Shown here piece by piece: positions 1 to 64,000 of a stretch of DNA of 64,000 bases (positions within the stretch are counted from its first letter, which is position 1; the number at the start of each line of letters is the position of its first letter). The notes under the pieces were generated by a model that was given only the letters and a program-made list of their open reading frames with translations, was not told the DNA's origin and did no database searches. The stretch is from NCBI RefSeq assembly GCF_000816845.1, contig NZ_CP006877.1, positions 3,908,501-3,972,500 of the forward strand. The letters run 5' to 3'. The position numbers and the translations under genes were made by a program. This DNA is from Rhizobium gallicum bv. gallicum R602sp. GTDB taxonomy: Bacteria > Pseudomonadota > Alphaproteobacteria > Rhizobiales > Rhizobiaceae.

Positions 1-2
1 TG

Positions 3-2297
3 CGCGGCCTCGGCCAGGTTTCCATCTCAACCGGTCTTCGTTCCATGGCACGAAAGCCAGATGGGTCGGATCAAGCGCTCGTTGAGGTCAAGTCGGTGGA
101 TGATGCCTATCCGCTCTATGGCAAATTCACGGCCGAACCGGATTACCCCCTTTCGGCTCTGCTTTCGGATCAGAACGGAACCTATGGCGCCGTTGCAGCA
201 CCTCTCCTGCTGGAGCGGCTCGGTCTTGCAGTCGGCGACGAGATACTGCTCGGCAATGCCACCCTCAGCATCACCGGCACGGTGAAGACCGAGCCGGACG
301 CGCTTTCAGAAGGTTTCGGATTTGCGCCACGGCTGGTGGTCAGCCGCCAGGCGCTCGTTGCTTCCGGACTGATCCAGACCGGCAGCCTCGTCGAGCATGT
401 CTACAAGATCAGGCTCGATGCCCGCTCCGAGCGCGGAAGCGTGCGCGACCGCGCCACCAGGGAGTTCCCATCGGCGGGCTGGTCGATCCGAACCAGCGAC
501 CGCGCGGCCCCGTCTCTCACCGAAAATATTACCCGCTTCTCGCAATTCCTGACGCTCGTCGGCCTTACCGCACTCATCGTCGGCGGTGTCGGCGTCGCCA
601 ACGCCGTGCGGGCCTTTCTGGATGCGAAGCGCACGACGATCGCGACGTTCAAATGCCTGGGGGCACCTGCTGGCGTCGTCGTCCTCGTTTATCTCTTCCA
701 GATTGCGATCATCGCATTCGCCGGCATCATGGTCGGCCTCGTCATCGGCGCCTTGTCGCCGATGCTTGCCGCGCAATTCCTGGCACAATTCCTGCCGGTC
801 TCCACCGAACCGACGCTCTACCCGGACGCGCTGCTACTAGCCGCACTCTTCGGCATCCTGACGACGCTCGCCTTCGCTATCATGCCGCTCGGCCATGCCC
901 GGGAAGTGCCTGCAACTGCGCTCTTCCGAGAACAGGGTTTCGAGGCACGCCGCCTGCCCTCGTTGCCTTACATCTTGCTGGCCGCTCTCTTCATGGCTGC
1001 GCTTGCCGGTCTTGCGATCGTTACCGCCTATGACCGATACATCGCCGTCATCTTCGTCGGCGCGATTGTCTTTGCCTTCGTCATCTTGCGCGCCGTTGCA
1101 GCACTGATCGCCTGGCTCGCCAGGCGCAGCCCGCGTGTCAATTCACCAGCGCTCCGGCTTGCAATCGGCAACATCCATCGCCCTGGCGCACTGACGCCGT
1201 CCGTCGTCCTCTCGCTCGGCCTCGGCCTCGCGCTATTGGTCACCTTGACGCTCATCGACGGCAACCTGCGCCGACAATTGACCGGCCGCATGGCAAACGG
1301 CGCGCCGAATTTCTTCTTCGTCGACATTCAGAGCGCCGAGGTCGAAAACTTCCGAAATCTGATCAGCCGGCAGGCGCCGGAAGGCAAGCTCGTGGAAGTG
1401 CCGATGCTGCGGGGCCGCATCCTGGCGCTGAACGGCAAGGACGTGACCAAGATCCAGGTGCCGCCCGGCGGCCAATGGGTGCTGCGCGGCGACCGCGGCA
1501 TCACCTATTCCCAGACGGTACCGGAAAACGCCTCGCTGACAGAGGGAAGCTGGTGGCCACAGGACTACAGCGGCGAACCGCTGGTCTCCTTCTCCTCGGA
1601 AGAAGCCAGGGAACTTGGCCTCAAAATCGGCGATACCGTCACTGTGAATGTGCTCGGCCGCAACCTGACGGCCAGGATCGCGAACCTGCGGAAAGTCGAG
1701 TGGGAATCGCTATCGATCAATTTCGTCATGGTCTTCTCGCCGAATACCTTCCGCGGCGCTCCGCATGCTTGGCTGGCAACGCTGACCGATCCCTCGGCGA
1801 GCCCGGCCGTAGAAGCGGCTATCCTGAAATCCGTGACCAATACGTATCCGACGATCACCAGCGTGCGCGTCAAGGACGCTATCGATATTGTCAATACGCT
1901 GGTCGCGCAGCTCGCAACCGCGATCCGCGCCGCGGCCTCCGTTGCGCTCATCTCCTCCGTTCTCGTGCTTGCCGGCGCGCTTGCCGCCGGCAACCGGGCC
2001 CGAACACACGACGCCGTCGTCCTGAAGACGCTTGGGGCGACGCGGGCAATGCTCATCCGCGCCTTCAGCTACGAATATCTGATCCTGGGGGTTGCAACAG
2101 CGGTCTTTGCGTTGATCGCCGGCGGCGCTGCTGCCTGGTTCATCGTCAGCCGCATCATGCGGATGCCTTCGACCTTCCTGCCCGATGTCGCCGGCCTCAC
2201 GCTGGTCACCGCGCTGGTCCTGACAGTCGGCATCGGACTCATCGGCACCTGGCGCATTCTTGGCCAGAAGGCAGCACCCGTTTTGCGCGAACTATGA
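3..2297 (+). CDS. FtsX-family ABC transporter permease (5' end outside window)
   Basis: Large inner-membrane permease of the FtsX/MacB superfamily, probably the YbbP-like type thought to export or extract lipophilic compounds with a separate ATPase. The frame is open from base 3, so the N-terminus lies upstream; 764 residues are visible. Hydrophobic segments cluster near residues 165-280, 310-405 and 630-735, with a long soluble, presumably periplasmic stretch between about 410 and 620. This gives the duplicated FtsX layout of two membrane blocks around extracytoplasmic domains. The C-terminus ends in a hydrophobic segment followed by a short basic tail. The ATPase partner should be just upstream, outside the window. 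The family call is firm; the substrate is unknown. Confidence 0.85.
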   Translation, partial: RGLGQVSISTGLRSMARKPDGSDQALVEVKSVDDAYPLYGKFTAEPDYPLSALLSDQNGTYGAVAAPLLLERLGLAVGDEILLGNATLSITGTVKTEPDALSEGFGFAPRLVVSRQALVASGLIQTGSLVEHVYKIRLDARSERGSVRDRATREFPSAGWSIRTSDRAAPSLTENITRFSQFLTLVGLTALIVGGVGVANAVRAFLDAKRTTIATFKCLGAPAGVVVLVYLFQIAIIAFAGIMVGLVIGALSPMLAAQFLAQFLPVSTEPTLYPDALLLAALFGILTTLAFAIMPLGHAREVPATALFREQGFEARRLPSLPYILLAALFMAALAGLAIVTAYDRYIAVIFVGAIVFAFVILRAVAALIAWLARRSPRVNSPALRLAIGNIHRPGALTPSVVLSLGLGLALLVTLTLIDGNLRRQLTGRMANGAPNFFFVDIQSAEVENFRNLISRQAPEGKLVEVPMLRGRILALNGKDVTKIQVPPGGQWVLRGDRGITYSQTVPENASLTEGSWWPQDYSGEPLVSFSSEEARELGLKIGDTVTVNVLGRNLTARIANLRKVEWESLSINFVMVFSPNTFRGAPHAWLATLTDPSASPAVEAAILKSVTNTYPTITSVRVKDAIDIVNTLVAQLATAIRAAASVALISSVLVLAGALAAGNRARTHDAVVLKTLGATRAMLIRAFSYEYLILGVATAVFALIAGGAAAWFIVSRIMRMPSTFLPDVAGLTLVTALVLTVGIGLIGTWRILGQKAAPVLREL

Positions 2298-2476
2298 ATC
2301 TGCGGCTGATAAAATCCCTTCACCTTACGGCGATTTAACCCGATCGCGGGTTGCAAGGGCCTTGTTTGCAAAAGGTGAAAGGCTCATATTACCGGTAGGC
2401 ATGCTGGAGCTCCGCAGCGGCGCCCGGGTCGTATAGCCCGACACCGTATACCCATCGGAGCTTTTAAGAGGAAACT

Positions 2477-3205
2477 ATGGCTGACCTTCGTAACTACCAA
2501 AGCCGCGCACAAACTGGCGAGATGATCGATCAGGGCCTGCGCTCCTATATGCTCAAGGTCTACAACCTGATGGCGCTGGGTCTGGCGATCACGGGTGTAG
2601 CGGCATTTCTGTCATTCCAGCTCGCTTTTGCCGATGGTCAATTGACCGCCTTCGGCCAGGCGATCTATGTGAGCCCGCTGAAGTGGGTCGTGATCTTCGC
2701 TCCGCTGGCTCTGGTGTTTTTCTTAAGCTTCCGGATCGGCCGCATGAGCGTTTCCGCAGCGCAGACGACCTTCTGGGTCTATGCCGCGCTGGTCGGATTG
2801 TCTCTCTCGTCGCTGCTGCTTATCTACACGGGCGAGAGCGTCGTTCAGACGTTCTTCATCACGGCAGCCTCCTTCGGCGCACTGTCGCTCTACGGCTACT
2901 CGACAAAGCGTGACCTGTCGGCGATGGGCTCGTTCCTGATCATGGGCCTCTTCGGCCTGATCATCGCTTCGCTCGTCAACATTTTCCTGGCCTCCTCCGC
3001 GATGCAGTTCGCGATCTCAGTGATCGGCGTCCTGATCTTCGCAGGCCTTACTGCCTACGATACGCAGCGAATCAAGGAAATGTACTTCGAAGCAGATGAC
3101 GTTGCCGTCGCCGGCCGGAAGGCGATCATAGGCGCGCTGACGCTCTATCTCGACTTCATCAACCTCTTCATGTTCCTGTTGCAGTTCCTCGGCAACCGCA
3201 GGTAA
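2477..3205 (+). CDS. Bax inhibitor-1/YccA family membrane protein
   Basis: A 242-residue integral membrane protein of the BI-1/TMBIM family. After a soluble N-terminal leader (about residues 1-25) there are roughly seven hydrophobic segments, and the C-terminus has the family-typical short polar tail after LYLDFINLFMFLLQFLGNRR. Family members influence calcium or proton leak, and in bacteria some act with FtsH-type quality control; no specific role can be read here. The start follows an AAGAGGAAA ribosome site. It is a single-gene unit with a strong hairpin terminator directly downstream. Family assignment is confident, function is not. Confidence 0.92.
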   Translation: MADLRNYQSRAQTGEMIDQGLRSYMLKVYNLMALGLAITGVAAFLSFQLAFADGQLTAFGQAIYVSPLKWVVIFAPLALVFFLSFRIGRMSVSAAQTTFWVYAALVGLSLSSLLLIYTGESVVQTFFITAASFGALSLYGYSTKRDLSAMGSFLIMGLFGLIIASLVNIFLASSAMQFAISVIGVLIFAGLTAYDTQRIKEMYFEADDVAVAGRKAIIGALTLYLDFINLFMFLLQFLGNRR

Positions 3206-3220
3206 ATGGACAGAATCAGC

Positions 3221-3250
3221 AAAAAGGCGGCTCCGGCCGCCTTTTTTATT
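3221..3250 (+). terminator. Rho-independent terminator after the BI-1 gene
   Basis: AAAAAGGCGGCTCCGGCCGCC followed by a run of Ts: a GC-rich stem with a T-tract, 15 bases after the BI-1 stop codon. The A-run on the 5' side means it could also act on the other strand. Confidence 0.85.
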
Positions 3251-3306
3251 GCACGTTGCGCGATGGAGTGTTTTTTAAGGGCACTCATCAATGACCGGCC
3301 GATCCA

Positions 3307-3864
3307 ATGCCTTTCTTTCTTCGTGACGCCACTCCTTCCGACCTCCCCGCAATCTCGGAAATCTATCGCGAATCAGTCCTCAACGGCGTCGCGAGCTACG
3401 AGATCATCCCGCCTTCGCAATCCGAAATGGCCTCTCGTTTCTCCGCAAATACCAGTCTTGGATATCCCTATATCGCGGCGGTTGATGAGAATGGAGCCCT
3501 GATCGGCTATGCTTATGCTTCCGCCTTCCGCACTCGGCCTGCCTATCGCTGGACTGTCGAGGATTCAATCTATCTCGCGCCTACAGCGCGCGGCCTTGGC
3601 ATTGGCCGGGCACTGCTAACAGCGCTGATTTCACGCTGCACGGAACTCGGCTTCCGCCAGATGGTAGCCATCATCGGCGGTGCCCATCCGGCTTCGATCG
3701 CGCTTCATCGCGCATTGGGTTTCGAAGAGACCGGCCTCCTGAAGGGTACCGGCTACAAACACGGCCGCTGGCTCGACACGATGATCATGCAGCGGCCGCT
3801 CGGCGATGGCAAAGACAGCGATCCAAATCCGTCGGTCTATCCCGGCACGCTGTTTGAGGGTTGA
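3307..3864 (+). CDS. GNAT family N-acetyltransferase (phosphinothricin acetyltransferase-like)
   Basis: A 185-residue acetyl-CoA-dependent N-acetyltransferase. It begins with the PFFLRDATPSDLPAISEIY pattern typical of the PAT/YncA subgroup, and has the acetyl-CoA pyrophosphate-binding motif RGLGIGRALL near residue 100 and a late HRALGFEETGLLKGTGYKHGRW block that matches that subgroup. Such enzymes acetylate phosphinothricin or amino-acid analogues (methionine sulfoximine or sulfone), but the substrate cannot be decided from sequence. The gene stands alone and converges with the DUF2794 gene, whose 3' end is 5 bases away. Confidence 0.9.
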   Translation: MPFFLRDATPSDLPAISEIYRESVLNGVASYEIIPPSQSEMASRFSANTSLGYPYIAAVDENGALIGYAYASAFRTRPAYRWTVEDSIYLAPTARGLGIGRALLTALISRCTELGFRQMVAIIGGAHPASIALHRALGFEETGLLKGTGYKHGRWLDTMIMQRPLGDGKDSDPNPSVYPGTLFEG

Positions 3865-3869
3865 CGCCG

Positions 3870-4271
3870 TCACGTCTCGACGAGTTTGAGAACCTTGTTG
3901 AAGACCTTTAGCACCTGCTGCAGGTCATGGCCGCGCTTGAGGATCATGCCGTTTGCATTGATCACGCAATAGGCGCCCTGCTTGGCGGCGAGCCTTGGGT
4001 CTTTCTCGATGCGGAAAAGCGGCGTCTCGCCCGAACGTTTGAACACGGCGAAGACCGCCTTCTCCTTCAGGTGGCCGATTGCGTAATCTTTCCACTCGCC
4101 TTCGCCAACCATCCTTCCGTAGATCCATAAAATCGCATCCAACTCGCGACGATGAAAGGTCACCGGCGGCGGGTCCTTGCTTTGCTTGTACTCTTTTAAA
4201 TCGACGACGACCGAGGAACTACTACTGGCGGAACGGGCGTCGCCATGCCGCAAATCCGGCTGATCTGTCAT
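3870..4271 (-). CDS. DUF2794 domain-containing protein
   Basis: A 133-residue protein of a family restricted largely to alphaproteobacteria. A low-complexity Ser-rich N-terminus (about residues 13-20) is followed by the conserved core FHRRELDAILWIYGRMVGEGEWKDYAI and a C-terminal INANGMILKRGHDL block. No catalytic motif or membrane segment is seen and no function is established for the family. It is transcribed convergently to the GNAT gene. Confidence 0.85.
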   Translation of the reverse strand: MTDQPDLRHGDARSASSSSSVVVDLKEYKQSKDPPPVTFHRRELDAILWIYGRMVGEGEWKDYAIGHLKEKAVFAVFKRSGETPLFRIEKDPRLAAKQGAYCVINANGMILKRGHDLQQVLKVFNKVLKLVET

Positions 4272-4545
4272 CAGTCTCCCAAGCCTCCACTTATGACAGG
4301 AGAACGACAGTTTGCCCGAGCCACATCAAATTGCAAGTGCAGCTACCATCACATTAAACATATGCTATGCAATCTCCCAAGCGCCGCATTTCAGTCAAAA
4401 CAGCGCCTCATTTCCGGAGGAAGTTCGCTCACCGATTTGGCGCCAGCGCGCCAAAGGGCCCGGCTGAGCGTATCGACCTTAACCCCAGCCCCGAATACGA
4501 TCAGCCGGGCCGCCTCGTTCCATACGCCTCGAAGCGGTAAATCGA

Positions 4546-5286
4546 TCAGATATTCTTGCCTGCCATGACGATTGTTGCGCCGACGATCGCAGCCGGATCG
4601 CCGTCCGTTGTGGTCGCCTGCAGCAGGATGGCGCAACCCTCCAGTCCTGGCTTCTGCAGAACGCTTGCGGGCAGCGTCAGGCTTGCCGCCTTGCCATCCC
4701 ACATGCCGACTGTTTCGATATCGCTGACGCTGTTGAGATAGGAAATCTTCTTGCCGCTGTTTTCGCCCTTTTCGACGTCGATCGTCTTTTCCTTGTCGAA
4801 ATAGACGAGCACGACATTGGCCTTGCCTTCGCCGGCACCGATCTTGATCTCGAGCTCGTCGCCGCGCAGCTTCGCGTCCACGGGCACGGTCAAGCCTTTG
4901 CCTTCCGTCGAAAATGTATCGATCTTGCCATAGATGGCGGAAAGGTCCGAGCCAGTCAGGTGATCGCGGCCGTTCACCACGACCTGCGGTGTGTAGACGT
5001 TGCTACGGCCCATCATCCGCGCATAGCCATATTGGCGCTCAGTGTTTTCCTTCGAACTGAGCGTGTCCGTCCACCCAAGATAATTCCAGTAGTCCACATG
5101 ATAGGCGAGTGCGATGACATCGCCCTGGCCAACCAGCTTCCGGAAGGCTGCATCGGCGGGAGGACAGGACGAGCATCCCTGCGAGGTGAAGAGTTCAACG
5201 ACGCCTTTCAGTTTGCCATCTTCGGCATGAAGCGGCGCTGTAAGCACCATACCGGCGACCAGCGAAATCAAAAAGCGCGGCGACAT
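4546..5286 (-). CDS. DUF1223 protein, exported thioredoxin-fold
   Basis: A 246-residue protein with a cleavable signal peptide (MSPRFLISLVAGMVLTAPLHAEDG) followed by the DUF1223 hallmark VELFTSQGCSSCPPADAAF, a CxxC on a thioredoxin-like fold. It probably acts in the periplasm as a redox or metal-linked protein; no substrate is known. The frame is open further upstream, but the ATG at 5286 is chosen because it has a GAGG site just before it and starts exactly at the signal peptide, whereas the longer N-terminus is arginine-rich and not family-like. It lies downstream of aconitase, beyond that gene's terminator. Confidence 0.87.
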   Translation of the reverse strand: MSPRFLISLVAGMVLTAPLHAEDGKLKGVVELFTSQGCSSCPPADAAFRKLVGQGDVIALAYHVDYWNYLGWTDTLSSKENTERQYGYARMMGRSNVYTPQVVVNGRDHLTGSDLSAIYGKIDTFSTEGKGLTVPVDAKLRGDELEIKIGAGEGKANVVLVYFDKEKTIDVEKGENSGKKISYLNSVSDIETVGMWDGKAASLTLPASVLQKPGLEGCAILLQATTTDGDPAAIVGATIVMAGKNI

Positions 5287-5450
5287 TCCAACCTCTTTTT
5301 CCAGAGACGCGCAGCAGACCGAAAACCGCAGGCCCTGACTTACGCCCGTAGAGATAATCCTTCCGGCTGCAAACGGGAAGTCACGAAGGGGTGAGACGCC
5401 GCCCGTCGGCATCGCTGCTAGAACACATCGGCGTGAGATTGAAACCCGCA

Positions 5451-5482
5451 AAGAAAAACCGCCGGAGATTGCTCTTCGGCGG
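5451..5482 (-). terminator. Terminator after aconitase
   Basis: On the minus strand a stem of GCCGCCGAAG pairing with CTCCGGCGG is followed by TTTTTCTTTG, 27 bases after the acnA stop. It separates acnA from the DUF1223 gene. Confidence 0.75.
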
Positions 5483-5508
5483 CCATTATCTGGCATCTTT
5501 CTTAACAA

Positions 5509-8199
<2,691 letters not shown>

Positions 8200-8230
8200 G
8201 AGAGACCCCGTTTCTGATAGCCAACACAGT

Positions 8231-8295
8231 CGTGCGGACGCCTATGCACTAATGCACATCAGGATGCGGGTACGGCCATTTCCGCTGTCCGCACG
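8231..8295. promoter_or_regulatory. Inverted repeat in the acnA/ccmA divergent region
   Basis: The 260 bases between acnA and ccmA contain CGTGCGGAC at 8231-8239 and its exact complement GTCCGCACG at 8287-8295, enclosing a tandem ATGCAC repeat (about 8244-8256). It could fold in the acnA 5' untranslated RNA or bind a regulator. No clear -35/-10 pair could be assigned. Confidence 0.3.
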
Positions 8296-8459
8296 TGGAG
8301 AGGTTTCTCCAAGTTCGGCGCAAGGATGAAATTCACGCCGGCCGCTGGCGTGGTTGCGGGTCTTATAGATAATTTCTAAGAAAGGTGCCAGAGAGGGCTC
8401 GACCCATTTGGGACATTTTTTGCGTCGCGGTGACTAAAAACTTATTGAACGGAAAACCT

Positions 8460-9107
8460 ATGCATCTCGACGCCTCCAATCTCGCTGCCAGGCGGGGCGA
8501 AGACCTGATTTTCGCAGACGTATCCTTTCGCCTCGACGCAGGCGAAGCGCTGGTTTTGACTGGGAAAAACGGATCGGGAAAGTCGACTTTGCTGCGCGTC
8601 CTGGCGGGTCTTTTAAGGCCTGAAAGGGGCACAGTTGAATTCACTGATTCGCGTGGTGAAACGGAGCGGAATCCGCGCGAGGTCAGCCACTATCTCGGCC
8701 ACCGCAATGCGATGAAAAGCGAGCTAACCGTTTCCGAAAATCTCGCCTTCTGGCAAAACTTTCTCGGCGACGTCCTCGGCGCCTCGGAACTGTCGATCGA
8801 AGACGCTGCCGAGGCCGTCGGCCTTTCCGACATTACGCATCTTCCCTTCGGTTATCTCTCCGCCGGCCAGCAACGCCGCTTTGCCTTCGCCAAGCTGCTC
8901 GTTGCCTACCGCCCGGTCTGGATTCTCGACGAACCAACTGCAGCACTCGATGCCAGCGCCGACCGCTTGTTTGCCGGTCTCATCGACGCCCACCGCAGAA
9001 AGGGCGGCATCGTTGTCGCCGCGACCCATCAGCCGCTCGGGCTTCAGAGTGCCCGGGCATTGAAGATGACGGGGTTTGCGGGTGTGGATCGAGGAGTTTG
9101 GGGTTGA
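8460..9107 (+). CDS. ccmA: Heme exporter ATP-binding protein CcmA
   Basis: A 215-residue ABC ATPase of the cytochrome c maturation complex. With CcmB, CcmC and CcmD it drives release of heme-loaded CcmE for periplasmic cytochrome c assembly. Walker A is GKNGSGKSTLL (about residues 36-46), the signature is YLSAGQQRR, and Walker B is WILDEPTAALD. The ATG at 8460 is chosen over the upstream in-frame codon because MHLDASNLAARRGEDLIF matches CcmA N-termini. First gene of a ccmABCDG run; ccmE, ccmF and ccmH are not in the window and in rhizobia usually lie at a separate cycHJKL-type locus. Confidence 0.95.
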   Translation: MHLDASNLAARRGEDLIFADVSFRLDAGEALVLTGKNGSGKSTLLRVLAGLLRPERGTVEFTDSRGETERNPREVSHYLGHRNAMKSELTVSENLAFWQNFLGDVLGASELSIEDAAEAVGLSDITHLPFGYLSAGQQRRFAFAKLLVAYRPVWILDEPTAALDASADRLFAGLIDAHRRKGGIVVAATHQPLGLQSARALKMTGFAGVDRGVWG

Positions 9108-9174
9108 TGAAGCTTGTGGCACACAAGGACACCGTTACAGCTTGCGCAACGGATATTTGCAGGCAGCAAACAGC

Positions 9175-9235
9175 GCCGCACGTTAGCCTCTTCCTCTTGT
9201 GGGGAAGGGTTGGGGAGGGGTCCTTGGGCATCCGC
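9175..9235. repeat. Rhizobial-type intergenic repeat between ccmA and ccmB
   Basis: The 145 bases between ccmA and ccmB hold CTCTTCCTCTTGTGGGGAAGGGTTGGGGAGGGG, which resembles the short CCTCCCC-CTTGTGGGGAGGG-type interspersed elements scattered through rhizobial genomes. It sits within what should be one transcript, explaining the unusually wide ccmA-ccmB spacing. Identification is from memory of the general repeat type. Confidence 0.45.
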
Positions 9236-9252
9236 GAAAAGGGACACCTCAA

Positions 9253-9912
9253 ATGACCGCCCTCTTCTTCCGCGATCTGAAACTCTCCATCCGCGCCGGC
9301 GGCGGCGCTTTGATCGGCGTGCTGTTTTTCCTCACCGTCGTCGCTGTCATCCCGTTCGGCGTCGGGCCGGACCTGAACCTGCTTTCCAGGATCGGCCCCG
9401 CCATCGTCTGGATTGGTGCACTGCTTGCGGCTTTGCTGGGACTTGACCGGCTTTTCCAAGCCGAACGCGACGACGGTTCGCTGGACTTGATGTTGATGCA
9501 GGAAACGCCGCTCGTGCTGACGGTTCTTGTCAAGTGCTTCGCGCATTGGACGGCGACGAGCCTGCCATTGGTGATTGCCTCCCCGTTCCTTGGTCTCTTC
9601 ATGAACATGGACGAGGTCGCGATCGGTGCGACGATGCTGACGCTCTTGGCCGGCTCGCCCGCCATCACCTTCATCGGCGCCGTCGGCGCGGCTGTCGCCG
9701 TCGCCCTTCCGCGCGGCGGGCTGCTGGTCTCGATCCTTGTCCTGCCATTGACCATTCCGGTGCTTATCTTCGGCGTCAGCGCCACCTATGCGGCAGTGGA
9801 AGATCCGGCACCTTTCCTGCCGCCCTTCCTCATTCTGATCGCATTGACGATGTTTTTTGCCGTCATCGGTCCGGCAGGCGCAGCACTTGCGCTTAGAAAC
9901 ACATCGGATTGA
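9253..9912 (+). CDS. ccmB: Heme exporter membrane protein CcmB
   Basis: A 219-residue inner-membrane subunit of the CcmAB transporter. It has the CcmB N-terminus TALFFRDLKLSIRAGGGALIGVLFFL and about six hydrophobic segments, including the GLDRLFQAERDDGSLDLML cytoplasmic loop expected to contact CcmA. The start at 9253 fits the family N-terminus; the frame is open upstream only through the intergenic repeat. It is followed 58 bases later by ccmC. Confidence 0.94.
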   Translation: MTALFFRDLKLSIRAGGGALIGVLFFLTVVAVIPFGVGPDLNLLSRIGPAIVWIGALLAALLGLDRLFQAERDDGSLDLMLMQETPLVLTVLVKCFAHWTATSLPLVIASPFLGLFMNMDEVAIGATMLTLLAGSPAITFIGAVGAAVAVALPRGGLLVSILVLPLTIPVLIFGVSATYAAVEDPAPFLPPFLILIALTMFFAVIGPAGAALALRNTSD

Positions 9913-9970
9913 TTGGCTCTTTGATCACGATCAATTGCGGGAGCACCGCGTTCAAGGTAAAGAACCGTTC

Positions 9971-10732
9971 ATGAGCGAAACAAGCCTTGCCATCAGCAAA
10001 ATCAGCGATCTCGCCAATCCGACGCGGTTTCTGGCGCTGGCGCAGCGCATCATCCCGTGGATGGCGGCGGCAACGGCGATCTGTCTCATCATCGGATTGT
10101 ACCTCAGCTTCTCGACGAAAGGCGACTACCAGCAGGGCGAAACCGTCCGCATCATGTATCTCCATGTGCCTTCGGCCTGGCTTTCGATGATGTGCTACAC
10201 CGTGATGAGCATTTCGGCGATCGGCACGCTCGTCTGGCGCCATCCCCTGGCCGATGTCTCCGCCAAGGCCGCCGCACCGCTCGGCGCCGCCTTCACGCTG
10301 CTTGCATTGGTCACCGGTTCTCTCTGGGGCAAGCCCATGTGGGGCACCTGGTGGGTATGGGACGCGCGGCTGACGTCCGTCTTCATCCTCTTCCTGATGT
10401 ATCTCGGCCTGGTTGCGCTGAACCGCGCCATCGATGATCCGTCAAGGGCCGCGCGTGTCACCGCGGTTCTGATCCTCGTCGGATTCGTCAATATTCCGAT
10501 CATCAAGTTCTCGGTCGACTGGTGGAATACGCTGCACCAGCCTGCGAGCGTCGTGCGCCTCGCCGGCCCGGCGATCGACCCGGAGTTCCTGCGCCCGCTT
10601 TTCGTGATGGCAATCGGCTTCACGCTGCTCTTCTTCACGCTGCACATCATGGCGATGCGCAATGAAATCTGGCGGCGCCGCGTTGCCGCCCAGCGCCGAC
10701 TTGCCGCGCGCATGGCAAGCCGTGAGGATTGA
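9971..10732 (+). CDS. ccmC: Heme exporter/heme-handling protein CcmC
   Basis: A 253-residue polytopic membrane protein that presents heme to CcmE. The tryptophan-rich WWD motif region is clear (GKPMWGTWWVWDARLTSVF, about residues 115-135), flanked by the two conserved heme-ligand histidine regions (LHVPSAW and WWNTLHQPAS). Six transmembrane segments are evident. The ATG at 9971 is used since MSETSLAISKISDLANPTRFL is a plausible cytoplasmic leader. The ccmD start follows after 3 bases. Confidence 0.95.
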   Translation: MSETSLAISKISDLANPTRFLALAQRIIPWMAAATAICLIIGLYLSFSTKGDYQQGETVRIMYLHVPSAWLSMMCYTVMSISAIGTLVWRHPLADVSAKAAAPLGAAFTLLALVTGSLWGKPMWGTWWVWDARLTSVFILFLMYLGLVALNRAIDDPSRAARVTAVLILVGFVNIPIIKFSVDWWNTLHQPASVVRLAGPAIDPEFLRPLFVMAIGFTLLFFTLHIMAMRNEIWRRRVAAQRRLAARMASRED

Positions 10733-10735
10733 GCG

Positions 10736-10903
10736 ATGGCGCACGCCTTTTACGTTTACAGTTCCTACGGGTTCGCCGCTTTCGTCACCATCGCCGTGAC
10801 GCTGTGGATCTGGGTGGACGGGCGCGCGCGGCAGAAGGAACTGGCGGCCCTGCAAGCTTCCGGTATCCGCCGCCGTTCGGCGCGTCCGAAGGATAGCGAA
10901 TGA
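10736..10903 (+). CDS. ccmD: Heme exporter small subunit CcmD
   Basis: A 55-residue protein. It starts [16 protein letters not shown], has one hydrophobic helix ([12 protein letters not shown], about residues 16-28) and then a basic tail, exactly the CcmD plan (a single membrane helix with a charged cytosolic C-terminus, needed to release holo-CcmE from CcmABC). The start codon lies 3 bases after the ccmC stop and the stop overlaps the ccmG start (ATGA), so it is translationally coupled on both sides. Confidence 0.92.
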
Positions 10904-11505
10904 GCACGCCGCAAGCAGATCGGCCAAAACCACGCGGCTTTGCCCGTTATGCGCTGGCATTGATCCCGCTTGTCGTTTTCGGCGGCATTGCCGCGACGGC
11001 AGCAAAGATGCTGTACGATCAGGATTTCCACGGCAAGAACATTTCCGAGATCCCTTCAGCGCTGATCGGCACCAAAGCTCCAGAATTAAACCTGGCACCC
11101 CTCGAAGGGTCCAATCTGCCGCCGCTGACGGATAGCGCAATCAAGGGCAAGCTGACGCTGGTCAATGTCTTTGCCTCCTGGTGCCTTCCTTGCCGGGAAG
11201 AGCATCCAATCCTGACGGAACTGGCAAAGGACAACCGGCTCAACATCGTCGCGATCAACTACAAGGACAAGAACGACAGCGCGCTGCGTTTCCTTGGAGA
11301 GCTCGGAAACCCCTATGCCGCAATCGGCGTCGATCCGAACGGCAAGGCGGCGATCGACTGGGGCGTCTATGGCATTCCGGAGAGTTACCTGGTCGCCGCC
11401 GACGGCACGATCCTCTATAAACGCGTCGGCCCCTTCGACGATGTCAGCCTCAAGGAAGGCCTCTATCCGGCAATGGAAAAGGCGCTCGGGAAACCGGTTT
11501 CCTAA
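10900..11505 (+). CDS. ccmG: Thiol:disulfide interchange protein CcmG/DsbE
   Basis: A 201-residue membrane-anchored periplasmic thioredoxin that reduces apocytochrome c (or CcmH) before heme attachment. After a short cytoplasmic leader there is one membrane anchor ([18 protein letters not shown]), then a thioredoxin domain with active site WCLPC in [13 protein letters not shown] and the cis-proline region YGIPESYLV typical of CcmG. It overlaps ccmD by 4 bases. Its last 4 bases overlap the convergent UPF0314 gene. Confidence 0.95.
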
Positions 11506-12089
11506 ACCGCACTCTGCCAGGCCTTGACCGCCTCGACCGGCCAGATCAGCATCAGCACGTTAAGCGTCAGGTTGTCACGGATCATGTAACCCGTGAAAAT
11601 CTCGAAGAAGATCGCGATGGCGACTGTGAGCGCGATCGGAGCGCGGGCAGCGAAGAAGAAGCCGGCGACCATGAAGACTGTGTCCATGGCCGAGTTCAGG
11701 ATACTATCGCCGTAATAGTCGAGGGAGATCGTCGCCGCGCGGTAGCGGTCGATGATGATCGGCGAGTTTTCGAGCAGTTCCCAGCCGGATTCGACGACGA
11801 GCGCCAGAAGCAGGCGGACGGCGATCGGCCTGTTACGCATTACGAGATGCGCCAGCCCATAGAACAGGAAGCCGTGAATGATGTGGGACGGCGTGTACCA
11901 GTCCGAAAGATGCTGGGAATTGCCGCTCGAGTTGACGACGCCTTCCCACAGCTTGACATAGCCGCAGGTGCAGATCGGCGTGCGGCCTATTAGGTACTCG
12001 GCAGCGATCTGGATGATCAAAACCGCCAGGCAGGCCGCGAACCAGAAATTCTGATGTCTCGCTCTTTCCGCTGCACTGAATGCCGTCAC
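11502..12089 (-). CDS. DUF2585/UPF0314 family membrane protein
   Basis: A 195-residue membrane protein of a family confined to Rhizobiales and relatives. Recognisable blocks are the [18 protein letters not shown] segment with paired cysteines, [20 protein letters not shown], and [20 protein letters not shown], followed by three C-terminal hydrophobic segments. Its conserved His/Asp/Glu pattern is reminiscent of intramembrane enzymes, but no activity is known. It overlaps the ispZ stop by 4 bases and is therefore likely co-transcribed with ispZ and ftsY. Confidence 0.88.
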
Positions 12090-12730
12090 TTCTCGGTCTC
12101 TCCTGCAGGAGTTATCGAATGCTTCAGGATGAGCGGCATCTGCGCCATGGTGAAGATGATGGTGATCGGCATCGTTCCCCAGACCTTGAAGGTCACCCAG
12201 AAGTCATCGGAAAAATTGCGCCAGACGGCTTCGTTCAGAACGGCAAGGAACAGGAAGAAAACGCCCCAACGGACCGTCAGCTTGCGCCAGCCTTCAGCGT
12301 CGAGCTGAAAGGCCGCGTTGAAGACGTAGCCGAGCAGCGACCTACCAAAGGCAAGCCCGCCCAGAAGCGCGACACCGAACAGCGTATTGACAATCGTCGG
12401 CTTCATTTTGATGAAGGTTTCGTTCTGCAGGTAGATCGACAGCGAACCGAAGATCAAAACGACGATGCCCGACACGAAGGGCATGACCGGCAGATGGCCA
12501 AGGACGAGCTTGGAAACGACGAGCGAGACGATCGTCGCCGCCATGAAGAGTCCCGTCGCCACGAAGAGCGGCCCGCCCAGTTCGGACAATGCAGGGAATC
12601 TTTCGACCAGCCAGGCGCCGCGCAGATTGGCAAAGAAGAAGATCAGCAGCGGCCCGAGTTCCAGCGCCAGCTTCAGCATCGGATGGTGCCTGTCGGCGGC
12701 GCTGGGGGTAATATCGCTTTCAGTGGTCAT
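12086..12730 (-). CDS. ispZ: Intracellular septation protein A family
   Basis: A 214-residue polytopic inner-membrane protein of the YciB/IspZ family (five to six hydrophobic segments; conserved [18 protein letters not shown] near the N-terminus and the [27 protein letters not shown] block). YciB is implicated in envelope integrity and cell division in enterobacteria. The gene lies 62 bases downstream of ftsY, and its stop codon overlaps the next start. Confidence 0.9.
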
Positions 12731-12792
12731 GTATTGGTCAAACCTGTTCGTCGTTCGCGCGCCTTATGCGCTGTTCCGGCTTATCTGTGGCA

Positions 12793-14376
12793 TCATTGCC
12801 CAAGCCCGGCAATGGCTTGAGCGAAATCCTCGGCCTCGAACGGCTCCAGATCGTCTACGCCTTCGCCGACGCCGATGAAATAGACCGGTAGCTTGTGCTT
12901 GGCGGAGATCGCAACGAGGATGCCGCCCCTTGCCGTACCATCGAGCTTGGTCATGATCAGACCGTTGACGCCCGCAACATTGCGGAAGATTTCGACCTGA
13001 TTGAGAGCGTTCTGGCCGGTGGTCGCATCCAGCGTCTGCAGCACCGTATGCGGGGCGTCGGGATCGAGCTTGCCGAGCACGCGGACGATCTTTTCAAGCT
13101 CCGCCATCAACTCGGCCTTGTTTTGCAAACGGCCGGCGGTATCGATGATCAGCACGTCGCACTTTTTCGCCTTCGCCTGCTCGAAGGCGTCGTAGGCGAG
13201 ACCTGCGGCATCCGCGCCAAGCTTGGTGCCGATGAATTCCGACTTCGTGCGATCGGCCCAGATCTTCAACTGCTCGATCGCCGCGGCGCGGAACGTATCG
13301 CCCGCCGCCACCATGACCTTCAACCCGGCACCCGAAAGCTTCGACGCCAGCTTGCCGATCGTCGTCGTCTTGCCGGTGCCGTTGACGCCGACGACGAGAA
13401 TGACATGCGGCTTGTGGGTGAGATCGAGCTGCAAGGGCCTTGCGACCGGCTTCAGCACTTTGGCAATTTCCGACGCCATGATGCGGCTGACATCCTCGCC
13501 GGTCACATCCTTGCCATAGCGCTCGGAAGCAAGCGTATCGGTGACACGCATGGCGGTCTCGACGCCGAGGTCGGCCTGTATCAGAAGGTCTTCGAGATCC
13601 TGAAGGGTGTCGTCGTCCAGCTTGCGCTTGGTGAAGAGCGCTGAAATCTGGCCCGTGAGTTGCGACGAAGTACGTGCGAGACCGGCGCGCAGACGCTGGA
13701 ACCAGCTGAGTTTCGGCGCAGGAACAATCGGCTCCGGTTCGGTGATTTTCGGAGTGGTTGCAAAGCCCTTGGGAAGGACAGGTTCCGTCCTTGAAGCATG
13801 CTCGCCATCCGCTTCAGGTCGAGGAGCATCCCCCTCCACCTTGCCGGGCATCTCCCCTACAAGGAGAGAGGTTGGTTGAGCAGGAGCGCTTTGCCCTCCC
13901 TCAGCCGTCCCGGAAATCTCCGGACGAATATCCGTGACTTCATCACGAGAAGCGTCGGAAAGTGGCGCCTCGTCGGCCAACTGATCTTTCCCCTCGTGGG
14001 GGAAATGTCCCGAAGGGACTGAGGGGGGTGTCTCCGCCAAGGGCGCGTCTTGGGCTGACGTCTCTGGCTCGGCTTCAGCCTCAGCCTCCAGCAACGAGAG
14101 TGGTATCACTCCAAGATCGCCAATCTGGTAGGCGCTCGGAAGGATCGCCGACTCTTCGGCGTCTTCGGAAGGCTCGACAGCGTCCGCAGCCGGGCCGCCC
14201 GGGGTATCCAACTCCTCCGATAAAACGGGATCACTTGCGAGCGGCAAGTGTTCCTCGCGCGAATGCGGCTCCAGTTCGGCTTCGAGAACTTTTGTCTCTG
14301 GAGCCTCTGGCGCCTGCTCTTCCGCCGGCTTTTCCTTGCCGAAGGTGAAGACCTTTTTGATGAAACTGAGCGCCAT
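12793..14376 (-). CDS. ftsY: Signal recognition particle receptor FtsY
   Basis: A 527-residue SRP receptor GTPase that docks Ffh-bound ribosomes at the membrane. The first 220 residues form an acidic, low-complexity A domain; the NG domain follows from about residue 225, with P-loop VGVNGTGKTTTIGKL (about 329-343), the DTFRAAAIEQL motif, DTAGRL and TKLDGTARGG. The A domain is longer than in many homologues, and residues about 116-131 and 169-186 are encoded by two inverted copies of a GC-rich rhizobial intergenic palindrome that keep the frame open. It lies 15 bases downstream of mtaB, so mtaB-ftsY-ispZ-UPF0314 is probably one unit. Confidence 0.96.
   Translation of the reverse strand: MALSFIKKVFTFGKEKPAEEQAPEAPETKVLEAELEPHSREEHLPLASDPVLSEELDTPGGPAADAVEPSEDAEESAILPSAYQIGDLGVIPLSLLEAEAEAEPETSAQDAPLAETPPSVPSGHFPHEGKDQLADEAPLSDASRDEVTDIRPEISGTAEGGQSAPAQPTSLLVGEMPGKVEGDAPRPEADGEHASRTEPVLPKGFATTPKITEPEPIVPAPKLSWFQRLRAGLARTSSQLTGQISALFTKRKLDDDTLQDLEDLLIQADLGVETAMRVTDTLASERYGKDVTGEDVSRIMASEIAKVLKPVARPLQLDLTHKPHVILVVGVNGTGKTTTIGKLASKLSGAGLKVMVAAGDTFRAAAIEQLKIWADRTKSEFIGTKLGADAAGLAYDAFEQAKAKKCDVLIIDTAGRLQNKAELMAELEKIVRVLGKLDPDAPHTVLQTLDATTGQNALNQVEIFRNVAGVNGLIMTKLDGTARGGILVAISAKHKLPVYFIGVGEGVDDLEPFEAEDFAQAIAGLGQ
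13829..13874 (-). repeat. Palindromic repeat copy 1 inside ftsY
   Basis: The plus strand reads GCATCCCCCTCCACCTTGCC, then GGGCATCTCCCCTACAAGG and AGAGAGGTTGG. This strongly resembles the rhizobial intergenic element built from a CCCCCTCT...GCCGG.CATCTCCCC.ACAAGGGG core. It is translated in frame as TSLLVGEMPGKVEGDAP in the acidic domain of FtsY. Confidence 0.6.
13985..14035 (+). repeat. Palindromic repeat copy 2 inside ftsY (opposite orientation)
   Basis: The reverse complement of this stretch (GACACCCCCTCAGTCCCTTC then GGGACATTTCCCCCACGAGG) aligns with copy 1 over its whole length. It is translated as PPSVPSGHFPHEGKDQ. A weaker third copy may lie at about 13891-13920. Either strand can form the CCCTCGTGGGGG hairpin. 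Confidence 0.55.
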
Positions 14377-14391
14377 TGGAATTCCGTGAAA

Positions 14392-15672
14392 TCAGGCCGC
14401 GTCGGCAGTTGTCAATTGCATGTCGAGATGTTTGCCATTATGGCCGGTGATGGTTGCCTCGACGAACGAACGCGGGCGAAGACCGGGGGCTGCGACAAGC
14501 GTGAAGTTCTCGGTATGTGCAAGCCCGTTGTTTTCCACCAGCAGGCATTGCCGCGTTCCGACCATCTGATCCAGATGGGACTGATGAAGCTGATGTCCAG
14601 TAGCACGAAGCCGTACCGCACGATCCTTGACGATCGACCGGTCGAGCTGCGGCATGCGGGCTGCCGGCGTGCCTGGACGAGGGCTGTAAGGGAAGACGTG
14701 CAGGTGAGCGATCTTCGCTTCTTCCGCCAGGCTGGCGGCATTTTCGAACATCTCTTCGGTCTCGGTCGGGAAACCGGCGATCATGTCCGCGCCGAAACAC
14801 ATCTCTGGACGCAGACCGCGAACCTGATCGACGAAGGCCAGCGCATCAGCGCGCGAATGTCGCCGTTTCATGCGCTTCAGGATCATGTCGTCGCCATGTT
14901 GCAGCGAAAGATGCAGGTGCGGCATGAATCGCGGCTCATCGGCGACCAGATCGAACAAATGCTTGTCCGCCTCGATGCTGTCGATCGATGACAGCCGCAG
15001 TCGGCGGATGTCAGGTATCTGTTTCAGAAGCGTCTTGGCAAGCAGCCCGAGCGTCGGTTCGCCGGGCAGGTCGGCGCCGTAACTGGTGGCATCGACGCCT
15101 GTCAACACGATCTCTCGGTAGCCGTTTTCAATGAGGTTGCGCGCCTGATCGACCACGGCGCCCATGGGCACGGAGCGGGAATTGCCGCGGCCATAGGGGA
15201 TGATGCAGAAGGTACAGCGATGGTCGCAGCCGTTCTGCACCTGGATAAAGGCGCGCACATGCCCGTCGATGTGCTTTACCATCTGCGGCGCCGTCTGGCG
15301 CACACTCATGATGTCGTTGACACGCAGCTTCTCTTCCGCGGCCACTCCGAAATCGGGCAGGGCGCTGGCGTGATAAGAAGCGGTGATCAGCTTCTCTTCG
15401 TTGCCGAGAACGACGTCGACCTCGGCCATTTCTGCGAAGGTCTGCTTTTCGCTCTGGGCTGCGCAGCCCGTCACGATGATACGCGCATGCGGGTTCTCGC
15501 GTCGTGCGCGGCGGATGGCCTGCCGCGCCTGACGCACGGCCTCGCTTGTGACTGCGCAAGTGTTCACCAAAATGGCGTTGTTGAGCCCGGCCTTTTCCGC
15601 CTCCGCCCGCATCACTTCGGATTCGTAGGTGTTGAGACGGCAGCCGAAGGTAATGACCTCAACGCCGCTCAC
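14392..15672 (-). CDS. mtaB: tRNA t6A37 methylthiotransferase MtaB
   Basis: A 426-residue radical-SAM enzyme that adds a methylthio group to t6A37 of ANN-decoding tRNAs. The N-terminal UPF0004 domain has its cluster cysteines in [14 protein letters not shown] and VTGCAAQ; the radical-SAM CxxxCxxC is CDHRCTFC (about residue 150); a TRAM-like C-terminus follows. The chosen start is GTG at 15672, overlapping the dapF stop as GTGA, because it begins at the family N-terminus [18 protein letters not shown]; the longer open frame upstream is only the dapF region out of frame. Confidence 0.93.
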
Positions 15673-16574
15673 CGCGCCTCGGCCCCCTGCGCCTGATCGC
15701 GCGCCCACGAACCGGTGGAGGGGTCTAACGTTCCGGACCATTCCCATTCGGCAGGGCCGGTCATGATCACGTGGTCGTCGCGGTCGCGCCATTCGATCGA
15801 CAATATGCCGGGCGGCTTGGCGCTGGCGACATGAATCTCGACCTTGCGGCCCGTGCGGCCCGTGCGGGCAGCGCAAACTGCTGTTGCGCAGGCAGCCGAA
15901 CCGCAGGCAAGCGTCAAACCCGCACTGCGCTCCCATGTCCGTGTCGTGATCGATGCCGGCGAGGTAATTTGCGCCAGCGTAATATTTGCGCGCTCGGGAA
16001 ACATCGGGTGATTCTCAAGCAACGGTCCAAAGCGCGCCAGGTCAAAGGACATCACGTCCCTGTCGACCCAGAAGACGGCATGCGGGTTGCCCATCGACAT
16101 GGTGGAGGGCGAATGCAGGACCGGGCTGTCGATCGGACCGATTTGGAGTTCAATGCGGCTGGTATCGTGAAATTCTTCCGCAAGCGGGATCTTGTCCCAG
16201 TCGAAAACAGGCTTGCCCATGTCGACCGAGATCGTACCGTCCTCATGCTCGACGGCATTGAGGATGCCTGCCACCGTCTGGAAAGTGAAAACCTTGTTGC
16301 CGGTTTCCGAGGCAAGAGCCTGCACCACGCAACGCGTGCCATTGCCGCAGGCTTGCGCCTTTGATCCATCGGAATTCAGGATATCGATCCAGGCATCGGT
16401 GCCTTGAGCCCTCGGGTCGTGGATCGCCATGATCTGGTCGAAGGCCGTATCTGGATGGGCATTGAGCGCAATTGCCGCAGCAGGCGTCACCTTGTCCGCG
16501 CGGCCGCGCATGTCGACGACCAGGATCTTGTTGCCAAGCCCGTTCATCTTCGCGAATTCGACCGTTGCGCTCAT
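15669..16574 (-). CDS. dapF: Diaminopimelate epimerase
   Basis: A 301-residue cofactor-independent epimerase interconverting LL- and meso-diaminopimelate for lysine and peptidoglycan. The two catalytic cysteines are visible in [10 protein letters not shown] (about residues 76-85) and [13 protein letters not shown] (about 222-234), and the N-terminus [23 protein letters not shown] is typical. First gene of the dapF-mtaB-ftsY-ispZ-UPF0314 series on this strand. Confidence 0.96.
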
Positions 16575-16861
16575 AGGATCATCCCGTGTCCATTTCGGCT
16601 GTATATGGCGGAAACGCGCGGGAATTACCAGTGGGTGCGGGCAATGACTAGCCAGCGACGCTTCGCTGCTCCGCCCTTTTTCGCCGGCAATCTCGTGGGG
16701 AGCCCGGCAAGGCAGACGCCATGCTGCCCAGGCAAAAATGTCTCATGAGGGGACAGGCGCCGCCTCATGCTTGAGAAAAGTCGCAATGGCCTAGCACTTT
16801 TCAACGGTTGAAGGCATTCTTGACAATCGGATGCGTGTTCTTGGCAAAGGGAGGATAGCCG

Positions 16862-18820
16862 ATGCGCTGCTTCACGGTACTTGGACCCTCGCAGACGGGA
16901 AAGTCGACGCTCGTCGCAAAACTGGCTTCGCTCGAAGCGACACCGAGAAGGTCCGTCTCTCCATACGGATCGAGCCTGACGGAATTCGAATTCGGAAGCG
17001 AGGCATGGTGCGCGCTGGATACACCCGGCGCGAACGAGGCGCTGGCGCTCGCCCAGGATTCACTTTTGGCAAGCGATGCTTGCATCCTCTGCGTATCGCC
17101 GGCGCCGGACGAGGCGGTGCTGGCAGCACCCTATCTTCGCGCCATCGAAGCTTCGGGAACACCTTGCATTCTTTTTGTGAACCGCATGGACGAGCCGCAG
17201 GGGCGCCTGCGCGATGTCATCGCCGCCCTGCAGGCCTATTCCAGCCATCCTCTCGTCCTGCGGCAGATACCGATCCGCGACGGAGATGTTGTGGTCGGCA
17301 GCTGCGACCTGATTTCGGAGCGGGCCTGGCGCTATCGGGAAGGTCAGCCTTCTGCCCTCGTCGAGCTTCCCGACAGTGCTGCTGCGCGCGAGCACGAGGC
17401 GCGTTCCGAATTGCTGGAACAGCTTTCCGAGTACGATGACTGGCTTCTCGAGGAACTGATCGAAGACCGCGAACTACCAAGCGACGCACTCTTTGCCATC
17501 GCCTCACGGATCCTGAAGGAAAACAAGGTCATTCCGGTGCTCTTCGGCGCAGCATCCCACAGCAATGGCATCAAGCGGCTGATGAAGGCGCTGCGCCACG
17601 AAGCGCCGCCTGTTGAAGCCCTGAAGAGTCGGCTGGCCGCCACCGCCAGCCTGGATGAAACGGCACTGGCTGCCGTAAGCTTCCACGCCTACCACCGGCC
17701 GAGCGTTGGAAAGACGATTCTCGTCCGTGCGCTTGCCGACGGACTGAAACAGGGCGCTGCGCTGGGCGGCGCTAGTCTCGGGTCGGTCCAGGAGGGAGGA
17801 AACGGCCGTCCCCTTGCCGGAAACTCGGCACGTGGCAGGATTTTCGCCGCAGTCAAGTCAGATCACTTGCCCGCAACCGCCTTGCTGACAGCCGCCGACG
17901 CGTTGGCACCGCCCGCTTGGACGGCACCGCCGACGCCCATGCTCGAACGCATCCTTGTTCCGGGCACCGAGCGCGACGAAACGAAGCTCTCGGCGACGCT
18001 TGCAAAGCTGGCCGAGACCGATCGCGGCCTGAAGGTGATGCAGGAGGAGGGCACAGGCGCACAGCTGATCTGCGCGCAAGGACCGATGCACCTGCGCGAT
18101 CTGCGCAAGACCCTGTCGGAGGTATTCCGGGTCGAAGTCACGGACCGATCGCCGAACCCGATCTATCGGGAAACGATCTCAAAGCCCTCGAACGTCCACT
18201 ATCGTCACCGCAAGCAGACGGGTGGCGCAGGGCAGTTCGCAGACGTGCAGCTGAGTGTGCGTCCCAATGAACGGGGGCAGGGCTTCACCTTCGGCGAGAC
18301 GGTCAAAGGCGGCACCGTTCCCCGGAACTACATTCCGGCGGTCGAGGCCGGCGCACGTGAAGCCATGGAAAAAGGCCCGCTCGGCTTTCAGGTGATCGAT
18401 GTCGACGTGAGGCTCACGGACGGTCAGTACCACTCCGTCGACAGCTCCGACTTCGCCTTTCGGGCAGCGGCACGGATGGGGGTGCGGCAGGCATTGTCAG
18501 AGGCAGCGGCTGTGCTGATGCAGCCGGTGGTGCGGGTCGAAATCCACATACCATCCATCTTTTCTGGCAGCATGGTGGCGATCGTCTCGGCACTCAAGGG
18601 CCAGGTGCTTGGCTTCGATCGCGATGAGAGCGCCAAAGGATGGGATGTCTTCCGGGCACTCGTTCCCGGTGCGGCGCTCGACGAACTGGCCCGGACGTTA
18701 CGCTCCGCCACGCAAGGAATCGGATACTTCTCCAAAGCCTTCGATCACTTCGAGGAGATCTACGGCAAAGAGGCCGACGCAATCATCAGCGCACACGGTT
18801 CGGGATCGCACCCGAATTGA
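16862..18820 (+). CDS. Elongation factor G-like GTPase (degenerate EF-G paralogue)
   Basis: A 652-residue protein with the EF-G domain order. The C-terminal two thirds (domains III-V) are well kept: YRETISKPSNVHYRHRKQTGGAGQFADVQL and GGTVPRNYIPAVEAGAREAMEKGPLGFQVIDVDV. The G domain is not: the P-loop GPSQTGKST (8-16) is present, but the switch I RGITI motif is missing, the P-loop to DTPG distance is only about 40 residues, the histidine after DTPG is lacking (DTPGANE), and the G4 motif is NRMD instead of NKxD. It probably is not the translocase. Such EF-G-like proteins are common in Rhizobiales, with unknown role. It stands alone, divergent from dapF. Confidence 0.88.
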   Translation: MRCFTVLGPSQTGKSTLVAKLASLEATPRRSVSPYGSSLTEFEFGSEAWCALDTPGANEALALAQDSLLASDACILCVSPAPDEAVLAAPYLRAIEASGTPCILFVNRMDEPQGRLRDVIAALQAYSSHPLVLRQIPIRDGDVVVGSCDLISERAWRYREGQPSALVELPDSAAAREHEARSELLEQLSEYDDWLLEELIEDRELPSDALFAIASRILKENKVIPVLFGAASHSNGIKRLMKALRHEAPPVEALKSRLAATASLDETALAAVSFHAYHRPSVGKTILVRALADGLKQGAALGGASLGSVQEGGNGRPLAGNSARGRIFAAVKSDHLPATALLTAADALAPPAWTAPPTPMLERILVPGTERDETKLSATLAKLAETDRGLKVMQEEGTGAQLICAQGPMHLRDLRKTLSEVFRVEVTDRSPNPIYRETISKPSNVHYRHRKQTGGAGQFADVQLSVRPNERGQGFTFGETVKGGTVPRNYIPAVEAGAREAMEKGPLGFQVIDVDVRLTDGQYHSVDSSDFAFRAAARMGVRQALSEAAAVLMQPVVRVEIHIPSIFSGSMVAIVSALKGQVLGFDRDESAKGWDVFRALVPGAALDELARTLRSATQGIGYFSKAFDHFEEIYGKEADAIISAHGSGSHPN

Positions 18821-18863
18821 AACGCCACGCGGTAAATCTTGCCGGCTGCGCGTCAGCCGGACT

Positions 18864-19055
18864 TCAAACCGCGCCGTATCCGCCTCCCGTCGGCGTTGTG
18901 ACGATAACCGCTCGCCGGCCGCAAGCCTCGCCTGATCGCACCGTCGTGCCTATCTTGACGGCACCGATGCGTTCAAAGGGGATAGGCACGCCCGCCTTGC
19001 GGCCGAGCAAATCGCGCATGCCCTGCACGGCTGGATCGCGATGGCTTAGGAATTT
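18864..19055 (-). pseudogene. Possible decayed hydantoinase B/oxoprolinase C-terminus
   Basis: In the 628-base gap between the EF-G-like gene and ffh, the minus strand has an open stretch with no start codon and no family N-terminus. It ends in RAVIVTTPTGGGYGAV, preceded by GRKAGVPIPFERIGAVKIG. The glycine-rich TPxGGGYG tail is characteristic of the C-termini of N-methylhydantoinase B and 5-oxoprolinase. A remnant of such a gene is plausible but rests on one short motif. Confidence 0.3.
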
Positions 19056-19205
19056 TCCAAGAGCAGCCGATGGCGGCCGAGGAGGCGTCCGGGCCGTGAA
19101 GGTGCTGCCGTAAATGCGATATTCATGGAGGCGGCATTTTTGATAGTGTCACTTGGGATTACACAAGCGGCACGTTGAAGGCTTCGCGACCCGGCAGTGC
19201 GGTCA

Positions 19206-19235
19206 TTTGTCCGCATTCTCTTGACTTTGTCCGCA
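19206..19235. promoter_or_regulatory. Direct repeats upstream of ffh
   Basis: TTTGTCCGCA occurs at 19206-19215 and again at 19226-19235, exactly 20 bases apart (two helical turns), flanking a TTGACT hexamer at 19221. A third half-site in inverse orientation (TGCGG) precedes at about 19198. This arrangement suits a promoter or operator for ffh or its leader RNA; no convincing -10 was placed. Confidence 0.35.
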
Positions 19236-19329
19236 CTTTCCTGTTTACCGCCGCTCATTCTGTAACGAGCTTCAAGACTCGAGCCGCCGACCGGGACCCG
19301 ATAAGGTATAAAACGATCCCGGAGGTCCA

Positions 19330-19366
19330 CACCCGACAGCGCGATGCGCCCTCGGGTGCTTTTTGG
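19330..19366 (+). terminator. Terminator-like hairpin in the ffh leader
   Basis: CACCCGA (19330-19336) pairs with TCGGGTG (19352-19358), with an inner GCGC pairing, followed directly by CTTTTT. It lies about 80 bases before the ffh start with no gene between, so it may be an attenuator or the end of a short RNA. The rest of the 18821-19448 gap holds only the remnant and repeats listed separately. Confidence 0.5.
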
Positions 19367-19448
19367 CTTTGCGTCTTGTTTTCGTCAATGAAAAGCACGA
19401 CGTTTCCGGGCATGCCCATCCTGCCCGAAACGTATCAAGGAAGAGCCG

Positions 19449-21020
19449 ATGTTTGAAAACCTCCAGGACCGTCTTGGATCCATTCTGAATGGACTGACAG
19501 GCCGTGGCGCGCTTTCGGAAGCCGATGTTTCGGCAGCGCTGCGCGAGGTTCGCCGTGCATTGCTGGAAGCCGACGTTGCACTCGATGTCGTACGCTCCTT
19601 CACCGACCGCGTGCGCGAAAAGGCCGTCGGCGCAGAGATATTGAAGGCGATCAAGCCGGGCCAGATGGTCGTAAAGATCGTTCATGACGAGCTGATCGAG
19701 ATGCTGGGCGGCGAAGGCGCCGGCGTCGATCTTCACGCTGCCGCCCCCGTCGTGATCATGATGGTCGGCCTGCAGGGCTCCGGCAAGACGACGACGACGG
19801 CGAAGATCGCCCTCCGCCTGACGACGCGCGAGAAGAAGAGGGTGCTGATGGCATCGCTCGACACACGCCGTCCGGCAGCACAGGAGCAGCTTCGCCAGCT
19901 CGGCGCCCAGACCAATGTCGACACGCTTCCGGTCATCGCCGGCCAGTCACCGACGGATATCGCCGCGCGCGCCGTGCAGGCAGCCAAGCTCGGCGGCCAT
20001 GACGTCGTCATCCTCGATACCGCCGGCCGTACGCATATCGATGAGCCCTTGATGGTCGAAATGGCCGACATCAAGAAGAAGTCGAACCCGCATGAAATCC
20101 TGCTGGTCGCGGACTCACTGACCGGCCAGGACGCCGTCAATCTGGCCCGCAATTTCGACGAGCGCGTCGGCATCACCGGCCTCGTGCTCACCCGTATGGA
20201 CGGCGACGGCCGCGGCGGCGCGGCTCTTTCTATGCGCGCCGTCACCGGCAAGCCGATCAAGCTGATCGGCGTCGGCGAAAAGATGAGCGAGCTGGAAGAA
20301 TTTCATCCCCGCCGCATCGCAGACCGTATTCTTGGCATGGGCGACATCATCTCGCTCGTCGAGCGCGCGGCGGAAAATATCGACGCCGAAAAGGCGGCCG
20401 CCATGGCCGCCAAGATGGCCAAGGGAAAATTCGACCTCAACGACCTCGCCGACCAGCTGCGCCAGATGCAGAAGATGGGCGGCATGGGCGGCATCATGAG
20501 CATGATGCCCGGCATGGCCGGTATGAAGGACAAGATGGCATCCGCCGGCCTGAATGACAGCCTCTTCGGCCGCCAGCTCGCGATCATCTCTTCGATGACG
20601 AAGGCTGAGCGCGCCAACCCGGACATCCTCAAGCATTCCCGCAAGAAGCGGATCGCCGCCGGCTCCGGCACCGACGCTGCCGACATCAACAAGTTGCTCA
20701 AGATGCACCGCCAGATGGCGGACATGATGAAGATGATGGGCGGCAAGGGCAAAGGCGGCATGATGAAGCAGCTGATGGGAGGTCTTGCCGGCAAGATGGG
20801 CCTTGGCGGCATGGGCGGGATGGGCTCCATGCCTGATCTTTCGAATATCGACCCCAAGCAGCTGGAAGCACTTCAAAAGCAGGCCGAAGCGGCGGGTCTT
20901 GGGAAGCCGGGCGGGGGCATGCCCGGTTTAGGTGGCGGCTTGCCGGGTCTTGGCGGGACAAAGCTGCCGGGTCTCGGCGGTGGTTTCCCGGGTCTGCCCG
21001 GATTGCCGAAGAAGAAGTGA
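19449..21020 (+). CDS. ffh: Signal recognition particle protein Ffh (SRP54)
   Basis: A 523-residue SRP GTPase that binds signal sequences and 4.5S RNA and pairs with FtsY. It has an N domain, then a G domain with P-loop GLQGSGKTTTTAKI (about residues 106-119), DTRRPAAQEQL, DTAGRTHIDE and TRMDGDGRGG, and a methionine-rich M domain from about 325 (QMQKMGGMGGIMSMMPGM) with the RNA-binding SRKKRIAAGSG motif. The last 70 residues are an unusual Gly/Met/Leu-rich tail with repeated PGLGG units, a lineage-type extension. Chorismate mutase follows 16 bases downstream. Confidence 0.97.
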   Translation: MFENLQDRLGSILNGLTGRGALSEADVSAALREVRRALLEADVALDVVRSFTDRVREKAVGAEILKAIKPGQMVVKIVHDELIEMLGGEGAGVDLHAAAPVVIMMVGLQGSGKTTTTAKIALRLTTREKKRVLMASLDTRRPAAQEQLRQLGAQTNVDTLPVIAGQSPTDIAARAVQAAKLGGHDVVILDTAGRTHIDEPLMVEMADIKKKSNPHEILLVADSLTGQDAVNLARNFDERVGITGLVLTRMDGDGRGGAALSMRAVTGKPIKLIGVGEKMSELEEFHPRRIADRILGMGDIISLVERAAENIDAEKAAAMAAKMAKGKFDLNDLADQLRQMQKMGGMGGIMSMMPGMAGMKDKMASAGLNDSLFGRQLAIISSMTKAERANPDILKHSRKKRIAAGSGTDAADINKLLKMHRQMADMMKMMGGKGKGGMMKQLMGGLAGKMGLGGMGGMGSMPDLSNIDPKQLEALQKQAEAAGLGKPGGGMPGLGGGLPGLGGTKLPGLGGGFPGLPGLPKKK

Positions 21021-21036
21021 AAGGATCGCCTGCCCC

Positions 21037-21357
21037 ATGATTGATCCAGACGTCAAAGCCCAGCTCTCGAGCTACCGCCAGTCGATCGACAATATCGACG
21101 CTGCGCTCGTCCACATTCTGGCCGAACGCTTTCGCTGCACCAAAGAGGTCGGCGTTTTGAAAGCCAAGTACAAGTTGCCGCCTGCCGACCCGGCGCGCGA
21201 AGAATACCAGATCGCCCGACTTCGGCAGCTTGCCGAAGATGCGCATCTGGATCCGGATTTCGCCGAGAAGTTCTTGAACTTCGTCATCACGGAAGTCATC
21301 CGGCATCATGAGCAGATCGCTGCGGATCACGCTGAACAAGGCGCCGCAGCAAAATGA
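21037..21357 (+). CDS. Chorismate mutase (AroQ type)
   Basis: A 106-residue all-helical chorismate mutase, converting chorismate to prephenate for Phe/Tyr synthesis. The AroQ pattern is visible: LSSYRQSIDNIDAALVHILAERFRCTKEVGVLKAKYKLPPADPAREEYQIARL, with the conserved Arg in helix 1, the KxxxGxxK region and the Arg-Glu pair of helix 2. The start at 21037 is used because the upstream open frame merely overlaps the ffh tail. It is located between ffh and rpsP and likely co-transcribed with them. Confidence 0.88.
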   Translation: MIDPDVKAQLSSYRQSIDNIDAALVHILAERFRCTKEVGVLKAKYKLPPADPAREEYQIARLRQLAEDAHLDPDFAEKFLNFVITEVIRHHEQIAADHAEQGAAAK

Positions 21358-21407
21358 ACCGATACCGCCTCACGAAGCGGTCAAGAAAAGCCTAAGGAGT
21401 AAATGAC

Positions 21408-21776
21408 ATGGCACTGAAAATTCGTCTCGCCCGCGGTGGTTCCAAGAAGCGCCCGTATTATCACGTTGTTGTTGCCGACGCCCGTTCGCCGCGCGATGGC
21501 CGCTTCCTCGAAAAGCTCGGTTCCTGGAATCCGATGCTGGCCAAGGACGACGCAAAGCGCGTTGAACTGAACGCCGAGCGCGTCAAGCACTGGCTCGACA
21601 ACGGCGCGCAGCCGACCGACCGCGTTCTGCGCTTCCTCGACGAAGCCGGCGTTGCAAAGCGCGAGGCCAAGAACAACCCGGAAAAGGCAAAGCCGGGCAA
21701 GAAGGCCCAGGAACGCACTGCCGAGAGGGCTCAGAAAGCTGCCGACGCAGCTGAAGCCGCCGCTTCCGCAGAATAA
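21408..21776 (+). CDS. rpsP: 30S ribosomal protein S16
   Basis: A 122-residue small-subunit protein. The S16 core is complete ([42 protein letters not shown]), with the family-specific [20 protein letters not shown] block. The last 40 residues are a Lys/Ala/Glu-rich extension usual in Rhizobiales. It is preceded by an AAGGAG site and followed by a strong terminator hairpin, which could reduce readthrough into rimM-trmD-rplS. Confidence 0.97.
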
Positions 21777-21800
21777 TCCCGGGATCATATCCCGATCGGA

Positions 21801-21838
21801 CGGGCGGCATGGCGACATGCCGCCCGTTTTCATTTTCA
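21801..21838 (+). terminator. Terminator/attenuator between rpsP and rimM
   Basis: CGGGCGGCATG-GCGA-CATGCCGCCCG, an 11-base-pair perfect stem, is followed by TTTTCATTTTCATT, 24 bases after the rpsP stop. Because rimM, trmD and rplS normally belong to the same operon, it probably sets a higher level of rpsP relative to the downstream genes. Confidence 0.85.
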
Positions 21839-21894
21839 TTCCGGCAGACTTCGTTTATGAGAAGCCAGATTTCCGGCTTCACATGAAGGGCCCC

Positions 21895-22464
21895 ATGACA
21901 AAGCTTGAAAACCCCGTACTGATGGCAACGATCGGCGGTGCGCAGGGCATCCGCGGCGAAGTGCGCGCCAAGGCTTATACGGCCGATCCGACGGCACTCG
22001 GCGACTATGGCCATTTGCACAGCATGGACGGGCGGACATTCGAGATCCTCGAAATCCGCGAGATGAAGAATGTCGTCGTCGTTCGATTCCGTGGCATCAA
22101 CGACCGCAATGCGGCCGAGGCGCTCAACGGGCTGGAGCTCTACATCGAACGCGGCAACCTGCCGGACGACGAACTGGAGGAAGACGAATTTTTCTATGCC
22201 GATCTCGAAGGGCTGGAGGCAGTGGACGACAAGGGCGTCAGCTACGGCACCATTACCGGCGTTTTCGACTTCGGCGCGGGCGACCTGCTGGAGCTTAAGG
22301 GGCCGGGCAAGCGCCCCGTGCTCATCCCCTTCTCCGAAGCGTCGGTTCTCGAAATTGATCTCGAAGACGGCACAATCCTGATCGATCCGCTGGCAGCAGG
22401 TCTCGTCGATGATCCGCAGGAAATCTCCAAGCTTGCCTCCGGCAAGCCGAAGAAAAAGAAGTGA
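21895..22464 (+). CDS. rimM: Ribosome maturation factor RimM
   Basis: A 189-residue 30S maturation factor that binds S19 and helps assemble the 3' (head) domain of 16S rRNA. The N-terminal RimM domain has the typical [24 protein letters not shown]; the PRC-barrel part has [31 protein letters not shown] and [24 protein letters not shown]. The ATG at 21895 is chosen; the longer frame upstream only overlaps rpsP and its terminator. trmD starts 7 bases after the stop. Confidence 0.95.
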
Positions 22465-22471
22465 GATTGCC

Positions 22472-23152
22472 ATGGGTTTCCGGGCGACCGTCCTTACTCT
22501 CTACCCGGAAATGTTTCCGGGGCATCTGAGCTATTCGCTCGCCGGCAAGGCAATGGAGCGAGGGCAATGGTCGCTGGATAGCGTGCAGATCCGGGATTTT
22601 GCGACCGATAAACACCGCACCGTCGACGACACGCCGGCAGGCGGTGGCGCCGGCATGGTGCTGAAGCCTGACGTGTTGGCGCGTGCGATCGACAGCACGT
22701 GCGAAAATGATGCTCGTCCGCGGCTTTTGATGAGCCCGCGCGGCAAGCCGCTGACGCAGGAACGGGTGCGCGAGCTTGCGACGGGCCAGGGCGTGATCAT
22801 CGTCTGCGGCCGTTTTGAAGGCGTTGATCAGCGGGTGATCGATGCGCGGAAGCTTGAAGAAATTTCGATCGGCGATTACGTGCTTTCGGGCGGCGAGCCC
22901 GCTGCCTTGGTCGTTCTCGACACGATCGTGCGCATCCTGCCAGGCGTCATGGGCAATGATCTTTCCGGCCTGCATGAGAGTTTCGAAGGCGGGTTGCTGG
23001 AGCATCCGCACTACACCCGGCCGCAGGAATGGGAAGGTCGCGAAATTCCGGCGATCCTGACGTCCGGCAATCACGGCGCCATCGAAAAATGGCGACACGA
23101 GCAGGCGGTTGCCTTGACAAAGGAAAGGCGACCGGACCTTCTGAAGGACTGA
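22472..23152 (+). CDS. trmD: tRNA (guanine37-N1)-methyltransferase TrmD
   Basis: A 226-residue SPOUT methyltransferase making m1G37, which prevents +1 frameshifting. The knot region is clear: [27 protein letters not shown] with the catalytic-loop signature [30 protein letters not shown]. The N-terminus [15 protein letters not shown] is canonical. The ATG at 22472 lies directly after rimM. About 225 bases of leader separate it from rplS. Confidence 0.96.
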
Positions 23153-23376
23153 AAGCCGGAAAATCCGTGCCTCCGTCTTACAAAAATGCCGTCCAAGGGA
23201 TGACAAGGCCCAGGCTTTCGTGTAGTAGCGCACGCGGAAATGGGGCTAGCCCCGTCTGCCAGCAAACAAAGAATGGCGAATCCGCTCCCGCCCCAGAAGG
23301 GCAAAATCCCGAGGCAATCCCAAAGGATCACGTGTCGAGCGCTCTGGCTGTTTCAGAAGAACCAAAGGTTAAGACG

Positions 23377-23916
23377 ATGAACATCATTCAGCAGCTCGAG
23401 GCCGAACAGGCCGCCAAGATCGAAGCCAAGCGCACGCTTCCGGAATTCTCCCCGGGCGACACGCTCCGCGTCAACGTCAAGGTTACGGAAGGCAACCGTA
23501 CCCGTGTTCAGGCCTATGAAGGCGTCTGCATCGCCCGCTCCGGCGGCGGCCTGCAGGAAAACTTTACGGTCCGCAAGATTTCCTACGGCGAAGGCGTCGA
23601 GCGCGTATTCCCGATCTATTCTCCGATGATCGAAAGTGTCGAAGTCGTTCGCCGCGGTAAGGTCCGCCGTGCGAAGCTCTACTACCTGCGCGACCGTCGC
23701 GGCAAGTCCGCGCGTATTGTTGAGAACACCGGCACCCGCGCCCGCAAGCTCAACGACGCCGAGCGCGCTGCTGTTGCCGAGGAAAAGGCACGGATCGAAG
23801 CCGAAAAGGTTGCAGCAGCTCAGGCTCTCGCAGCCGAAAAGGCAGCAGCCGAAGCCGCAGAAGCAAAGGCAGCAGCTGATGCTGCAGCAGCCGCTGCAGA
23901 GCCCACAGCAGAATAA
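23377..23916 (+). CDS. rplS: 50S ribosomal protein L19
   Basis: A 179-residue large-subunit protein at the 30S-50S interface. The L19 core is complete: [56 protein letters not shown], then [27 protein letters not shown]. The final 55 residues are an Ala/Glu/Lys-rich coiled tail typical of Rhizobiales. The ATG at 23377 ([19 protein letters not shown]) is used; the frame is open 116 codons upstream, but that stretch has no L19 similarity and may be an untranslated leader. Confidence 0.96.
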
Positions 23917-23943
23917 GCTCTCGGAACGCAAAATTCTTTGCAT

Positions 23944-23977
23944 GAAAAGGCGGTCTTCGGGCCGCCTTTTCTGTTTT
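23944..23977 (+). terminator. Terminator after rplS
   Basis: GAAAAGGCGGTCTTCGGGCC, then GCCTTTTCTGTTTTG: AAAAGGCGG pairs with CCGCCTTTT around a TCTTCGGG loop. It closes the rpsP-rplS cluster. Confidence 0.85.
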
Positions 23978-24064
23978 GGCTCCGCGGCATCGGGGCCGAT
24001 GCTCTTGCCATCGGCTTCGCAACTATGACAATTTCCCCTAGCCACATTTCATTGGAGATTTCTG

Positions 24065-24862
24065 ATGCCGTTCCGCCGCACCATTCTTGCAGGCCTCGCC
24101 GCTCTCGTTCTTTCGCCATTGGCGGCCCTTGGTGCCGATCTGCCGGATCTTGGCGGCAAGACGGTGGTCGTCGTTACCGAGAATGCCTATCCGCCGCTGC
24201 AGTTCGTCGACCCCAAGTCCGGCAATCAGATCGGCTGGGAATATGACGCGATGAACGAGATCGCCAAGCGGCTGAACTTCAGGGTCGAATATCAGAACAC
24301 GAGCTGGGACGCGATGATCCAGGCTGTCTCCGACGATCAGTACAACATCGGCATGACCGGCATCACCATTAAGGACGACCGCAAGCAGAAAGTGGATTTC
24401 TCCGATCCTTACATGCGCTCGCAGCAATTCATGCTGGTCCGGGGCGATGAGAGTCGCTTCACGGACGCGAAGACCTTCGGTGAGTTCAAGGACGGCCTCG
24501 TAGGCGCGCAACCGGGCACCTCGCCTTTCTACACGGCCGTGTATGAAATCCTTGACGGCAACGAGCAGAATCCGCGGATCAAGCTCTTCGAAACCTTCGG
24601 CGCGACGGTCCAGGCGCTCAAGGCCGGAGATGTCGATGTGGTGCTGACGGACAGCGTTGCCGCGAAGGGGTATGTCGATGCCTCGAACGGCAAGCTCAAG
24701 GTGATCGGCGGCCCGCTCGGCACTGAGGATTTCGGCTTCATCTTCCCGAAGGGCTCCGATCTCGTTGCCCCCGTCAACGCCGCGATCGCCGCATTGAAAG
24801 CCGATGGCACGCTCGACGCACTGAACAAGAAGTGGTTCCTCGACTACAAGATGGGCGAATGA
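24065..24862 (+). CDS. Amino-acid ABC transporter substrate-binding protein
   Basis: A 265-residue periplasmic binding protein of family 3 (polar amino acids). It has a signal peptide [24 protein letters not shown], then [39 protein letters not shown] and the FDAMIQ/ISIT-type blocks [39 protein letters not shown]. The C-terminal lobe ends [12 protein letters not shown]. The specific amino acid cannot be told. It is followed after 16 bases by its permease; no ATPase is encoded next to it, so it must share one from elsewhere. Confidence 0.92.
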
Positions 24863-24878
24863 TGCAGGTCAGCCGCTG

Positions 24879-25700
24879 ATGGCCCTGCAGCCTTCTCCTG
24901 CCGGAAATCTCAAGGGCGACTATCCGTGGTGGCTGGTCGCCCTTGCGACGATCGGCGTCATCCTTGCGATCGTCATCGTCACCAACGGCATCTACGCGCA
25001 GGTCTTCCGCACCGTCGTCAACGGCGTATGGGTCACCGTCTTCGTGACGTTGGTCGCCTTTGCGCTGGCGACATTGCTTGGCCTCGGCATCGCTCTTCTG
25101 GGGCTTTCCGATAGCGTCGCGCTGCGCCAAGCATCCCGCTTCTATATCGAGATCATCCGCGGCATCCCAATGCTCGTGCTGCTCTTTTACGTGGCCTTTG
25201 TCGGCGCTCCGGGCATTGTCGCCGCCTATAATTTCCTGATCACGCCATTTGTGAAAGCCGGATTGGCGGAACCGATTTTCGTGCGTGACCTATCACTGAT
25301 GTGGCGTGCGATCATCGCCCTGATGATCGGGTATTCCTCTTTTATTGCCGAGATTTTCCGCGCCGGCATCCAATCTGTCGACCATGGACAGGTCGAAGCG
25401 GCAAAGGCGCTGGGCCTGTCGCGCTACCACCGCTTCCGGCTGGTTGTCTTTCCGCAGGCGATCCTTGTCATCTTTCCGCCGCTGTCGAACGACTTCGTCT
25501 CGATGGTGAAGGACAGCTCCCTCGTTTCGGTGCTCGGCGTTTCCGACGTCACGCAGATGGGCAAGGTCTACGCCTCCGGCTCCTTCCGCTTCTTCGAGAC
25601 CTATTCGATCGTCACCTATATCTATCTGATCCTGACGATCGGTTTGTCGCTCGCACTGCGGCAGATCGAGCAGCGGATGCGCAAAGCTCACAGCCGGTAG
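24879..25700 (+). CDS. Amino-acid ABC transporter permease (HisMQ family)
   Basis: A 273-residue inner-membrane permease with about six hydrophobic segments. The EAA loop EAAKALGLSRYHRFRLVVFPQAI (about residues 168-190), which contacts the ATPase, is typical of the polar amino-acid family, as is FYIEIIRGIPMLVLLFYVAF. It is encoded directly after the binding protein and likely co-transcribed with it. The long N-terminus before the first membrane segment is normal for one branch of this family. Confidence 0.92.
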   Translation: MALQPSPAGNLKGDYPWWLVALATIGVILAIVIVTNGIYAQVFRTVVNGVWVTVFVTLVAFALATLLGLGIALLGLSDSVALRQASRFYIEIIRGIPMLVLLFYVAFVGAPGIVAAYNFLITPFVKAGLAEPIFVRDLSLMWRAIIALMIGYSSFIAEIFRAGIQSVDHGQVEAAKALGLSRYHRFRLVVFPQAILVIFPPLSNDFVSMVKDSSLVSVLGVSDVTQMGKVYASGSFRFFETYSIVTYIYLILTIGLSLALRQIEQRMRKAHSR

Positions 25701-25934
25701 CGCTGACATGATTGCCGTTTGCGAGAAAAATCGCTATATGCAGGCCCATGGAAAGCAAATTCAGGTGCATTGGCGCGCATATTTTTGTGCTGCAGGATCA
25801 TTATCGCCTGCCGGCACGCTTCTTTGCGACCGTTTCCGGTGCGCTCAACAGCCGACTTCGTTGATCGAATGATGGCCGGCGGGCCTTGCCGCCTATTCCT
25901 TTTCCCATTGCATCCAAAAACGGACTGAAATGCC

Positions 25935-27344
25935 ATGAGCGCACCGCGTACCCTTTACGACAAGATCTGGGACGACCACCTGGTCGACGAACAGGCAGAC
26001 GGCACCTGTCTTCTCTACATCGACCGCCATCTGGTCCACGAAGTGACCTCTCCGCAGGCGTTCGAAGGCCTGCGGATGACCGGCCGCAAGGTTCGTGCTC
26101 CCGAAAAGACGCTTGCCGTCGTCGATCATAACGTTCCGACCTCGCCTGATCGCCATCTCGGCATCAAGAACGAGGAGAGCCGCATCCAGGTCGAGCAGCT
26201 TGCCAAGAACGCTGCCGAGTTCAAAGTCGAATATTACTCCGAGAACGACAAGCGACAGGGCATCGTGCACATCATCGGGCCGGAACAGGGCTTCACCCTT
26301 CCGGGCATGACGATCGTCTGCGGCGACAGCCATACGTCGACGCACGGCGCCTTCGGCTCGCTCGCCCACGGCATCGGCACGTCCGAGGTCGAGCACGTCC
26401 TGGCAACACAGACGTTGATCCAGAAAAAGGCGAAGAACATGCTGGTGCAGGTCGACGGAAAGCTTCCGGCCGGCGTCACCGCCAAGGACATCGTTCTCGC
26501 GATAATCGGCGAAATCGGCACGGCCGGCGGTACCGGCTACGTCATCGAATATGCCGGCGAAGCGATCCGTGCGCTGTCGATGGAAGGCCGCATGACGATC
26601 TGCAACATGTCGATCGAAGGCGGCGCCCGCGCCGGCCTGATAGCGCCCGACGATACGACCTTCGAATACATAAAGGGCAAGCCGCGCGCGCCGAAGGGCG
26701 AGGCCCTGGAACAGGCGATTGCCTATTGGAGGACGCTGAAGTCCGACGAAGGCGCACATTTCGACCGCATCGTGAAGCTCAACGCCGCCGAACTGCCGCC
26801 CATCGTCTCCTGGGGCTCTTCGCCGGAGGACGTCGTCTCGGTTCAGGGCGTCGTTCCGAACCCGGACGAGATCCAGGACGAAACCAAGCGAGCCTCCAAG
26901 TGGCGCGCACTTGACTACATGGGCTTGAGGCCAGGCACGCCGATCACCGAGATCAACATCGATCGCGTCTTCATCGGCTCCTGCACCAACGGCCGTATCG
27001 AAGATCTTCGAGCGGTTGCCAAGGTCGTCGAAGGCAGGACCGTTGCTTCGACCGTCGCCGCGATGATCGTTCCCGGCTCCGGCCTCGTGAAGGAACAGGC
27101 CGAAGCCGAAGGCCTCGACAAGATCTTCAAGGCAGCCGGTTTCGACTGGCGTGAGCCGGGCTGCTCCATGTGTCTCGCCATGAACGACGACCGCCTGAAG
27201 CCGGGCGAGCGCTGCGCCTCGACGTCCAACCGCAACTTTGAAGGCCGTCAGGGCTTCAAGGGCCGCACGCACCTCGTTTCGCCGGCCATGGCTGCCGCTG
27301 CTGCAATCGCTGGCCATTTCGTCGATATCCGCGAGTGGAACTGA
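25935..27344 (+). CDS. leuC: 3-isopropylmalate dehydratase large subunit
   Basis: A 469-residue 4Fe-4S isomerase subunit of leucine synthesis, acting with LeuD (not in the window). Hallmarks are [74 protein letters not shown], and the cluster cysteines in [14 protein letters not shown] and [13 protein letters not shown]. Length is normal. The 234 bases upstream contain no recognised leader; a 38-codon open frame there is not leucine-rich. Confidence 0.97.
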
Positions 27345-27352
27345 CGGATATT

Positions 27353-27380
27353 GCCTCCCTCTCGATCCGAGAGGGAGGCA
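27353..27380 (+). terminator. Hairpin after leuC
   Basis: GCCTCCCTCTCGATCCGAGAGGGAGGC, an 11-base-pair perfect stem 9 bases after the leuC stop. The following sequence is only weakly T-rich, so termination strength is uncertain. Confidence 0.55.
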
Positions 27381-27449
27381 TGCCATCTTAAGAAGACAAG
27401 ATGCGCATTCGGTGAGACAATAGTCTCCTGCCCTTTTCAGGTGAGCGGC

Positions 27450-27992
27450 ATGAATGCGTCAAAAAAGTCTTCGCCGAAGTCCCTTCGCCTTTTTCTTCTG
27501 CGCCACGCAAAATCCGCTTGGCCGGACGATGTCGCAGACCACGACCGCCCGCTTGCGAAGCGCGGGCGAAAGGCCGCGCCCTTGATCGGCGCCTACATGA
27601 CGCGCGAAAAGCTCTTCCCCGAGCTCGCCCTGGTGTCGACGGCGCGGCGCGCCCAGGAAACATGGAAGCGTGTAGCGAAAAAACTTTCCGCCTCGACTGT
27701 GGAACGCGATGTGCCGGATTTATACGAAGCCTCGGCAACGCGCATTGTCGGCCTCCTCCAAAAGATTGAGCCGTCGGTCCGAACGGTCATGCTTGTCGGA
27801 CACAATCCCGGTTTTCAGGACCTCGCGAACAATCTCGTCGGCAAGGGCGATCCGGAGGCCTGCGCACGCTTGAAGGAGAAATTCGCCACCGCCGGCATGG
27901 CGATCATCGCGTTCGAGGAAGATAGCTGGGCGGATATATCGCCCGGAAGCGGACGTCTCGAGCGCTTCGTGACACCGCGTGAACTCAGGTGA
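27450..27992 (+). CDS. SixA-type histidine phosphatase family protein
   Basis: A 180-residue branch-2-like histidine phosphatase. The catalytic RHG-type motif is LFLLRHAKSAWPD (about residues 13-25), the second arginine lies in VSTARRAQETW, and the second histidine in MLVGHNPGFQDLAN, the set found in SixA-like phosphohistidine phosphatases. The target is unknown; in other bacteria SixA acts on phosphotransfer domains. The ATG at 27450 is chosen because the upstream open frame crosses the leuC hairpin. Confidence 0.88.
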   Translation: MNASKKSSPKSLRLFLLRHAKSAWPDDVADHDRPLAKRGRKAAPLIGAYMTREKLFPELALVSTARRAQETWKRVAKKLSASTVERDVPDLYEASATRIVGLLQKIEPSVRTVMLVGHNPGFQDLANNLVGKGDPEACARLKEKFATAGMAIIAFEEDSWADISPGSGRLERFVTPRELR

Positions 27993-27998
27993 GCAACG

Positions 27999-28030
27999 TC
28001 TCCTCCTCCCCGCAATGGTGGAGGAGGAGA
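27999..28030. terminator. Hairpin between convergent phosphatase and aldo/keto reductase genes
   Basis: TCTCCTCCTCC (27999-28009) and GGAGGAGGAGA (28020-28030) form a perfect 11-base-pair stem with a 10-base loop. It lacks a T-tract on either side; it may act as a bidirectional terminator or be a small repeat element. Confidence 0.4.
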
Positions 28031-28045
28031 TGGAAGGTCTCTTGA

Positions 28046-28876
28046 TCAGAACGTTGCCGTATAGGGCTCGGGTCCCATGCGGGCATTCCTGTCGTCAAGC
28101 TTGGCAATCGCTGCCATGTCCCCGGCATCGAGCTTGAAATCGAACACCTTGAAGTTCTCCTCGATGCGCGACGGCGTCACCGACTTGGGGATCACGACAA
28201 GACCGCTATCGATATGCCAGCGGATGATGACCTGTGCCGGTGTCTTGCTGTGCTTCTTGGCGATTTCACCGATAACCGGGTTGGCAATGAATTTTCCCTG
28301 ACCGAGCGGACTCCAAGATTCGGTAACGATATTGAGTTTCCGGTGCGCGTCCTGCGCCGCCTTCTGCTGAAAATCCGGGTGGAGTTCGATCTGGTTGATG
28401 ACCGGAACCACGCCGGTATCGCCAATGATGTGATCCAGATGATCCGGATAGAAGTTGGAGACGCCGATCGAACGAGCACGCCCTTCTTCCCTGATCTTGA
28501 CGAAAGCCTTCCAGGTTTCGCGATAGAGTCCGCGGTGCGGCGACGGCCAGTGGATCAGGTAGAGATCGACATATTCGGTGCCAAGCTTCTTCAGGCTGCC
28601 CTCGAAGGCGCGCAGAGCGCCGTCGTAACCCTGGTCGGTGTTACGAAGCTTTGTCGTGATGAAAACATCCTTGCGATCGAGACCGGAGGAACGCACGCCC
28701 TCGCCGACACCCTCTTCGTTGTCGTAGCCCGAAGCCGTGTCGATATGGCGGTAACCGGCTTCAAGGGCCTTGCGGACTGTCGGAGCCGCAACCTCCTGTG
28801 GCGTCTGCCATACGCCGAGGCCGACCTGGGGAATGGAATGTCCGTCATGGAAAGTGATGATGGGTTGATTGGCCAC
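28046..28876 (-). CDS. Aldo/keto reductase
   Basis: A 276-residue NADPH-dependent oxidoreductase of the AKR superfamily (2,5-diketo-gluconate reductase-like group). The catalytic tetrad region is visible: GYRHIDTASGYDNEEGVGEG (Asp, Tyr), a Lys in VFITTKLRN, and a His in LYLIHWPSP. Also present are the family signatures SIGVSNFYPDHL and VVIPKSVTPSRIEENFKVF. The start is taken as GTG at 28876, preceded by CGGAGA and beginning the usual ANQPIITFHDGHSIPQVG sequence; the ATG-side extension is not family-like. Confidence 0.9.
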   Translation of the reverse strand: MANQPIITFHDGHSIPQVGLGVWQTPQEVAAPTVRKALEAGYRHIDTASGYDNEEGVGEGVRSSGLDRKDVFITTKLRNTDQGYDGALRAFEGSLKKLGTEYVDLYLIHWPSPHRGLYRETWKAFVKIREEGRARSIGVSNFYPDHLDHIIGDTGVVPVINQIELHPDFQQKAAQDAHRKLNIVTESWSPLGQGKFIANPVIGEIAKKHSKTPAQVIIRWHIDSGLVVIPKSVTPSRIEENFKVFDFKLDAGDMAAIAKLDDRNARMGPEPYTATF

Positions 28877-29013
28877 AAAATATCTCCGGAAGTTTGAAGG
28901 ATTGGAGGGGCATGAAATTGAATCCGCGAGCGGATTTCCCGGCATGCCATTCAGCCTGAGCGCCGGTCAAAACGGATATAGGAGACAGTGCGCAGATTAT
29001 CACCCCTCATGCC

Positions 29014-29562
29014 TCAGAGAACGCGTACGACCGTCCCCTTGCGAATGTGCGGCAAAAGCCGGCGCATGTCGCGCGGGTGGACGGCGAGGCAACCTGCTGT
29101 CGGCTCATAGCCCGGCCTGATGAGATGGAAGAAGATGGCCGATCCCCGATTGCGGGCGCGGGATGTGATATTCCAATCCATGACGAGACATATGTCGTAG
29201 AGTCCGTCCTTGCGCTTCAGCTCTTCATGGCTTGGACGGAAGGGCGCTCTGACGAGGCGATTGTAGTTCGGATCGCCGGGCTGGTCGCACCACAGCATGT
29301 CCTGACGGATGCGCCGGAGCAAGAGCGGTGTTTCGAGGCGGCTCAGGCGTTCGCCGCGGCAAAATCCGTAAAGTAGCTTCATTGAAGCAATCGGCGTTGC
29401 ACCGTCGCCCTCACGCTTCAAGATGGTGCGGCCGGAACGTCCGATTGCGGCGGGAAGGACGAAAGAACCGCATTGAACCAGTGCGCGGCTTTGCCTGCCG
29501 GGCGCGGGACGCACAATAATGGTGGATGATACCGTTCTTGCGCTTCGCCTTGTTTTCTCCAT
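29014..29562 (-). CDS. L,D-transpeptidase (YkuD) family protein
   Basis: A 182-residue protein whose C-terminal half carries the YkuD active-site signature: a histidine in IFFHLIRPGYEPTAGCLAVHPRDMRRLL with catalytic Cys in TAGCLAV. This short form matches the family annotated as L,D-transpeptidase catalytic-domain proteins that lack a LysM or signal peptide. Members crosslink peptidoglycan or attach proteins to it, but the missing export signal makes the role here unclear. The ATG at 29562 is preferred over a GTG three codons earlier. Confidence 0.82.
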   Translation of the reverse strand: MEKTRRSARTVSSTIIVRPAPGRQSRALVQCGSFVLPAAIGRSGRTILKREGDGATPIASMKLLYGFCRGERLSRLETPLLLRRIRQDMLWCDQPGDPNYNRLVRAPFRPSHEELKRKDGLYDICLVMDWNITSRARNRGSAIFFHLIRPGYEPTAGCLAVHPRDMRRLLPHIRKGTVVRVL

Positions 29563-29706
29563 TTTTCTCACATGTTTTTGTTTTGCTTGGGAGTTCGATT
29601 GAAATCACATCGGCCCTGGCCCGGCAACAGCGCGTCTCCCGGTCTTTGCCAGCGATCGAAATATGGCGTAGGACTTGATGAGACGGAATCTGAGGAACAG
29701 AACCGC

Positions 29707-30390
29707 ATGACCGCACGCACCATTCTACTGGTGGATGACGACAACGACCTTCGCGAAACCCTGACGGAGCAGCTTGCGCTCTATGATGAGTTCACGGTGC
29801 TGCAGGAGGCGACGGCCGGCAAGGGCATACAAGCTGCGCGCAACACGCCTGTCGATCTGCTGATCATGGATGTCGGGCTGCCGGATACGGACGGACGCGA
29901 AGCAGTGAAGCTGCTGCGCAAGGGCGGCTTCAAGGCGCCGATCATCATGCTGACCGGACACGATACGGATTCAGATACGATCCTCGGCTTGGAGGCCGGT
30001 GCCAACGACTATGTCACCAAGCCGTTCCGCTTCTCGGTGCTTTTGGCGCGCATCCGCGTCCAGCTTCGGCAGCACGAACAGAGCGAGGACGCGACCTTCA
30101 CAGTCGGACCCTATCTCTTCAAGCCGAGCCAGAAGCTGTTGACCACCGAAAACGGCCAGAAGATTCGCCTCACGGAGAAGGAAGCGGCGATCATCCGCTA
30201 TCTCTATCGCGCGGAACAGAAGGTCGTCACCCGGGACGTCCTTCTCGAAGAGGTGTGGGGCTACAATTCCGGCGTGACGACCCATACACTCGAAACGCAC
30301 GTCTACCGCCTGCGCCAGAAGATCGAGCGCGATCCCTCAAACGCTGAAATCCTGGTAACAGAAAACGGCGGCTACAAGATCGTACCGTAG
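29707..30390 (+). CDS. cenR: Response regulator CenR/OtpR (OmpR family)
   Basis: A 227-residue two-component response regulator. The receiver domain has ILLVDDDNDLRETL (acidic pocket), phosphoacceptor Asp in DLLIMDVGLPD (about residue 55) and Lys in YVTKPF. The OmpR-type winged helix follows (LTEKEAAIIRYLYR, THTLETHVYRLRQKIERD). Sequence and context match CenR of Caulobacter and OtpR of Brucella, an essential or envelope-stress regulator of cell-envelope genes. The ATG at 29707 fits the family N-terminus MTARTILLVDD. It is paired with a cNMP-binding protein gene 14 bases downstream, as in Brucella. Confidence 0.88.
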   Translation: MTARTILLVDDDNDLRETLTEQLALYDEFTVLQEATAGKGIQAARNTPVDLLIMDVGLPDTDGREAVKLLRKGGFKAPIIMLTGHDTDSDTILGLEAGANDYVTKPFRFSVLLARIRVQLRQHEQSEDATFTVGPYLFKPSQKLLTTENGQKIRLTEKEAAIIRYLYRAEQKVVTRDVLLEEVWGYNSGVTTHTLETHVYRLRQKIERDPSNAEILVTENGGYKIVP

Positions 30391-30403
30391 GGCAAAGAGC
30401 CGC

Positions 30404-30859
30404 ATGGCGCTGACAGACGATATCAACATGCTTTCGCAGCAGCCGCTCTTCAAAGGCATGTCCGCCGACCAGTTGCGGCTGGTCGCCTTCGGCGCCGACC
30501 GGCGTTTGATTTCCACCGGGCAGATGCTTTTCCGCGAAGGATCACCGGCAGAAAGCGCTTATGTCGTCGCCAGCGGCGCGCTGGAGCTCAGCACGACGGG
30601 CCCAGATGGCCATCCCAAGGTCGAGCGCATCGCGGGCCAGGGCACGTTGCTGTCCGAACTCGCTCTGGTGACGCTGGTGGAGCGCAAATTCACCGCCGTG
30701 GCACGGGAGGATTCCAGCGTCATCCGAATCACGCGAGCGCTCTTTTACAGGCTGATCGAGGAATATCCAGATGCGGCCCGCCTCATAGAAAGCCGCATTC
30801 GCGATAACATCGCGGAATTGGCGGCACGGGCGAGCGCACAGCTTCACCGCTTTTCGTAG
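30404..30859 (+). CDS. Cyclic nucleotide-binding domain protein
   Basis: A 151-residue protein made almost only of a CRP-type cNMP-binding beta-barrel (LSQQPLFKGMSADQLRLVAFGADRRLISTGQMLFREGSPAESAYVVASGALEL, then GQGTLLSELALVT). There is no helix-turn-helix, so it should act through protein contact rather than DNA binding. The phosphate-binding cassette is atypical (no canonical FGE...R pair), so ligand binding is uncertain. Its position next to cenR is shared with Brucella, where the partner is described as a cAMP-dependent kinase regulatory subunit-like protein, suggesting a joint function. Confidence 0.85.
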   Translation: MALTDDINMLSQQPLFKGMSADQLRLVAFGADRRLISTGQMLFREGSPAESAYVVASGALELSTTGPDGHPKVERIAGQGTLLSELALVTLVERKFTAVAREDSSVIRITRALFYRLIEEYPDAARLIESRIRDNIAELAARASAQLHRFS

Positions 30860-30862
30860 ATC

Positions 30863-31666
30863 TCAGAGGTTGAAATGCGCGGTGACGGGCACGTGATCGG
30901 ACGGACGGTCCCATCCGCGAGCCTCCTTCAGGATGTCGATGCGCTGGAGCAGCGGGCCGAGGTCCGATGACGACCATATATGATCGAGGCGGCGGCCGCG
31001 ATCGGCAGCCTCCCAGTCCTTGGCGCGGTAACTCCACCAGGTATAGAGCTTCTCGTGCGACGGCACGTGCTGGCGCATGAGATCAAGCCAGGCTCCGCGC
31101 TTCATCGCCTCCAGTAGACCCTCGGTTTCGACCGGCGTATGGCTGACGATCTTCAGCATCTGCTTGTGCGACCAGACGTCGTGCTCGAGCGGCGCAATGT
31201 TGAGATCGCCGACGAGGACCGCCGAGGTATTCGCTTCGCCGTTGGCCTTCAGCAGCTTCATTTCCTCGACAAAATCCAGCTTATGGGCGAACTTCGGATT
31301 GATGGCCGGGTCCGGCTCGTCGCCGCCGGCGGGAACATAGAAATTATGCAGCCGGACGCGGCGCCCTCCACGCTCGAAGACCGCCGAGATATGGCGCGCG
31401 TGGCCGACATTTCCGTAGTCCAGGCGATGATCCTCCTGGAGCGGGATGCGCGAGGCGATAGCGACACCATGGTAGCCCTTCTGGCCATGCACGATGATGT
31501 GGTCATAACCCATGGCGCGCAGAGGGGCCGCCGGAAAGAGCTCGTTTGGAACCTTGGTTTCCTGCAGGCAGAGGATATCCGGCTTATGCTTGAGGACGAA
31601 CTGCTCGACGATCGGCATGCGCAGCCGCACCGAATTGATGTTCCAGGTGGTAATCGAGAAGCTCAT
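30863..31666 (-). CDS. xthA: Exodeoxyribonuclease III
   Basis: A 267-residue AP endonuclease/3'-5' exonuclease for base-excision repair. Motifs in order: TTWNINSVRLR (Asn), CLQETKVP (metal-binding Glu), GDLNIAP (Asp and Asn), and the C-terminal RRLDHIWSS and PSDHVPVTAHF with the catalytic Asp-His. The start at 31666 (MSFSITTWNINSVR) is canonical; the longer frame upstream runs into the lolA terminator. Confidence 0.96.
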   Translation of the reverse strand: MSFSITTWNINSVRLRMPIVEQFVLKHKPDILCLQETKVPNELFPAAPLRAMGYDHIIVHGQKGYHGVAIASRIPLQEDHRLDYGNVGHARHISAVFERGGRRVRLHNFYVPAGGDEPDPAINPKFAHKLDFVEEMKLLKANGEANTSAVLVGDLNIAPLEHDVWSHKQMLKIVSHTPVETEGLLEAMKRGAWLDLMRQHVPSHEKLYTWWSYRAKDWEAADRGRRLDHIWSSSDLGPLLQRIDILKEARGWDRPSDHVPVTAHFNL

Positions 31667-31734
31667 GCCATTGCCTTTCAACGGGACTGGAAAGGCCTTA
31701 GAGCAAAGGGGCTGTTGATGGAACGTCCACAAGC

Positions 31735-31765
31735 AAAAATGCCCGGCTTTCACCGGGCGTTTTTC
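31735..31765 (-). terminator. Terminator after lolA
   Basis: Read on the minus strand: CGCCCGGTGAAAGCCGGGC followed by ATTTTTG, preceded by an A-run, so it may work in both directions. It lies 19 bases after the lolA stop codon. Confidence 0.85.
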
Positions 31766-31783
31766 ACAGAAAGTCATATGGCA

Positions 31784-32452
31784 TCAGTCACGGGAAGCGG
31801 CAGTGCCTGGAATGCTTTCGTACGGCACTCTGAAGACCTTCTGATCAAACTGAACGCCGGTCCTGACATTGAATACCATCACGGACGTGTCCTTGCCCTG
31901 ATTGTCGGTGATCGTCCACTGACGCAGATCGTAGGTCTTCGGATCGAACATCATCGTGATCGTCGAATTGCCGAAGATCGTCTTATTGCCAAGCGCAATC
32001 GTCGTCAGGTCCGATTCTTCCCTTACGCTCTTTACCGAACCGTCCGACAGGTTGATCCTCCGTGCAAGCAGCAGGCTGAGCGGCGTCTTGGAAAGCGGAT
32101 AGAGGCTCCAGGTCTTCAGCTTCAGGTTACCGACCGCAACATTCCGGCCGTCCGAGATCACCCGGATCGGCGACGGATCGTTATAGTTGAAGCGCAGCTT
32201 GCCGGGACGCTCGATGAAGAATTTGCCGCCCGTCTGCTCGCCGCGCGGTCCGAACTGCACGAATTCGCCCTGCATGGTGGCTACGTTGGAGAAATGGTTG
32301 GCAATCGCCTGTGCCGTCGAAGAACCGCCGGCCGCTGCCTGCGCGAAGGCGTCGAAAGGCGCTGCAGCCGAAACAGCCGCGAGAGCCATGGCGCCGAGAA
32401 GTTGACGGCGGTTCAGCAGCAAGCCACTGGAATGGAAATCGGAGTTGGTCAT
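31784..32452 (-). CDS. lolA: Outer-membrane lipoprotein carrier protein LolA family
   Basis: A 222-residue periplasmic chaperone shuttling lipoproteins from LolCDE to the outer membrane. The N-terminus has a twin-arginine-like signal (NRRQLLGAMALAAVSAAAPFDAFA). The LolA fold follows with NHFSNVATMQGEFVQFGPRGEQTGGKFFIERPGKLRFNY, the family's hallmark block. The RR pair is unusual for LolA elsewhere but seems common in this clade. It lies 137 bases downstream of ftsK. Confidence 0.9.
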   Translation of the reverse strand: MTNSDFHSSGLLLNRRQLLGAMALAAVSAAAPFDAFAQAAAGGSSTAQAIANHFSNVATMQGEFVQFGPRGEQTGGKFFIERPGKLRFNYNDPSPIRVISDGRNVAVGNLKLKTWSLYPLSKTPLSLLLARRINLSDGSVKSVREESDLTTIALGNKTIFGNSTITMMFDPKTYDLRQWTITDNQGKDTSVMVFNVRTGVQFDQKVFRVPYESIPGTAASRD

Positions 32453-32589
32453 CTAGGTCTCCTATGATGCGACCTGCATGCTGCCGAAAGGCGGCGTCTT
32501 CATGGCGCAGAAGCATCGCTGCAGAAGGTAACGTTTCCGAGGCGATCAGGTTTCCGTGAAGTCATTGCCCCGGCAGATTTTTTCAGCCT

Positions 32590-35256
32590 CTAGCGATCGA
32601 GGATATCGCCTTCGGTCGGAACCAGGATTTCGCGCTTGCCTGCGTGGTTTGCAGGTCCGATGACGCCTTCCTGCTCCATGCGCTCGATCAATGATGCGGC
32701 TCGGTTGTAACCGATGCCGAGACGACGCTGGATATAGGACGTCGAGGCCTTGCCGTCGCGAAGCACGATGGCGACCGCCTGGTCGTAGGGATCGTCGGAA
32801 TCCGACAGATTGGACGTCCCCGCCGGACCGCCGTAATCATCGTCCTCCTCGTCATCAGCGGTGATCGCATCGAGATATTGCGGTGCGCCCTGGGTCTTCA
32901 GATAGGAAACGATCTCCTCGACTTCCATATCAGCCACGAAGGGGCCATGGACGCGCTGAATGCGCCCGCCGCCAGCCATATAGAGCATATCGCCCATGCC
33001 GAGCAGCTGCTCGGCGCCCTGTTCGCCAAGGATCGTGCGGCTGTCGATCTTCGACGTGACCTGGAAGGAGATGCGGGTCGGGAAATTTGCCTTGATCGTG
33101 CCGGTAATGACGTCGACGGACGGACGCTGGGTCGCCATGATGACGTGAATGCCGGCGGCGCGCGCCATCTGCGCCAGGCGCTGGACGGCGCCTTCGATAT
33201 CCTTGCCGGCGACCATCATGAGGTCAGCCATTTCGTCGATGATGACGACGATGTAGGGCATCGGCTGCAGGTCGAATTCCTCGGTTTCGTACATCGCTTC
33301 GCCGGTGTGGCGGTCAAAGCCTGTCTGCACGGTTCGGGAGATGGCTTCACCCTTGGCCAGCGCCTGCTCGACGCGCGCATTGAAACCATCGATATTGCGG
33401 ACGCCGATCTTCGACATCTTCTTGTAGCGCTCTTCCATCTCGCGGACGGTCCATTTGAGCGCGACGACAGCCTTCTTCGGATCGGTGACCACCGGCGACA
33501 GCAGATGCGGAATGCCATCATAGACCGAGAGTTCGAGCATCTTCGGGTCGATCATGATCAAGCGGCACTGTTCCGGCGTCAGACGGTAGAGCAGCGAGAG
33601 GATCATGGTGTTGATGGCAACCGACTTACCGGAGCCTGTCGTACCGGCAACCAGCAGGTGAGGCATCTTCGCGAGATCGGCGATGACGGCCTCGCCGCCG
33701 ATCGTCTTGCCGAGTGCCATGGCGAGCTTCGCCTTCGAACCTTCGAAATCACGCGATGCGATCAGTTCGCGCAGGTAAACAGTTTCACGCGTTGAGTTTG
33801 GCAATTCGATGCCGATCGCATTGCGGCCAGGGACCACAGCGACACGGGCGGCGATTGCGCTCATGGAGCGGGCAATGTCGTCGGCAAGGCCGATAACGCG
33901 TGAGGACTTGATGCCCGGGGCCGGCTCGAGCTCGTAAAGTGTGACGACTGGGCCAGGGCGGACATGGATGATTTCACCCTTGACGCCGAAGTCTTCCAGA
34001 ACGCCTTCGAGCATGCGGGCATTCTGCTCCAGCGCATCGGCGGAAAGCGATGTGTCGCGGATGAAATTCTTTGGTTCGGCGAGCAGATGAATCGAGGGAA
34101 GCTGGAAACCTTCCGGACGAATGAAGGAAGCCTGCGATTCGCGTTCGATGCGGGCACCGGGCTTCGGACGCGAGATCTGCGGCACGACGCGCGGTTCGGG
34201 CTTGCCGCCGGCAGCCTTTGCCGGCGCACGTATCATCCAGTCATCTTCGTCGTCATCCGGCAGAATATCGGCCGGACGCGGAGGCATGTCGCTATCGAAT
34301 GGCACTTCGCCATCGTCGTCGTCGAGCGAAATCGAGGGCGCAGAGACGACCCGGCGCGGCGAGCTGACGCGCGGTTCCATCGACGGCTCCAGGCGCTCGC
34401 TGCGGCCTGCCGGCGCCTTGGCGCGAACCGGCTCGTTCAGGGTACCGAATTCATCATCGTTGAAGTCGTAGGGCGATTCGAAATCGCTCTGGCGGCGCTT
34501 GCGTGGCGCCATGCCGAGGATGCGGCGCATCCGCGCTTGGCTCATATACCAGGCATGTGTCAGCGCTCCGAACGCAAGCCAGCCGCCGCCTTCGTCGTCC
34601 TCGTCCTCGTCGGCATCCCCAACCGAGCGGGCTTTGGAAGGCATAGCCCCGAGTGCGTCGCCCTCATCCTCTTCAGCTTCAGTGCGGCCGACGATGCCGG
34701 CAGCAAAGAGCATCATCCAGGCGGTGGGCAGCGCGAAGACGCCGCCGACAGCCGTCGCGAACGCGCCACTCGGGTAGGCGCCGACGAAGAGAGCCGGAAA
34801 ACGAAGGATCATATCGCCGATGACGCCGCCGATGCCGTTCGGGATCGGCCATGTCAGAGGCGGTGGGAAGCAGCCGATCACGGCAGACGAAAGGATCGAG
34901 CCGAGAGCCCAGGCGCCGGCCCGTTGAGGAATGCGGCTCATGCGGCGGCCTGAAATCAATGCCAAGGCCCAGGCGACGACCGGCAACAGTGCCACGACGC
35001 TTGCAAGGCCGAAGAACTGCATCGCGATGTCAGCAAAGGCGGCACCGCCATATCCCAGGACATTTGCCGGCGGATTGCCCGTCGCGTAGGAATAGCTCGG
35101 ATCTGTGACGTTCCATGTCGCGAGTGCCGCGACCGCGAGCGCCAATAGCAGGAAGATTGCAAAGCCCAGGAGAGCCTGCGCCTGCCGGAACACGAACCCT
35201 GAGAGGGAGAAACGGTCCGGCCGGCTATCAATCACCGGCGACGTGCTTCTTGCCAT
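32590..35256 (-). CDS. ftsK: DNA translocase FtsK
   Basis: An 888-residue septal DNA pump that clears chromosomal DNA and activates XerCD at dif. There are four N-terminal membrane segments (about residues 20-190), an acidic linker to about 380, then the motor with Walker [18 protein letters not shown] and Walker [16 protein letters not shown]. The C-terminal gamma winged helix ([29 protein letters not shown]) reads KOPS. The ATG at 35256 ([12 protein letters not shown]) is chosen over a GTG 17 codons upstream because it matches rhizobial FtsK N-termini. Confidence 0.96.
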
Positions 35257-35389
35257 ATACTCGACCCGTCCAATGCTGAGCGCGCGAATCGCCGAGGGCG
35301 TCGCCACGCAATATGCGTCCGCCCCACCTAATCAAAGGAGGGTTAAAGCGATGTTAACCATGAGAGACTGGACAAGCCGGACCGGCAAA

Positions 35390-35418
35390 TAAAAAGGCCC
35401 GAACCTAAGGTCCGGGCC
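35390..35418 (-). terminator. Terminator downstream of amtB
   Basis: Minus-strand reading GGCCCGGACCTTAGGTTCGGGCC followed by TTTTTATTT. A second, very strong hairpin without T-tract (AGCGGCGCCC pairing with GGGCGCCGCT, 35456-35481) lies between it and the amtB stop. Confidence 0.85.
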
Positions 35419-35490
35419 AAGATGCAGCCTGTAGATAGGCCGCGACGGGCTGTTGAGCGGCGCCCTTTGCCGGGCGCCGCTGTCCTGCGA

Positions 35491-36927
35491 TCAAGAAGAG
35501 TGGTAGGCGGCTTCGCCATGGGTCGCCAGGTCGAGACCTTCGCGTTCTGCCTCCTGGGTTACGCGCAGGCCGACGATGACGTCGACGATCTTGTAGAGGA
35601 TCGCCGAGCCGACACCCGACCAGACGAGGGTCGTCACGACGCCCTTTAGCTGAGCCCAGACCTGAGTTGCCGTACCGGCGTAGGATGCAGCAAAGTCCGG
35701 CGTCGAGTAGTCGACGATACCTGCGCCGCCGAGCGCCGGGTTGACGAGAATGCCGGTGCCGATGGCGCCGATGATGCCGCCAACGCAATGCACGCCGAAG
35801 ACGTCAAGGCTGTCGTCGTAGTTGAACTTGTTCTTCACGACGTCGACGAAGAAGTAGCAGGCCGGCGAAACGATCAGGCCGAGAACGATCGAGCCCATCG
35901 GGCCTGCAAAGCCTGCTGCCGGCGTAACGGCAACGAGACCGGCAACAGCGCCCGAAGCGGCACCCAGCATGGAAGCCTTACCGCGGGCGAAGGTTTCGAC
36001 GATGCACCAGGAAACAGCGGCAGCAGCCGCTGCAACGAAAGTGTTGATCATCGCGAGCGAAGCATAGGAGTTGGCTTCGAGGTTGGAACCGGCGTTGAAG
36101 CCGAACCAGCCGACCCACAGAAGCGATGCGCCGACCATGGTGAGCGTCATCGAGTGCGGAGCCATGATTTCCTTCTTATAACCCGTGCGCTTGCCAAGCA
36201 TGATGGCGCCGACAAGGCCGGCAATACCGGCATTGATGTGAACGACCGTGCCGCCGGCGAAGTCGATTGCACCATAGGAGAAGATCAGGCCGGACGGCGA
36301 GCTGTAGGAGCTCGGACCACCCCAGAACCAGACCATGTGCGCCATCGGGAAGTAGATGAAGGTGACCCACAGGACAACGAACAGCATGACGGCGGAGAAC
36401 TTGATGCGCTCGGCAAACGCACCGACGATGAGGCCGGGTGTAATGCAGGCAAACGTCATCTGGAACACGATGAAGGTGTATTCCGGAATGGCGACGCCCT
36501 TCGAGAAGGTCTCGGCGAGTGACGATGTGTTGACGCCGGCAAGGAAGGCCTTGGAGAAACCGCCGATGAAGCTGTTCAGCGAACCGCCGTCGGTGAAGGC
36601 CAGCGAGTAGCCGTAGGTGACCCAGATCAGGGACACAACGGCGGTGATCATGAAGACCTGCATCAGCACGGAGAGCATGTTCTTGGCGCGTACGAGGCCG
36701 CCATAGAAGAGAGCCAGGCCGGGAATGGTCATCAACAGGACGAGCGCCGAGGAGACGAGCATCCAGGTATTGTCACCCTTGTCCATGGTGAAAGCCGGAG
36801 CCGCTGCAGCCGCGGCATCGGCAGCAGCCGGCGCGGTCTCCTGCGCAAAGGCGACGACCGGCGCTAAGAGCGCGGCAGACGCAGCCCCGAGCCGCGCAAA
36901 TGTGGAAGAAAACTTCGAAATTGACAT
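35491..36927 (-). CDS. amtB: Ammonium transporter AmtB
   Basis: A 478-residue ammonium channel with a signal peptide (MSISKFSSTFARLGAASAALLAPVVAFAQ) followed by an Ala-rich stretch and eleven membrane helices. Family blocks include DNTWMLVSSALVLLMTIPGLALFYGGLVRAKN, PMAHMVWFWGG and GTVVHINAGIAGLVGAIMLGKRTGY (pore His) and FDVFGVHCVGGIIGAIGTGIL-type second His. It is encoded 28 bases after glnK, the classic coupled pair in which GlnK blocks the channel. Confidence 0.97.
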   Translation of the reverse strand: MSISKFSSTFARLGAASAALLAPVVAFAQETAPAAADAAAAAAPAFTMDKGDNTWMLVSSALVLLMTIPGLALFYGGLVRAKNMLSVLMQVFMITAVVSLIWVTYGYSLAFTDGGSLNSFIGGFSKAFLAGVNTSSLAETFSKGVAIPEYTFIVFQMTFACITPGLIVGAFAERIKFSAVMLFVVLWVTFIYFPMAHMVWFWGGPSSYSSPSGLIFSYGAIDFAGGTVVHINAGIAGLVGAIMLGKRTGYKKEIMAPHSMTLTMVGASLLWVGWFGFNAGSNLEANSYASLAMINTFVAAAAAAVSWCIVETFARGKASMLGAASGAVAGLVAVTPAAGFAGPMGSIVLGLIVSPACYFFVDVVKNKFNYDDSLDVFGVHCVGGIIGAIGTGILVNPALGGAGIVDYSTPDFAASYAGTATQVWAQLKGVVTTLVWSGVGSAILYKIVDVIVGLRVTQEAEREGLDLATHGEAAYHSS

Positions 36928-36955
36928 TGGAATAAAGCTCCTTGCTCAGCCGTTC

Positions 36956-37408
<453 letters not shown>

Positions 37409-37517
37409 TTATAAGTTATTGAAAAGTAAAGAGTATAATGAACGATGCTATTTAAGAGGCAATTGACAGGGCAACAACCGCCCAAATAATGCCCAAATTT
37501 GTAAATTTGCACATTTT

Positions 37518-38402
37518 TTATTCATTTGCCTTTTTCCGAATCAAACCTTCCTGCGCGACTGACGCAATCAGAACACCCGACCGGGTAAAGAGGCTACCGC
37601 GCGTGAGACCGCGGGCACCAAAAGCCGATGGGCTATCTTGTGTGTAAAGCAGCCAATCCTCAAGCTTATCAGGCCGATGAAACCACATGGAATGGTCAAG
37701 GCTCGCAACCTGCAGGCTCTGGTCGAAGATCGACGTCCCATGAGCGTAGAGCGAGGTATCGAGCAGCGTCATGTCGGAGAGATAGGCAAGCACAGCAGCT
37801 TGATAGAGCCGGTTATCCGGGACCGGCCCTGTCGCGCGTACCCAGACATCCTGGCGGGGATCAAGCTTCTTGTTTGAAAAATAGTGCGTCAGCGAAACCG
37901 GCCGGATTTCGATCGGCCGTTCGCGCTCCCAGTATTTGCGCACGGCCGCCGGCGCATGCGCGAGGTACTGCTCCTTGATCTGCTGTTCGCCGAGCAGTCT
38001 TTCCGGCATGGGGACATCAGGCATCACGATCTGATGATCGAAGCCCGGTTCCTCGACCTGGAAGGAGCATGAGAGTGCAAAAATCGCCTTGCCGTGCTGG
38101 ATTGCCACGACCCGGCGCGTATTGAAGCTCGATCCGTCACGGATGCGCTCCACCTGATAGACGATCGGTACGGAAGGATCGCCCGGCCGCATGAAATAAG
38201 CATGCAGCGAGTGAACGAAGCGCTCTGTCTCAATCGTCCGCTGGGCAGCCATCAATGCCTGACCGATCACCTGTCCGCCAAAGACGCGCTGCCAGCCGAC
38301 CTGGGGACTGCGGCCGCGAAAGATATCGACTTCGATCGGCTCGAGATCAAGCGTCGCGAGCAGCGTTTCCATGGCTGTGGGTTTGGCCGCTTCTTCCATC
38401 AT
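37518..38402 (-). CDS. tesB: Acyl-CoA thioesterase II
   Basis: A 294-residue double-hotdog thioesterase hydrolysing medium- and long-chain acyl-CoA. Family blocks: DIFRGRSPQVGWQRVFGGQVIGQALMAAQRTI, VHSLHAYFMRPGDPSVPIVYQVERIRDGSSFNTRRVVAIQHGKAIF, and LDHSMWFHRPDKLEDWLLYTQDSPSAFGARGLTRG near the C-terminus. The start at 38402 has GGGAG eight bases upstream; the much longer open frame upstream is antisense to the ubiquinone hydroxylase gene and was discarded. Confidence 0.94.
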   Translation of the reverse strand: MMEEAAKPTAMETLLATLDLEPIEVDIFRGRSPQVGWQRVFGGQVIGQALMAAQRTIETERFVHSLHAYFMRPGDPSVPIVYQVERIRDGSSFNTRRVVAIQHGKAIFALSCSFQVEEPGFDHQIVMPDVPMPERLLGEQQIKEQYLAHAPAAVRKYWERERPIEIRPVSLTHYFSNKKLDPRQDVWVRATGPVPDNRLYQAAVLAYLSDMTLLDTSLYAHGTSIFDQSLQVASLDHSMWFHRPDKLEDWLLYTQDSPSAFGARGLTRGSLFTRSGVLIASVAQEGLIRKKANE

Positions 38403-38436
38403 TTGTTCAACTCCCAACGGTAGGAAGTGGGGATGC

Positions 38437-38456
38437 GATGATCTATATAGATCATC
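38437..38456. promoter_or_regulatory. 20-base perfect palindrome between tesB and the hydroxylase gene
   Basis: GATGATCTATATAGATCATC is fully self-complementary and sits in the 84-base divergent promoter region, 35 bases from the tesB start and 31 from the hydroxylase start. It looks like a dimeric repressor's operator overlapping both promoters; the regulator is unknown. Confidence 0.55.
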
Positions 38457-38486
38457 ATTGTAATCACAAGGCGCGGAGAGCGGGCG

Positions 38487-39701
38487 ATGCAGGACATGCT
38501 GGTTGTTGGCGGAGGGTACGTCGGCCTTTGCGCGGCGGTCGCCGTCAAGCAGGCAGCCCCCCACCTCGATATTGCCGTCGTTGAAGCAGCGCCTGAGTAT
38601 GTCTGGCAGAAGGATATGCGCGCCTCGGCGATCATCGCCGCGGCAACGAAGATGCTGGAAGTCTTCGGCATCTGGGAGGAAATCAAGCCTGAAGCCCAGC
38701 CGATCACCAAGATGGTCGTGACCGATTCGAGGACCGCCGACCCGGTTCGCCCGGTTTTCCTGACCTTCGATGGTGAAGTGGAAGATGGCCGCCCTTTTGC
38801 GCACATGATCCCGAACGCCGTCCTGGTCGGCGCGTTGCGCGGCGTCTGTGACCGGCTCGGCATCGAAATCCGGCATGGGCTGAGCGCCACCGGCCTGAAG
38901 ACGGAAGAAAACCGGATCTCCGTGACGTTGTCTGATGGAAGCGCACTGGAATCACGCTTGCTCGTCGCCTGCGATGGGGTGCGCTCGAAGCTCCGCGATC
39001 TGGCAGGCATAAAGACGGTCAGCTGGGATTACGGCCAGTCCGGCATCGTGGTGACCGTCGAGCACGAGCGGCCGCACAATGGCTGCGCCGAAGAGCATTT
39101 CCTGCCCTCCGGTCCCTTTGCGATCCTGCCCCTCACCAACAACCGGTCTTCCCTGGTCTGGACCGAGCGGGCCCACGATGCCGACCGGCTTGTTGCCGGC
39201 GAGGACCTGATTTTCGAAGAGGAACTGGAGCGCCGCTTCGGCCATAAGCTCGGCGCGCTCAAGGTGATTGGCGAAAGACGCGCCTTCCCGCTCGGACTGA
39301 CGCTCGCCCGGGCCTTCGTGGCGCCGCGCTTTGCACTTGCAGGCGATGCAGCCCACGGCATTCACCCGATTTCCGGCCAGGGGCTCAATCTCGGCTTTAA
39401 GGACGTGGCAGCATTGGCAGAAACCATCGTCGAGGCCGACCGGCTCGGGCTCGATATCGGCTCGATCAATATTCTCGAGCGCTACCAGACCTGGCGCCGC
39501 TTCGATACGTTTCGGATGGGGGTGACGACCGATGTGCTGAACCGGCTGTTCTCCAATGACGTGATGCCTGTGCGCATTGCCCGCGACGTCGGCCTGGGCA
39601 TCGTCGACAGGATCCCGAGCCTCAAGGCCTTTTTCATCGGGCAGGCGGCCGGGACCGCGGCCAGGAACAATCCGCGGCTTTTGGCAGGCGAGACGATCTA
39701 A
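38487..39701 (+). CDS. UbiH/UbiF/COQ6-family FAD monooxygenase
   Basis: A 404-residue flavoprotein hydroxylase, probably in ubiquinone ring hydroxylation. The Rossmann FAD motif is [16 protein letters not shown] (residues 5-20), the DG motif is [13 protein letters not shown], and the GD motif is [30 protein letters not shown] (about 285-315), the UbiH signature. Which ring position it oxidises cannot be decided, as alphaproteobacterial enzymes of this family have mixed regioselectivity. Its 3' end overlaps the Trm112 gene by 4 bases. Confidence 0.9.
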
Positions 39702-39886
39702 TCGTCCAGCCGCCGCGCCTCTGAGACCAGCATGATCGGGATGCCATCACGAATCGGATAGGCAAGGCGGGCCTTTTCCGAGACGAGCTCGTTGTGCTCG
39801 CGGTCATAGCGGAGCGTGCCCTTGGTGAGCGGACAAACAAGGAGCTCAAGCAGTTTCGGATCAACACGGCTGAGTTTTTCGTCCAT
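39698..39886 (-). CDS. Trm112 family protein
   Basis: A 62-residue small protein of the Trm112/YcaR (UPF0434) family: [60 protein letters not shown]. Eukaryotic Trm112 activates methyltransferases; bacterial members have no fixed role. Only one Cys of the zinc-binding set is kept. The ATG at 39886 is used since the 12-codon extension upstream overlaps the Lon-N gene's end region. It lies 10 bases after the Lon-N stop, on the same strand. Confidence 0.88.
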
Positions 39887-39896
39887 ACCCGATGAT

Positions 39897-40580
39897 TTAC
39901 TGCAAAACCGTATCGGAGTCACCGAAGACCCGCGCGAGCACGATTTCTGTGATTGCGATCAGGGTTTCCGCCCTGGTTTTGAGATCGGGAGCCTCCAGCA
40001 GCGCCTGTTTCTCTGCAGGACCAAAGGGCGACATCATCGCAAGCGAATTCACAAGCGTCAGATTGCTGGCTCGCTCGACACTTTCCCAGTCGGCTTCCAG
40101 CTTGTTCGCATCGAGATAGGCCCTGAAAGCGGAAAGCAAAGCGCCACGATCGACGGCATCTTCTTCATCGCGTGCGGAGAGATCCGAAATGAAGGGAGCG
40201 ATGCGGAAGCTTCTGAACGGCTCATGCGTCATTTTCTCGCCAAGCAGGCGGAAACGGCAAACGCCCGTCAGGGAAACGATATAGCGCCCGTCGCCCGTCT
40301 CGGCGAAAGAGGTGATCCGCCCGATGCAGCCGACTGGAGCAAGATGAGGGTCGCCGGTTTTGTCGCCCGCCGTCGCATCATTGTCGCCGAGCGCCGGCTG
40401 GACCATGCCGATCAGCCGGTTGCCAGCCAACGCGGCGTCAAACATCGCGAGATAACGCGGTTCGAAAATATTCAGCGGAAGCTGTCCCGTAGGCAGGAGA
40501 AGAGCGCCGGTCAGAGGAAAGACGGCGATCGAATCTGGCAGATCGCCGGGTTTTAAATATCTTGCATTCCCGACTTGCAT
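39897..40580 (-). CDS. LON peptidase substrate-binding domain protein
   Basis: A 227-residue protein that consists of the N-terminal domain of Lon only ([49 protein letters not shown], then [29 protein letters not shown]), without ATPase or protease parts. Family members are of unknown function. In alphaproteobacteria it commonly follows the CnoX/YbbN-type thioredoxin gene, as here (101-base gap), hinting at a link with protein quality control. Confidence 0.9.
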
Positions 40581-40681
40581 CAAAACTTGTCCCACACCAA
40601 GCAGGAGCGAAACGGTGCTCCCTGTCCTGCCTGTGAAATGTGGTGCCCTTGCCCAAAAACGCAAGGGCAAGGTTTTGAAAG

Positions 40682-41653
40682 TTACGAGAAGAGCATTGCC
40701 GAAAGCTTGCGCCGCGCGGACACCGTTGCCGGATCCTTGAAGCCCCAGACTTCGAAGAACTGCAGGAGTTGGCGGCGTGCGCCGTCGTCATCGAAGGTCC
40801 GGTCCTTGCGCATGATATGGAGCAGATGCTCGGCCGCCTCGTCGCGCTTTCCCTCGACGTTCAAGATCTTGGCAAGCTTCATGCGCGCATCATGGTTATC
40901 CGGATCGACTGCAAGGTCGTGTTCCAGAGCGATTGGATCACCGAGCTTGCGGGCTTCTTCGATCTGATCGAGCTTCGTGATGACGGCCTGAATCCCGGCG
41001 TCCTTGGCAAGCTCTTCCGGCAGATCGGTCAGCGCTTCGCGAGCGCGCTGATGCTGGTTGGCGGCAATCATGCATTCGGCCATCCCGGCAAGCGCCTTGG
41101 CATTTTCCGCATCGGCTTGCATGATCGCGCCGTAGAGTTGCGCGGCACCATTAACGTCGCCCGCGGCCAGAAGCCCCGCAGCCTCCTCGAGCACCGCTTC
41201 AATCTCCGCAGCCTGATCTGCACCAGCAGGACCGGCGATGCGGTCGATGAACTGGCGAACCTGGCTTTCCGGCACGGCACCCATGAAGCCATCGGCCGGG
41301 CGGCCGCCGACGAAAGCGATCACAGCCGGGATCGACTGGATGCCAAGCTGGCCTGCGATCGACGGATGGTCGTCGATGTTCATCTTCACGAGCTTCACGC
41401 GGCCTTGCGCTTCATTGACCACCTTTTCGAGCACTGGCGTCAATTGTTTGCACGGGCCGCACCAAGGCGCCCAGAAATCAACGAGTACGGGCTGGTTGCG
41501 CGATTCTTCGATGACGTCCTTCGTGAAAGTGGCGGTTGTCGTATCCTTGATATGTCCGCCGCCTGCCGCCGGCTGCGGCGCCGAACCGAAGTTCGCCGTT
41601 GCCGACATCTGACTGCCGAAGGAATTGCTGTAAGAATTGTCGCTGCCGCTCAT
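40682..41653 (-). CDS. cnoX: Thioredoxin-TPR chaperone-like protein (CnoX/YbbN type)
   Basis: A 323-residue cytoplasmic protein: a low-complexity leader, a thioredoxin domain with active site WAPWCGPCKQL (about residues 62-72) and the IQSIPAV cis-Pro motif, then a TPR-like helical C-terminal half (LLAAGDVNGAAQLYGAIMQADAENAKALAGMAECMI; LAVDPDNHDARMKLAKILNVEGKRDEAAEHLL). This matches the YbbN/CnoX holdase that protects proteins from oxidative aggregation and passes them to GroEL. Unlike E. coli CnoX (SxxC), the CGPC pair here is intact, so reductase activity is likely. Confidence 0.9.
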   Translation of the reverse strand: MSGSDNSYSNSFGSQMSATANFGSAPQPAAGGGHIKDTTTATFTKDVIEESRNQPVLVDFWAPWCGPCKQLTPVLEKVVNEAQGRVKLVKMNIDDHPSIAGQLGIQSIPAVIAFVGGRPADGFMGAVPESQVRQFIDRIAGPAGADQAAEIEAVLEEAAGLLAAGDVNGAAQLYGAIMQADAENAKALAGMAECMIAANQHQRAREALTDLPEELAKDAGIQAVITKLDQIEEARKLGDPIALEHDLAVDPDNHDARMKLAKILNVEGKRDEAAEHLLHIMRKDRTFDDDGARRQLLQFFEVWGFKDPATVSARRKLSAMLFS

Positions 41654-41707
41654 TGGTATCTCCCGCTGCGCCGGTTGCCCGGCTTTTTCTAGCGCTAAAA
41701 TCGTATG

Positions 41708-42217
41708 TCAGGCCGTCACTTTCAAGACAAGCGGCTTATGGCCGGTCGCTTCCATGAAGCGAATGAGATCTGCGCTTGCAATCGACGTCGTCGCATCGTT
41801 GGATAACGGATGGCAATTGACGACCTCCTCCTTCATCAAGTCCGCATCGAGCACGAAGGTCACATTGTTCCCCATGTCGTTGATGGCGCCAAAGGCGGTG
41901 ACCGCGCCGGGGATCACGCCAAGATACTCCATCAGCTTTTCCGCCTTGCCGAACGAAACCTTGCTGGCGGCGCCGATCAGCGCATGCACGGTCTTGAGAT
42001 CGACAACGGCATGTTCCTCGACCGTCAGCAGGAAGAACTGATCCTTCTTATCTTTCACGAAAAGGTTTTTTGTATGCCCGCCGGGAATAGCATCGCGCAG
42101 CGACACCGATTCGGCCACGGTGAAGACTGGAGCATGCTCATGCGTCCTGTGCGCGATGCCAAGCCCGTCGAGGAAGGCGAAAAGTTCGTTCTTGTTTTTC
42201 GGCTTGGTTTCGGTCAT
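41708..42217 (-). CDS. YbaK/ProXp-type aminoacyl-tRNA deacylase
   Basis: A 169-residue protein of the prolyl-tRNA synthetase-associated (YbaK/PrdX) family: LFAFLDGLGIAHRTHEHAPVFTVAESVSLRDAIPGGHTKNLFVKDKKDQFFLLTVEEHAVVDLK. The GGHTKNLFLKD pattern, with its conserved Lys, is typical of PrdX/ProXp-ala editing proteins that hydrolyse Ala-tRNAPro. The ATG at 42217 starts the conserved part; the upstream open frame was rejected. Confidence 0.88.
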   Translation of the reverse strand: MTETKPKNKNELFAFLDGLGIAHRTHEHAPVFTVAESVSLRDAIPGGHTKNLFVKDKKDQFFLLTVEEHAVVDLKTVHALIGAASKVSFGKAEKLMEYLGVIPGAVTAFGAINDMGNNVTFVLDADLMKEEVVNCHPLSNDATTSIASADLIRFMEATGHKPLVLKVTA

Positions 42218-42470
42218 CGCGGCATCCGTGCGGAAAGAAGGAGATAAGATGCCCTGATTAAGTCGGAGGGACGTGTTTTGCAATGTTCGGGATCGACGCT
42301 TACCCCTGAATTTGCGGCAGTTTGCCAAAGCGCCTCTGAAGGCGTGGGATTTTTCTTGGTCTTTGCGTGATTTCCCTGTTGCATTTAAAAATCGATTGGG
42401 CCATATAGCGCCCGTCGCCGCAAGGTGGCAGCCCACGGTCCACCAACTACCCCGGACCGATGCGGATTGA

Positions 42471-42545
42471 GCGGGTGTAGCTCAGGGGTAGAGCACAACC
42501 TTGCCAAGGTTGGGGTCGAGGGTTCAAATCCCTTCGCCCGCTCCA
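42471..42545 (+). tRNA. tRNA-Gly (anticodon GCC)
   Basis: A complete cloverleaf of 75 bases including an encoded CCA end: acceptor GCGGGTG pairs with CGCCCGC, D-arm GCTCAGGGGTAGAGC, anticodon stem-loop ACCTTGCCAAGGT with GCC at its centre, and T-arm GAGGGTTCAAATCCCTTC. Its 3' half is duplicated at 45346-45382, so it is an integration site. Confidence 0.97.
42500..42536 (+). repeat. attachment-site-like repeat, left copy (within tRNA-Gly)
   Basis: Bases 42500-42536, running from the anticodon stem-loop to the acceptor stem, are repeated at 45346-45382 with 35 of 37 identities. tRNA integrases typically use this part of the gene as att core. Confidence 0.6.
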
Positions 42546-42556
42546 GTTTCGCCTTT

Positions 42557-42600
42557 GTCCGACCCGGAGACATCGGTAACACTTTGTACCTAACACATGG
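42557..42600 (-). mobile_element. Terminal end of the IS481-family remnant
   Basis: TGTCCGACCCGGAGACATCG followed by GTAACACTTTGTACC is the familiar end sequence of rhizobial IS481 elements (on the minus strand GTTACCGATGTCTCCGGGTCGGACA). Joining across the IS3 element restores the transposase C-terminus ...RLSPMC and a stop. It begins 11 bases after the tRNA. Confidence 0.7.
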
Positions 42601-42629
42601 TGGACTGCACCCCTTTGGTGAGACAGCAA

Positions 42630-43640
42630 TCAGTAACAGTTCTCCCGGCTGTGAATTGCGTCTGGTGTCTCTTGCCGCTGTTGCAAGAGACTGGCTTCGT
42701 AAGCGTCCGGCGCGAGATAGTCGAGGGCCGAGTGCAGGCGCTGCCTGTTGTAGACCACCTCGATGAATTCGCCGATCCTAGTCCTTGCATCGTCCAGGTC
42801 GCGATACGCCTGACCATCCACCTCCTCTTCCTTCAGGGTCCTCATGAATCTCTCGGCCTTCGCATTATCGTAGGGATTGCCGACGCGGCTCATGCTCGGC
42901 TGGATGCCGTGGTCTGCAAGTCGTGCCGCATAGTCGGCGCAGGCATATTGGACGCCGCGGTCGCTATGGTGAATGACGCTATCAGGTCGCGGCCGGCGAG
43001 CCGCAACCGCCATGTCGAATGCCTCAATGGCAAGTTCCGCTTTCAGATGGGTTGCAATCGCCCAGCCGATGACCTTGCGACTGAAAGCGTCGAGGACGAT
43101 CGCCAGGAATGCGAACTCCTCGGCGAGATGAACGTAGGTGATGTCGGCGACCCAGAGCTGGTCGATGTCGGTCAGTTGAAGACCTCGAGCCAGGTTGGGC
43201 ACGATGCACCAGTCATGCCTGGAGTCGGTTGTCATCGGCACGAACGGGGATTTGCGCAGACACAGCAGATTATCCTCCCGCATCAGGCGCAGCACGCGCT
43301 TGTGGTTGGCACGCCAGCCTTCTCGGCTCAAAAGCACGGCGATTCTTCGGTAGCCGTAATGCCGGTTGGCGAGCGCCAGGCGTTGGAGGGTGTCGCGCAG
43401 CCCCATTTCCTCCCTGCGCGGCGCCGTCGCCTGCCAATGACGATAGTAGCCCGCGCGGCTCACCCGAGCCAGCCGGCACATTCGTTCCACACTGATTTGG
43501 CCTTGCAGCCCGGACGCCATCATCGCTTCGATGACCGTGTAGATGCCGTCCCGCCAGGCTTGCCACTCCGCTGGCGTGCTGTCCCGACGTGCTGCAAGGC
43601 CTTTTGAAAAAATCAATATCGGCCGCTTGCTGTCCGACAA
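42630..43640 (-). CDS. IS3-family transposase OrfB (DDE integrase)
   Basis: A 336-codon open frame. It has an HTH_21-like block (VERMCRLARVSRAGYYRHWQA), then an rve integrase core with Asp in LWVADITYVHL, Asp in IHHSDRGVQYACADY and Glu in NAKAERFMRTLKEEEV, the DDE triad. The frame begins in the overlap with orfA at a TTG without a ribosome site, so OrfB is probably made only as an OrfAB fusion. The fusion needs a shift at the six-T run (43607-43612): dropping one T there joins the two frames into one. Confidence 0.9.
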   Translation of the reverse strand: MSDSKRPILIFSKGLAARRDSTPAEWQAWRDGIYTVIEAMMASGLQGQISVERMCRLARVSRAGYYRHWQATAPRREEMGLRDTLQRLALANRHYGYRRIAVLLSREGWRANHKRVLRLMREDNLLCLRKSPFVPMTTDSRHDWCIVPNLARGLQLTDIDQLWVADITYVHLAEEFAFLAIVLDAFSRKVIGWAIATHLKAELAIEAFDMAVAARRPRPDSVIHHSDRGVQYACADYAARLADHGIQPSMSRVGNPYDNAKAERFMRTLKEEEVDGQAYRDLDDARTRIGEFIEVVYNRQRLHSALDYLAPDAYEASLLQQRQETPDAIHSRENCY

Positions 43641-43938
43641 GCCGCTCTAATTCCGCAATCCGCGCAAGCGCTCTCAAGAGTTCGTCGCTCGAGGAAGACT
43701 GCAGCGCGCCAGCTTCCGGTTGCTCATCGCTCGCTGCTGCGTCTCGCTGCGGACGTCCGCCTTCTCGCAACGCCGACGCTGCGCCAACTCGGAACTGCTT
43801 TTGCCACTGATAAAGGCCCTTGCGCGAAATCCCCAACTCGCGAGCAAGCTTGCTGACATTGGCGCCGGCAGCCATTCGCTGAACCGCTGCCAGCTTAACC
43901 TCGCGACTGAACCGCCGCCCAGGATCGTCCGTCCTCAT
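43270..43938 (-). CDS. IS3-family transposase OrfA
   Basis: It starts at the ATG at 43938 behind a perfect AGGAGG. The first 110 codons are OrfA: an HTH (REVKLAAVQRMAAGANVSKLARELGISRKGLYQWQKQF) and a leucine-zipper-like helix ending in ELERLVGQQAADIDFF. After the six-T run the zero frame continues without similarity, antiparallel in meaning to orfB codons, to a stop at 43270. The real OrfA product therefore probably ends or slips near 43607. Confidence 0.8.
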   Translation of the reverse strand: MRTDDPGRRFSREVKLAAVQRMAAGANVSKLARELGISRKGLYQWQKQFRVGAASALREGGRPQRDAAASDEQPEAGALQSSSSDELLRALARIAELERLVGQQAADIDFFKRPCSTSGQHASGVASLAGRHLHGHRSDDGVRAARPNQCGTNVPAGSGEPRGLLSSLAGDGAAQGGNGAARHPPTPGARQPALRLPKNRRAFEPRRLACQPQARAAPDAGG

Positions 43939-43997
43939 TAGTCCTCCTAACGGAGAACTGTTACCATGCTTTTGTCTCAAAATCGGGGAGCACTACA

Positions 43998-44280
43998 ATG
44001 GGTGACAACCTCGTGCCGAACGGGTTGTCGATGGTTTGCAAAGTCCTCTGCTCCAGGTCGATATATCCCAGATCATAATGCATGAAGCTGACGAGCCAAA
44101 TGCCGTCGTCGACTTCCTTGATTCCCAGTTTCTGGCCGGCCAGCACGGTCGAGATGTTGACCTTCTTGCGATAGATGCAGATGCGGCCGCAATTGGCGAC
44201 CAGCGCATCTCTGTAATCGATCCCGACCAGGCCACAAGCCATCGTTTGGAAGAATTCTCTTTTTGCCGGCACGCACCTAG
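43998..44280 (-). pseudogene. C-terminal remnant of an IS481-family transposase
   Basis: The minus strand encodes NCGRICIYRKKVNISTVLAG and then QKLGIKEVDDGIWLVSFMHYDLGYIDLEQRTLQTIDNPFGTRLSP, the C-terminus of a common rhizobial IS481 transposase. The integrase core and N-terminus are missing: similarity fades at about 44230 and the fragment abuts an IS66 scrap at 44280. The final Met-Cys-stop is displaced to the other side of the IS3 element. Confidence 0.82.
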
Positions 44281-44400
44281 GCGACCATCGCAACGCTCAT
44301 TCAGACCGCCAAGATGAACGATGTCGATCCGCTGGCATGGTTGGCGCAGACCCTCGAGCGCATCGCAGCGGGTGGCCAGCCAGCGAAATCGAACCCTCAT
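44281..44400 (+). pseudogene. IS66-family transposase (TnpC) C-terminal scrap
   Basis: The plus strand reads ATIATLIQTAKMNDVDPLAWLAQTLERIAAG, the signature C-terminal end of IS66 TnpC. It is then followed by frameshifted remains of the usual GWPASEIDALMPWN ending (GGQPAKSNPHAVKF in the zero frame). Only about 40 codons survive. Confidence 0.8.
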
Positions 44401-44460
44401 GCCGTGAAATTTTGCAATGTAACGGCCTTTGTTCATCGCTTGCCACGCAAGGCGCCCGGT

Positions 44461-45042
44461 TTAGGCCACTATGAAATCATAGCGGCCGAATTTTCCGTCG
44501 CTCGTCGCCCTGACATCGAGCAACAAGGCTGCGTTGAATATCCGGTCACGTTCATTGTCCGGCTCGCCGGGAAAATAAAGCTGCGTCGTCAGCACGTTTC
44601 CGCCGGGCCGTTGGACTTTCAGGTGGTAATGCCGGGTGCGGCCGGGATAGACCCCTGGCACGATCGTCTCAAACCACCATTTGCCTTCAGCATCGGTGAA
44701 TTGATGCCCGCGGAGTTTGTATCCGCTGTTGTCATAGGTGCCAATCTCATTGGCGTGCCACAACTCGATCAACGCTTTTGCGACGGGCTGGCAGTTCTCG
44801 GTCAGTACGTAACCGGCAAGCGTCATCGGTTCACCGCCCGGTGCATCGCTCGCGAAATCCTGTTTTTCAGGGCTCTCCGGCGTGAAATACGGGCCTTCGG
44901 TCTGCGCTGGCGTCAGATCGTCGTCATCATCGCAAGTTGGTGTGCGCGACAGCTGCACAGGAACGCCGGCTGCATGGCTGAGTCTCGAAAGCACAATCGG
45001 CGTGGCAACGAAGCCCATAAGGAAATGTCGCCGGGTCGGCAT
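44461..45042 (-). CDS. Exported intradiol ring-cleavage dioxygenase family protein
   Basis: A 193-residue protein with a twin-arginine-type signal (MPTRRHFLMGFVATPIVLSRLSHA) followed by an intradiol dioxygenase beta-sandwich: TPAQTEGPYFTPESP, ALIELWHANEIGTYD, GKWWFETIVPGVYPGRTRHYHLKV. The Fe(III) ligand set Tyr, Tyr, His, His can be placed in GTYD, VYPGRTRHYH (Tyr plus two His). Secreted single-domain members cleave aromatic diols such as catechols, but the substrate is unknown. It lies inside the tRNA-bounded island remnant beside transposase scraps, with no catabolic partners nearby. Confidence 0.85.
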   Translation of the reverse strand: MPTRRHFLMGFVATPIVLSRLSHAAGVPVQLSRTPTCDDDDDLTPAQTEGPYFTPESPEKQDFASDAPGGEPMTLAGYVLTENCQPVAKALIELWHANEIGTYDNSGYKLRGHQFTDAEGKWWFETIVPGVYPGRTRHYHLKVQRPGGNVLTTQLYFPGEPDNERDRIFNAALLLDVRATSDGKFGRYDFIVA

Positions 45043-45345
45043 GGCGTTTTATCTCCCTAACATGCAAACCAAGATCCTTGCGGCTCCATTGGGCAGAAGT
45101 GGGGCGGGTCGCAAGGAATTTGGGTACTGACAAGTTGTAGCGGCGCGCAGGGCCAAATGCCTTGCTGTTGGCTGCGGTAAGGGCGCGGTCACAGTCACCG
45201 GATTTCGGCCACGTGCAATCTATTTCCACGAGCGTGTTATGCACTTCGCGCCACAATCATCGAGCGCTCCGCGCAAAAACCGCTCCTTTTAAAACTGAAG
45301 CGAATTCTGCCGTACGGGCACGATTCTACGACGTCGTACTTTATG

Positions 45346-45382
45346 CTTGCCAAGGTTGGGGGCGAGGGTTCAAATTCCTTCG
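45346..45382 (+). repeat. attachment-site-like repeat, right copy (tRNA-Gly 3' half)
   Basis: CTTGCCAAGGTTGGGGGCGA followed by GGGTTCAAATTCCTTCG repeats 42500-42536 with two mismatches, and no acceptor or D-arm precedes it, so it is not a tRNA gene. The surrounding 45043-45577 gap (535 bases) is otherwise without a recognisable gene; a plausible minus-strand frame at 45050-45256 has no similarity I recognise. Confidence 0.65.
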
Positions 45383-45577
45383 ACTCTCAAGTTTTCGTAT
45401 GAATACCAAATATTTACAATAACCCGCCGTAAGTCGATTTAGTGTTTTAAATCCATGTCGCCACGTCAGCGCCAAAACGACCGATCGCAACCATTTGCCG
45501 CACTATCTGAAAAGAATTTGATTTGCGCGCAATGCATCGCCATGTTGGGCGAGGGCGGGCAACGGTTGGTTTGATGT

Positions 45578-46909
45578 ATGCTGCAACGAATTGACGACAC
45601 GGATGCCGCCCTGATCGACAGGCTGCAGAAATCCGCATTCGACTATTTTCTGAGATATTCCAATCCCGAAAACGGCCTGGTCGCGGATACGTCAGTGGCC
45701 GGGGTTCCTTGCAGCATCGCTGCCGTCGGCTTTGCGCTCTCCAGCTATGCAGTCGCCGCCGAACGCGGATGGATGACGCGCCGAGAAGCGGCAGGCAGGT
45801 CAGTCACGACGCTGCGTTTCTTTGCCGGGAGCCATCAGGGACGCGAACGCCACGCGACCGGCTATCGCGGCTTCTATTACCACTTCCTGCATATGGATAG
45901 CGGCCACAGGGCCTGGAACAGCGAGCTCTCGACAATCGACACGACCTTGCTCGTCGCCGGCATGCTGACGGCTGCGGCCTATTTCGATCGGACCGATGCG
46001 GTGGAGACGGAAATCCGCGAGCTTGCGAAATTCATCTATGAGCGCATCGACTGGCATTGGGCGTTGAACAAGGGGCAGACTGTCAGTATGGGGTGGAAGC
46101 CAGGCAGTGGTTTTCTGCGCTGGCGCTGGCAGGGATACGACGAAGCGATCCTGCTCTATATGCTGGCACTTGCTTCGCCGACCCATCCAATCCCGCCATC
46201 GAGCTACGATGCCTTCGTCTCAAGCTATTCCTGGATGCTCTTCGGCAAGCAGCCCTATCTCTATGCTGGACCGTTCTTCATTCACCTTTTCCCGCATGCC
46301 TGGATCGACTTCCGCGGGATTAACGACAAAGAGATGGCCGCCCGCGACTGGGACTATTTCCGCAACACACAGGTTTCGATCGCCGTGCAGCGCGATTATG
46401 CCGAGCGCAACCCCGGACACTTCGTTGGCTACAATAAGGATGTCTGGGGACTTTCCGCCTCCGACGGCCCGCCTCCAACGCGCAACATGCGTGGCGGCCG
46501 GCGTCAGAAGGTTCTGGGTTACGCCGCCCGCGGTGCACCGCTTGGCCCGGATGACGGGACAATTGCACCTTGGGCGGCGGTTGCGGCATTGCCCTTTGAC
46601 CGGCAGGCGTCGCTTGATGGCCTAAAGGCGCTGCTCGCCGCCTATCCTGATCTGCTCTGCGAAGGCCGCTTTCCAGGTGGCTTCAACCCGACGGTGAAGA
46701 CTGCTCGGCCTGAAGGCTGGGTCGACGATCGATGCGTCGCGATCGACCAAGGACTGCTGGTGATGACGGTCGAAAACGACCGGTCGGAGTTCATCTGGAA
46801 CCTGATGCGGCAGTCGCCGGTCATCCGTCTCGGCCTTGAACGCGCCGGTTTTACGGGCGGCTGGCTGGAGCAGGCGGAAACGGAAAGGGTTTCGCGAAAG
46901 ACGGCTTAA
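45578..46909 (+). CDS. Glycoamylase-family protein (GH144/PF10091 type)
   Basis: A 443-residue protein of the glycoamylase domain family, which includes GH144 endo-beta-1,2-glucanases and the C-terminal domain of cyclic beta-1,2-glucan synthase. Signatures: LQKSAFDYFLRYSNPENGLVADTS, ATGYRGFYYHFLHMDSG, LSTIDTTLLVAGMLTAAAYF, PHAWIDFRGINDKEM and VWGLSASDGP. No signal peptide is visible, so it may act in the cytoplasm on beta-1,2-glucan or another glucan. It begins 195 bases after the right att-like repeat and may be the first chromosomal gene beyond the island. Its stop overlaps the fbpC stop by 4 bases. Confidence 0.85.
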   Translation: MLQRIDDTDAALIDRLQKSAFDYFLRYSNPENGLVADTSVAGVPCSIAAVGFALSSYAVAAERGWMTRREAAGRSVTTLRFFAGSHQGRERHATGYRGFYYHFLHMDSGHRAWNSELSTIDTTLLVAGMLTAAAYFDRTDAVETEIRELAKFIYERIDWHWALNKGQTVSMGWKPGSGFLRWRWQGYDEAILLYMLALASPTHPIPPSSYDAFVSSYSWMLFGKQPYLYAGPFFIHLFPHAWIDFRGINDKEMAARDWDYFRNTQVSIAVQRDYAERNPGHFVGYNKDVWGLSASDGPPPTRNMRGGRRQKVLGYAARGAPLGPDDGTIAPWAAVAALPFDRQASLDGLKALLAAYPDLLCEGRFPGGFNPTVKTARPEGWVDDRCVAIDQGLLVMTVENDRSEFIWNLMRQSPVIRLGLERAGFTGGWLEQAETERVSRKTA

Positions 46910-47946
46910 GGGCGGCCGAAGACATGCGCCTTGCCGGCGATATCAAGGCGAACACGATCGCCGCGTTCGGGCAAGGCCACGCTGGATGTCTTGATGAAGA
47001 TCGGCGGCAGCGCCACGCCTTCCAGCGACACCGCCACGGTGCAGGTTGCGCCGCCGAACTCGACCTCGACGACACGACCACCATAGGCGGGCTCGCTTTC
47101 ATCGGCAACGACGCGAATCTGCTCCGGCCGCAGCATGATCTCGGCCTTGCCTTGATGGCTGCCTTCCACTGCGACGCGGCCGAGCGCGCAATCGGCAAAG
47201 CCATTTCGGACAATTGCCGGAAGCATCACCGCATCGCCCAGGAAAAGGGCGGTCTCGCGGTCCTTCGGCTGCAGGTAGAGCGATTGCGGTGAACCTGCTT
47301 GGATCAGCTTGCCTTCCCTGAGCACCGCGACCTGATCGGCAAAGGAGAGAGCCTCTGCCTGATCATGGGTTACGAGTATCGTCGTGATATCGGCCGTCTG
47401 CAGCACGCGCGCGACAGCCTTGCGCATGTGTTCGCGAAGGCCGGTATCGAGCGCCGAGAAGGGCTCGTCGAGCAGCATGAGGCGCGGCTTGCGGCCGAGG
47501 GCTCTCGCCAGTGCCACGCGCTGCTGCTGGCCGCCGGAAAGCTGGTGGGGACGGCGCGTCAGCATGTTGCGGTCGAGCTCGACCATATCCAGTAGTTCGA
47601 CGATCCGCTTTTTGCGATCGGGAGCGCCCCGTTCGAAGCCGAAGCCGATATTGTCGGCAACGCTCAAATGCGGGAAGAGCGCACCGTCCTGCGAGACGAT
47701 GCCGATGCCGCGCTTGTGCGCGGGAACGGCTGCCGCTCCATCGGCGAGCACTTCGCCGTTCAGGACGACCTGCCCTTCATCGGGCCGCTCGAAGCCGGCG
47801 ACGATGCGCAGCAATGTCGTTTTGCCGGAACCTGAGGGGCCGACGACGGCGGTGCGGCTGCCGGCGGCCACGTCCAGCGTCACCTTGTCCAGCGCTGTCA
47901 CTGGGCCATAGCGCTTGCTGACAGACTGGATCGTAAGCAAGGTCAT
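46906..47946 (-). CDS. fbpC: Fe(III) ABC transporter ATP-binding protein
   Basis: A 346-residue importer ATPase: Walker [19 protein letters not shown] (about residues 36-53), signature [15 protein letters not shown], Walker [14 protein letters not shown]-loop VTHDQAEAL, then a TOBE-type C-terminal regulatory domain. With the neighbouring FbpA/FbpB-like proteins it forms a ferric-iron (AfuABC/FbpABC) uptake system; polyamine or sulfate ATPases look similar, and context decides. It overlaps fbpB by 4 bases. Confidence 0.92.
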
Positions 47947-49544
47947 TGGCCGGCGGTCCGTTTCGATTGGGCATAGAGAACAAGGGTCAGCGGCAGCGAC
48001 AGCACTATCATCATCACCGCATAGGGAGCGGCCGACACATAGTCGATTTCGCTGGTCAGCGACCAGAATTTCGTTGCCAGCGTTTCAACACCGTTAGGCG
48101 ACAACATCAGCGTTGCCGTCAGTTCGTTGGTGATGCCAAGAGCCGACAGCGCAATGCTTGCAGCAAAGCCCGGGGCAGCAAGGCGCATGGTAATCTGGCG
48201 CACGGCCTGCGACGGCGTGCGTCCCAGGCACATGGCAGCCCGTTCCAGCTCCACAGGCGCTTGTGCGATGCTGGCACGAAGGCCGACCATCGCACGTGGC
48301 AGGAAGAGCAGGACATAGGCAACGATGAGGGTCGCAAAAGTCTGGTAGAGCGGCAGCGCCAGCCGCACGGTGATCGTCACCAATGCCAGCGCCACGACGA
48401 CGCCTGGAAGCGAGCCGACATAATAATGGCAGGCTTCGAGCAAACGCTGGAATCGCCCCGGCGCGCGGACCGACAGCCAGGCCATGGGCGCGGCCGCGAT
48501 CGTCGTCAGCACGCCGCCTGCAACCGCAAGGACGATCGTTTGAACGAACGCATTTCCGACCGCATCCAGCCGCCAGATCTCGCCGCCGCCGAGATAGAGC
48601 CAGCGGCCGAGCGTCATGAGCGGAACGCCGAGCGTCAGCACCGCGAGCGTGCCCGGCAGCAGAATGGCAGGTACGACAAACCAGCCAAGACGGCGGCGAT
48701 CGGCCGGCCGTGCGGAACCGGAGCCGACGCGGGCGTAGCGTTCGTTGCCACGCAGCAGGATTTCGAGGCCGAGCAGGAAAAGGCAGCAGGCGACGAGCAC
48801 ACCGCCGAGCATATTGGCTGCGGGGCTGTTATAGGCCGACTGGAACTGATCGACGATCGCGGTCGAAAAGGTGTCGAAGCGGATCATCACGTAAAGGCCG
48901 TATTCCGACAGGAGATGCAGCCCGATCAAGAGCGAGCCTCCACAGATCGCAAGCCGCAACTGCGGCAGGATCGTACGGAAGAAGACACGCCAGGGATCGA
49001 GGCCAAGCGACGCCGCCGCATCCTCGATCGCCGGATCGAGGCGGCGAAGAGCAGCAGCGACCGGCAGGTAGAGAAAAGGATAATAGGCGAGCACGGAAAC
49101 GAAGACACCGCTCTGCAGGCCGCGCATGCCGGGAACGAGGCTCACCCAGGCATAGCTGTGGACGAAGGCTGGAACGGCAAGCGGCGCAACGGCAAGCCAG
49201 GACCACAACCGCGGAAACGGCACATTGGTCCGCTCCGTCAGCCAAGCGAGCGTCACGGCAAGAGCAATCGACAGGGGAATGGTGAGCGCTTCGAGCAGGA
49301 TCGTGTTGACGAGCAGCTCGCCGACGCGTGGCCGCAAGACCAACTCCTTGACCGTCTGCCAGCCGACATTGATGGTAATCCAACCGATGAAGCCGAGCGG
49401 CACGAGGCTCATAAGTGCGACGAGCGTTGCAAAGACGACGACGGAGGCGTGCGGCATGCGCCCGCGCAGCAAACCTGTTCCGCTGACTGGCGCTCCATTG
49501 CCGGGCGCGAGCCCGGAAACAAGCGATCTGTTGTCTTGCAGCAA
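47943..49544 (-). CDS. fbpB: Fe(III) ABC transporter permease (fused double-domain)
   Basis: A 533-residue permease with two tandem BPD_transp_1 domains (about 12 membrane segments), the FbpB/ThiP-like fused form. EAA-like loops occur in each half ([25 protein letters not shown] and [27 protein letters not shown]). The listed start is a TTG with a plausible leader; an alternative is the ATG at 49457 ([15 protein letters not shown]), nearer the first helix. It is separated from fbpA by a terminator-like hairpin. Confidence 0.9.
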
Positions 49545-49564
49545 GGCCGACGCCTTTGATACGC

Positions 49565-49605
49565 TGAAAAAAGGAAGGCAACCGCCTCTTTTTGAAGCGG
49601 TTGCC
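49565..49605 (-). terminator. Hairpin between fbpA and fbpB (attenuator-like)
   Basis: On the minus strand GGCAACCGC pairs with GCGGTTGCC around an 11-base loop and is followed by TTCCTTTTTTC. It lies 77 bases after the fbpA stop and before fbpB, so it likely reduces readthrough, giving more binding protein than permease. Confidence 0.75.
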
Positions 49606-49681
49606 GGATTGGGTCATGCCCTAAGGTTTTCTTGAGCCAAAAGCAATAGTTTTGACTCGATCCGGCCTGCGGCAGAGAGGC

Positions 49682-50698
49682 TTAAATCAGGCCCGCGGCC
49701 GTCATCAGCTCGACGACTTTCTTGCTGTCAAGCTCGGAAGCCTCAACTTTCGGCGCATTGAGATCGGCAAGCGGGACGAGCTTTTCGTTCGCATCGCCGC
49801 TGACCGCGTATTCGTAGGACGTCCCGTTTTTCAGGATGTCCTGGCCGGCTTTGCCGGCGACGAACTTCAAGAACGCCTGGGCTTCCTTCATATGCTGCGT
49901 CGACTTCAGGATGCCGCCGCCCGATACGCTGACGAACGCGCCCGGATCCTGGTTCTTGAAGTAATGCAGGCCGACATTCTTGCTGTTTTCGCCAGTCTTG
50001 GCCTGATCGCCGAACCAATAGTAATGATAGATGACCGCGCCTTCGACTTCGCCGGCATTGACGGCCTTCATGGCAACACTGTTGCCCTTGTAAGGCGTTG
50101 CGTTTTCCTTCATGGCCTTCAACCATTGAGCCGTTGCTTCTTCGCCCTTCAGTTGCAGCAGTGCACCGACGATCGCTTGGAAATCGGCACCGGCAGGCGA
50201 CGCGCCCCAACGGCCCTTCCAGGCCGGATCGGCCAGATCGAGCATCGACTTCGGCAGCTTGTCTTCGGTGAGCTTCGTCTTGTCATACACAAACACCGTC
50301 GAGCGGGCGGCGATGCCGGTCCACATGCCATCGGCAGGACGATACTGCGCCGGGACCAGATCAAGCGTTTCTTTGTCGACCGGGGCAAACAGGCCCGCGC
50401 CATCGACGAGCGCCATCGCCGGAGAGTTCTCGGTCAGGAACACGTCGGCCGGAGAAGCGTCGCCTTCCTGGATGATCTGGTTGGCGAACTGCATGTCGCT
50501 GCCTTGGCGCATGGTGACCTTGATGCCGGTCTCCTTGGTGAAGGCATCGATCCATTCGCGGCCGAGGCTTTCGTGCTGGGCGTTATAGACGACGATACCT
50601 TCGGATTCCTGCGCATTTGCGCTGGATGCCAGCGACGTCGCAGCAAGAAGCGAGGCGGCCAAAGCTAGCGCTGCAAAGCGCGTAAGAGAAATTTTCAT
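49682..50698 (-). CDS. fbpA: Fe(III) ABC transporter substrate-binding protein
   Basis: A 338-residue periplasmic ferric-binding protein. Signal peptide MKISLTRFAALALAASLLAATSLASSANAQ, then EGIVVYNAQHESLGREWIDAFTKETGIKV, the FbpA/FutA N-terminal block with a His ligand in YNAQHES, and the paired tyrosines IYHYYWFG in the C-terminal lobe that are the ferric ligands of this family. The ATG at 50698 is preceded by GGAGGG. Expression is probably iron-repressed through the sites listed upstream. Confidence 0.93.
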   Translation of the reverse strand: MKISLTRFAALALAASLLAATSLASSANAQESEGIVVYNAQHESLGREWIDAFTKETGIKVTMRQGSDMQFANQIIQEGDASPADVFLTENSPAMALVDGAGLFAPVDKETLDLVPAQYRPADGMWTGIAARSTVFVYDKTKLTEDKLPKSMLDLADPAWKGRWGASPAGADFQAIVGALLQLKGEEATAQWLKAMKENATPYKGNSVAMKAVNAGEVEGAVIYHYYWFGDQAKTGENSKNVGLHYFKNQDPGAFVSVSGGGILKSTQHMKEAQAFLKFVAGKAGQDILKNGTSYEYAVSGDANEKLVPLADLNAPKVEASELDSKKVVELMTAAGLI

Positions 50699-50748
50699 GA
50701 TGCCCTCCATGGCGGGTGTCACCCAAACTCCCCGGGTGATCGCGCCCC

Positions 50749-50777
50749 CGTATATTTTTCTTGATTTAGTTTTTCAA
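50749..50777 (-). promoter_or_regulatory. fbpA promoter overlapping an IRO (RirA) box
   Basis: The minus strand has TTGAAA (50777-50772), a 17-base spacer and TATACG (50754-50749), a good sigma-70-type promoter. TTGATTTAGTTTTTCAA at 50761-50777 contains TGA-N9-TCA, the rhizobial IRO box bound by the iron regulator RirA, covering the -35 element and spacer. Binding there would block transcription when iron is sufficient. Confidence 0.7.
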
Positions 50778-50826
50778 GTTTCGCCTTGCCGCCGGTCTTC
50801 ACAAATACTTGAACCCACGCATCAAC

Positions 50827-50843
50827 TTTAGAATGATTCTATA
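50827..50843. promoter_or_regulatory. Irr-type iron control element (ICE) upstream of fbpA
   Basis: TTTAGAATGATTCTATA differs from the inverted-repeat ICE form TTTAGAA-N3-TTCTAAA by one base. It lies about 130 bases upstream of the fbpA start and overlaps the stop codon of the preceding Ldh-family gene. Heme-sensing Irr binds such elements in Rhizobiales. Confidence 0.5.
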
Positions 50844-51828
50844 TAGCAAGGATGGCGTCGATCACGTCGTCCTCGACTTCGAGGCCATGCTCCAGCGCGT
50901 ATTTTCGCGCATTCTGACCGCGGCGACCGGGTAGGCGGACACCGGGATCGGAAGAAATTTCAGCGGCAAGTTCGCCCAGACGCGATGCCGCGAAGCTTCC
51001 ACCGCTGGCTTCGGGATTGATAACGATCAGCATCTGCCCAAGGCCGGGCGCTGCTCCTTGGTCATCGAACAAGGAAGTGGATTCGAAGGAAAAATTAGCA
51101 CCCGCGAGCGGTGCGGCAAGAATCTCGACCATCATGGCAAGCGCAGCACCCTTGGCCTCGCCGGATGGCACCATGGTGCCCTCCAGGGCGGCAACCGCAT
51201 CGGTTGTCGGCTGGCCGTCACGATCAAAGGCCCAATCGGCCGGGATCGACGCGCCCTTTTGCCGGGCGGCCATGATCTTGCCACGCGCAACGCGCGACAA
51301 CGCAAGGTCGATGACGATCGGATCATCTGCGGGAACAGGCGCTGCAAAGGCAATGGGATTGGTGCCGAAGACGGGCTTGCGTCCGCCCCAGGCAGCCATG
51401 GAAGCCGTGGCATTGGCAACCATCAGCGCCACGAGGCCAGCTTCGGCAAAACGTTCCACGGTCAGCGCGAGCACGCCCGCATGATGCGAACGGCGGATAG
51501 CGGCAAGCGCAATGCCCTGTTTGCGCGCCATCTCCGACAGCAACGGCACGGCGAGATCGAAGGCCGGATAAGCATAGCCGTGGCAGGCGTCAATCTGGAT
51601 GATGGATGGAAAAGGCTGGAATACGATCGGCTTGGCTATTCCGTCGACCTTTCCGGACTTTGCCTGGGCCGCATAGGCAACGACGCGGCGCAGCCCGTGG
51701 CCACCCTGTCCTGCGGCTTCTGCGGCGACCAGCGCACGTGCGACGGCGCGCGCATTTCCCTCCTCCACTCCGCTGCGCTTCAACGCGTCGATGACCAGCG
51801 CTTCGGCTGCGGCAAGTGTCAGATGCAT
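50839..51828 (-). CDS. Malate/L-lactate dehydrogenase-family oxidoreductase (possible piperideine-2-carboxylate reductase)
   Basis: A 329-residue NAD(P)-dependent enzyme of the Ldh2/MDG1 family (not classical LDH). Family blocks: GVEEGNARAVARALVAAEAAGQGGHGLRRV, IDACHGYAYPAFDLAV, AIRRSHHAGVLALTVERFAEAGLVALMVANATASMAAWGGRKPVFGTNPIAFAAP. The family includes DpkA, delta1-piperideine-2-carboxylate reductase producing L-pipecolate. As the next genes encode a P6C dehydrogenase and a pipecolate-oxidase-like protein, that role is my preferred inference; malate, ureidoglycolate or sulfolactate dehydrogenase remain possible. Confidence 0.85.
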   Translation of the reverse strand: MHLTLAAAEALVIDALKRSGVEEGNARAVARALVAAEAAGQGGHGLRRVVAYAAQAKSGKVDGIAKPIVFQPFPSIIQIDACHGYAYPAFDLAVPLLSEMARKQGIALAAIRRSHHAGVLALTVERFAEAGLVALMVANATASMAAWGGRKPVFGTNPIAFAAPVPADDPIVIDLALSRVARGKIMAARQKGASIPADWAFDRDGQPTTDAVAALEGTMVPSGEAKGAALAMMVEILAAPLAGANFSFESTSLFDDQGAAPGLGQMLIVINPEASGGSFAASRLGELAAEISSDPGVRLPGRRGQNARKYALEHGLEVEDDVIDAILAI

Positions 51829-51844
51829 GGAGAAAAACCTTGGG

Positions 51845-51886
51845 CAAAAACAAAGGGACGATCACGGTGTTACGTCATCGTCCCTT
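51845..51886 (-). terminator. Terminator after the P6C dehydrogenase gene
   Basis: On the minus strand AAGGGACGATGACG pairs (one mismatch) with CGTGATCGTCCCTT, followed by TGTTTTTG. It lies about 20 bases after the stop codon at 51908 and just before the Ldh-family start, so the two genes are at least partly uncoupled. Confidence 0.75.
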
Positions 51887-51907
51887 CGGATTCAATGCGG
51901 CTCTCGA

Positions 51908-53446
51908 TCACTCGACGTCGAACTTGACACCCTGAGCGAGCGGCAGCGTCTTGCCGTAATTGATCGTGTTCGTCGTGCGGCGCATGTAGGCCTTCCAGGC
52001 ATCCGAGCCGGATTCGCGGCCGCCCCCGGTTTCCTTTTCGCCACCGAAAGCACCGCCGATTTCGGCACCCGACGGGCCGAGATTGACGTTGGCGATGCCG
52101 CAATCGGAGCCACGGGCGGAAACAAAGGTTTCGGCTTCACGCATGTCATTGGTGAAGATCGAGGAAGATAGGCCCTGCGGCACGGCATTGTGCAGTTTCA
52201 GCACCTCGTCGAAATCCGTGTACTTCATGACATAGAGGATCGGTGCGAAGGTCTCGTGTTCGACAGGACCAGTCTGAGACGGCATCTCGACAAGCGCCGG
52301 GCGCACATAGAAGGCTCCGGCAGCGCCGTTTTCGACGCGCTCGCCACCCGTGACCTTGCCGCCAGCCGACTTTGCCTCCGATAGAGCCGACTGCATCTTC
52401 TCGAAGGCCGCTTTGTCGATCAACGGACCGACAAGTGTCCCGTTTTCCAACGGATTGCCGATCGTGACCGATCCATAGGCTTTCTGCAGGCGAGGCACGA
52501 GTTTGTCGTAGACGCTCTCGTGCACGAAGAGACGGCGAAGCGTCGTGCAGCGCTGGCCGGCGGTTCCCATCGACGAAAAGGCAACGCCGCGCAGGGTGAG
52601 ATCGAGATCGGCCGTCGGGCAGATGATGGCGGCATTGTTGCCGCCGAGTTCAAGGATCGCACGGGCAAAGCGCTGCGACAGCCGCGGGCCGACGGCCCGG
52701 CCCATGGCCGTGGACCCGGTGGCGGAAACCAGCGGCACCTTCGGGTGATCGACGAGGACTTCACCGACATCGCGGCCGCCGATCAGCAGCGTCGAAAGGT
52801 TGGCCGGAGCCTGCCCGCCTTCGGCGACGAAGCGCTTCAGCGCCTTTTCGAACAGCGCCTGTACCGCAAGTGCCGTCAGCGGCGTCTTTTCCGACGGCTT
52901 CCAGACGGTGGAATTGCCGCAGACCAGCGCCAGCGCCGCATTCCACGACCAGACCGCGACCGGGAAGTTGAAGGCCGAAATGATGCCGACCACGCCGAGC
53001 GGATGCCAGCTTTCCATCATACGATGCTCGGAGCGCTCGGTTGCAATCGTTAGGCCGTAGAGCTGGCGCGAAAGGCCGACCGCGAAATCGCAGATGTCGA
53101 TCATTTCCTGGACTTCGCCGAGACCTTCGGACGTGATCTTGCCGACTTCGATCGAAACGAGGCGGCCGAGCGCCAGCTTCGCCGCGCGAAGCTCTTCGCC
53201 AAGCAAACGGACAAGTTCGCCGCGCTTGGGCGCAGGGACTGCACGCCATTCGGCAAATGCCTTGTGCGCTTCGTCGATCGCCTTTTTGGCATCCGCGACG
53301 GAATGTTCCTTCAGAAGGCCGATTTCCTTGCCGGTGATCGGCGAAGCGACACGCAGCGAGCCGCCGGTATAGCGGGCCGCCTCGACGCCGAGTTCGGAAA
53401 GCAGTTTCTTCGTCTCGGCTGCGAGATCGAGCGTAGAGATGGTCAT
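51908..53446 (-). CDS. amaB: L-piperidine-6-carboxylate dehydrogenase (ALDH7 family)
   Basis: A 512-residue NAD-dependent aldehyde dehydrogenase of the ALDH7/antiquitin group, oxidising piperideine-6-carboxylate (aminoadipate semialdehyde) to 2-aminoadipate in lysine degradation. Catalytic Glu lies in ILELGGNNAAIICPTADLDL and the catalytic Cys in GTAGQRCTTLRRLFVHESVYD. The antiquitin-specific YNFPVAVWSWNAALALVCGNSTVWKPSEKTPL-type block is present. It lies 40 bases downstream of the amaA-like gene. Confidence 0.92.
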   Translation of the reverse strand: MTISTLDLAAETKKLLSELGVEAARYTGGSLRVASPITGKEIGLLKEHSVADAKKAIDEAHKAFAEWRAVPAPKRGELVRLLGEELRAAKLALGRLVSIEVGKITSEGLGEVQEMIDICDFAVGLSRQLYGLTIATERSEHRMMESWHPLGVVGIISAFNFPVAVWSWNAALALVCGNSTVWKPSEKTPLTALAVQALFEKALKRFVAEGGQAPANLSTLLIGGRDVGEVLVDHPKVPLVSATGSTAMGRAVGPRLSQRFARAILELGGNNAAIICPTADLDLTLRGVAFSSMGTAGQRCTTLRRLFVHESVYDKLVPRLQKAYGSVTIGNPLENGTLVGPLIDKAAFEKMQSALSEAKSAGGKVTGGERVENGAAGAFYVRPALVEMPSQTGPVEHETFAPILYVMKYTDFDEVLKLHNAVPQGLSSSIFTNDMREAETFVSARGSDCGIANVNLGPSGAEIGGAFGGEKETGGGRESGSDAWKAYMRRTTNTINYGKTLPLAQGVKFDVE

Positions 53447-53486
53447 CGTGTTTTGAACCTTCTTGTTCTTGATTGCGAGCTTTCAC

Positions 53487-54770
53487 TCAAAAGCGCGCGG
53501 CGGCGAAGTGAGCGACCTGGGCGCCGGCTTCGTACCACATTTCCTTGAGCGCGCGGAAACCGGGCTCCCGCAGGTCCGTAACCGGCAAGGGCAGGTCCGC
53601 CTCCGCGATCCGGCCCAATATATGGTGTGCCAGCGTACGGCCGAATACCGTACCAGGCGCAATGCCCCGGCCATTATAGCCGGAGAAGCCAACGACATTC
53701 GGCGCGAACTTGTGAAAGCGTGGTAGCGCATTGTCGGTCATGCCGATCTTGCCGTACCATTCGTATTCGAATTCTACGTCGCCGATCTGCGGAAAGAGCC
53801 TCTTCAGCGAGCGTTTCGCCCAGCTTTTGTGAATTGCAGCGCCGGTGTTGCGCAGCGCTCCGACACTGCCGAAAACGAGACGCCCGGCACGATCCATCCG
53901 GAATGAGGAGAGTATCTCCTTCGTATCCCAACAGCCTTCGCGACCGGGCAGAATCCATTTGCGCAAATTATCGCTGAGCGGCGCCGTCGCGAAATTGAAA
54001 TAGGGGAGATGCACCTGCTCACAGCGGACCTGTTCCCATGGCCCGGTGCTATAGGCATCCGTCGCGACGATAATCCAGTCAGCGGTCACCCGGCCGCTCT
54101 CAGTCTTCACCGTCCATCGGCTGCCGTCTCGTTCGGTTGCAATAACAGGGCTCGATGTGCGGATGGAAACGCCCGCCTTGATAGCTGCATGCGCCAAACC
54201 TCGAGCATAGGCGAGCGGCTGCAGTGTTCCTGCACGCATATCGAACAGCGATCCGGCATAGGCGCTGGTGCCAACGCGACGTGCGGTCTCGGCGGCATCA
54301 AGCAGCGTCACTGGCGCCCCGCGCGCGGACCACTGCGCAGCACGCGTCTCGATTTCCTTCAACCCATCCGCGCCGACGGCGCAATGCAGCGTACCGTTCT
54401 TTTCAAGCTCGCAAGCGATGTCGTGGTTTTCGATCAACTCCATGACAAGGCGAGGCGCCTCGCCCAGCATACCGAGCAGGCGATCGCCGTAGTTCTGCCC
54501 GAGAACGCCAGGCAGATCGTCCGGCATCACCCACATGCCGGCATTGATCAGTCCGACATTGCGGCCAGCCCCACCGAAACCGATCTCCCTGGCCTCCAAC
54601 AGCACGACCTTCGAGCCGGCTTCGGCAAGATGAAGACCGGACGACAGCCCGGTATAGCCGCCGCCGACAATCACCACATCGGCCGACAGGGCGCCCTGAA
54701 GCGCCGATGTCTCCGGCGGCAGCGGGGCGGTCTTTTCCCAAAGTCCGTGGGTGCGGGGATCATTCAGCAT
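53487..54770 (-). CDS. amaA: FAD-dependent oxidoreductase, pipecolate oxidase-like
   Basis: A 427-residue DAO-family flavoprotein. FAD Rossmann motif ADVVIVGGGYTGLSSGLHLAEAGSKVVLLEA (about residues 30-60), then FGGAGRNVGLINAGMWVMPDDLP, a block resembling AmaA (L-pipecolate oxidase) of Pseudomonas, and a C-terminal GFSGYNGRGIAPGTVFGRTLAHHILG flavin-binding end. Gamma-glutamylputrescine oxidase-type enzymes are similar; the neighbouring amaB favours pipecolate. It probably forms an operon with amaB and is divergent from a LysR gene. Confidence 0.82.
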   Translation of the reverse strand: MLNDPRTHGLWEKTAPLPPETSALQGALSADVVIVGGGYTGLSSGLHLAEAGSKVVLLEAREIGFGGAGRNVGLINAGMWVMPDDLPGVLGQNYGDRLLGMLGEAPRLVMELIENHDIACELEKNGTLHCAVGADGLKEIETRAAQWSARGAPVTLLDAAETARRVGTSAYAGSLFDMRAGTLQPLAYARGLAHAAIKAGVSIRTSSPVIATERDGSRWTVKTESGRVTADWIIVATDAYSTGPWEQVRCEQVHLPYFNFATAPLSDNLRKWILPGREGCWDTKEILSSFRMDRAGRLVFGSVGALRNTGAAIHKSWAKRSLKRLFPQIGDVEFEYEWYGKIGMTDNALPRFHKFAPNVVGFSGYNGRGIAPGTVFGRTLAHHILGRIAEADLPLPVTDLREPGFRALKEMWYEAGAQVAHFAAARF

Positions 54771-54847
54771 CGGTCAGTCCATTCCAAGCAAACGCGGCAG
54801 CACTCTAGCGCCGTCCACGGCGTTGCGGAAGCAGCCTCAGTCAACGG

Positions 54848-54949
54848 TCAACTCCAGGCCGACGATCCCAGCGTCTCCATCACGGCGTCGAGAGCAGCCG
54901 ACTGGCGCTCGGCATAGAGCTTCAGCTCGTCCTCTACGGTGCTCGGCAT
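54848..54949 (-). CDS. Possible 33-residue small protein
   Basis: MPSTVEDELKLYAERQSAAL followed by DAVMETLGSSAWS, a single amphipathic helix with a good GGAG ribosome site 7 bases before its ATG. It lies between the amaA-like gene and the divergent LysR gene (288-base gap), on the same strand as amaA, so it could be its translated leader. No similarity recognised; it may be a chance frame. Confidence 0.35.
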   Translation of the reverse strand: MPSTVEDELKLYAERQSAALDAVMETLGSSAWS

Positions 54950-55058
54950 CAAAGAACTCCGGGTCATTCCGATTTTGGAGGATAGACGTCTTTACAAAGG
55001 CTCCAGCGCCATGAATATCGACGTTTTGGAAACACATCATTCTCAATTGGAATGAACC

Positions 55059-55952
55059 ATGCTGCCCTCGCGCCGTTTTCTGCCGTCGATTTCATTACTC
55101 GCCGCATTCGAGGCCGTCGCCCGAACCGGCAGCGTGACGGCGGCTGCACGCGAGCTCGACCTCACCCAGAGCGCCGTCAGCCGCCAGATCAAGGCGCTGG
55201 AAGTACAGCTTGGCGCTGAACTTTTTCTTCGCGAACGCCAGACGGTGCGCCTCACGCTTGCGGGCGACAGCTACGCCCGCGAAATCCGCGAAGCACTTCG
55301 CCGAATTTCCAGCGCATCGCTGAACCTGCGCGCTAATCCGCATGGCGGAACGCTGAACCTCGCCATCCTGCCGACCTTCGGCACCCGCTGGCTGGCACCA
55401 CGCCTCGGCCGGTTCCTGAACCAGAACCCGGGCGTTACGATCAATCTCGTCACCCGGCTCTCCTCCTTCGATTTCCGGCTCGATTCCATTGACGCCGCTA
55501 TTCACTTCGGCCATCCGCATTGGCCGGGAGCGGAATTGACCTTCCTGATGTCCGAAAAGACGGTTGCTGCCTGCAGCCCCGCCTTCCTGAGGCAGCACGG
55601 CATCACCAAGGCTGAAGACCTGCTGGATGTTCCCCTGTTGCATCTGACGACCCGCCCTGACGCCTGGGAGCGGTGGCTTGCCGATAACGGCGTCGCCTTC
55701 CAAAACGTAAATGGAATGTTGTTCGACCAGTTTGCGACGGCGGCACAGGCAGCGATCGCCGGCCTCGGCGTCGCGCTGCTGCCGACATTTCTCGTTCAGG
55801 ACGAGCTGAAGCGCGGTGATCTTGTCGCGGCGATCGGCGGGGAAACGGAAAGCAGCGAAAGCTATTATCTCGCCTGTCCTCCCGAGCGGGCCGACTATGC
55901 GCCGCTTTCAGCCTTTCGCGGCTGGATCACCGAAGAAGCCAAAGCGGGATGA
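55059..55952 (+). CDS. LysR-family transcriptional regulator
   Basis: A 297-residue LTTR of the GcvA-like subgroup. N-terminal winged HTH FLPSISLLAAFEAVARTGSVTAAARELDLTQSAVSRQIKALEVQLGAELFLRERQTVRLT, followed by a periplasmic-binding-like effector domain (NLAILPTFGTRWLAPRLGRFLNQNPGVTINLVTRLSSFDF). It is divergent from the amaA-amaB genes and the likely controller of that set, perhaps sensing a lysine or pipecolate intermediate. Confidence 0.92.
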   Translation: MLPSRRFLPSISLLAAFEAVARTGSVTAAARELDLTQSAVSRQIKALEVQLGAELFLRERQTVRLTLAGDSYAREIREALRRISSASLNLRANPHGGTLNLAILPTFGTRWLAPRLGRFLNQNPGVTINLVTRLSSFDFRLDSIDAAIHFGHPHWPGAELTFLMSEKTVAACSPAFLRQHGITKAEDLLDVPLLHLTTRPDAWERWLADNGVAFQNVNGMLFDQFATAAQAAIAGLGVALLPTFLVQDELKRGDLVAAIGGETESSESYYLACPPERADYAPLSAFRGWITEEAKAG

Positions 55953-56024
55953 CGGAACGGCTTGCATCGCAAGAGCGCTTTCGAGCATTATGCACCCAAT
56001 CAGAATATTTCGCAGGAAACGCCC

Positions 56025-56261
56025 ATGAAACCCATTTTCGTCCAGCTCCAATGCGCGCCCGGCAAGACCTACGAGGTGGCCGACGCAATCTACCAGACCG
56101 AACGGGTTTCGGAGCTTTATTCGACGAGCGGCGATTACGACCTGCTCCTCAAGGTCTATATCGAGGAGGGCCAGGACATCGGCAAGTTCATCAACGACAA
56201 CATCGCCAATATCCCCGGCATTGTTCGTTCGCTGACGACGCTGACCTTCAAGGCCTTCTGA
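56025..56261 (+). CDS. Stand-alone RAM (Lrp/AsnC effector) domain protein
   Basis: A 78-residue protein matching only the C-terminal ligand-binding domain of Lrp/AsnC regulators (PIFVQLQCAPGKTYEVADAIYQTERVSELYSTSGDYDLLLKVYI), with no HTH. Such single RAM proteins bind amino acids and can modulate full-length Lrp proteins. The ATG at 56025 has AGGAAA upstream. It sits next to the LysR gene and an amino-acid catabolic set, so an amino-acid sensing role is plausible. Confidence 0.9.
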   Translation: MKPIFVQLQCAPGKTYEVADAIYQTERVSELYSTSGDYDLLLKVYIEEGQDIGKFINDNIANIPGIVRSLTTLTFKAF

Positions 56262-56381
56262 CAGATACGATTAACCTTCTTCCGCAACAATCGATCCGTC
56301 GGTCTCCCCGTAAACCCCGCCTTAACGCCATCCATTATCTGGTCAAAGCCGAGTTGCGGCCATGTGGCCGCTAGGTGGACG

Positions 56382-57548
56382 ATGTCAGCAGTGGAAACAG
56401 AGCCAGTCACATCGGTGCCGCAGCCAGCTGCTGCACCACTGATCGTGCATGTCGTACGCCAGTTTCTGCCCAATCGCGGCGGACTCGAAGATGTTGTCGC
56501 CAACCTTGCCTACCAGACGATCAAACACGGCTACCGCGTCCGCGTCATAACGCTCGATTCGCTCTTCACGTCGCGGGACAACAAACTGCCCGCCCATGAG
56601 ACGATCGACGGCATCGAGGTCGTCCGCATCCCCTGGTCGGGCAGCCAGCGCTATCCGATCGCACCTCAAGTCTTTCGCCACCTGGAGGACGCCGCCGTCA
56701 TTCACGTACACGCGATCGACTTCTTCTTCGATGCATTGGCCCTGGGACGCTTCAGGCACGGCAAGCCGATGATCGTGACCACCCATGGCGGCTTCTTCCA
56801 CACTCGAAAATACGCCACGATCAAGAAGCTTTGGTTCCAGACCCTGACGCGCATGTCGGCAAGGGCGTACAAACGCATCGTCGGCTGCAGCGTCTCGGAT
56901 CTGGAACAGTTTCGCAAAATCTCGCCAAGAACGAGCATCCTGATCGAGAACGGCGTGGACATCGGCAAATTCGCCGATAGCGCATCTCAAAAGCCACGAC
57001 GCCGCATCATCACCATCGGCCGCTTTTCCGTCAACAAGCGGCTGGATCATCTGCTGGATGTCATGGCCATCCTGAAAGCACGCAATCTTGAATGGCACCT
57101 CGACATCGTCGGCTCTGAATCAGACCTCAAGGAAGCAGACGTGCGGCGAGAAATCCAGGCACGCGCGCTCGACACTACCGTGACGTTGACTGTTTCACCG
57201 GACAACGAGTCGATCGCCCGCCTCATTCGCAGCGCGTCGCTTTTCGCTTCCGCCTCTGAATATGAAGGCTTCGGCCTCGTCGCCCTCGAAGCCATGAGTG
57301 CTGGCCTTGTGCCAGTACTCAACGGAAATGCAGCCTATTGCGGTCTGGCCGCAAAACACCCGTTGCTACGCCTTGCCGACTTTTCCGATCCGCAAGCCGC
57401 GGCTGATATCTTGGAGTCGGCCTATCTTGCTCTTCCAATTGATCCGGCAGGCATTCGCCTGACACTGATGCAGGAAGCCGGCCGGTATTCGTGGCAAACG
57501 GTGGCGGGGCGCTATTTCAGCGTCTACGACTCCGTCCTAAGCGACTGA
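56382..57548 (+). CDS. Glycosyltransferase family 4
   Basis: A 388-residue GT-B retaining glycosyltransferase, probably building a surface polysaccharide on a lipid carrier. N-terminal acceptor domain IVHVVRQFLPNRGGLEDVVANLAYQTIKHGYRVRVITLD; C-terminal nucleotide-sugar domain with RIITIGRFSVNKRLDHLLDVMAIL and the EX7E-type block SASEYEGFGLVALEAMSAGLVPV. The ATG at 56382 follows AGGTGG. Its 3' end overlaps the convergent GT2 gene by 25 bases. Confidence 0.92.
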   Translation: MSAVETEPVTSVPQPAAAPLIVHVVRQFLPNRGGLEDVVANLAYQTIKHGYRVRVITLDSLFTSRDNKLPAHETIDGIEVVRIPWSGSQRYPIAPQVFRHLEDAAVIHVHAIDFFFDALALGRFRHGKPMIVTTHGGFFHTRKYATIKKLWFQTLTRMSARAYKRIVGCSVSDLEQFRKISPRTSILIENGVDIGKFADSASQKPRRRIITIGRFSVNKRLDHLLDVMAILKARNLEWHLDIVGSESDLKEADVRREIQARALDTTVTLTVSPDNESIARLIRSASLFASASEYEGFGLVALEAMSAGLVPVLNGNAAYCGLAAKHPLLRLADFSDPQAAADILESAYLALPIDPAGIRLTLMQEAGRYSWQTVAGRYFSVYDSVLSD

Positions 57549-58402
57549 TCAACGCCGTTCCATTTCGGCCAAGCCTTGTACCCTTCGACGATCCCCTTGA
57601 GCCATGCTCGCTTGAATGCCGCTTCATCCGCCTTAAAGCGGAAGCGCGCAACAAGCCAGCCGATCGCCGGGCGTGCAATTCTGTAGGTCACGTATGGCAA
57701 GGAAAAATCGTGCTTGCGCAGCAGCGCGCCGAAACCGCGGCCATATTTTCGAGCGCGTTCGATCTGCTGGGTACCGATCACGCTCACGACCTGATCGTGA
57801 TGGACGATGAGTTCCGGGAAGTACATGAGTTTTTGGCCGGCACCGACGAAGCGCAGCAGGAGATCGGCCTCCTCTCCGCTTTGAAACGGCGACGGCGACC
57901 CAACGCCCAGATTCTCGTCGAAGCCGCCGATTGCACAAAGCGTTTGACGACGAACGAAGATGCCGTTCGAATTGCCGCAGTGAAGATATGTCCGGCGGGA
58001 TATCTCTACGCTGCGATCACCCGTCGGGCTCACGGAAGGCTTGCCATCCGCATCAAGCGTTCGTCCCGTTACGATCGAAAGCGCGGGATTTTCCCGAAAG
58101 AGCCGCGCGGCGATTTCCAAGGTAGCGGGCTCGTACCAGCAGTCGTCGTCCGGAAAGCACACATAGGTTCCCGATGCTTTCGCAATTCCGTTATTGCGCG
58201 CATGCGAAAGCCCGCGCCCGGAGCGTAGATGGTGAATGGGAAAGGAGGAAGCGAAGCGTTCCACCAGATCAGATAGCCGGTCATCTTTATTCTGATCGAC
58301 CAGAATGATCTCAAAGGTCTTCAGCGTCTGCCTTGCCAAGGATCCAAAGAGACGCTCGAGTTGATCGAAACGATCAACGGTACAGACGATGAGGCTGAAC
58401 AA
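57524..58402 (-). CDS. Glycosyltransferase family 2
   Basis: A 292-residue GT-A inverting-type glycosyltransferase: FSLIVCTVDRFDQLERLFGSLARQTLKTFEIILVDQNKDD, then GRGLSHARNNGIAKASGTYVCFPDDDCWYEP with the metal-binding DDD/DXD, and ETGFDENLGVG-like acceptor loop (AIGGFDENLGVGSPSPFQSGEEADLLLR). It starts with TTG. No membrane anchor is obvious. Part of the polysaccharide set though on the opposite strand. Confidence 0.9.
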   Translation of the reverse strand: MFSLIVCTVDRFDQLERLFGSLARQTLKTFEIILVDQNKDDRLSDLVERFASSFPIHHLRSGRGLSHARNNGIAKASGTYVCFPDDDCWYEPATLEIAARLFRENPALSIVTGRTLDADGKPSVSPTGDRSVEISRRTYLHCGNSNGIFVRRQTLCAIGGFDENLGVGSPSPFQSGEEADLLLRFVGAGQKLMYFPELIVHHDQVVSVIGTQQIERARKYGRGFGALLRKHDFSLPYVTYRIARPAIGWLVARFRFKADEAAFKRAWLKGIVEGYKAWPKWNGVDQSLRTES

Positions 58403-58562
58403 TCGATACCCCTGAAGGCAGAAGCCGGCAAATTGCGGTGATTTTCATACCGACCACCGGTGCGACGTTTAACTGGACTTTAAGCGCCAAATATTAAGGT
58501 ATCTGAAATAGACACTTCACAATGCGCTGTGGTCTCCGGGAAAAGGAAAAGCGGTAGTATTC

Positions 58563-60077
58563 ATGGCGAAGAGCATAATGGAAAACTCGGCGCTCAATGC
58601 GGCAGCAGGCCTGACCCTGCTTGCGACGGGTTTTGCATGTTCGATCATTGCCGCGCGGCTGCTCGGCCCGGAAGCAAATGGGATTATCGCATTTTCCCTG
58701 TGGCTGGTAACGACCGGAGCGCTCGTCGCCGAACTAGGCACCGGCGTCATGCTTTTGCGCATCCTGCCGCAATTGCGGGCTAAGGGAAGATCCTACGAAG
58801 AACGCCGTAGCTTTGCCGCCTATCTCGTACGGCCAACGATCGTTGCGTCGCTGATAGTGCTCGCCGTTTATTCCCTGGTCTATTTCGAAGCCGAGCAGCT
58901 TCATTGGGCCGTCGGCGCCCCGGCCGTGATTGTCATCACCGGCGTCCTCTTCCTTTTCCAGTCGATCGGCGCATACACGAAGAACTATCTCATCGGGGAA
59001 CAGAATCTCGCGCCTTATTTTCTACTGACGATCGCAAGCTCCGTCGTCCAGGTCGTCATCGTGCTTGCAGGTGCGCTGCTGTACGGCGTTAGCGGCGCCT
59101 TGGCCGGTTATGCAGCCGGTCAGTTCCTGATGTTCCTCTTTACGCTCAGGATTGCCTCGGTGCGCGCAAGCTCGTGTGGTATCGGCGTGGGTTATCTTGC
59201 GAGCTCTTCGTTCATTCTGTCCTTGGAATACGCGAATACGTCGATCTTTCTAAATCGAATCGAGCTTTTCTTCCTGCAGAAGGATTGGGGCGTGGAGGCT
59301 GTCGGCTATTATGCCGTCGGCTTGTCGCTGGCCAATCTCGCGCTGCAGCTTCCCGTCCAACTGAGCGGTAGCCTTATTCCCTATTATTCGGAAAAAATTC
59401 ATTCCAATCCCAGCGGCAAACTCCCTGCAAACATTTTTGAAGGGGTCGTTCGAAGCATTGCATACATCACGCTGCCAATGAGCTTCGGCCTTGCCGCTAT
59501 CGCCAAGCCGCTCGTCGTTGCAATCTTCGGCCAGCCTTTCGCGCCGGCGGGCGGCACAGTCGCCATCTTGGCGCTGACCGCCATACCTTACGTCTTCACG
59601 CAGATTTGCACGCAATATCTGTATTCCGTCGATCGAATTCGCGAACGCCTGATGATCGGAGGCGTAGCCAGCCTCGTACTCGCTGTGGGCTGTTTTGCCG
59701 CCGTGCCTTGGTACGGCGGAGAAGGTGCCGCGGCAATCCGTTTTCTGGCGTTTACGGTCATGTGCATGTTGATGATCGCGCGGATCGACCTCGACGGCTC
59801 GATCTACCAAATGTCGATCCCGATTCTCCGCATCGCCGCCGCCGCGGCCCTTTGCGGGGCGACGGCATATGGAGCGATCCATTTTGTTCCAGGAATAGGC
59901 GGGCTTGTTGTTGCGGTTATCGCAGCAGCAGGCGCCTATGGGATCGCCCTACGCCTGCTGAACGCGGTTCCGGCTGCTGATATTGCGGTGATGGAACAGA
60001 TCGTCAATCGCCTGCCGAAGCTGGCGCATCCATTAGCATTTCATGCGCTGGCGCTGCTCACGCCGCGCAGATTATGA
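58563..60077 (+). CDS. Wzx-like polysaccharide/oligosaccharide flippase
   Basis: A 504-residue membrane protein with about 12-14 hydrophobic segments of the MOP exporter superfamily. Typical blocks: NSALNAAAGLTLLATGFACSIIAARLLGPEANGIIAFSLWLV and FLNRIELFFLQKDWGVEAVGYYAVGLSLANLALQLP. Proteins of this class flip undecaprenyl-linked repeat units for exopolysaccharide or O-antigen. The associated Wzy polymerase is not in the window. The hydrolase gene begins 12 bases downstream, indicating co-transcription. Confidence 0.9.
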   Translation: MAKSIMENSALNAAAGLTLLATGFACSIIAARLLGPEANGIIAFSLWLVTTGALVAELGTGVMLLRILPQLRAKGRSYEERRSFAAYLVRPTIVASLIVLAVYSLVYFEAEQLHWAVGAPAVIVITGVLFLFQSIGAYTKNYLIGEQNLAPYFLLTIASSVVQVVIVLAGALLYGVSGALAGYAAGQFLMFLFTLRIASVRASSCGIGVGYLASSSFILSLEYANTSIFLNRIELFFLQKDWGVEAVGYYAVGLSLANLALQLPVQLSGSLIPYYSEKIHSNPSGKLPANIFEGVVRSIAYITLPMSFGLAAIAKPLVVAIFGQPFAPAGGTVAILALTAIPYVFTQICTQYLYSVDRIRERLMIGGVASLVLAVGCFAAVPWYGGEGAAAIRFLAFTVMCMLMIARIDLDGSIYQMSIPILRIAAAAALCGATAYGAIHFVPGIGGLVVAVIAAAGAYGIALRLLNAVPAADIAVMEQIVNRLPKLAHPLAFHALALLTPRRL

Positions 60078-60089
60078 CGAGGAATGGAA

Positions 60090-61949
60090 ATGAGCACGGG
60101 GCTGGATACCAACAAAAGCAAGACAACGCATAAGGCTGCCGCAGCAGCCGAACCGGTGACATTTGCCGGCACGATCGGCCTTTACGCACCTGCCAGTCAA
60201 GCCGCGCGCAAATCCACGGCCGTCCTCTTTGTCAGTCCTTGGGGATTCGAGGAAATGTGCACCCGCAAGTTCTTCCGTATCCTGGCGGAAGAACTTGCCG
60301 AAGCGGGTGTGGCAAGCCTGCGCTTCGACTACGCGGGAACCGGCGACGCGCTGGAGGTAACGGACCATAGCCGCGGCCTAGCTGTCTGGCTCGAAACGGC
60401 GGAGCAGGCTGCAGCACAGCTGAAATCGCTTTCCGGCTGTGACAGCATCATACTTGTGAGCCAGAGTCTCGGCAGCACGATCGCTGTCGATCTGGCGCAA
60501 AGGCTCGGTGGTGTCGAGGGCATTGCATTGATGGCGCCCGCAATCTCCGGCCGGCTCTATCTGCGTGAACTCTCCGTATGGTCGAAAATGATCGACGACG
60601 GAATGGGCGTTGCCGAAAGCCAGCGCGAAACACAGGGCGTATGGATCGCCGGCCTTCGTATGTCGGACGAAATCGCCGCGGAGGTTCGCAAAATCAACCT
60701 CATGGAGCTTTCGAAGCTCGACGCAAAAAACTGCTTGGTGCTGACGCGCCCGAACCGTTCGGCCGACGAAGATTTTGCCGCCCATGTCAAAGACCTGCTT
60801 CCGGCCACGCGGGACGCTGTCTATCGCGGCTATGACGAACTCGTCTTCAACCCGACGATCGCAACGATGCCGCTAGAGACCGGCAATCACATCGTCGAAT
60901 GGGTGAAATCGATTTCCGGTTCTCAGATGGGGACATCAACGCGGAGGCAACGCCCGACCGTGGCACCGCTTACAACCGCCGAGTTCACCGAGACGCCGCT
61001 GCGGTTTGGAAAAGCTGGCGAACTCTACGGCATCCTTTGCAAGCCCACGGCTCCGCGTCGTGGGGCGACCGCGATCATCTTGACGACGGCTTACGACCGG
61101 AATGCGGGCTGGGGGCGCACATCCGTAAAAATGGCGCGCGCGCTTGCCCACGACGGCATTCCCTCGCTGCGCTTCGACAATGCGAATGTCGCAGATAGCC
61201 CGCCCACACCAGGCGCGCCAGAGCAGGTGCTCTATTTCAAAGGACAGAACGATGAGATCACAGCGGCCCTCGATCTTCTGGAATCATCCAAGCTGCTGCC
61301 TGCCGTGCTTGTCGGCCGCTGCAGCGGCGGTTATCTCGCTTTCCAGGGCAGCCTCTGGGACGAACGCTCCAGCGGCTTGATTGCCGCCAATCCCTATGTC
61401 TTCCACTGGTCGGGTAAGCTCACGGTCGACGCATCGCTTCGCCATGTGCCGCGCTCGCTCGAAACATACCGCCTGAAGCTGCTGCAGTTCGAAACCCTAA
61501 AGCGATTGTTGCGCGGTGAAATCGATGTCCCGCGGGCAATCAAAAATTTCATGACCTCTCTGGTGCGACGAGCGATCAGGCTCAGCCGTCCGGTGCTGGA
61601 TTTTCTGCCGGTCCGATCCGAGGAGCGGACCGCAATTCTCGATCTTTTCCAGTCCCTGAAAGCCCGCAAGGTTGACGTGTCGCTGATCTATACCGCCCAT
61701 GATACCGGTCTTGAGCAGTTCAATGATCATTTTGGCAAGGATGGCTCATATCTGAAACGCTACGGCAACGTTCGGCTCAACATCATACCGGAAGCCGATC
61801 ATAACCTTACACAGGCACATGCTCAGTCCTTCTACCTTCAGGAGGTCCGCTCCATATCGTTGAAGATCGGGACGCGTCAGGCAACACCGCATGAAGACCG
61901 CAGCCGCGCCGTCAGATCGCCAAAATACGCGAACCTCCCAACGTCCTGA
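60090..61949 (+). CDS. Tandem alpha/beta-hydrolase protein of the polysaccharide cluster
   Basis: A 619-residue protein with two alpha/beta-hydrolase domains. In domain 1 (about 30-290) the nucleophile elbow is SQSLG with Ser126, after AGVASLRFDYAGTGDAL. In domain 2 (about 315-600) the elbow is GRCSGG with Cys near residue 411 at the usual Ser position, and a matching SLRFDNANVADSP strand. A late Asp-His pair is plausible (IPEADHN). It may be an acyl- or carbohydrate-esterase tailoring the polysaccharide; no substrate can be named. The ATG at 60090 has GAGG 7 bases upstream; the ATG at 60084 is closer to it. The 3' end overlaps the GH2 gene by 38 bases. Confidence 0.82.
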   Translation: MSTGLDTNKSKTTHKAAAAAEPVTFAGTIGLYAPASQAARKSTAVLFVSPWGFEEMCTRKFFRILAEELAEAGVASLRFDYAGTGDALEVTDHSRGLAVWLETAEQAAAQLKSLSGCDSIILVSQSLGSTIAVDLAQRLGGVEGIALMAPAISGRLYLRELSVWSKMIDDGMGVAESQRETQGVWIAGLRMSDEIAAEVRKINLMELSKLDAKNCLVLTRPNRSADEDFAAHVKDLLPATRDAVYRGYDELVFNPTIATMPLETGNHIVEWVKSISGSQMGTSTRRQRPTVAPLTTAEFTETPLRFGKAGELYGILCKPTAPRRGATAIILTTAYDRNAGWGRTSVKMARALAHDGIPSLRFDNANVADSPPTPGAPEQVLYFKGQNDEITAALDLLESSKLLPAVLVGRCSGGYLAFQGSLWDERSSGLIAANPYVFHWSGKLTVDASLRHVPRSLETYRLKLLQFETLKRLLRGEIDVPRAIKNFMTSLVRRAIRLSRPVLDFLPVRSEERTAILDLFQSLKARKVDVSLIYTAHDTGLEQFNDHFGKDGSYLKRYGNVRLNIIPEADHNLTQAHAQSFYLQEVRSISLKIGTRQATPHEDRSRAVRSPKYANLPTS

Positions 61950-64000
61950 TTTCACCAGAGGGCGCCTCGCCCTTCGTCGCGCCCGCAAGCCCATGCAGTG
62001 GGACGCGTTTGACCGAACCTGGCGCCAGATGAAACCAATCGTCGGCTGCGCGGTAATTCGGGACATCAAGGTGTACGGACTGCGCAAAGCGATCGGCCTG
62101 CAGCTCAAGGGTCCAGTTCCCGCCATCTTCTACCGCCTTCACAACGATCGCGGCATCGTGAAACGCCTTCGACCGTCCGAGCGGGAAATGGAATGCTTCG
62201 GCAAGCAGGCCGCCATCGGCGGAGCGCAGCCGCGCGACGGTTACGTCATGGGAAGGCGGACCGAAACGGAAAGCATAGGTCGTGTCGAAAAATGCACCGA
62301 AGAGCTCGGTCGCGGCGAGCTTTTCGGTGGATCTTGGCGCAAGTATCAGTGCTTGGCTGCCGCCGACGGCTCTCTGCTTGCCGTCCCGCAGGCAGACGAT
62401 TTCAAGCTCAACCGGCAAGCTTTCGCCGGTTTCGTTGATGACATGCACGTCAAGGCCGTTCGTGCCCTCGTCCGTCAGCAGCACTTGAATCGGGCGGAAG
62501 ACGCGGCGCATGGCAAACCAGACCGGTTTCGGCTCGCCGGTGGAATCGACAACACCCCAACCGGGACCAGGCAGAATATCCTGAAGCGTCCAGACAAGTG
62601 CACCGTTGCAGTTTGAACCCTTGCGCCGCCATTCGGCGAAGGTTTCCGTCAGAACCTCGCCCGTCACGGCGCGGGACAAATCGAGATAGCGCTCCGGATT
62701 TTCCCGGCGCAGCGCCGCTGGGTCGACATGATAAAGTTCCTTCAGGTAGAAGTCGCGAACATCCTCGAAATCCCAGGAGGCGCCACGATCCCGCGGAACG
62801 CGAGCTTTCCACAGCGGACTATGGACTGCCGGGACATCCAGATGCCGCTGCAATGTTTTTTGTTGCGGTGCATGGGCAAAGGCGAGGGTTTCTGCAGCAA
62901 ACCGGACGTCGGCGCGGCGAGCATCCTCCAGCGGGCGCATATAGGCACCAATGCCGTAATAGTGCGTAACGCCGGTATTTGGCGAGAAAGGCATGGCCCC
63001 ACCGTGAGGGGAGTTCGGCACGTAGGGCACGTCGGGGCGCATACGCTCTGCAATCGCCGGGATGACGTCCTCCGTCAGCGGTCCGCGCCAGAATTCCTGC
63101 GGCAACCCGAGCATTGCCGCCTGTTGATAAATCTCGCTTCCGCCGCAAAGGACCGCGAGCGAAGGAGAAGCCTGCACTCCATGGATAAAACCCTCGACTT
63201 CGGCATGAACGTGGCCCGTGAAGGCCTTATCGCTTCGCGGGTAGTCGAAATTGGCGAACATGAAGTCCTGCCAGACAAGAATGCCGAGCTCGTCGCAAAG
63301 CTCGAAGAACTCTGGCGTCTCATAAGCCATCGTGCCGCCAATGCGGATCATGTTCATACCGGCGAAGGCAGCAAGGCGCAGAAAGGGCTCGTAGTTTGCG
63401 CGCGAACCCGGCAGGCGAACGATATCGGCCGTCGTCCAGACAGCACCGCGGCAGAAGACGGGCTCGCCATTTACCCGAAGGCCGAACCCGTCGCCGTCGA
63501 CGCCACGATCGATTTCAATCCGGCGGAAGCCGGTCCTTCCGAGCGAGTATTCGGCGCCGTCCGAAACGAGCGTCAGTTCGTAAAGATGCGGGAGACCGTG
63601 CGTATGCGGCCACCAAGGCGTGACCTCCGGCAGCTTGAGGATCGCCGAATAATGATTTCCGCCGATCTTCTCAAAGCCTTGCTCCACCTCTCCACAGCGA
63701 AGCAGCATGTCGGGATTTTCGGCATCCGCGTGCAACGAAACGCTGAGGCGGCCAACGCCATTTTCCAGCACAGCCCGGATCGAGACATTATCGATCGACA
63801 TCACACTGCGGCGAACAAGCGTGATCGGCCGCCACGGCCCGACAGCATGAATTTCGGGGCACCAGCCAGGCATGTGCCCAAGCAGCGTCGTACGAAAGTT
63901 CTTGAGCCCCTGCGGCGCGATCATCTGAGGACGCCAGCGGGCGCGGGCTCCGGGCTCGCTCAGACGGGGACCGAGCGCACGAAAACAAAGGACCAGGTCA
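61912..64000 (-). CDS. GH2-family beta-mannosidase-like glycosidase (5' end outside window)
   Basis: A glycosidase with the GH2 TIM-barrel and beta-mannosidase-like order. The frame is open to the window edge (696 codons visible), so the sugar-binding N-terminal domain is missing. Visible: CPEIHAVGPWRPITL (end of the jelly-roll domain), FRRIEIDRGVDGDGFGLRVNGEPVFCRGAVWTTADI, MNMIRIGGTMAYETPEFFELCDELGILVWQDFMFANFDYP, and LAVLCGGSEIYQQ with the acid/base Glu (N-E of the standard motif is S-E here). The substrate is probably a mannose- or glucuronate-containing glycan. It is convergent with the tandem hydrolase gene. Confidence 0.88.
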   Translation of the reverse strand, partial: DLVLCFRALGPRLSEPGARARWRPQMIAPQGLKNFRTTLLGHMPGWCPEIHAVGPWRPITLVRRSVMSIDNVSIRAVLENGVGRLSVSLHADAENPDMLLRCGEVEQGFEKIGGNHYSAILKLPEVTPWWPHTHGLPHLYELTLVSDGAEYSLGRTGFRRIEIDRGVDGDGFGLRVNGEPVFCRGAVWTTADIVRLPGSRANYEPFLRLAAFAGMNMIRIGGTMAYETPEFFELCDELGILVWQDFMFANFDYPRSDKAFTGHVHAEVEGFIHGVQASPSLAVLCGGSEIYQQAAMLGLPQEFWRGPLTEDVIPAIAERMRPDVPYVPNSPHGGAMPFSPNTGVTHYYGIGAYMRPLEDARRADVRFAAETLAFAHAPQQKTLQRHLDVPAVHSPLWKARVPRDRGASWDFEDVRDFYLKELYHVDPAALRRENPERYLDLSRAVTGEVLTETFAEWRRKGSNCNGALVWTLQDILPGPGWGVVDSTGEPKPVWFAMRRVFRPIQVLLTDEGTNGLDVHVINETGESLPVELEIVCLRDGKQRAVGGSQALILAPRSTEKLAATELFGAFFDTTYAFRFGPPSHDVTVARLRSADGGLLAEAFHFPLGRSKAFHDAAIVVKAVEDGGNWTLELQADRFAQSVHLDVPNYRAADDWFHLAPGSVKRVPLHGLAGATKGEAPSGEIRTLGGSRILAI

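What the first reader, a model, noticed from the sequence alone, without database searches (positions are those of the whole stretch)
42471..45382. Remnant of an element integrated at tRNA-Gly(GCC), bounded by 37-base direct repeats
The 3' half of the tRNA (42500-42536) is repeated at 45346-45382 with 35 of 37 identities. Only transposase scraps, one intact insertion sequence and a secreted intradiol dioxygenase lie between, with no integrase. This fits a genomic island that lost its integrase and most cargo, leaving the dioxygenase as surviving cargo. Such repeats are the established mark of tRNA-targeting integrases; that this is one is inference.
Basis: partly seen in the sequence, partly recalled or inferred. 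Interest (0 to 1): 0.7.

Follow-up and report, generated by a model that had tools for sequence, protein, structure and literature searches.

The report
Island scar hit by tRNA-seeking transposon
The repeat marks the scar of an old genomic island at a glycine tRNA gene, and the scrap beside that tRNA is the relic of a bacterial jumping gene whose relatives insert about ten bases behind tRNA genes of many kinds.

Summary
Observation confirmed: 37-nt repeats (35/37) at 42500-42536 and 45346-45382. The island reading is supported: relative G021 has an empty site, and three congeners (G104, G069, G062) carry complete islands at the same tRNA-Gly(GCC), with the same repeat and a tyrosine recombinase just inside the right copy. 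The window has lost that integrase; a dioxygenase gene survives intact in five genomes.

Less expected are the 'transposase scraps' next to the tRNA: the end of an IS481-family insertion sequence starting 10 nt after the tRNA CCA, split by an IS3. Of 109 ends of this IS examined in the genus, 84 lie behind a called tRNA gene (83 at 9-12 nt, one at 19), at 16 anticodon types, in one orientation. Relatives down to about 60% identity, from genomes or bins labelled as five phyla, mostly do the same; the 10 evaluable transposases at 43% or less do not. Copies without a called tRNA often have a T-arm motif (GGTTCRANTCC) at the same spacing (8 of 23 in the genus, 7 of 8 on plasmids), and displaced tRNA halves are hit too. 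The target is therefore probably T-arm DNA itself. Nine full-text searches found no such report; ISfinder could not be consulted.

The parts
42471..42545 (+). tRNA-Gly(GCC), restored left junction (attL)
   Evidence: ARAGORN; Rfam
42500..42536 (+). left copy of the 37-nt direct repeat, from the anticodon loop to near the 3' end
42521..42531 (+). T-arm motif GGTTCAAATCC, 35 nt before the IS481 end
42556..42600 (-). IS481-family relic, first part (IS nt 1-45), starting 10 nt after CCA; transposase would read toward the tRNA
42601..43997 (-). IS3-family insertion sequence, 1397 bp, flanked by ATGG (42597-42600 and 43998-44001)
   Evidence: read; family; second identical copy
43998..44220 (-). IS481-family relic, second part (IS nt 42-264), 94% identical to the intact copy L063
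44314..44466 (+). IS66 C-terminal scrap (weak)
   Evidence: PF13817 25.2 bits, below cut-off 30
44461..45042 (-). intradiol dioxygenase-like gene, 193 aa, surviving cargo
   Evidence: PF00775; dN/dS
45346..45382 (+). right copy of the repeat: displaced original tRNA 3' half (attR)
45578..46909 (+). glycoamylase-like gene of the native right flank
   Evidence: PF10091; conserved next to the tRNA in G021

Best explanation
Two layers. (1) An island with a tyrosine recombinase integrated into tRNA-Gly(GCC); the island's copy of the 3' half restored the tRNA and the original half was pushed to 45346. Integrase and most cargo were later lost; the dioxygenase gene was kept. (2) An IS481-family insertion sequence landed 10 nt behind the restored tRNA. 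It belongs to a clade whose transposase, I infer, recognises the T-arm sequence of tRNA genes (GGTTCRANTCC) as DNA and inserts mostly 34-35 bp from the start of that motif (9-11 nt after CCA), nearly always with the transposase gene reading toward the tRNA, making a 3-bp duplication and leaving the tRNA intact. An IS3 later split the relic. Shown: empty site, islands with integrase, spacing, orientation, duplication, motif enrichment where no tRNA is called, insertion behind displaced tRNA halves. Inferred: crossover in the anticodon loop, order of events, and that the transposase itself reads the motif.
For: Island: empty site in G021; islands with tyrosine recombinases at the same repeat in G104, G069, G062. 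IS: 84 of 109 IS ends behind a called tRNA, spacing 9 (33), 10 (44), 11 (5), 12 (1), 19 (1), 16 anticodon types. 3-bp duplication in 17 of 28 full copies against a shuffled mean of 2.2 and maximum of 7, and in a direct comparison of G101 with the empty site of the own genome. T-arm motif with at least 9 of 10 matches at 33-35 nt in 8 of 23 ends without a called tRNA, 0.006 expected; on plasmids, 10 of 10 records read have the motif (8 to 10 of 10 matches) at 33-36 nt although only 2 have a called tRNA. IS also behind displaced tRNA halves in G138 (10 nt) and G069 (8 nt, L158). Outside the genus, 59 of 99 evaluable loci have a tRNA and 12 more a T-arm motif at the same spacing; the trait follows one transposase clade.
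Against: 15 of the 23 genus ends without a called tRNA lack a strong motif at that spacing; L122 is a full copy without one. 18 of 89 evaluable loci of about 60% identity or more show neither tRNA nor motif, seven of them one Bradyrhizobium group. L286 is inserted the other way round. Ten of 28 full copies show no clean duplication. No binding or transposition data exist. For the island: the carriers are not one clade in the flank-gene tree (two changes needed), and the window keeps no integrase.
Confidence: 0.85

Rival explanations
1. The second repeat is not an att scar: a tandem duplication of the tRNA, or the IS481 element carrying off a tRNA half, produced the repeat and caught the dioxygenase in between.
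For: IS481 relics sit beside the repeats in this clade, and in G138 beside both copies.
Against: The same tRNA half bounds islands with a tyrosine recombinase in three congeners; none of the intact IS copies was seen to carry a tRNA half; the G021 empty site fits simple integration.
Confidence: 0.06
2. The IS follows the tRNA transcription or processing machinery, or another host factor, not the T-arm DNA.
For: Most insertions are behind functional-looking tRNA genes. In eukaryotes some elements reach tRNA genes through host proteins (passage on TRE5-A in PMC3706591).
Against: Insertions behind displaced tRNA halves that have lost the 5' half and promoter (G138, G069) and beside T-arm motifs on plasmids with no called tRNA. 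In L286 the tRNA has no encoded CCA, yet a spacing of 34 is kept.
Confidence: 0.2
3. There is no targeting: the IS inserts anywhere, but only copies behind tRNA genes survive because they are harmless there.
For: Insertions just behind a tRNA are presumably harmless (general knowledge).
Against: Harmlessness does not explain a spacing of 9-12 nt in 83 of 84, one orientation, or the motif at the same spacing away from tRNA genes. Related IS481 members at 43% identity or less show no such bias (0 of 10).
Confidence: 0.02

Closest known systems
Genomic islands with tyrosine recombinases at tRNA genes
   Same: Direct repeat of a tRNA 3' half, tRNA restored, empty site in a relative, integrases of this type at the same tRNA in congeners.
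   Different: Integrase and most cargo missing here; only about 1.45 kb is left without the IS3.
IS481 family of insertion sequences
   Same: Transposase matches NCBIfam IS481 (224.6 bits, cut-off 224) and Pfam rve and HTH models; ends begin with TGT.
   Different: Fixed position and orientation behind tRNA genes; I found no such report for the family in nine answered searches.
Tn7-like elements with a tRNA-targeting TnsD (types I-B2 and I-D CAST)
   Same: DDE elements inserting a fixed distance downstream of tRNA genes (PMC11406308, PMC10293859; passages read).
   Different: These need several proteins and insert about 30-33 nt beyond the tRNA end; here one gene of about 400 codons and 9-12 nt.
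IS1202 family (ISAjo2 type) at dif and pdif sites
   Same: Small IS at fixed distance and orientation beside a conserved site (PMC10132070; abstract and passages read).
   Different: dif sites, 5-bp duplications and 1.5 kb there; T-arm sites, 3-bp duplications and 1.3 kb here.
Dada transposons of eukaryotes
   Same: DDE elements that use tRNA genes as targets (PMC3706591; passages read).
   Different: Insert inside the tRNA or snRNA gene with 6-7 bp duplications; each family has its own RNA gene.

Membership tests
tRNA-targeting island with tyrosine recombinase | direct repeat of the tRNA 3' part at both ends | tested here: met
   35 of 37
tRNA-targeting island with tyrosine recombinase | empty site in a relative | tested here: met
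   G021
tRNA-targeting island with tyrosine recombinase | integrase gene in the element | tested here: not met
   absent in the window; so this is a remnant, not an element. Present in three congeners' islands at the same site
IS481 family | transposase passes the family model | tested here: met
   NF033577: L063 protein 224.6 bits against cut-off 224; 27 of 27 alignment members match it at E<=0.001, their scores against the cut-off were not shown
IS481 family | TGT terminal inverted repeats and target duplication | tested here: met
   ends read; 3-bp duplication in 17 of 28
IS481 family | window copy complete | tested here: not met
   only IS nt 1-264 remain
Tn7-like element | partner proteins TnsA/TnsC/TnsD beside the transposase | not tested
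   both ends of intact copies enclose one long frame in 1.3 kb; genes outside the element were not examined
IS1202 family | 5-bp duplication next to a dif or pdif site | tested here: not met
   3-bp duplication and T-arm sites; the transposase was not compared directly with IS1202

The most novel reading that the evidence does not exclude
A clade of IS481 transposases, found in genomes or bins labelled as five phyla, reads the T-arm of tRNA genes directly as DNA and inserts about 34-35 bp from it in one orientation, with one protein and no guide RNA: a bacterial counterpart of the B-box-guided tRNA-seeking elements of eukaryotes.
Probability: 0.72. Interest if true: 0.82.

Novelty: new variant of a known kind. 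Interest (0 to 1): 0.72.

Why it matters
Safe-haven integration by DDE elements is best known from the multi-protein Tn7 group. A transposase of about 400 residues that alone finds many different tRNA genes would be a simple model for protein-guided target choice and a possible tool for harmless insertion in many bacteria. It also warns annotators that a transposase scrap next to a tRNA need not be island cargo, and it shows that att scars left by islands become fresh targets for this IS.

Tried and rejected
Chance repeat: rejected. Dispersed repeat: rejected. Hidden integrase relic in 45043-45345, in 43998-45345, or in the extra DNA of G051 and G040: tblastn with three island integrases gave E-values of 0.27 or worse. 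Guide RNA inside the IS: not favoured; the best T-arm match inside the L063 IS is 7 of 10 on either strand and the element is almost all coding. Solved structures: no sequence match. AlphaFold model of the transposase: mean pLDDT 61.3, pTM 0.32, too weak for a fold search; it suggests N-terminal helices, a mixed middle and a C-terminal beta region. Phylum-level search: 10 of 398 genomes matched, 8 of which had already matched in the order-level search. PLSDB gave no features around the Sinorhizobium meliloti pSymB copy, so ARAGORN was used. In Ensifer adhaerens L323 ARAGORN finds no tRNA; the later motif check found the T-arm motif 35 nt before the IS. Literature: nine answered searches returned no report of IS481 members targeting tRNA genes, judged from titles, abstract starts and passages of five papers; the library holds open-licence papers only.
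Full report
THE OBSERVATION. The repeat is real: 42500-42536 and 45346-45382 agree in 35 of 37 positions and form the longest direct repeat in 41000-47000. The first copy is the 3' half of tRNA-Gly(GCC), 42471-42545, from the anticodon loop on. A genus search with 44440-45382 gave two matching places in the own genome, so the repeat is not dispersed. Between the copies lie an IS3-family element (42601-43997, ATGG on both sides, a second 100% copy in the genome), an IS481-family relic split by it, a weak IS66 scrap and a dioxygenase-like gene. No integrase trace was found.

THE ISLAND READING IS SUPPORTED. I searched 148 genomes of the genus with the tRNA region and the right flank. In G021 the flank match begins inside the tRNA at the base equivalent to 42500, and the sequence continues collinearly past the position of 45382 (86% over 45346-45700). 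G122, G115 and G136 also align from the tRNA half on through the flank, at 63-71%; G092, G144 and G105 align only in pieces. G101 carries the same insert without the IS3; G051 and G040 carry it with extra DNA; G138 carries the dioxygenase and a second tRNA half. In G104 (13.8 kb between repeats), G069 (18.9 kb) and G062 (about 91 kb) a tyrosine recombinase (PF13356 + PF00589; 432, 458 and 467 aa; 48-60% identical) starts about 130-190 nt inside the right repeat. G050 has the repeat on two contigs; the large genes tested beside them are a type I restriction subunit and a DUF6119 protein, not an integrase. So this tRNA is a recurrent integrase target and the window shows a degraded product.

CARGO AND HISTORY. 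The dioxygenase ORF is intact in 5 of 5 genomes with the remnant. Pairwise dN/dS is 0.17-0.25 in eight of ten pairs and 0.51 and 0.61 in two close pairs, so the gene appears to be kept by selection. A tree of the flanking glycoamylase gene puts G021 beside the four closest carriers and pairs G138 with G137, which lacks the remnant and has about 13 kb of other DNA there. Presence needs at least two changes: two gains, or one gain with losses. I cannot decide; the clean tRNA of G021 would fit precise excision.

THE SCRAP BESIDE THE tRNA. Just after the tRNA the window holds nt 1-264 of an IS481-family element, its TGTCC end starting 10 nt after CCA. The own genome has another relic of the same end 10 nt after a tRNA-Met(CAT). 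A genus search with this end matched 88 of 148 genomes. Three of the 110 have no IS end, one of them the window copy itself because the IS3 cuts it; two carry a second end, giving 109 ends. Of these, 84 have an ARAGORN tRNA upstream on the same strand, with 9 (33 cases), 10 (44), 11 (5), 12 (1) or 19 (1) nt between; 16 anticodon types are hit. In all 84 the transposase gene points toward the tRNA.

THE FULL ELEMENT. L063 is 1299 bp with one long frame. The protein passes the IS481 model narrowly (224.6 bits, cut-off 224) and matches Pfam rve and HTH models. Among 28 copies with both ends found, 17 show a 3-bp duplication against a shuffled mean of 2.2 and maximum of 7; one more shows 4 bp. G101 carries a copy at tRNA-Arg(TCT) where the own genome is empty, and the two flanks overlap by 3 nt there.

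WHAT IS RECOGNISED. In the 84 tRNA sites the motif GGTTCRANTCC starts 34-37 nt before the IS in 83 and 44 nt in one; being part of every tRNA it says little by itself. The ends without a called tRNA are the test: 25 in all, 2 at contig edges. Of the other 23, 8 have the motif with at least 9 of 10 matches, all at 33-35 nt, against 0.006 expected from shuffles. Two of the 8 (L158, L159) are tRNA-Gly derived; L158 is the displaced half at the right end of the G069 island, 8 nt from the IS. In G138 the IS lies 10 nt behind the displaced half. The other 15 lack a strong motif at that spacing; several keep only an acceptor-stem-like end plus CCA, and L122 is a full copy with no good motif. As a further check I read 10 of the 124 plasmid records that match the IS (fetched). 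Only 2 have a called tRNA, yet all 10 have the motif at 33-36 nt from the IS: of the 8 without a called tRNA, 7 with 9 or 10 of 10 matches and 1 with 8. L326 and L331 look tRNA-like with CCA; most of the others do not.

HOW WIDE. Of the 110 loci were evaluable; 59 have a tRNA on the opposite strand 50-54 nt after the transposase C-terminus and 12 more a T-arm motif at the same spacing. The 89 evaluable loci at about 60% identity or more hold all 71 of these and 18 with neither; the 10 evaluable loci at 43% or less have none. Hosts include bins labelled Acidobacteriota, Armatimonadota, Elusimicrobiota and Actinomycetota besides Pseudomonadota; I cannot verify bin labels. The loci are not independent: some repeat places of the genus set (L236 and L112 lie on contigs of equal length), some are near-copies or two parts of one copy. 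In a tree of 95 rows (midpoint root, long outgroup branches), 84 lie on one side of a branch with support 100/98: 58 tRNA, 12 T-arm, 14 neither; the 11 rows on the other side have neither. Seven of the 14 are a Bradyrhizobium group. L286 is inserted the other way round, with the T-arm 34 nt from its other end and no encoded CCA. G552 has four near-identical copies behind tRNA-Met, -Asn, -Arg and -His. In Sinorhizobium meliloti 1021 a copy (67.9% identical DNA) begins 10 nt after the pSymB tRNA-Arg(CCG).

MECHANISM. I think the transposase binds T-arm DNA and inserts at a fixed distance, like a one-protein version of Tn7 homing. Shown: spacing, orientation, duplication, motif enrichment, insertions behind half tRNAs, association with one clade. 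Inferred: direct recognition by the protein. The element is almost all coding and its best internal match to the motif is 7 of 10, which gives no support for a guide RNA. An AlphaFold model was too weak to use.

KNOWN OR NEW. Islands at tRNA genes are textbook knowledge. For the IS, the nearest published systems I saw are Tn7-like elements with TnsD, one of which inserts about 30-33 nt beyond a tRNA (PMC11406308 and PMC10293859, passages), IS1202-family elements beside dif sites (PMC10132070, abstract and passages) and Dada transposons (PMC3706591, passages). Nine answered searches returned no report of IS481 members behind tRNA genes. ISfinder and subscription papers were not available, so 'unreported' is provisional.

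Noticed in passing
L322 (Sinorhizobium meliloti 1021 pSymB), 2413-2510: A copy of the same IS group begins 10 nt after the pSymB tRNA-Arg(CCG), in a model organism, with no annotation in the PLSDB record.
   Followed up: partly
L286, 1880-2020: Reversed insertion: the other IS end lies 34 nt from the T-arm of a tRNA-Arg without encoded CCA.
   Followed up: partly
L078, L140, L153, L254, L263, L278: IS copies with only an acceptor-stem-like end plus CCA left upstream; how the rest of the tRNA was lost is unexplained.
   Followed up: no
L326 (Rhizobium sp. Pop5 plasmid), 540-601: Intact IS behind a tRNA-like 3' end with CCA that ARAGORN does not call, between genes annotated as an RNA-binding protein and RtcB.
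   Followed up: no
L197, L198, L199-L200, L201: Islands of 14, 19 and about 91 kb at the same tRNA-Gly in congeners, and a type I restriction gene beside a repeat copy in G050; cargo not described further.
   Followed up: partly
window 2396-2465 and 19315-19366: Rfam matches above gathering score: ybhL leader and ffh sRNA.
   Followed up: no
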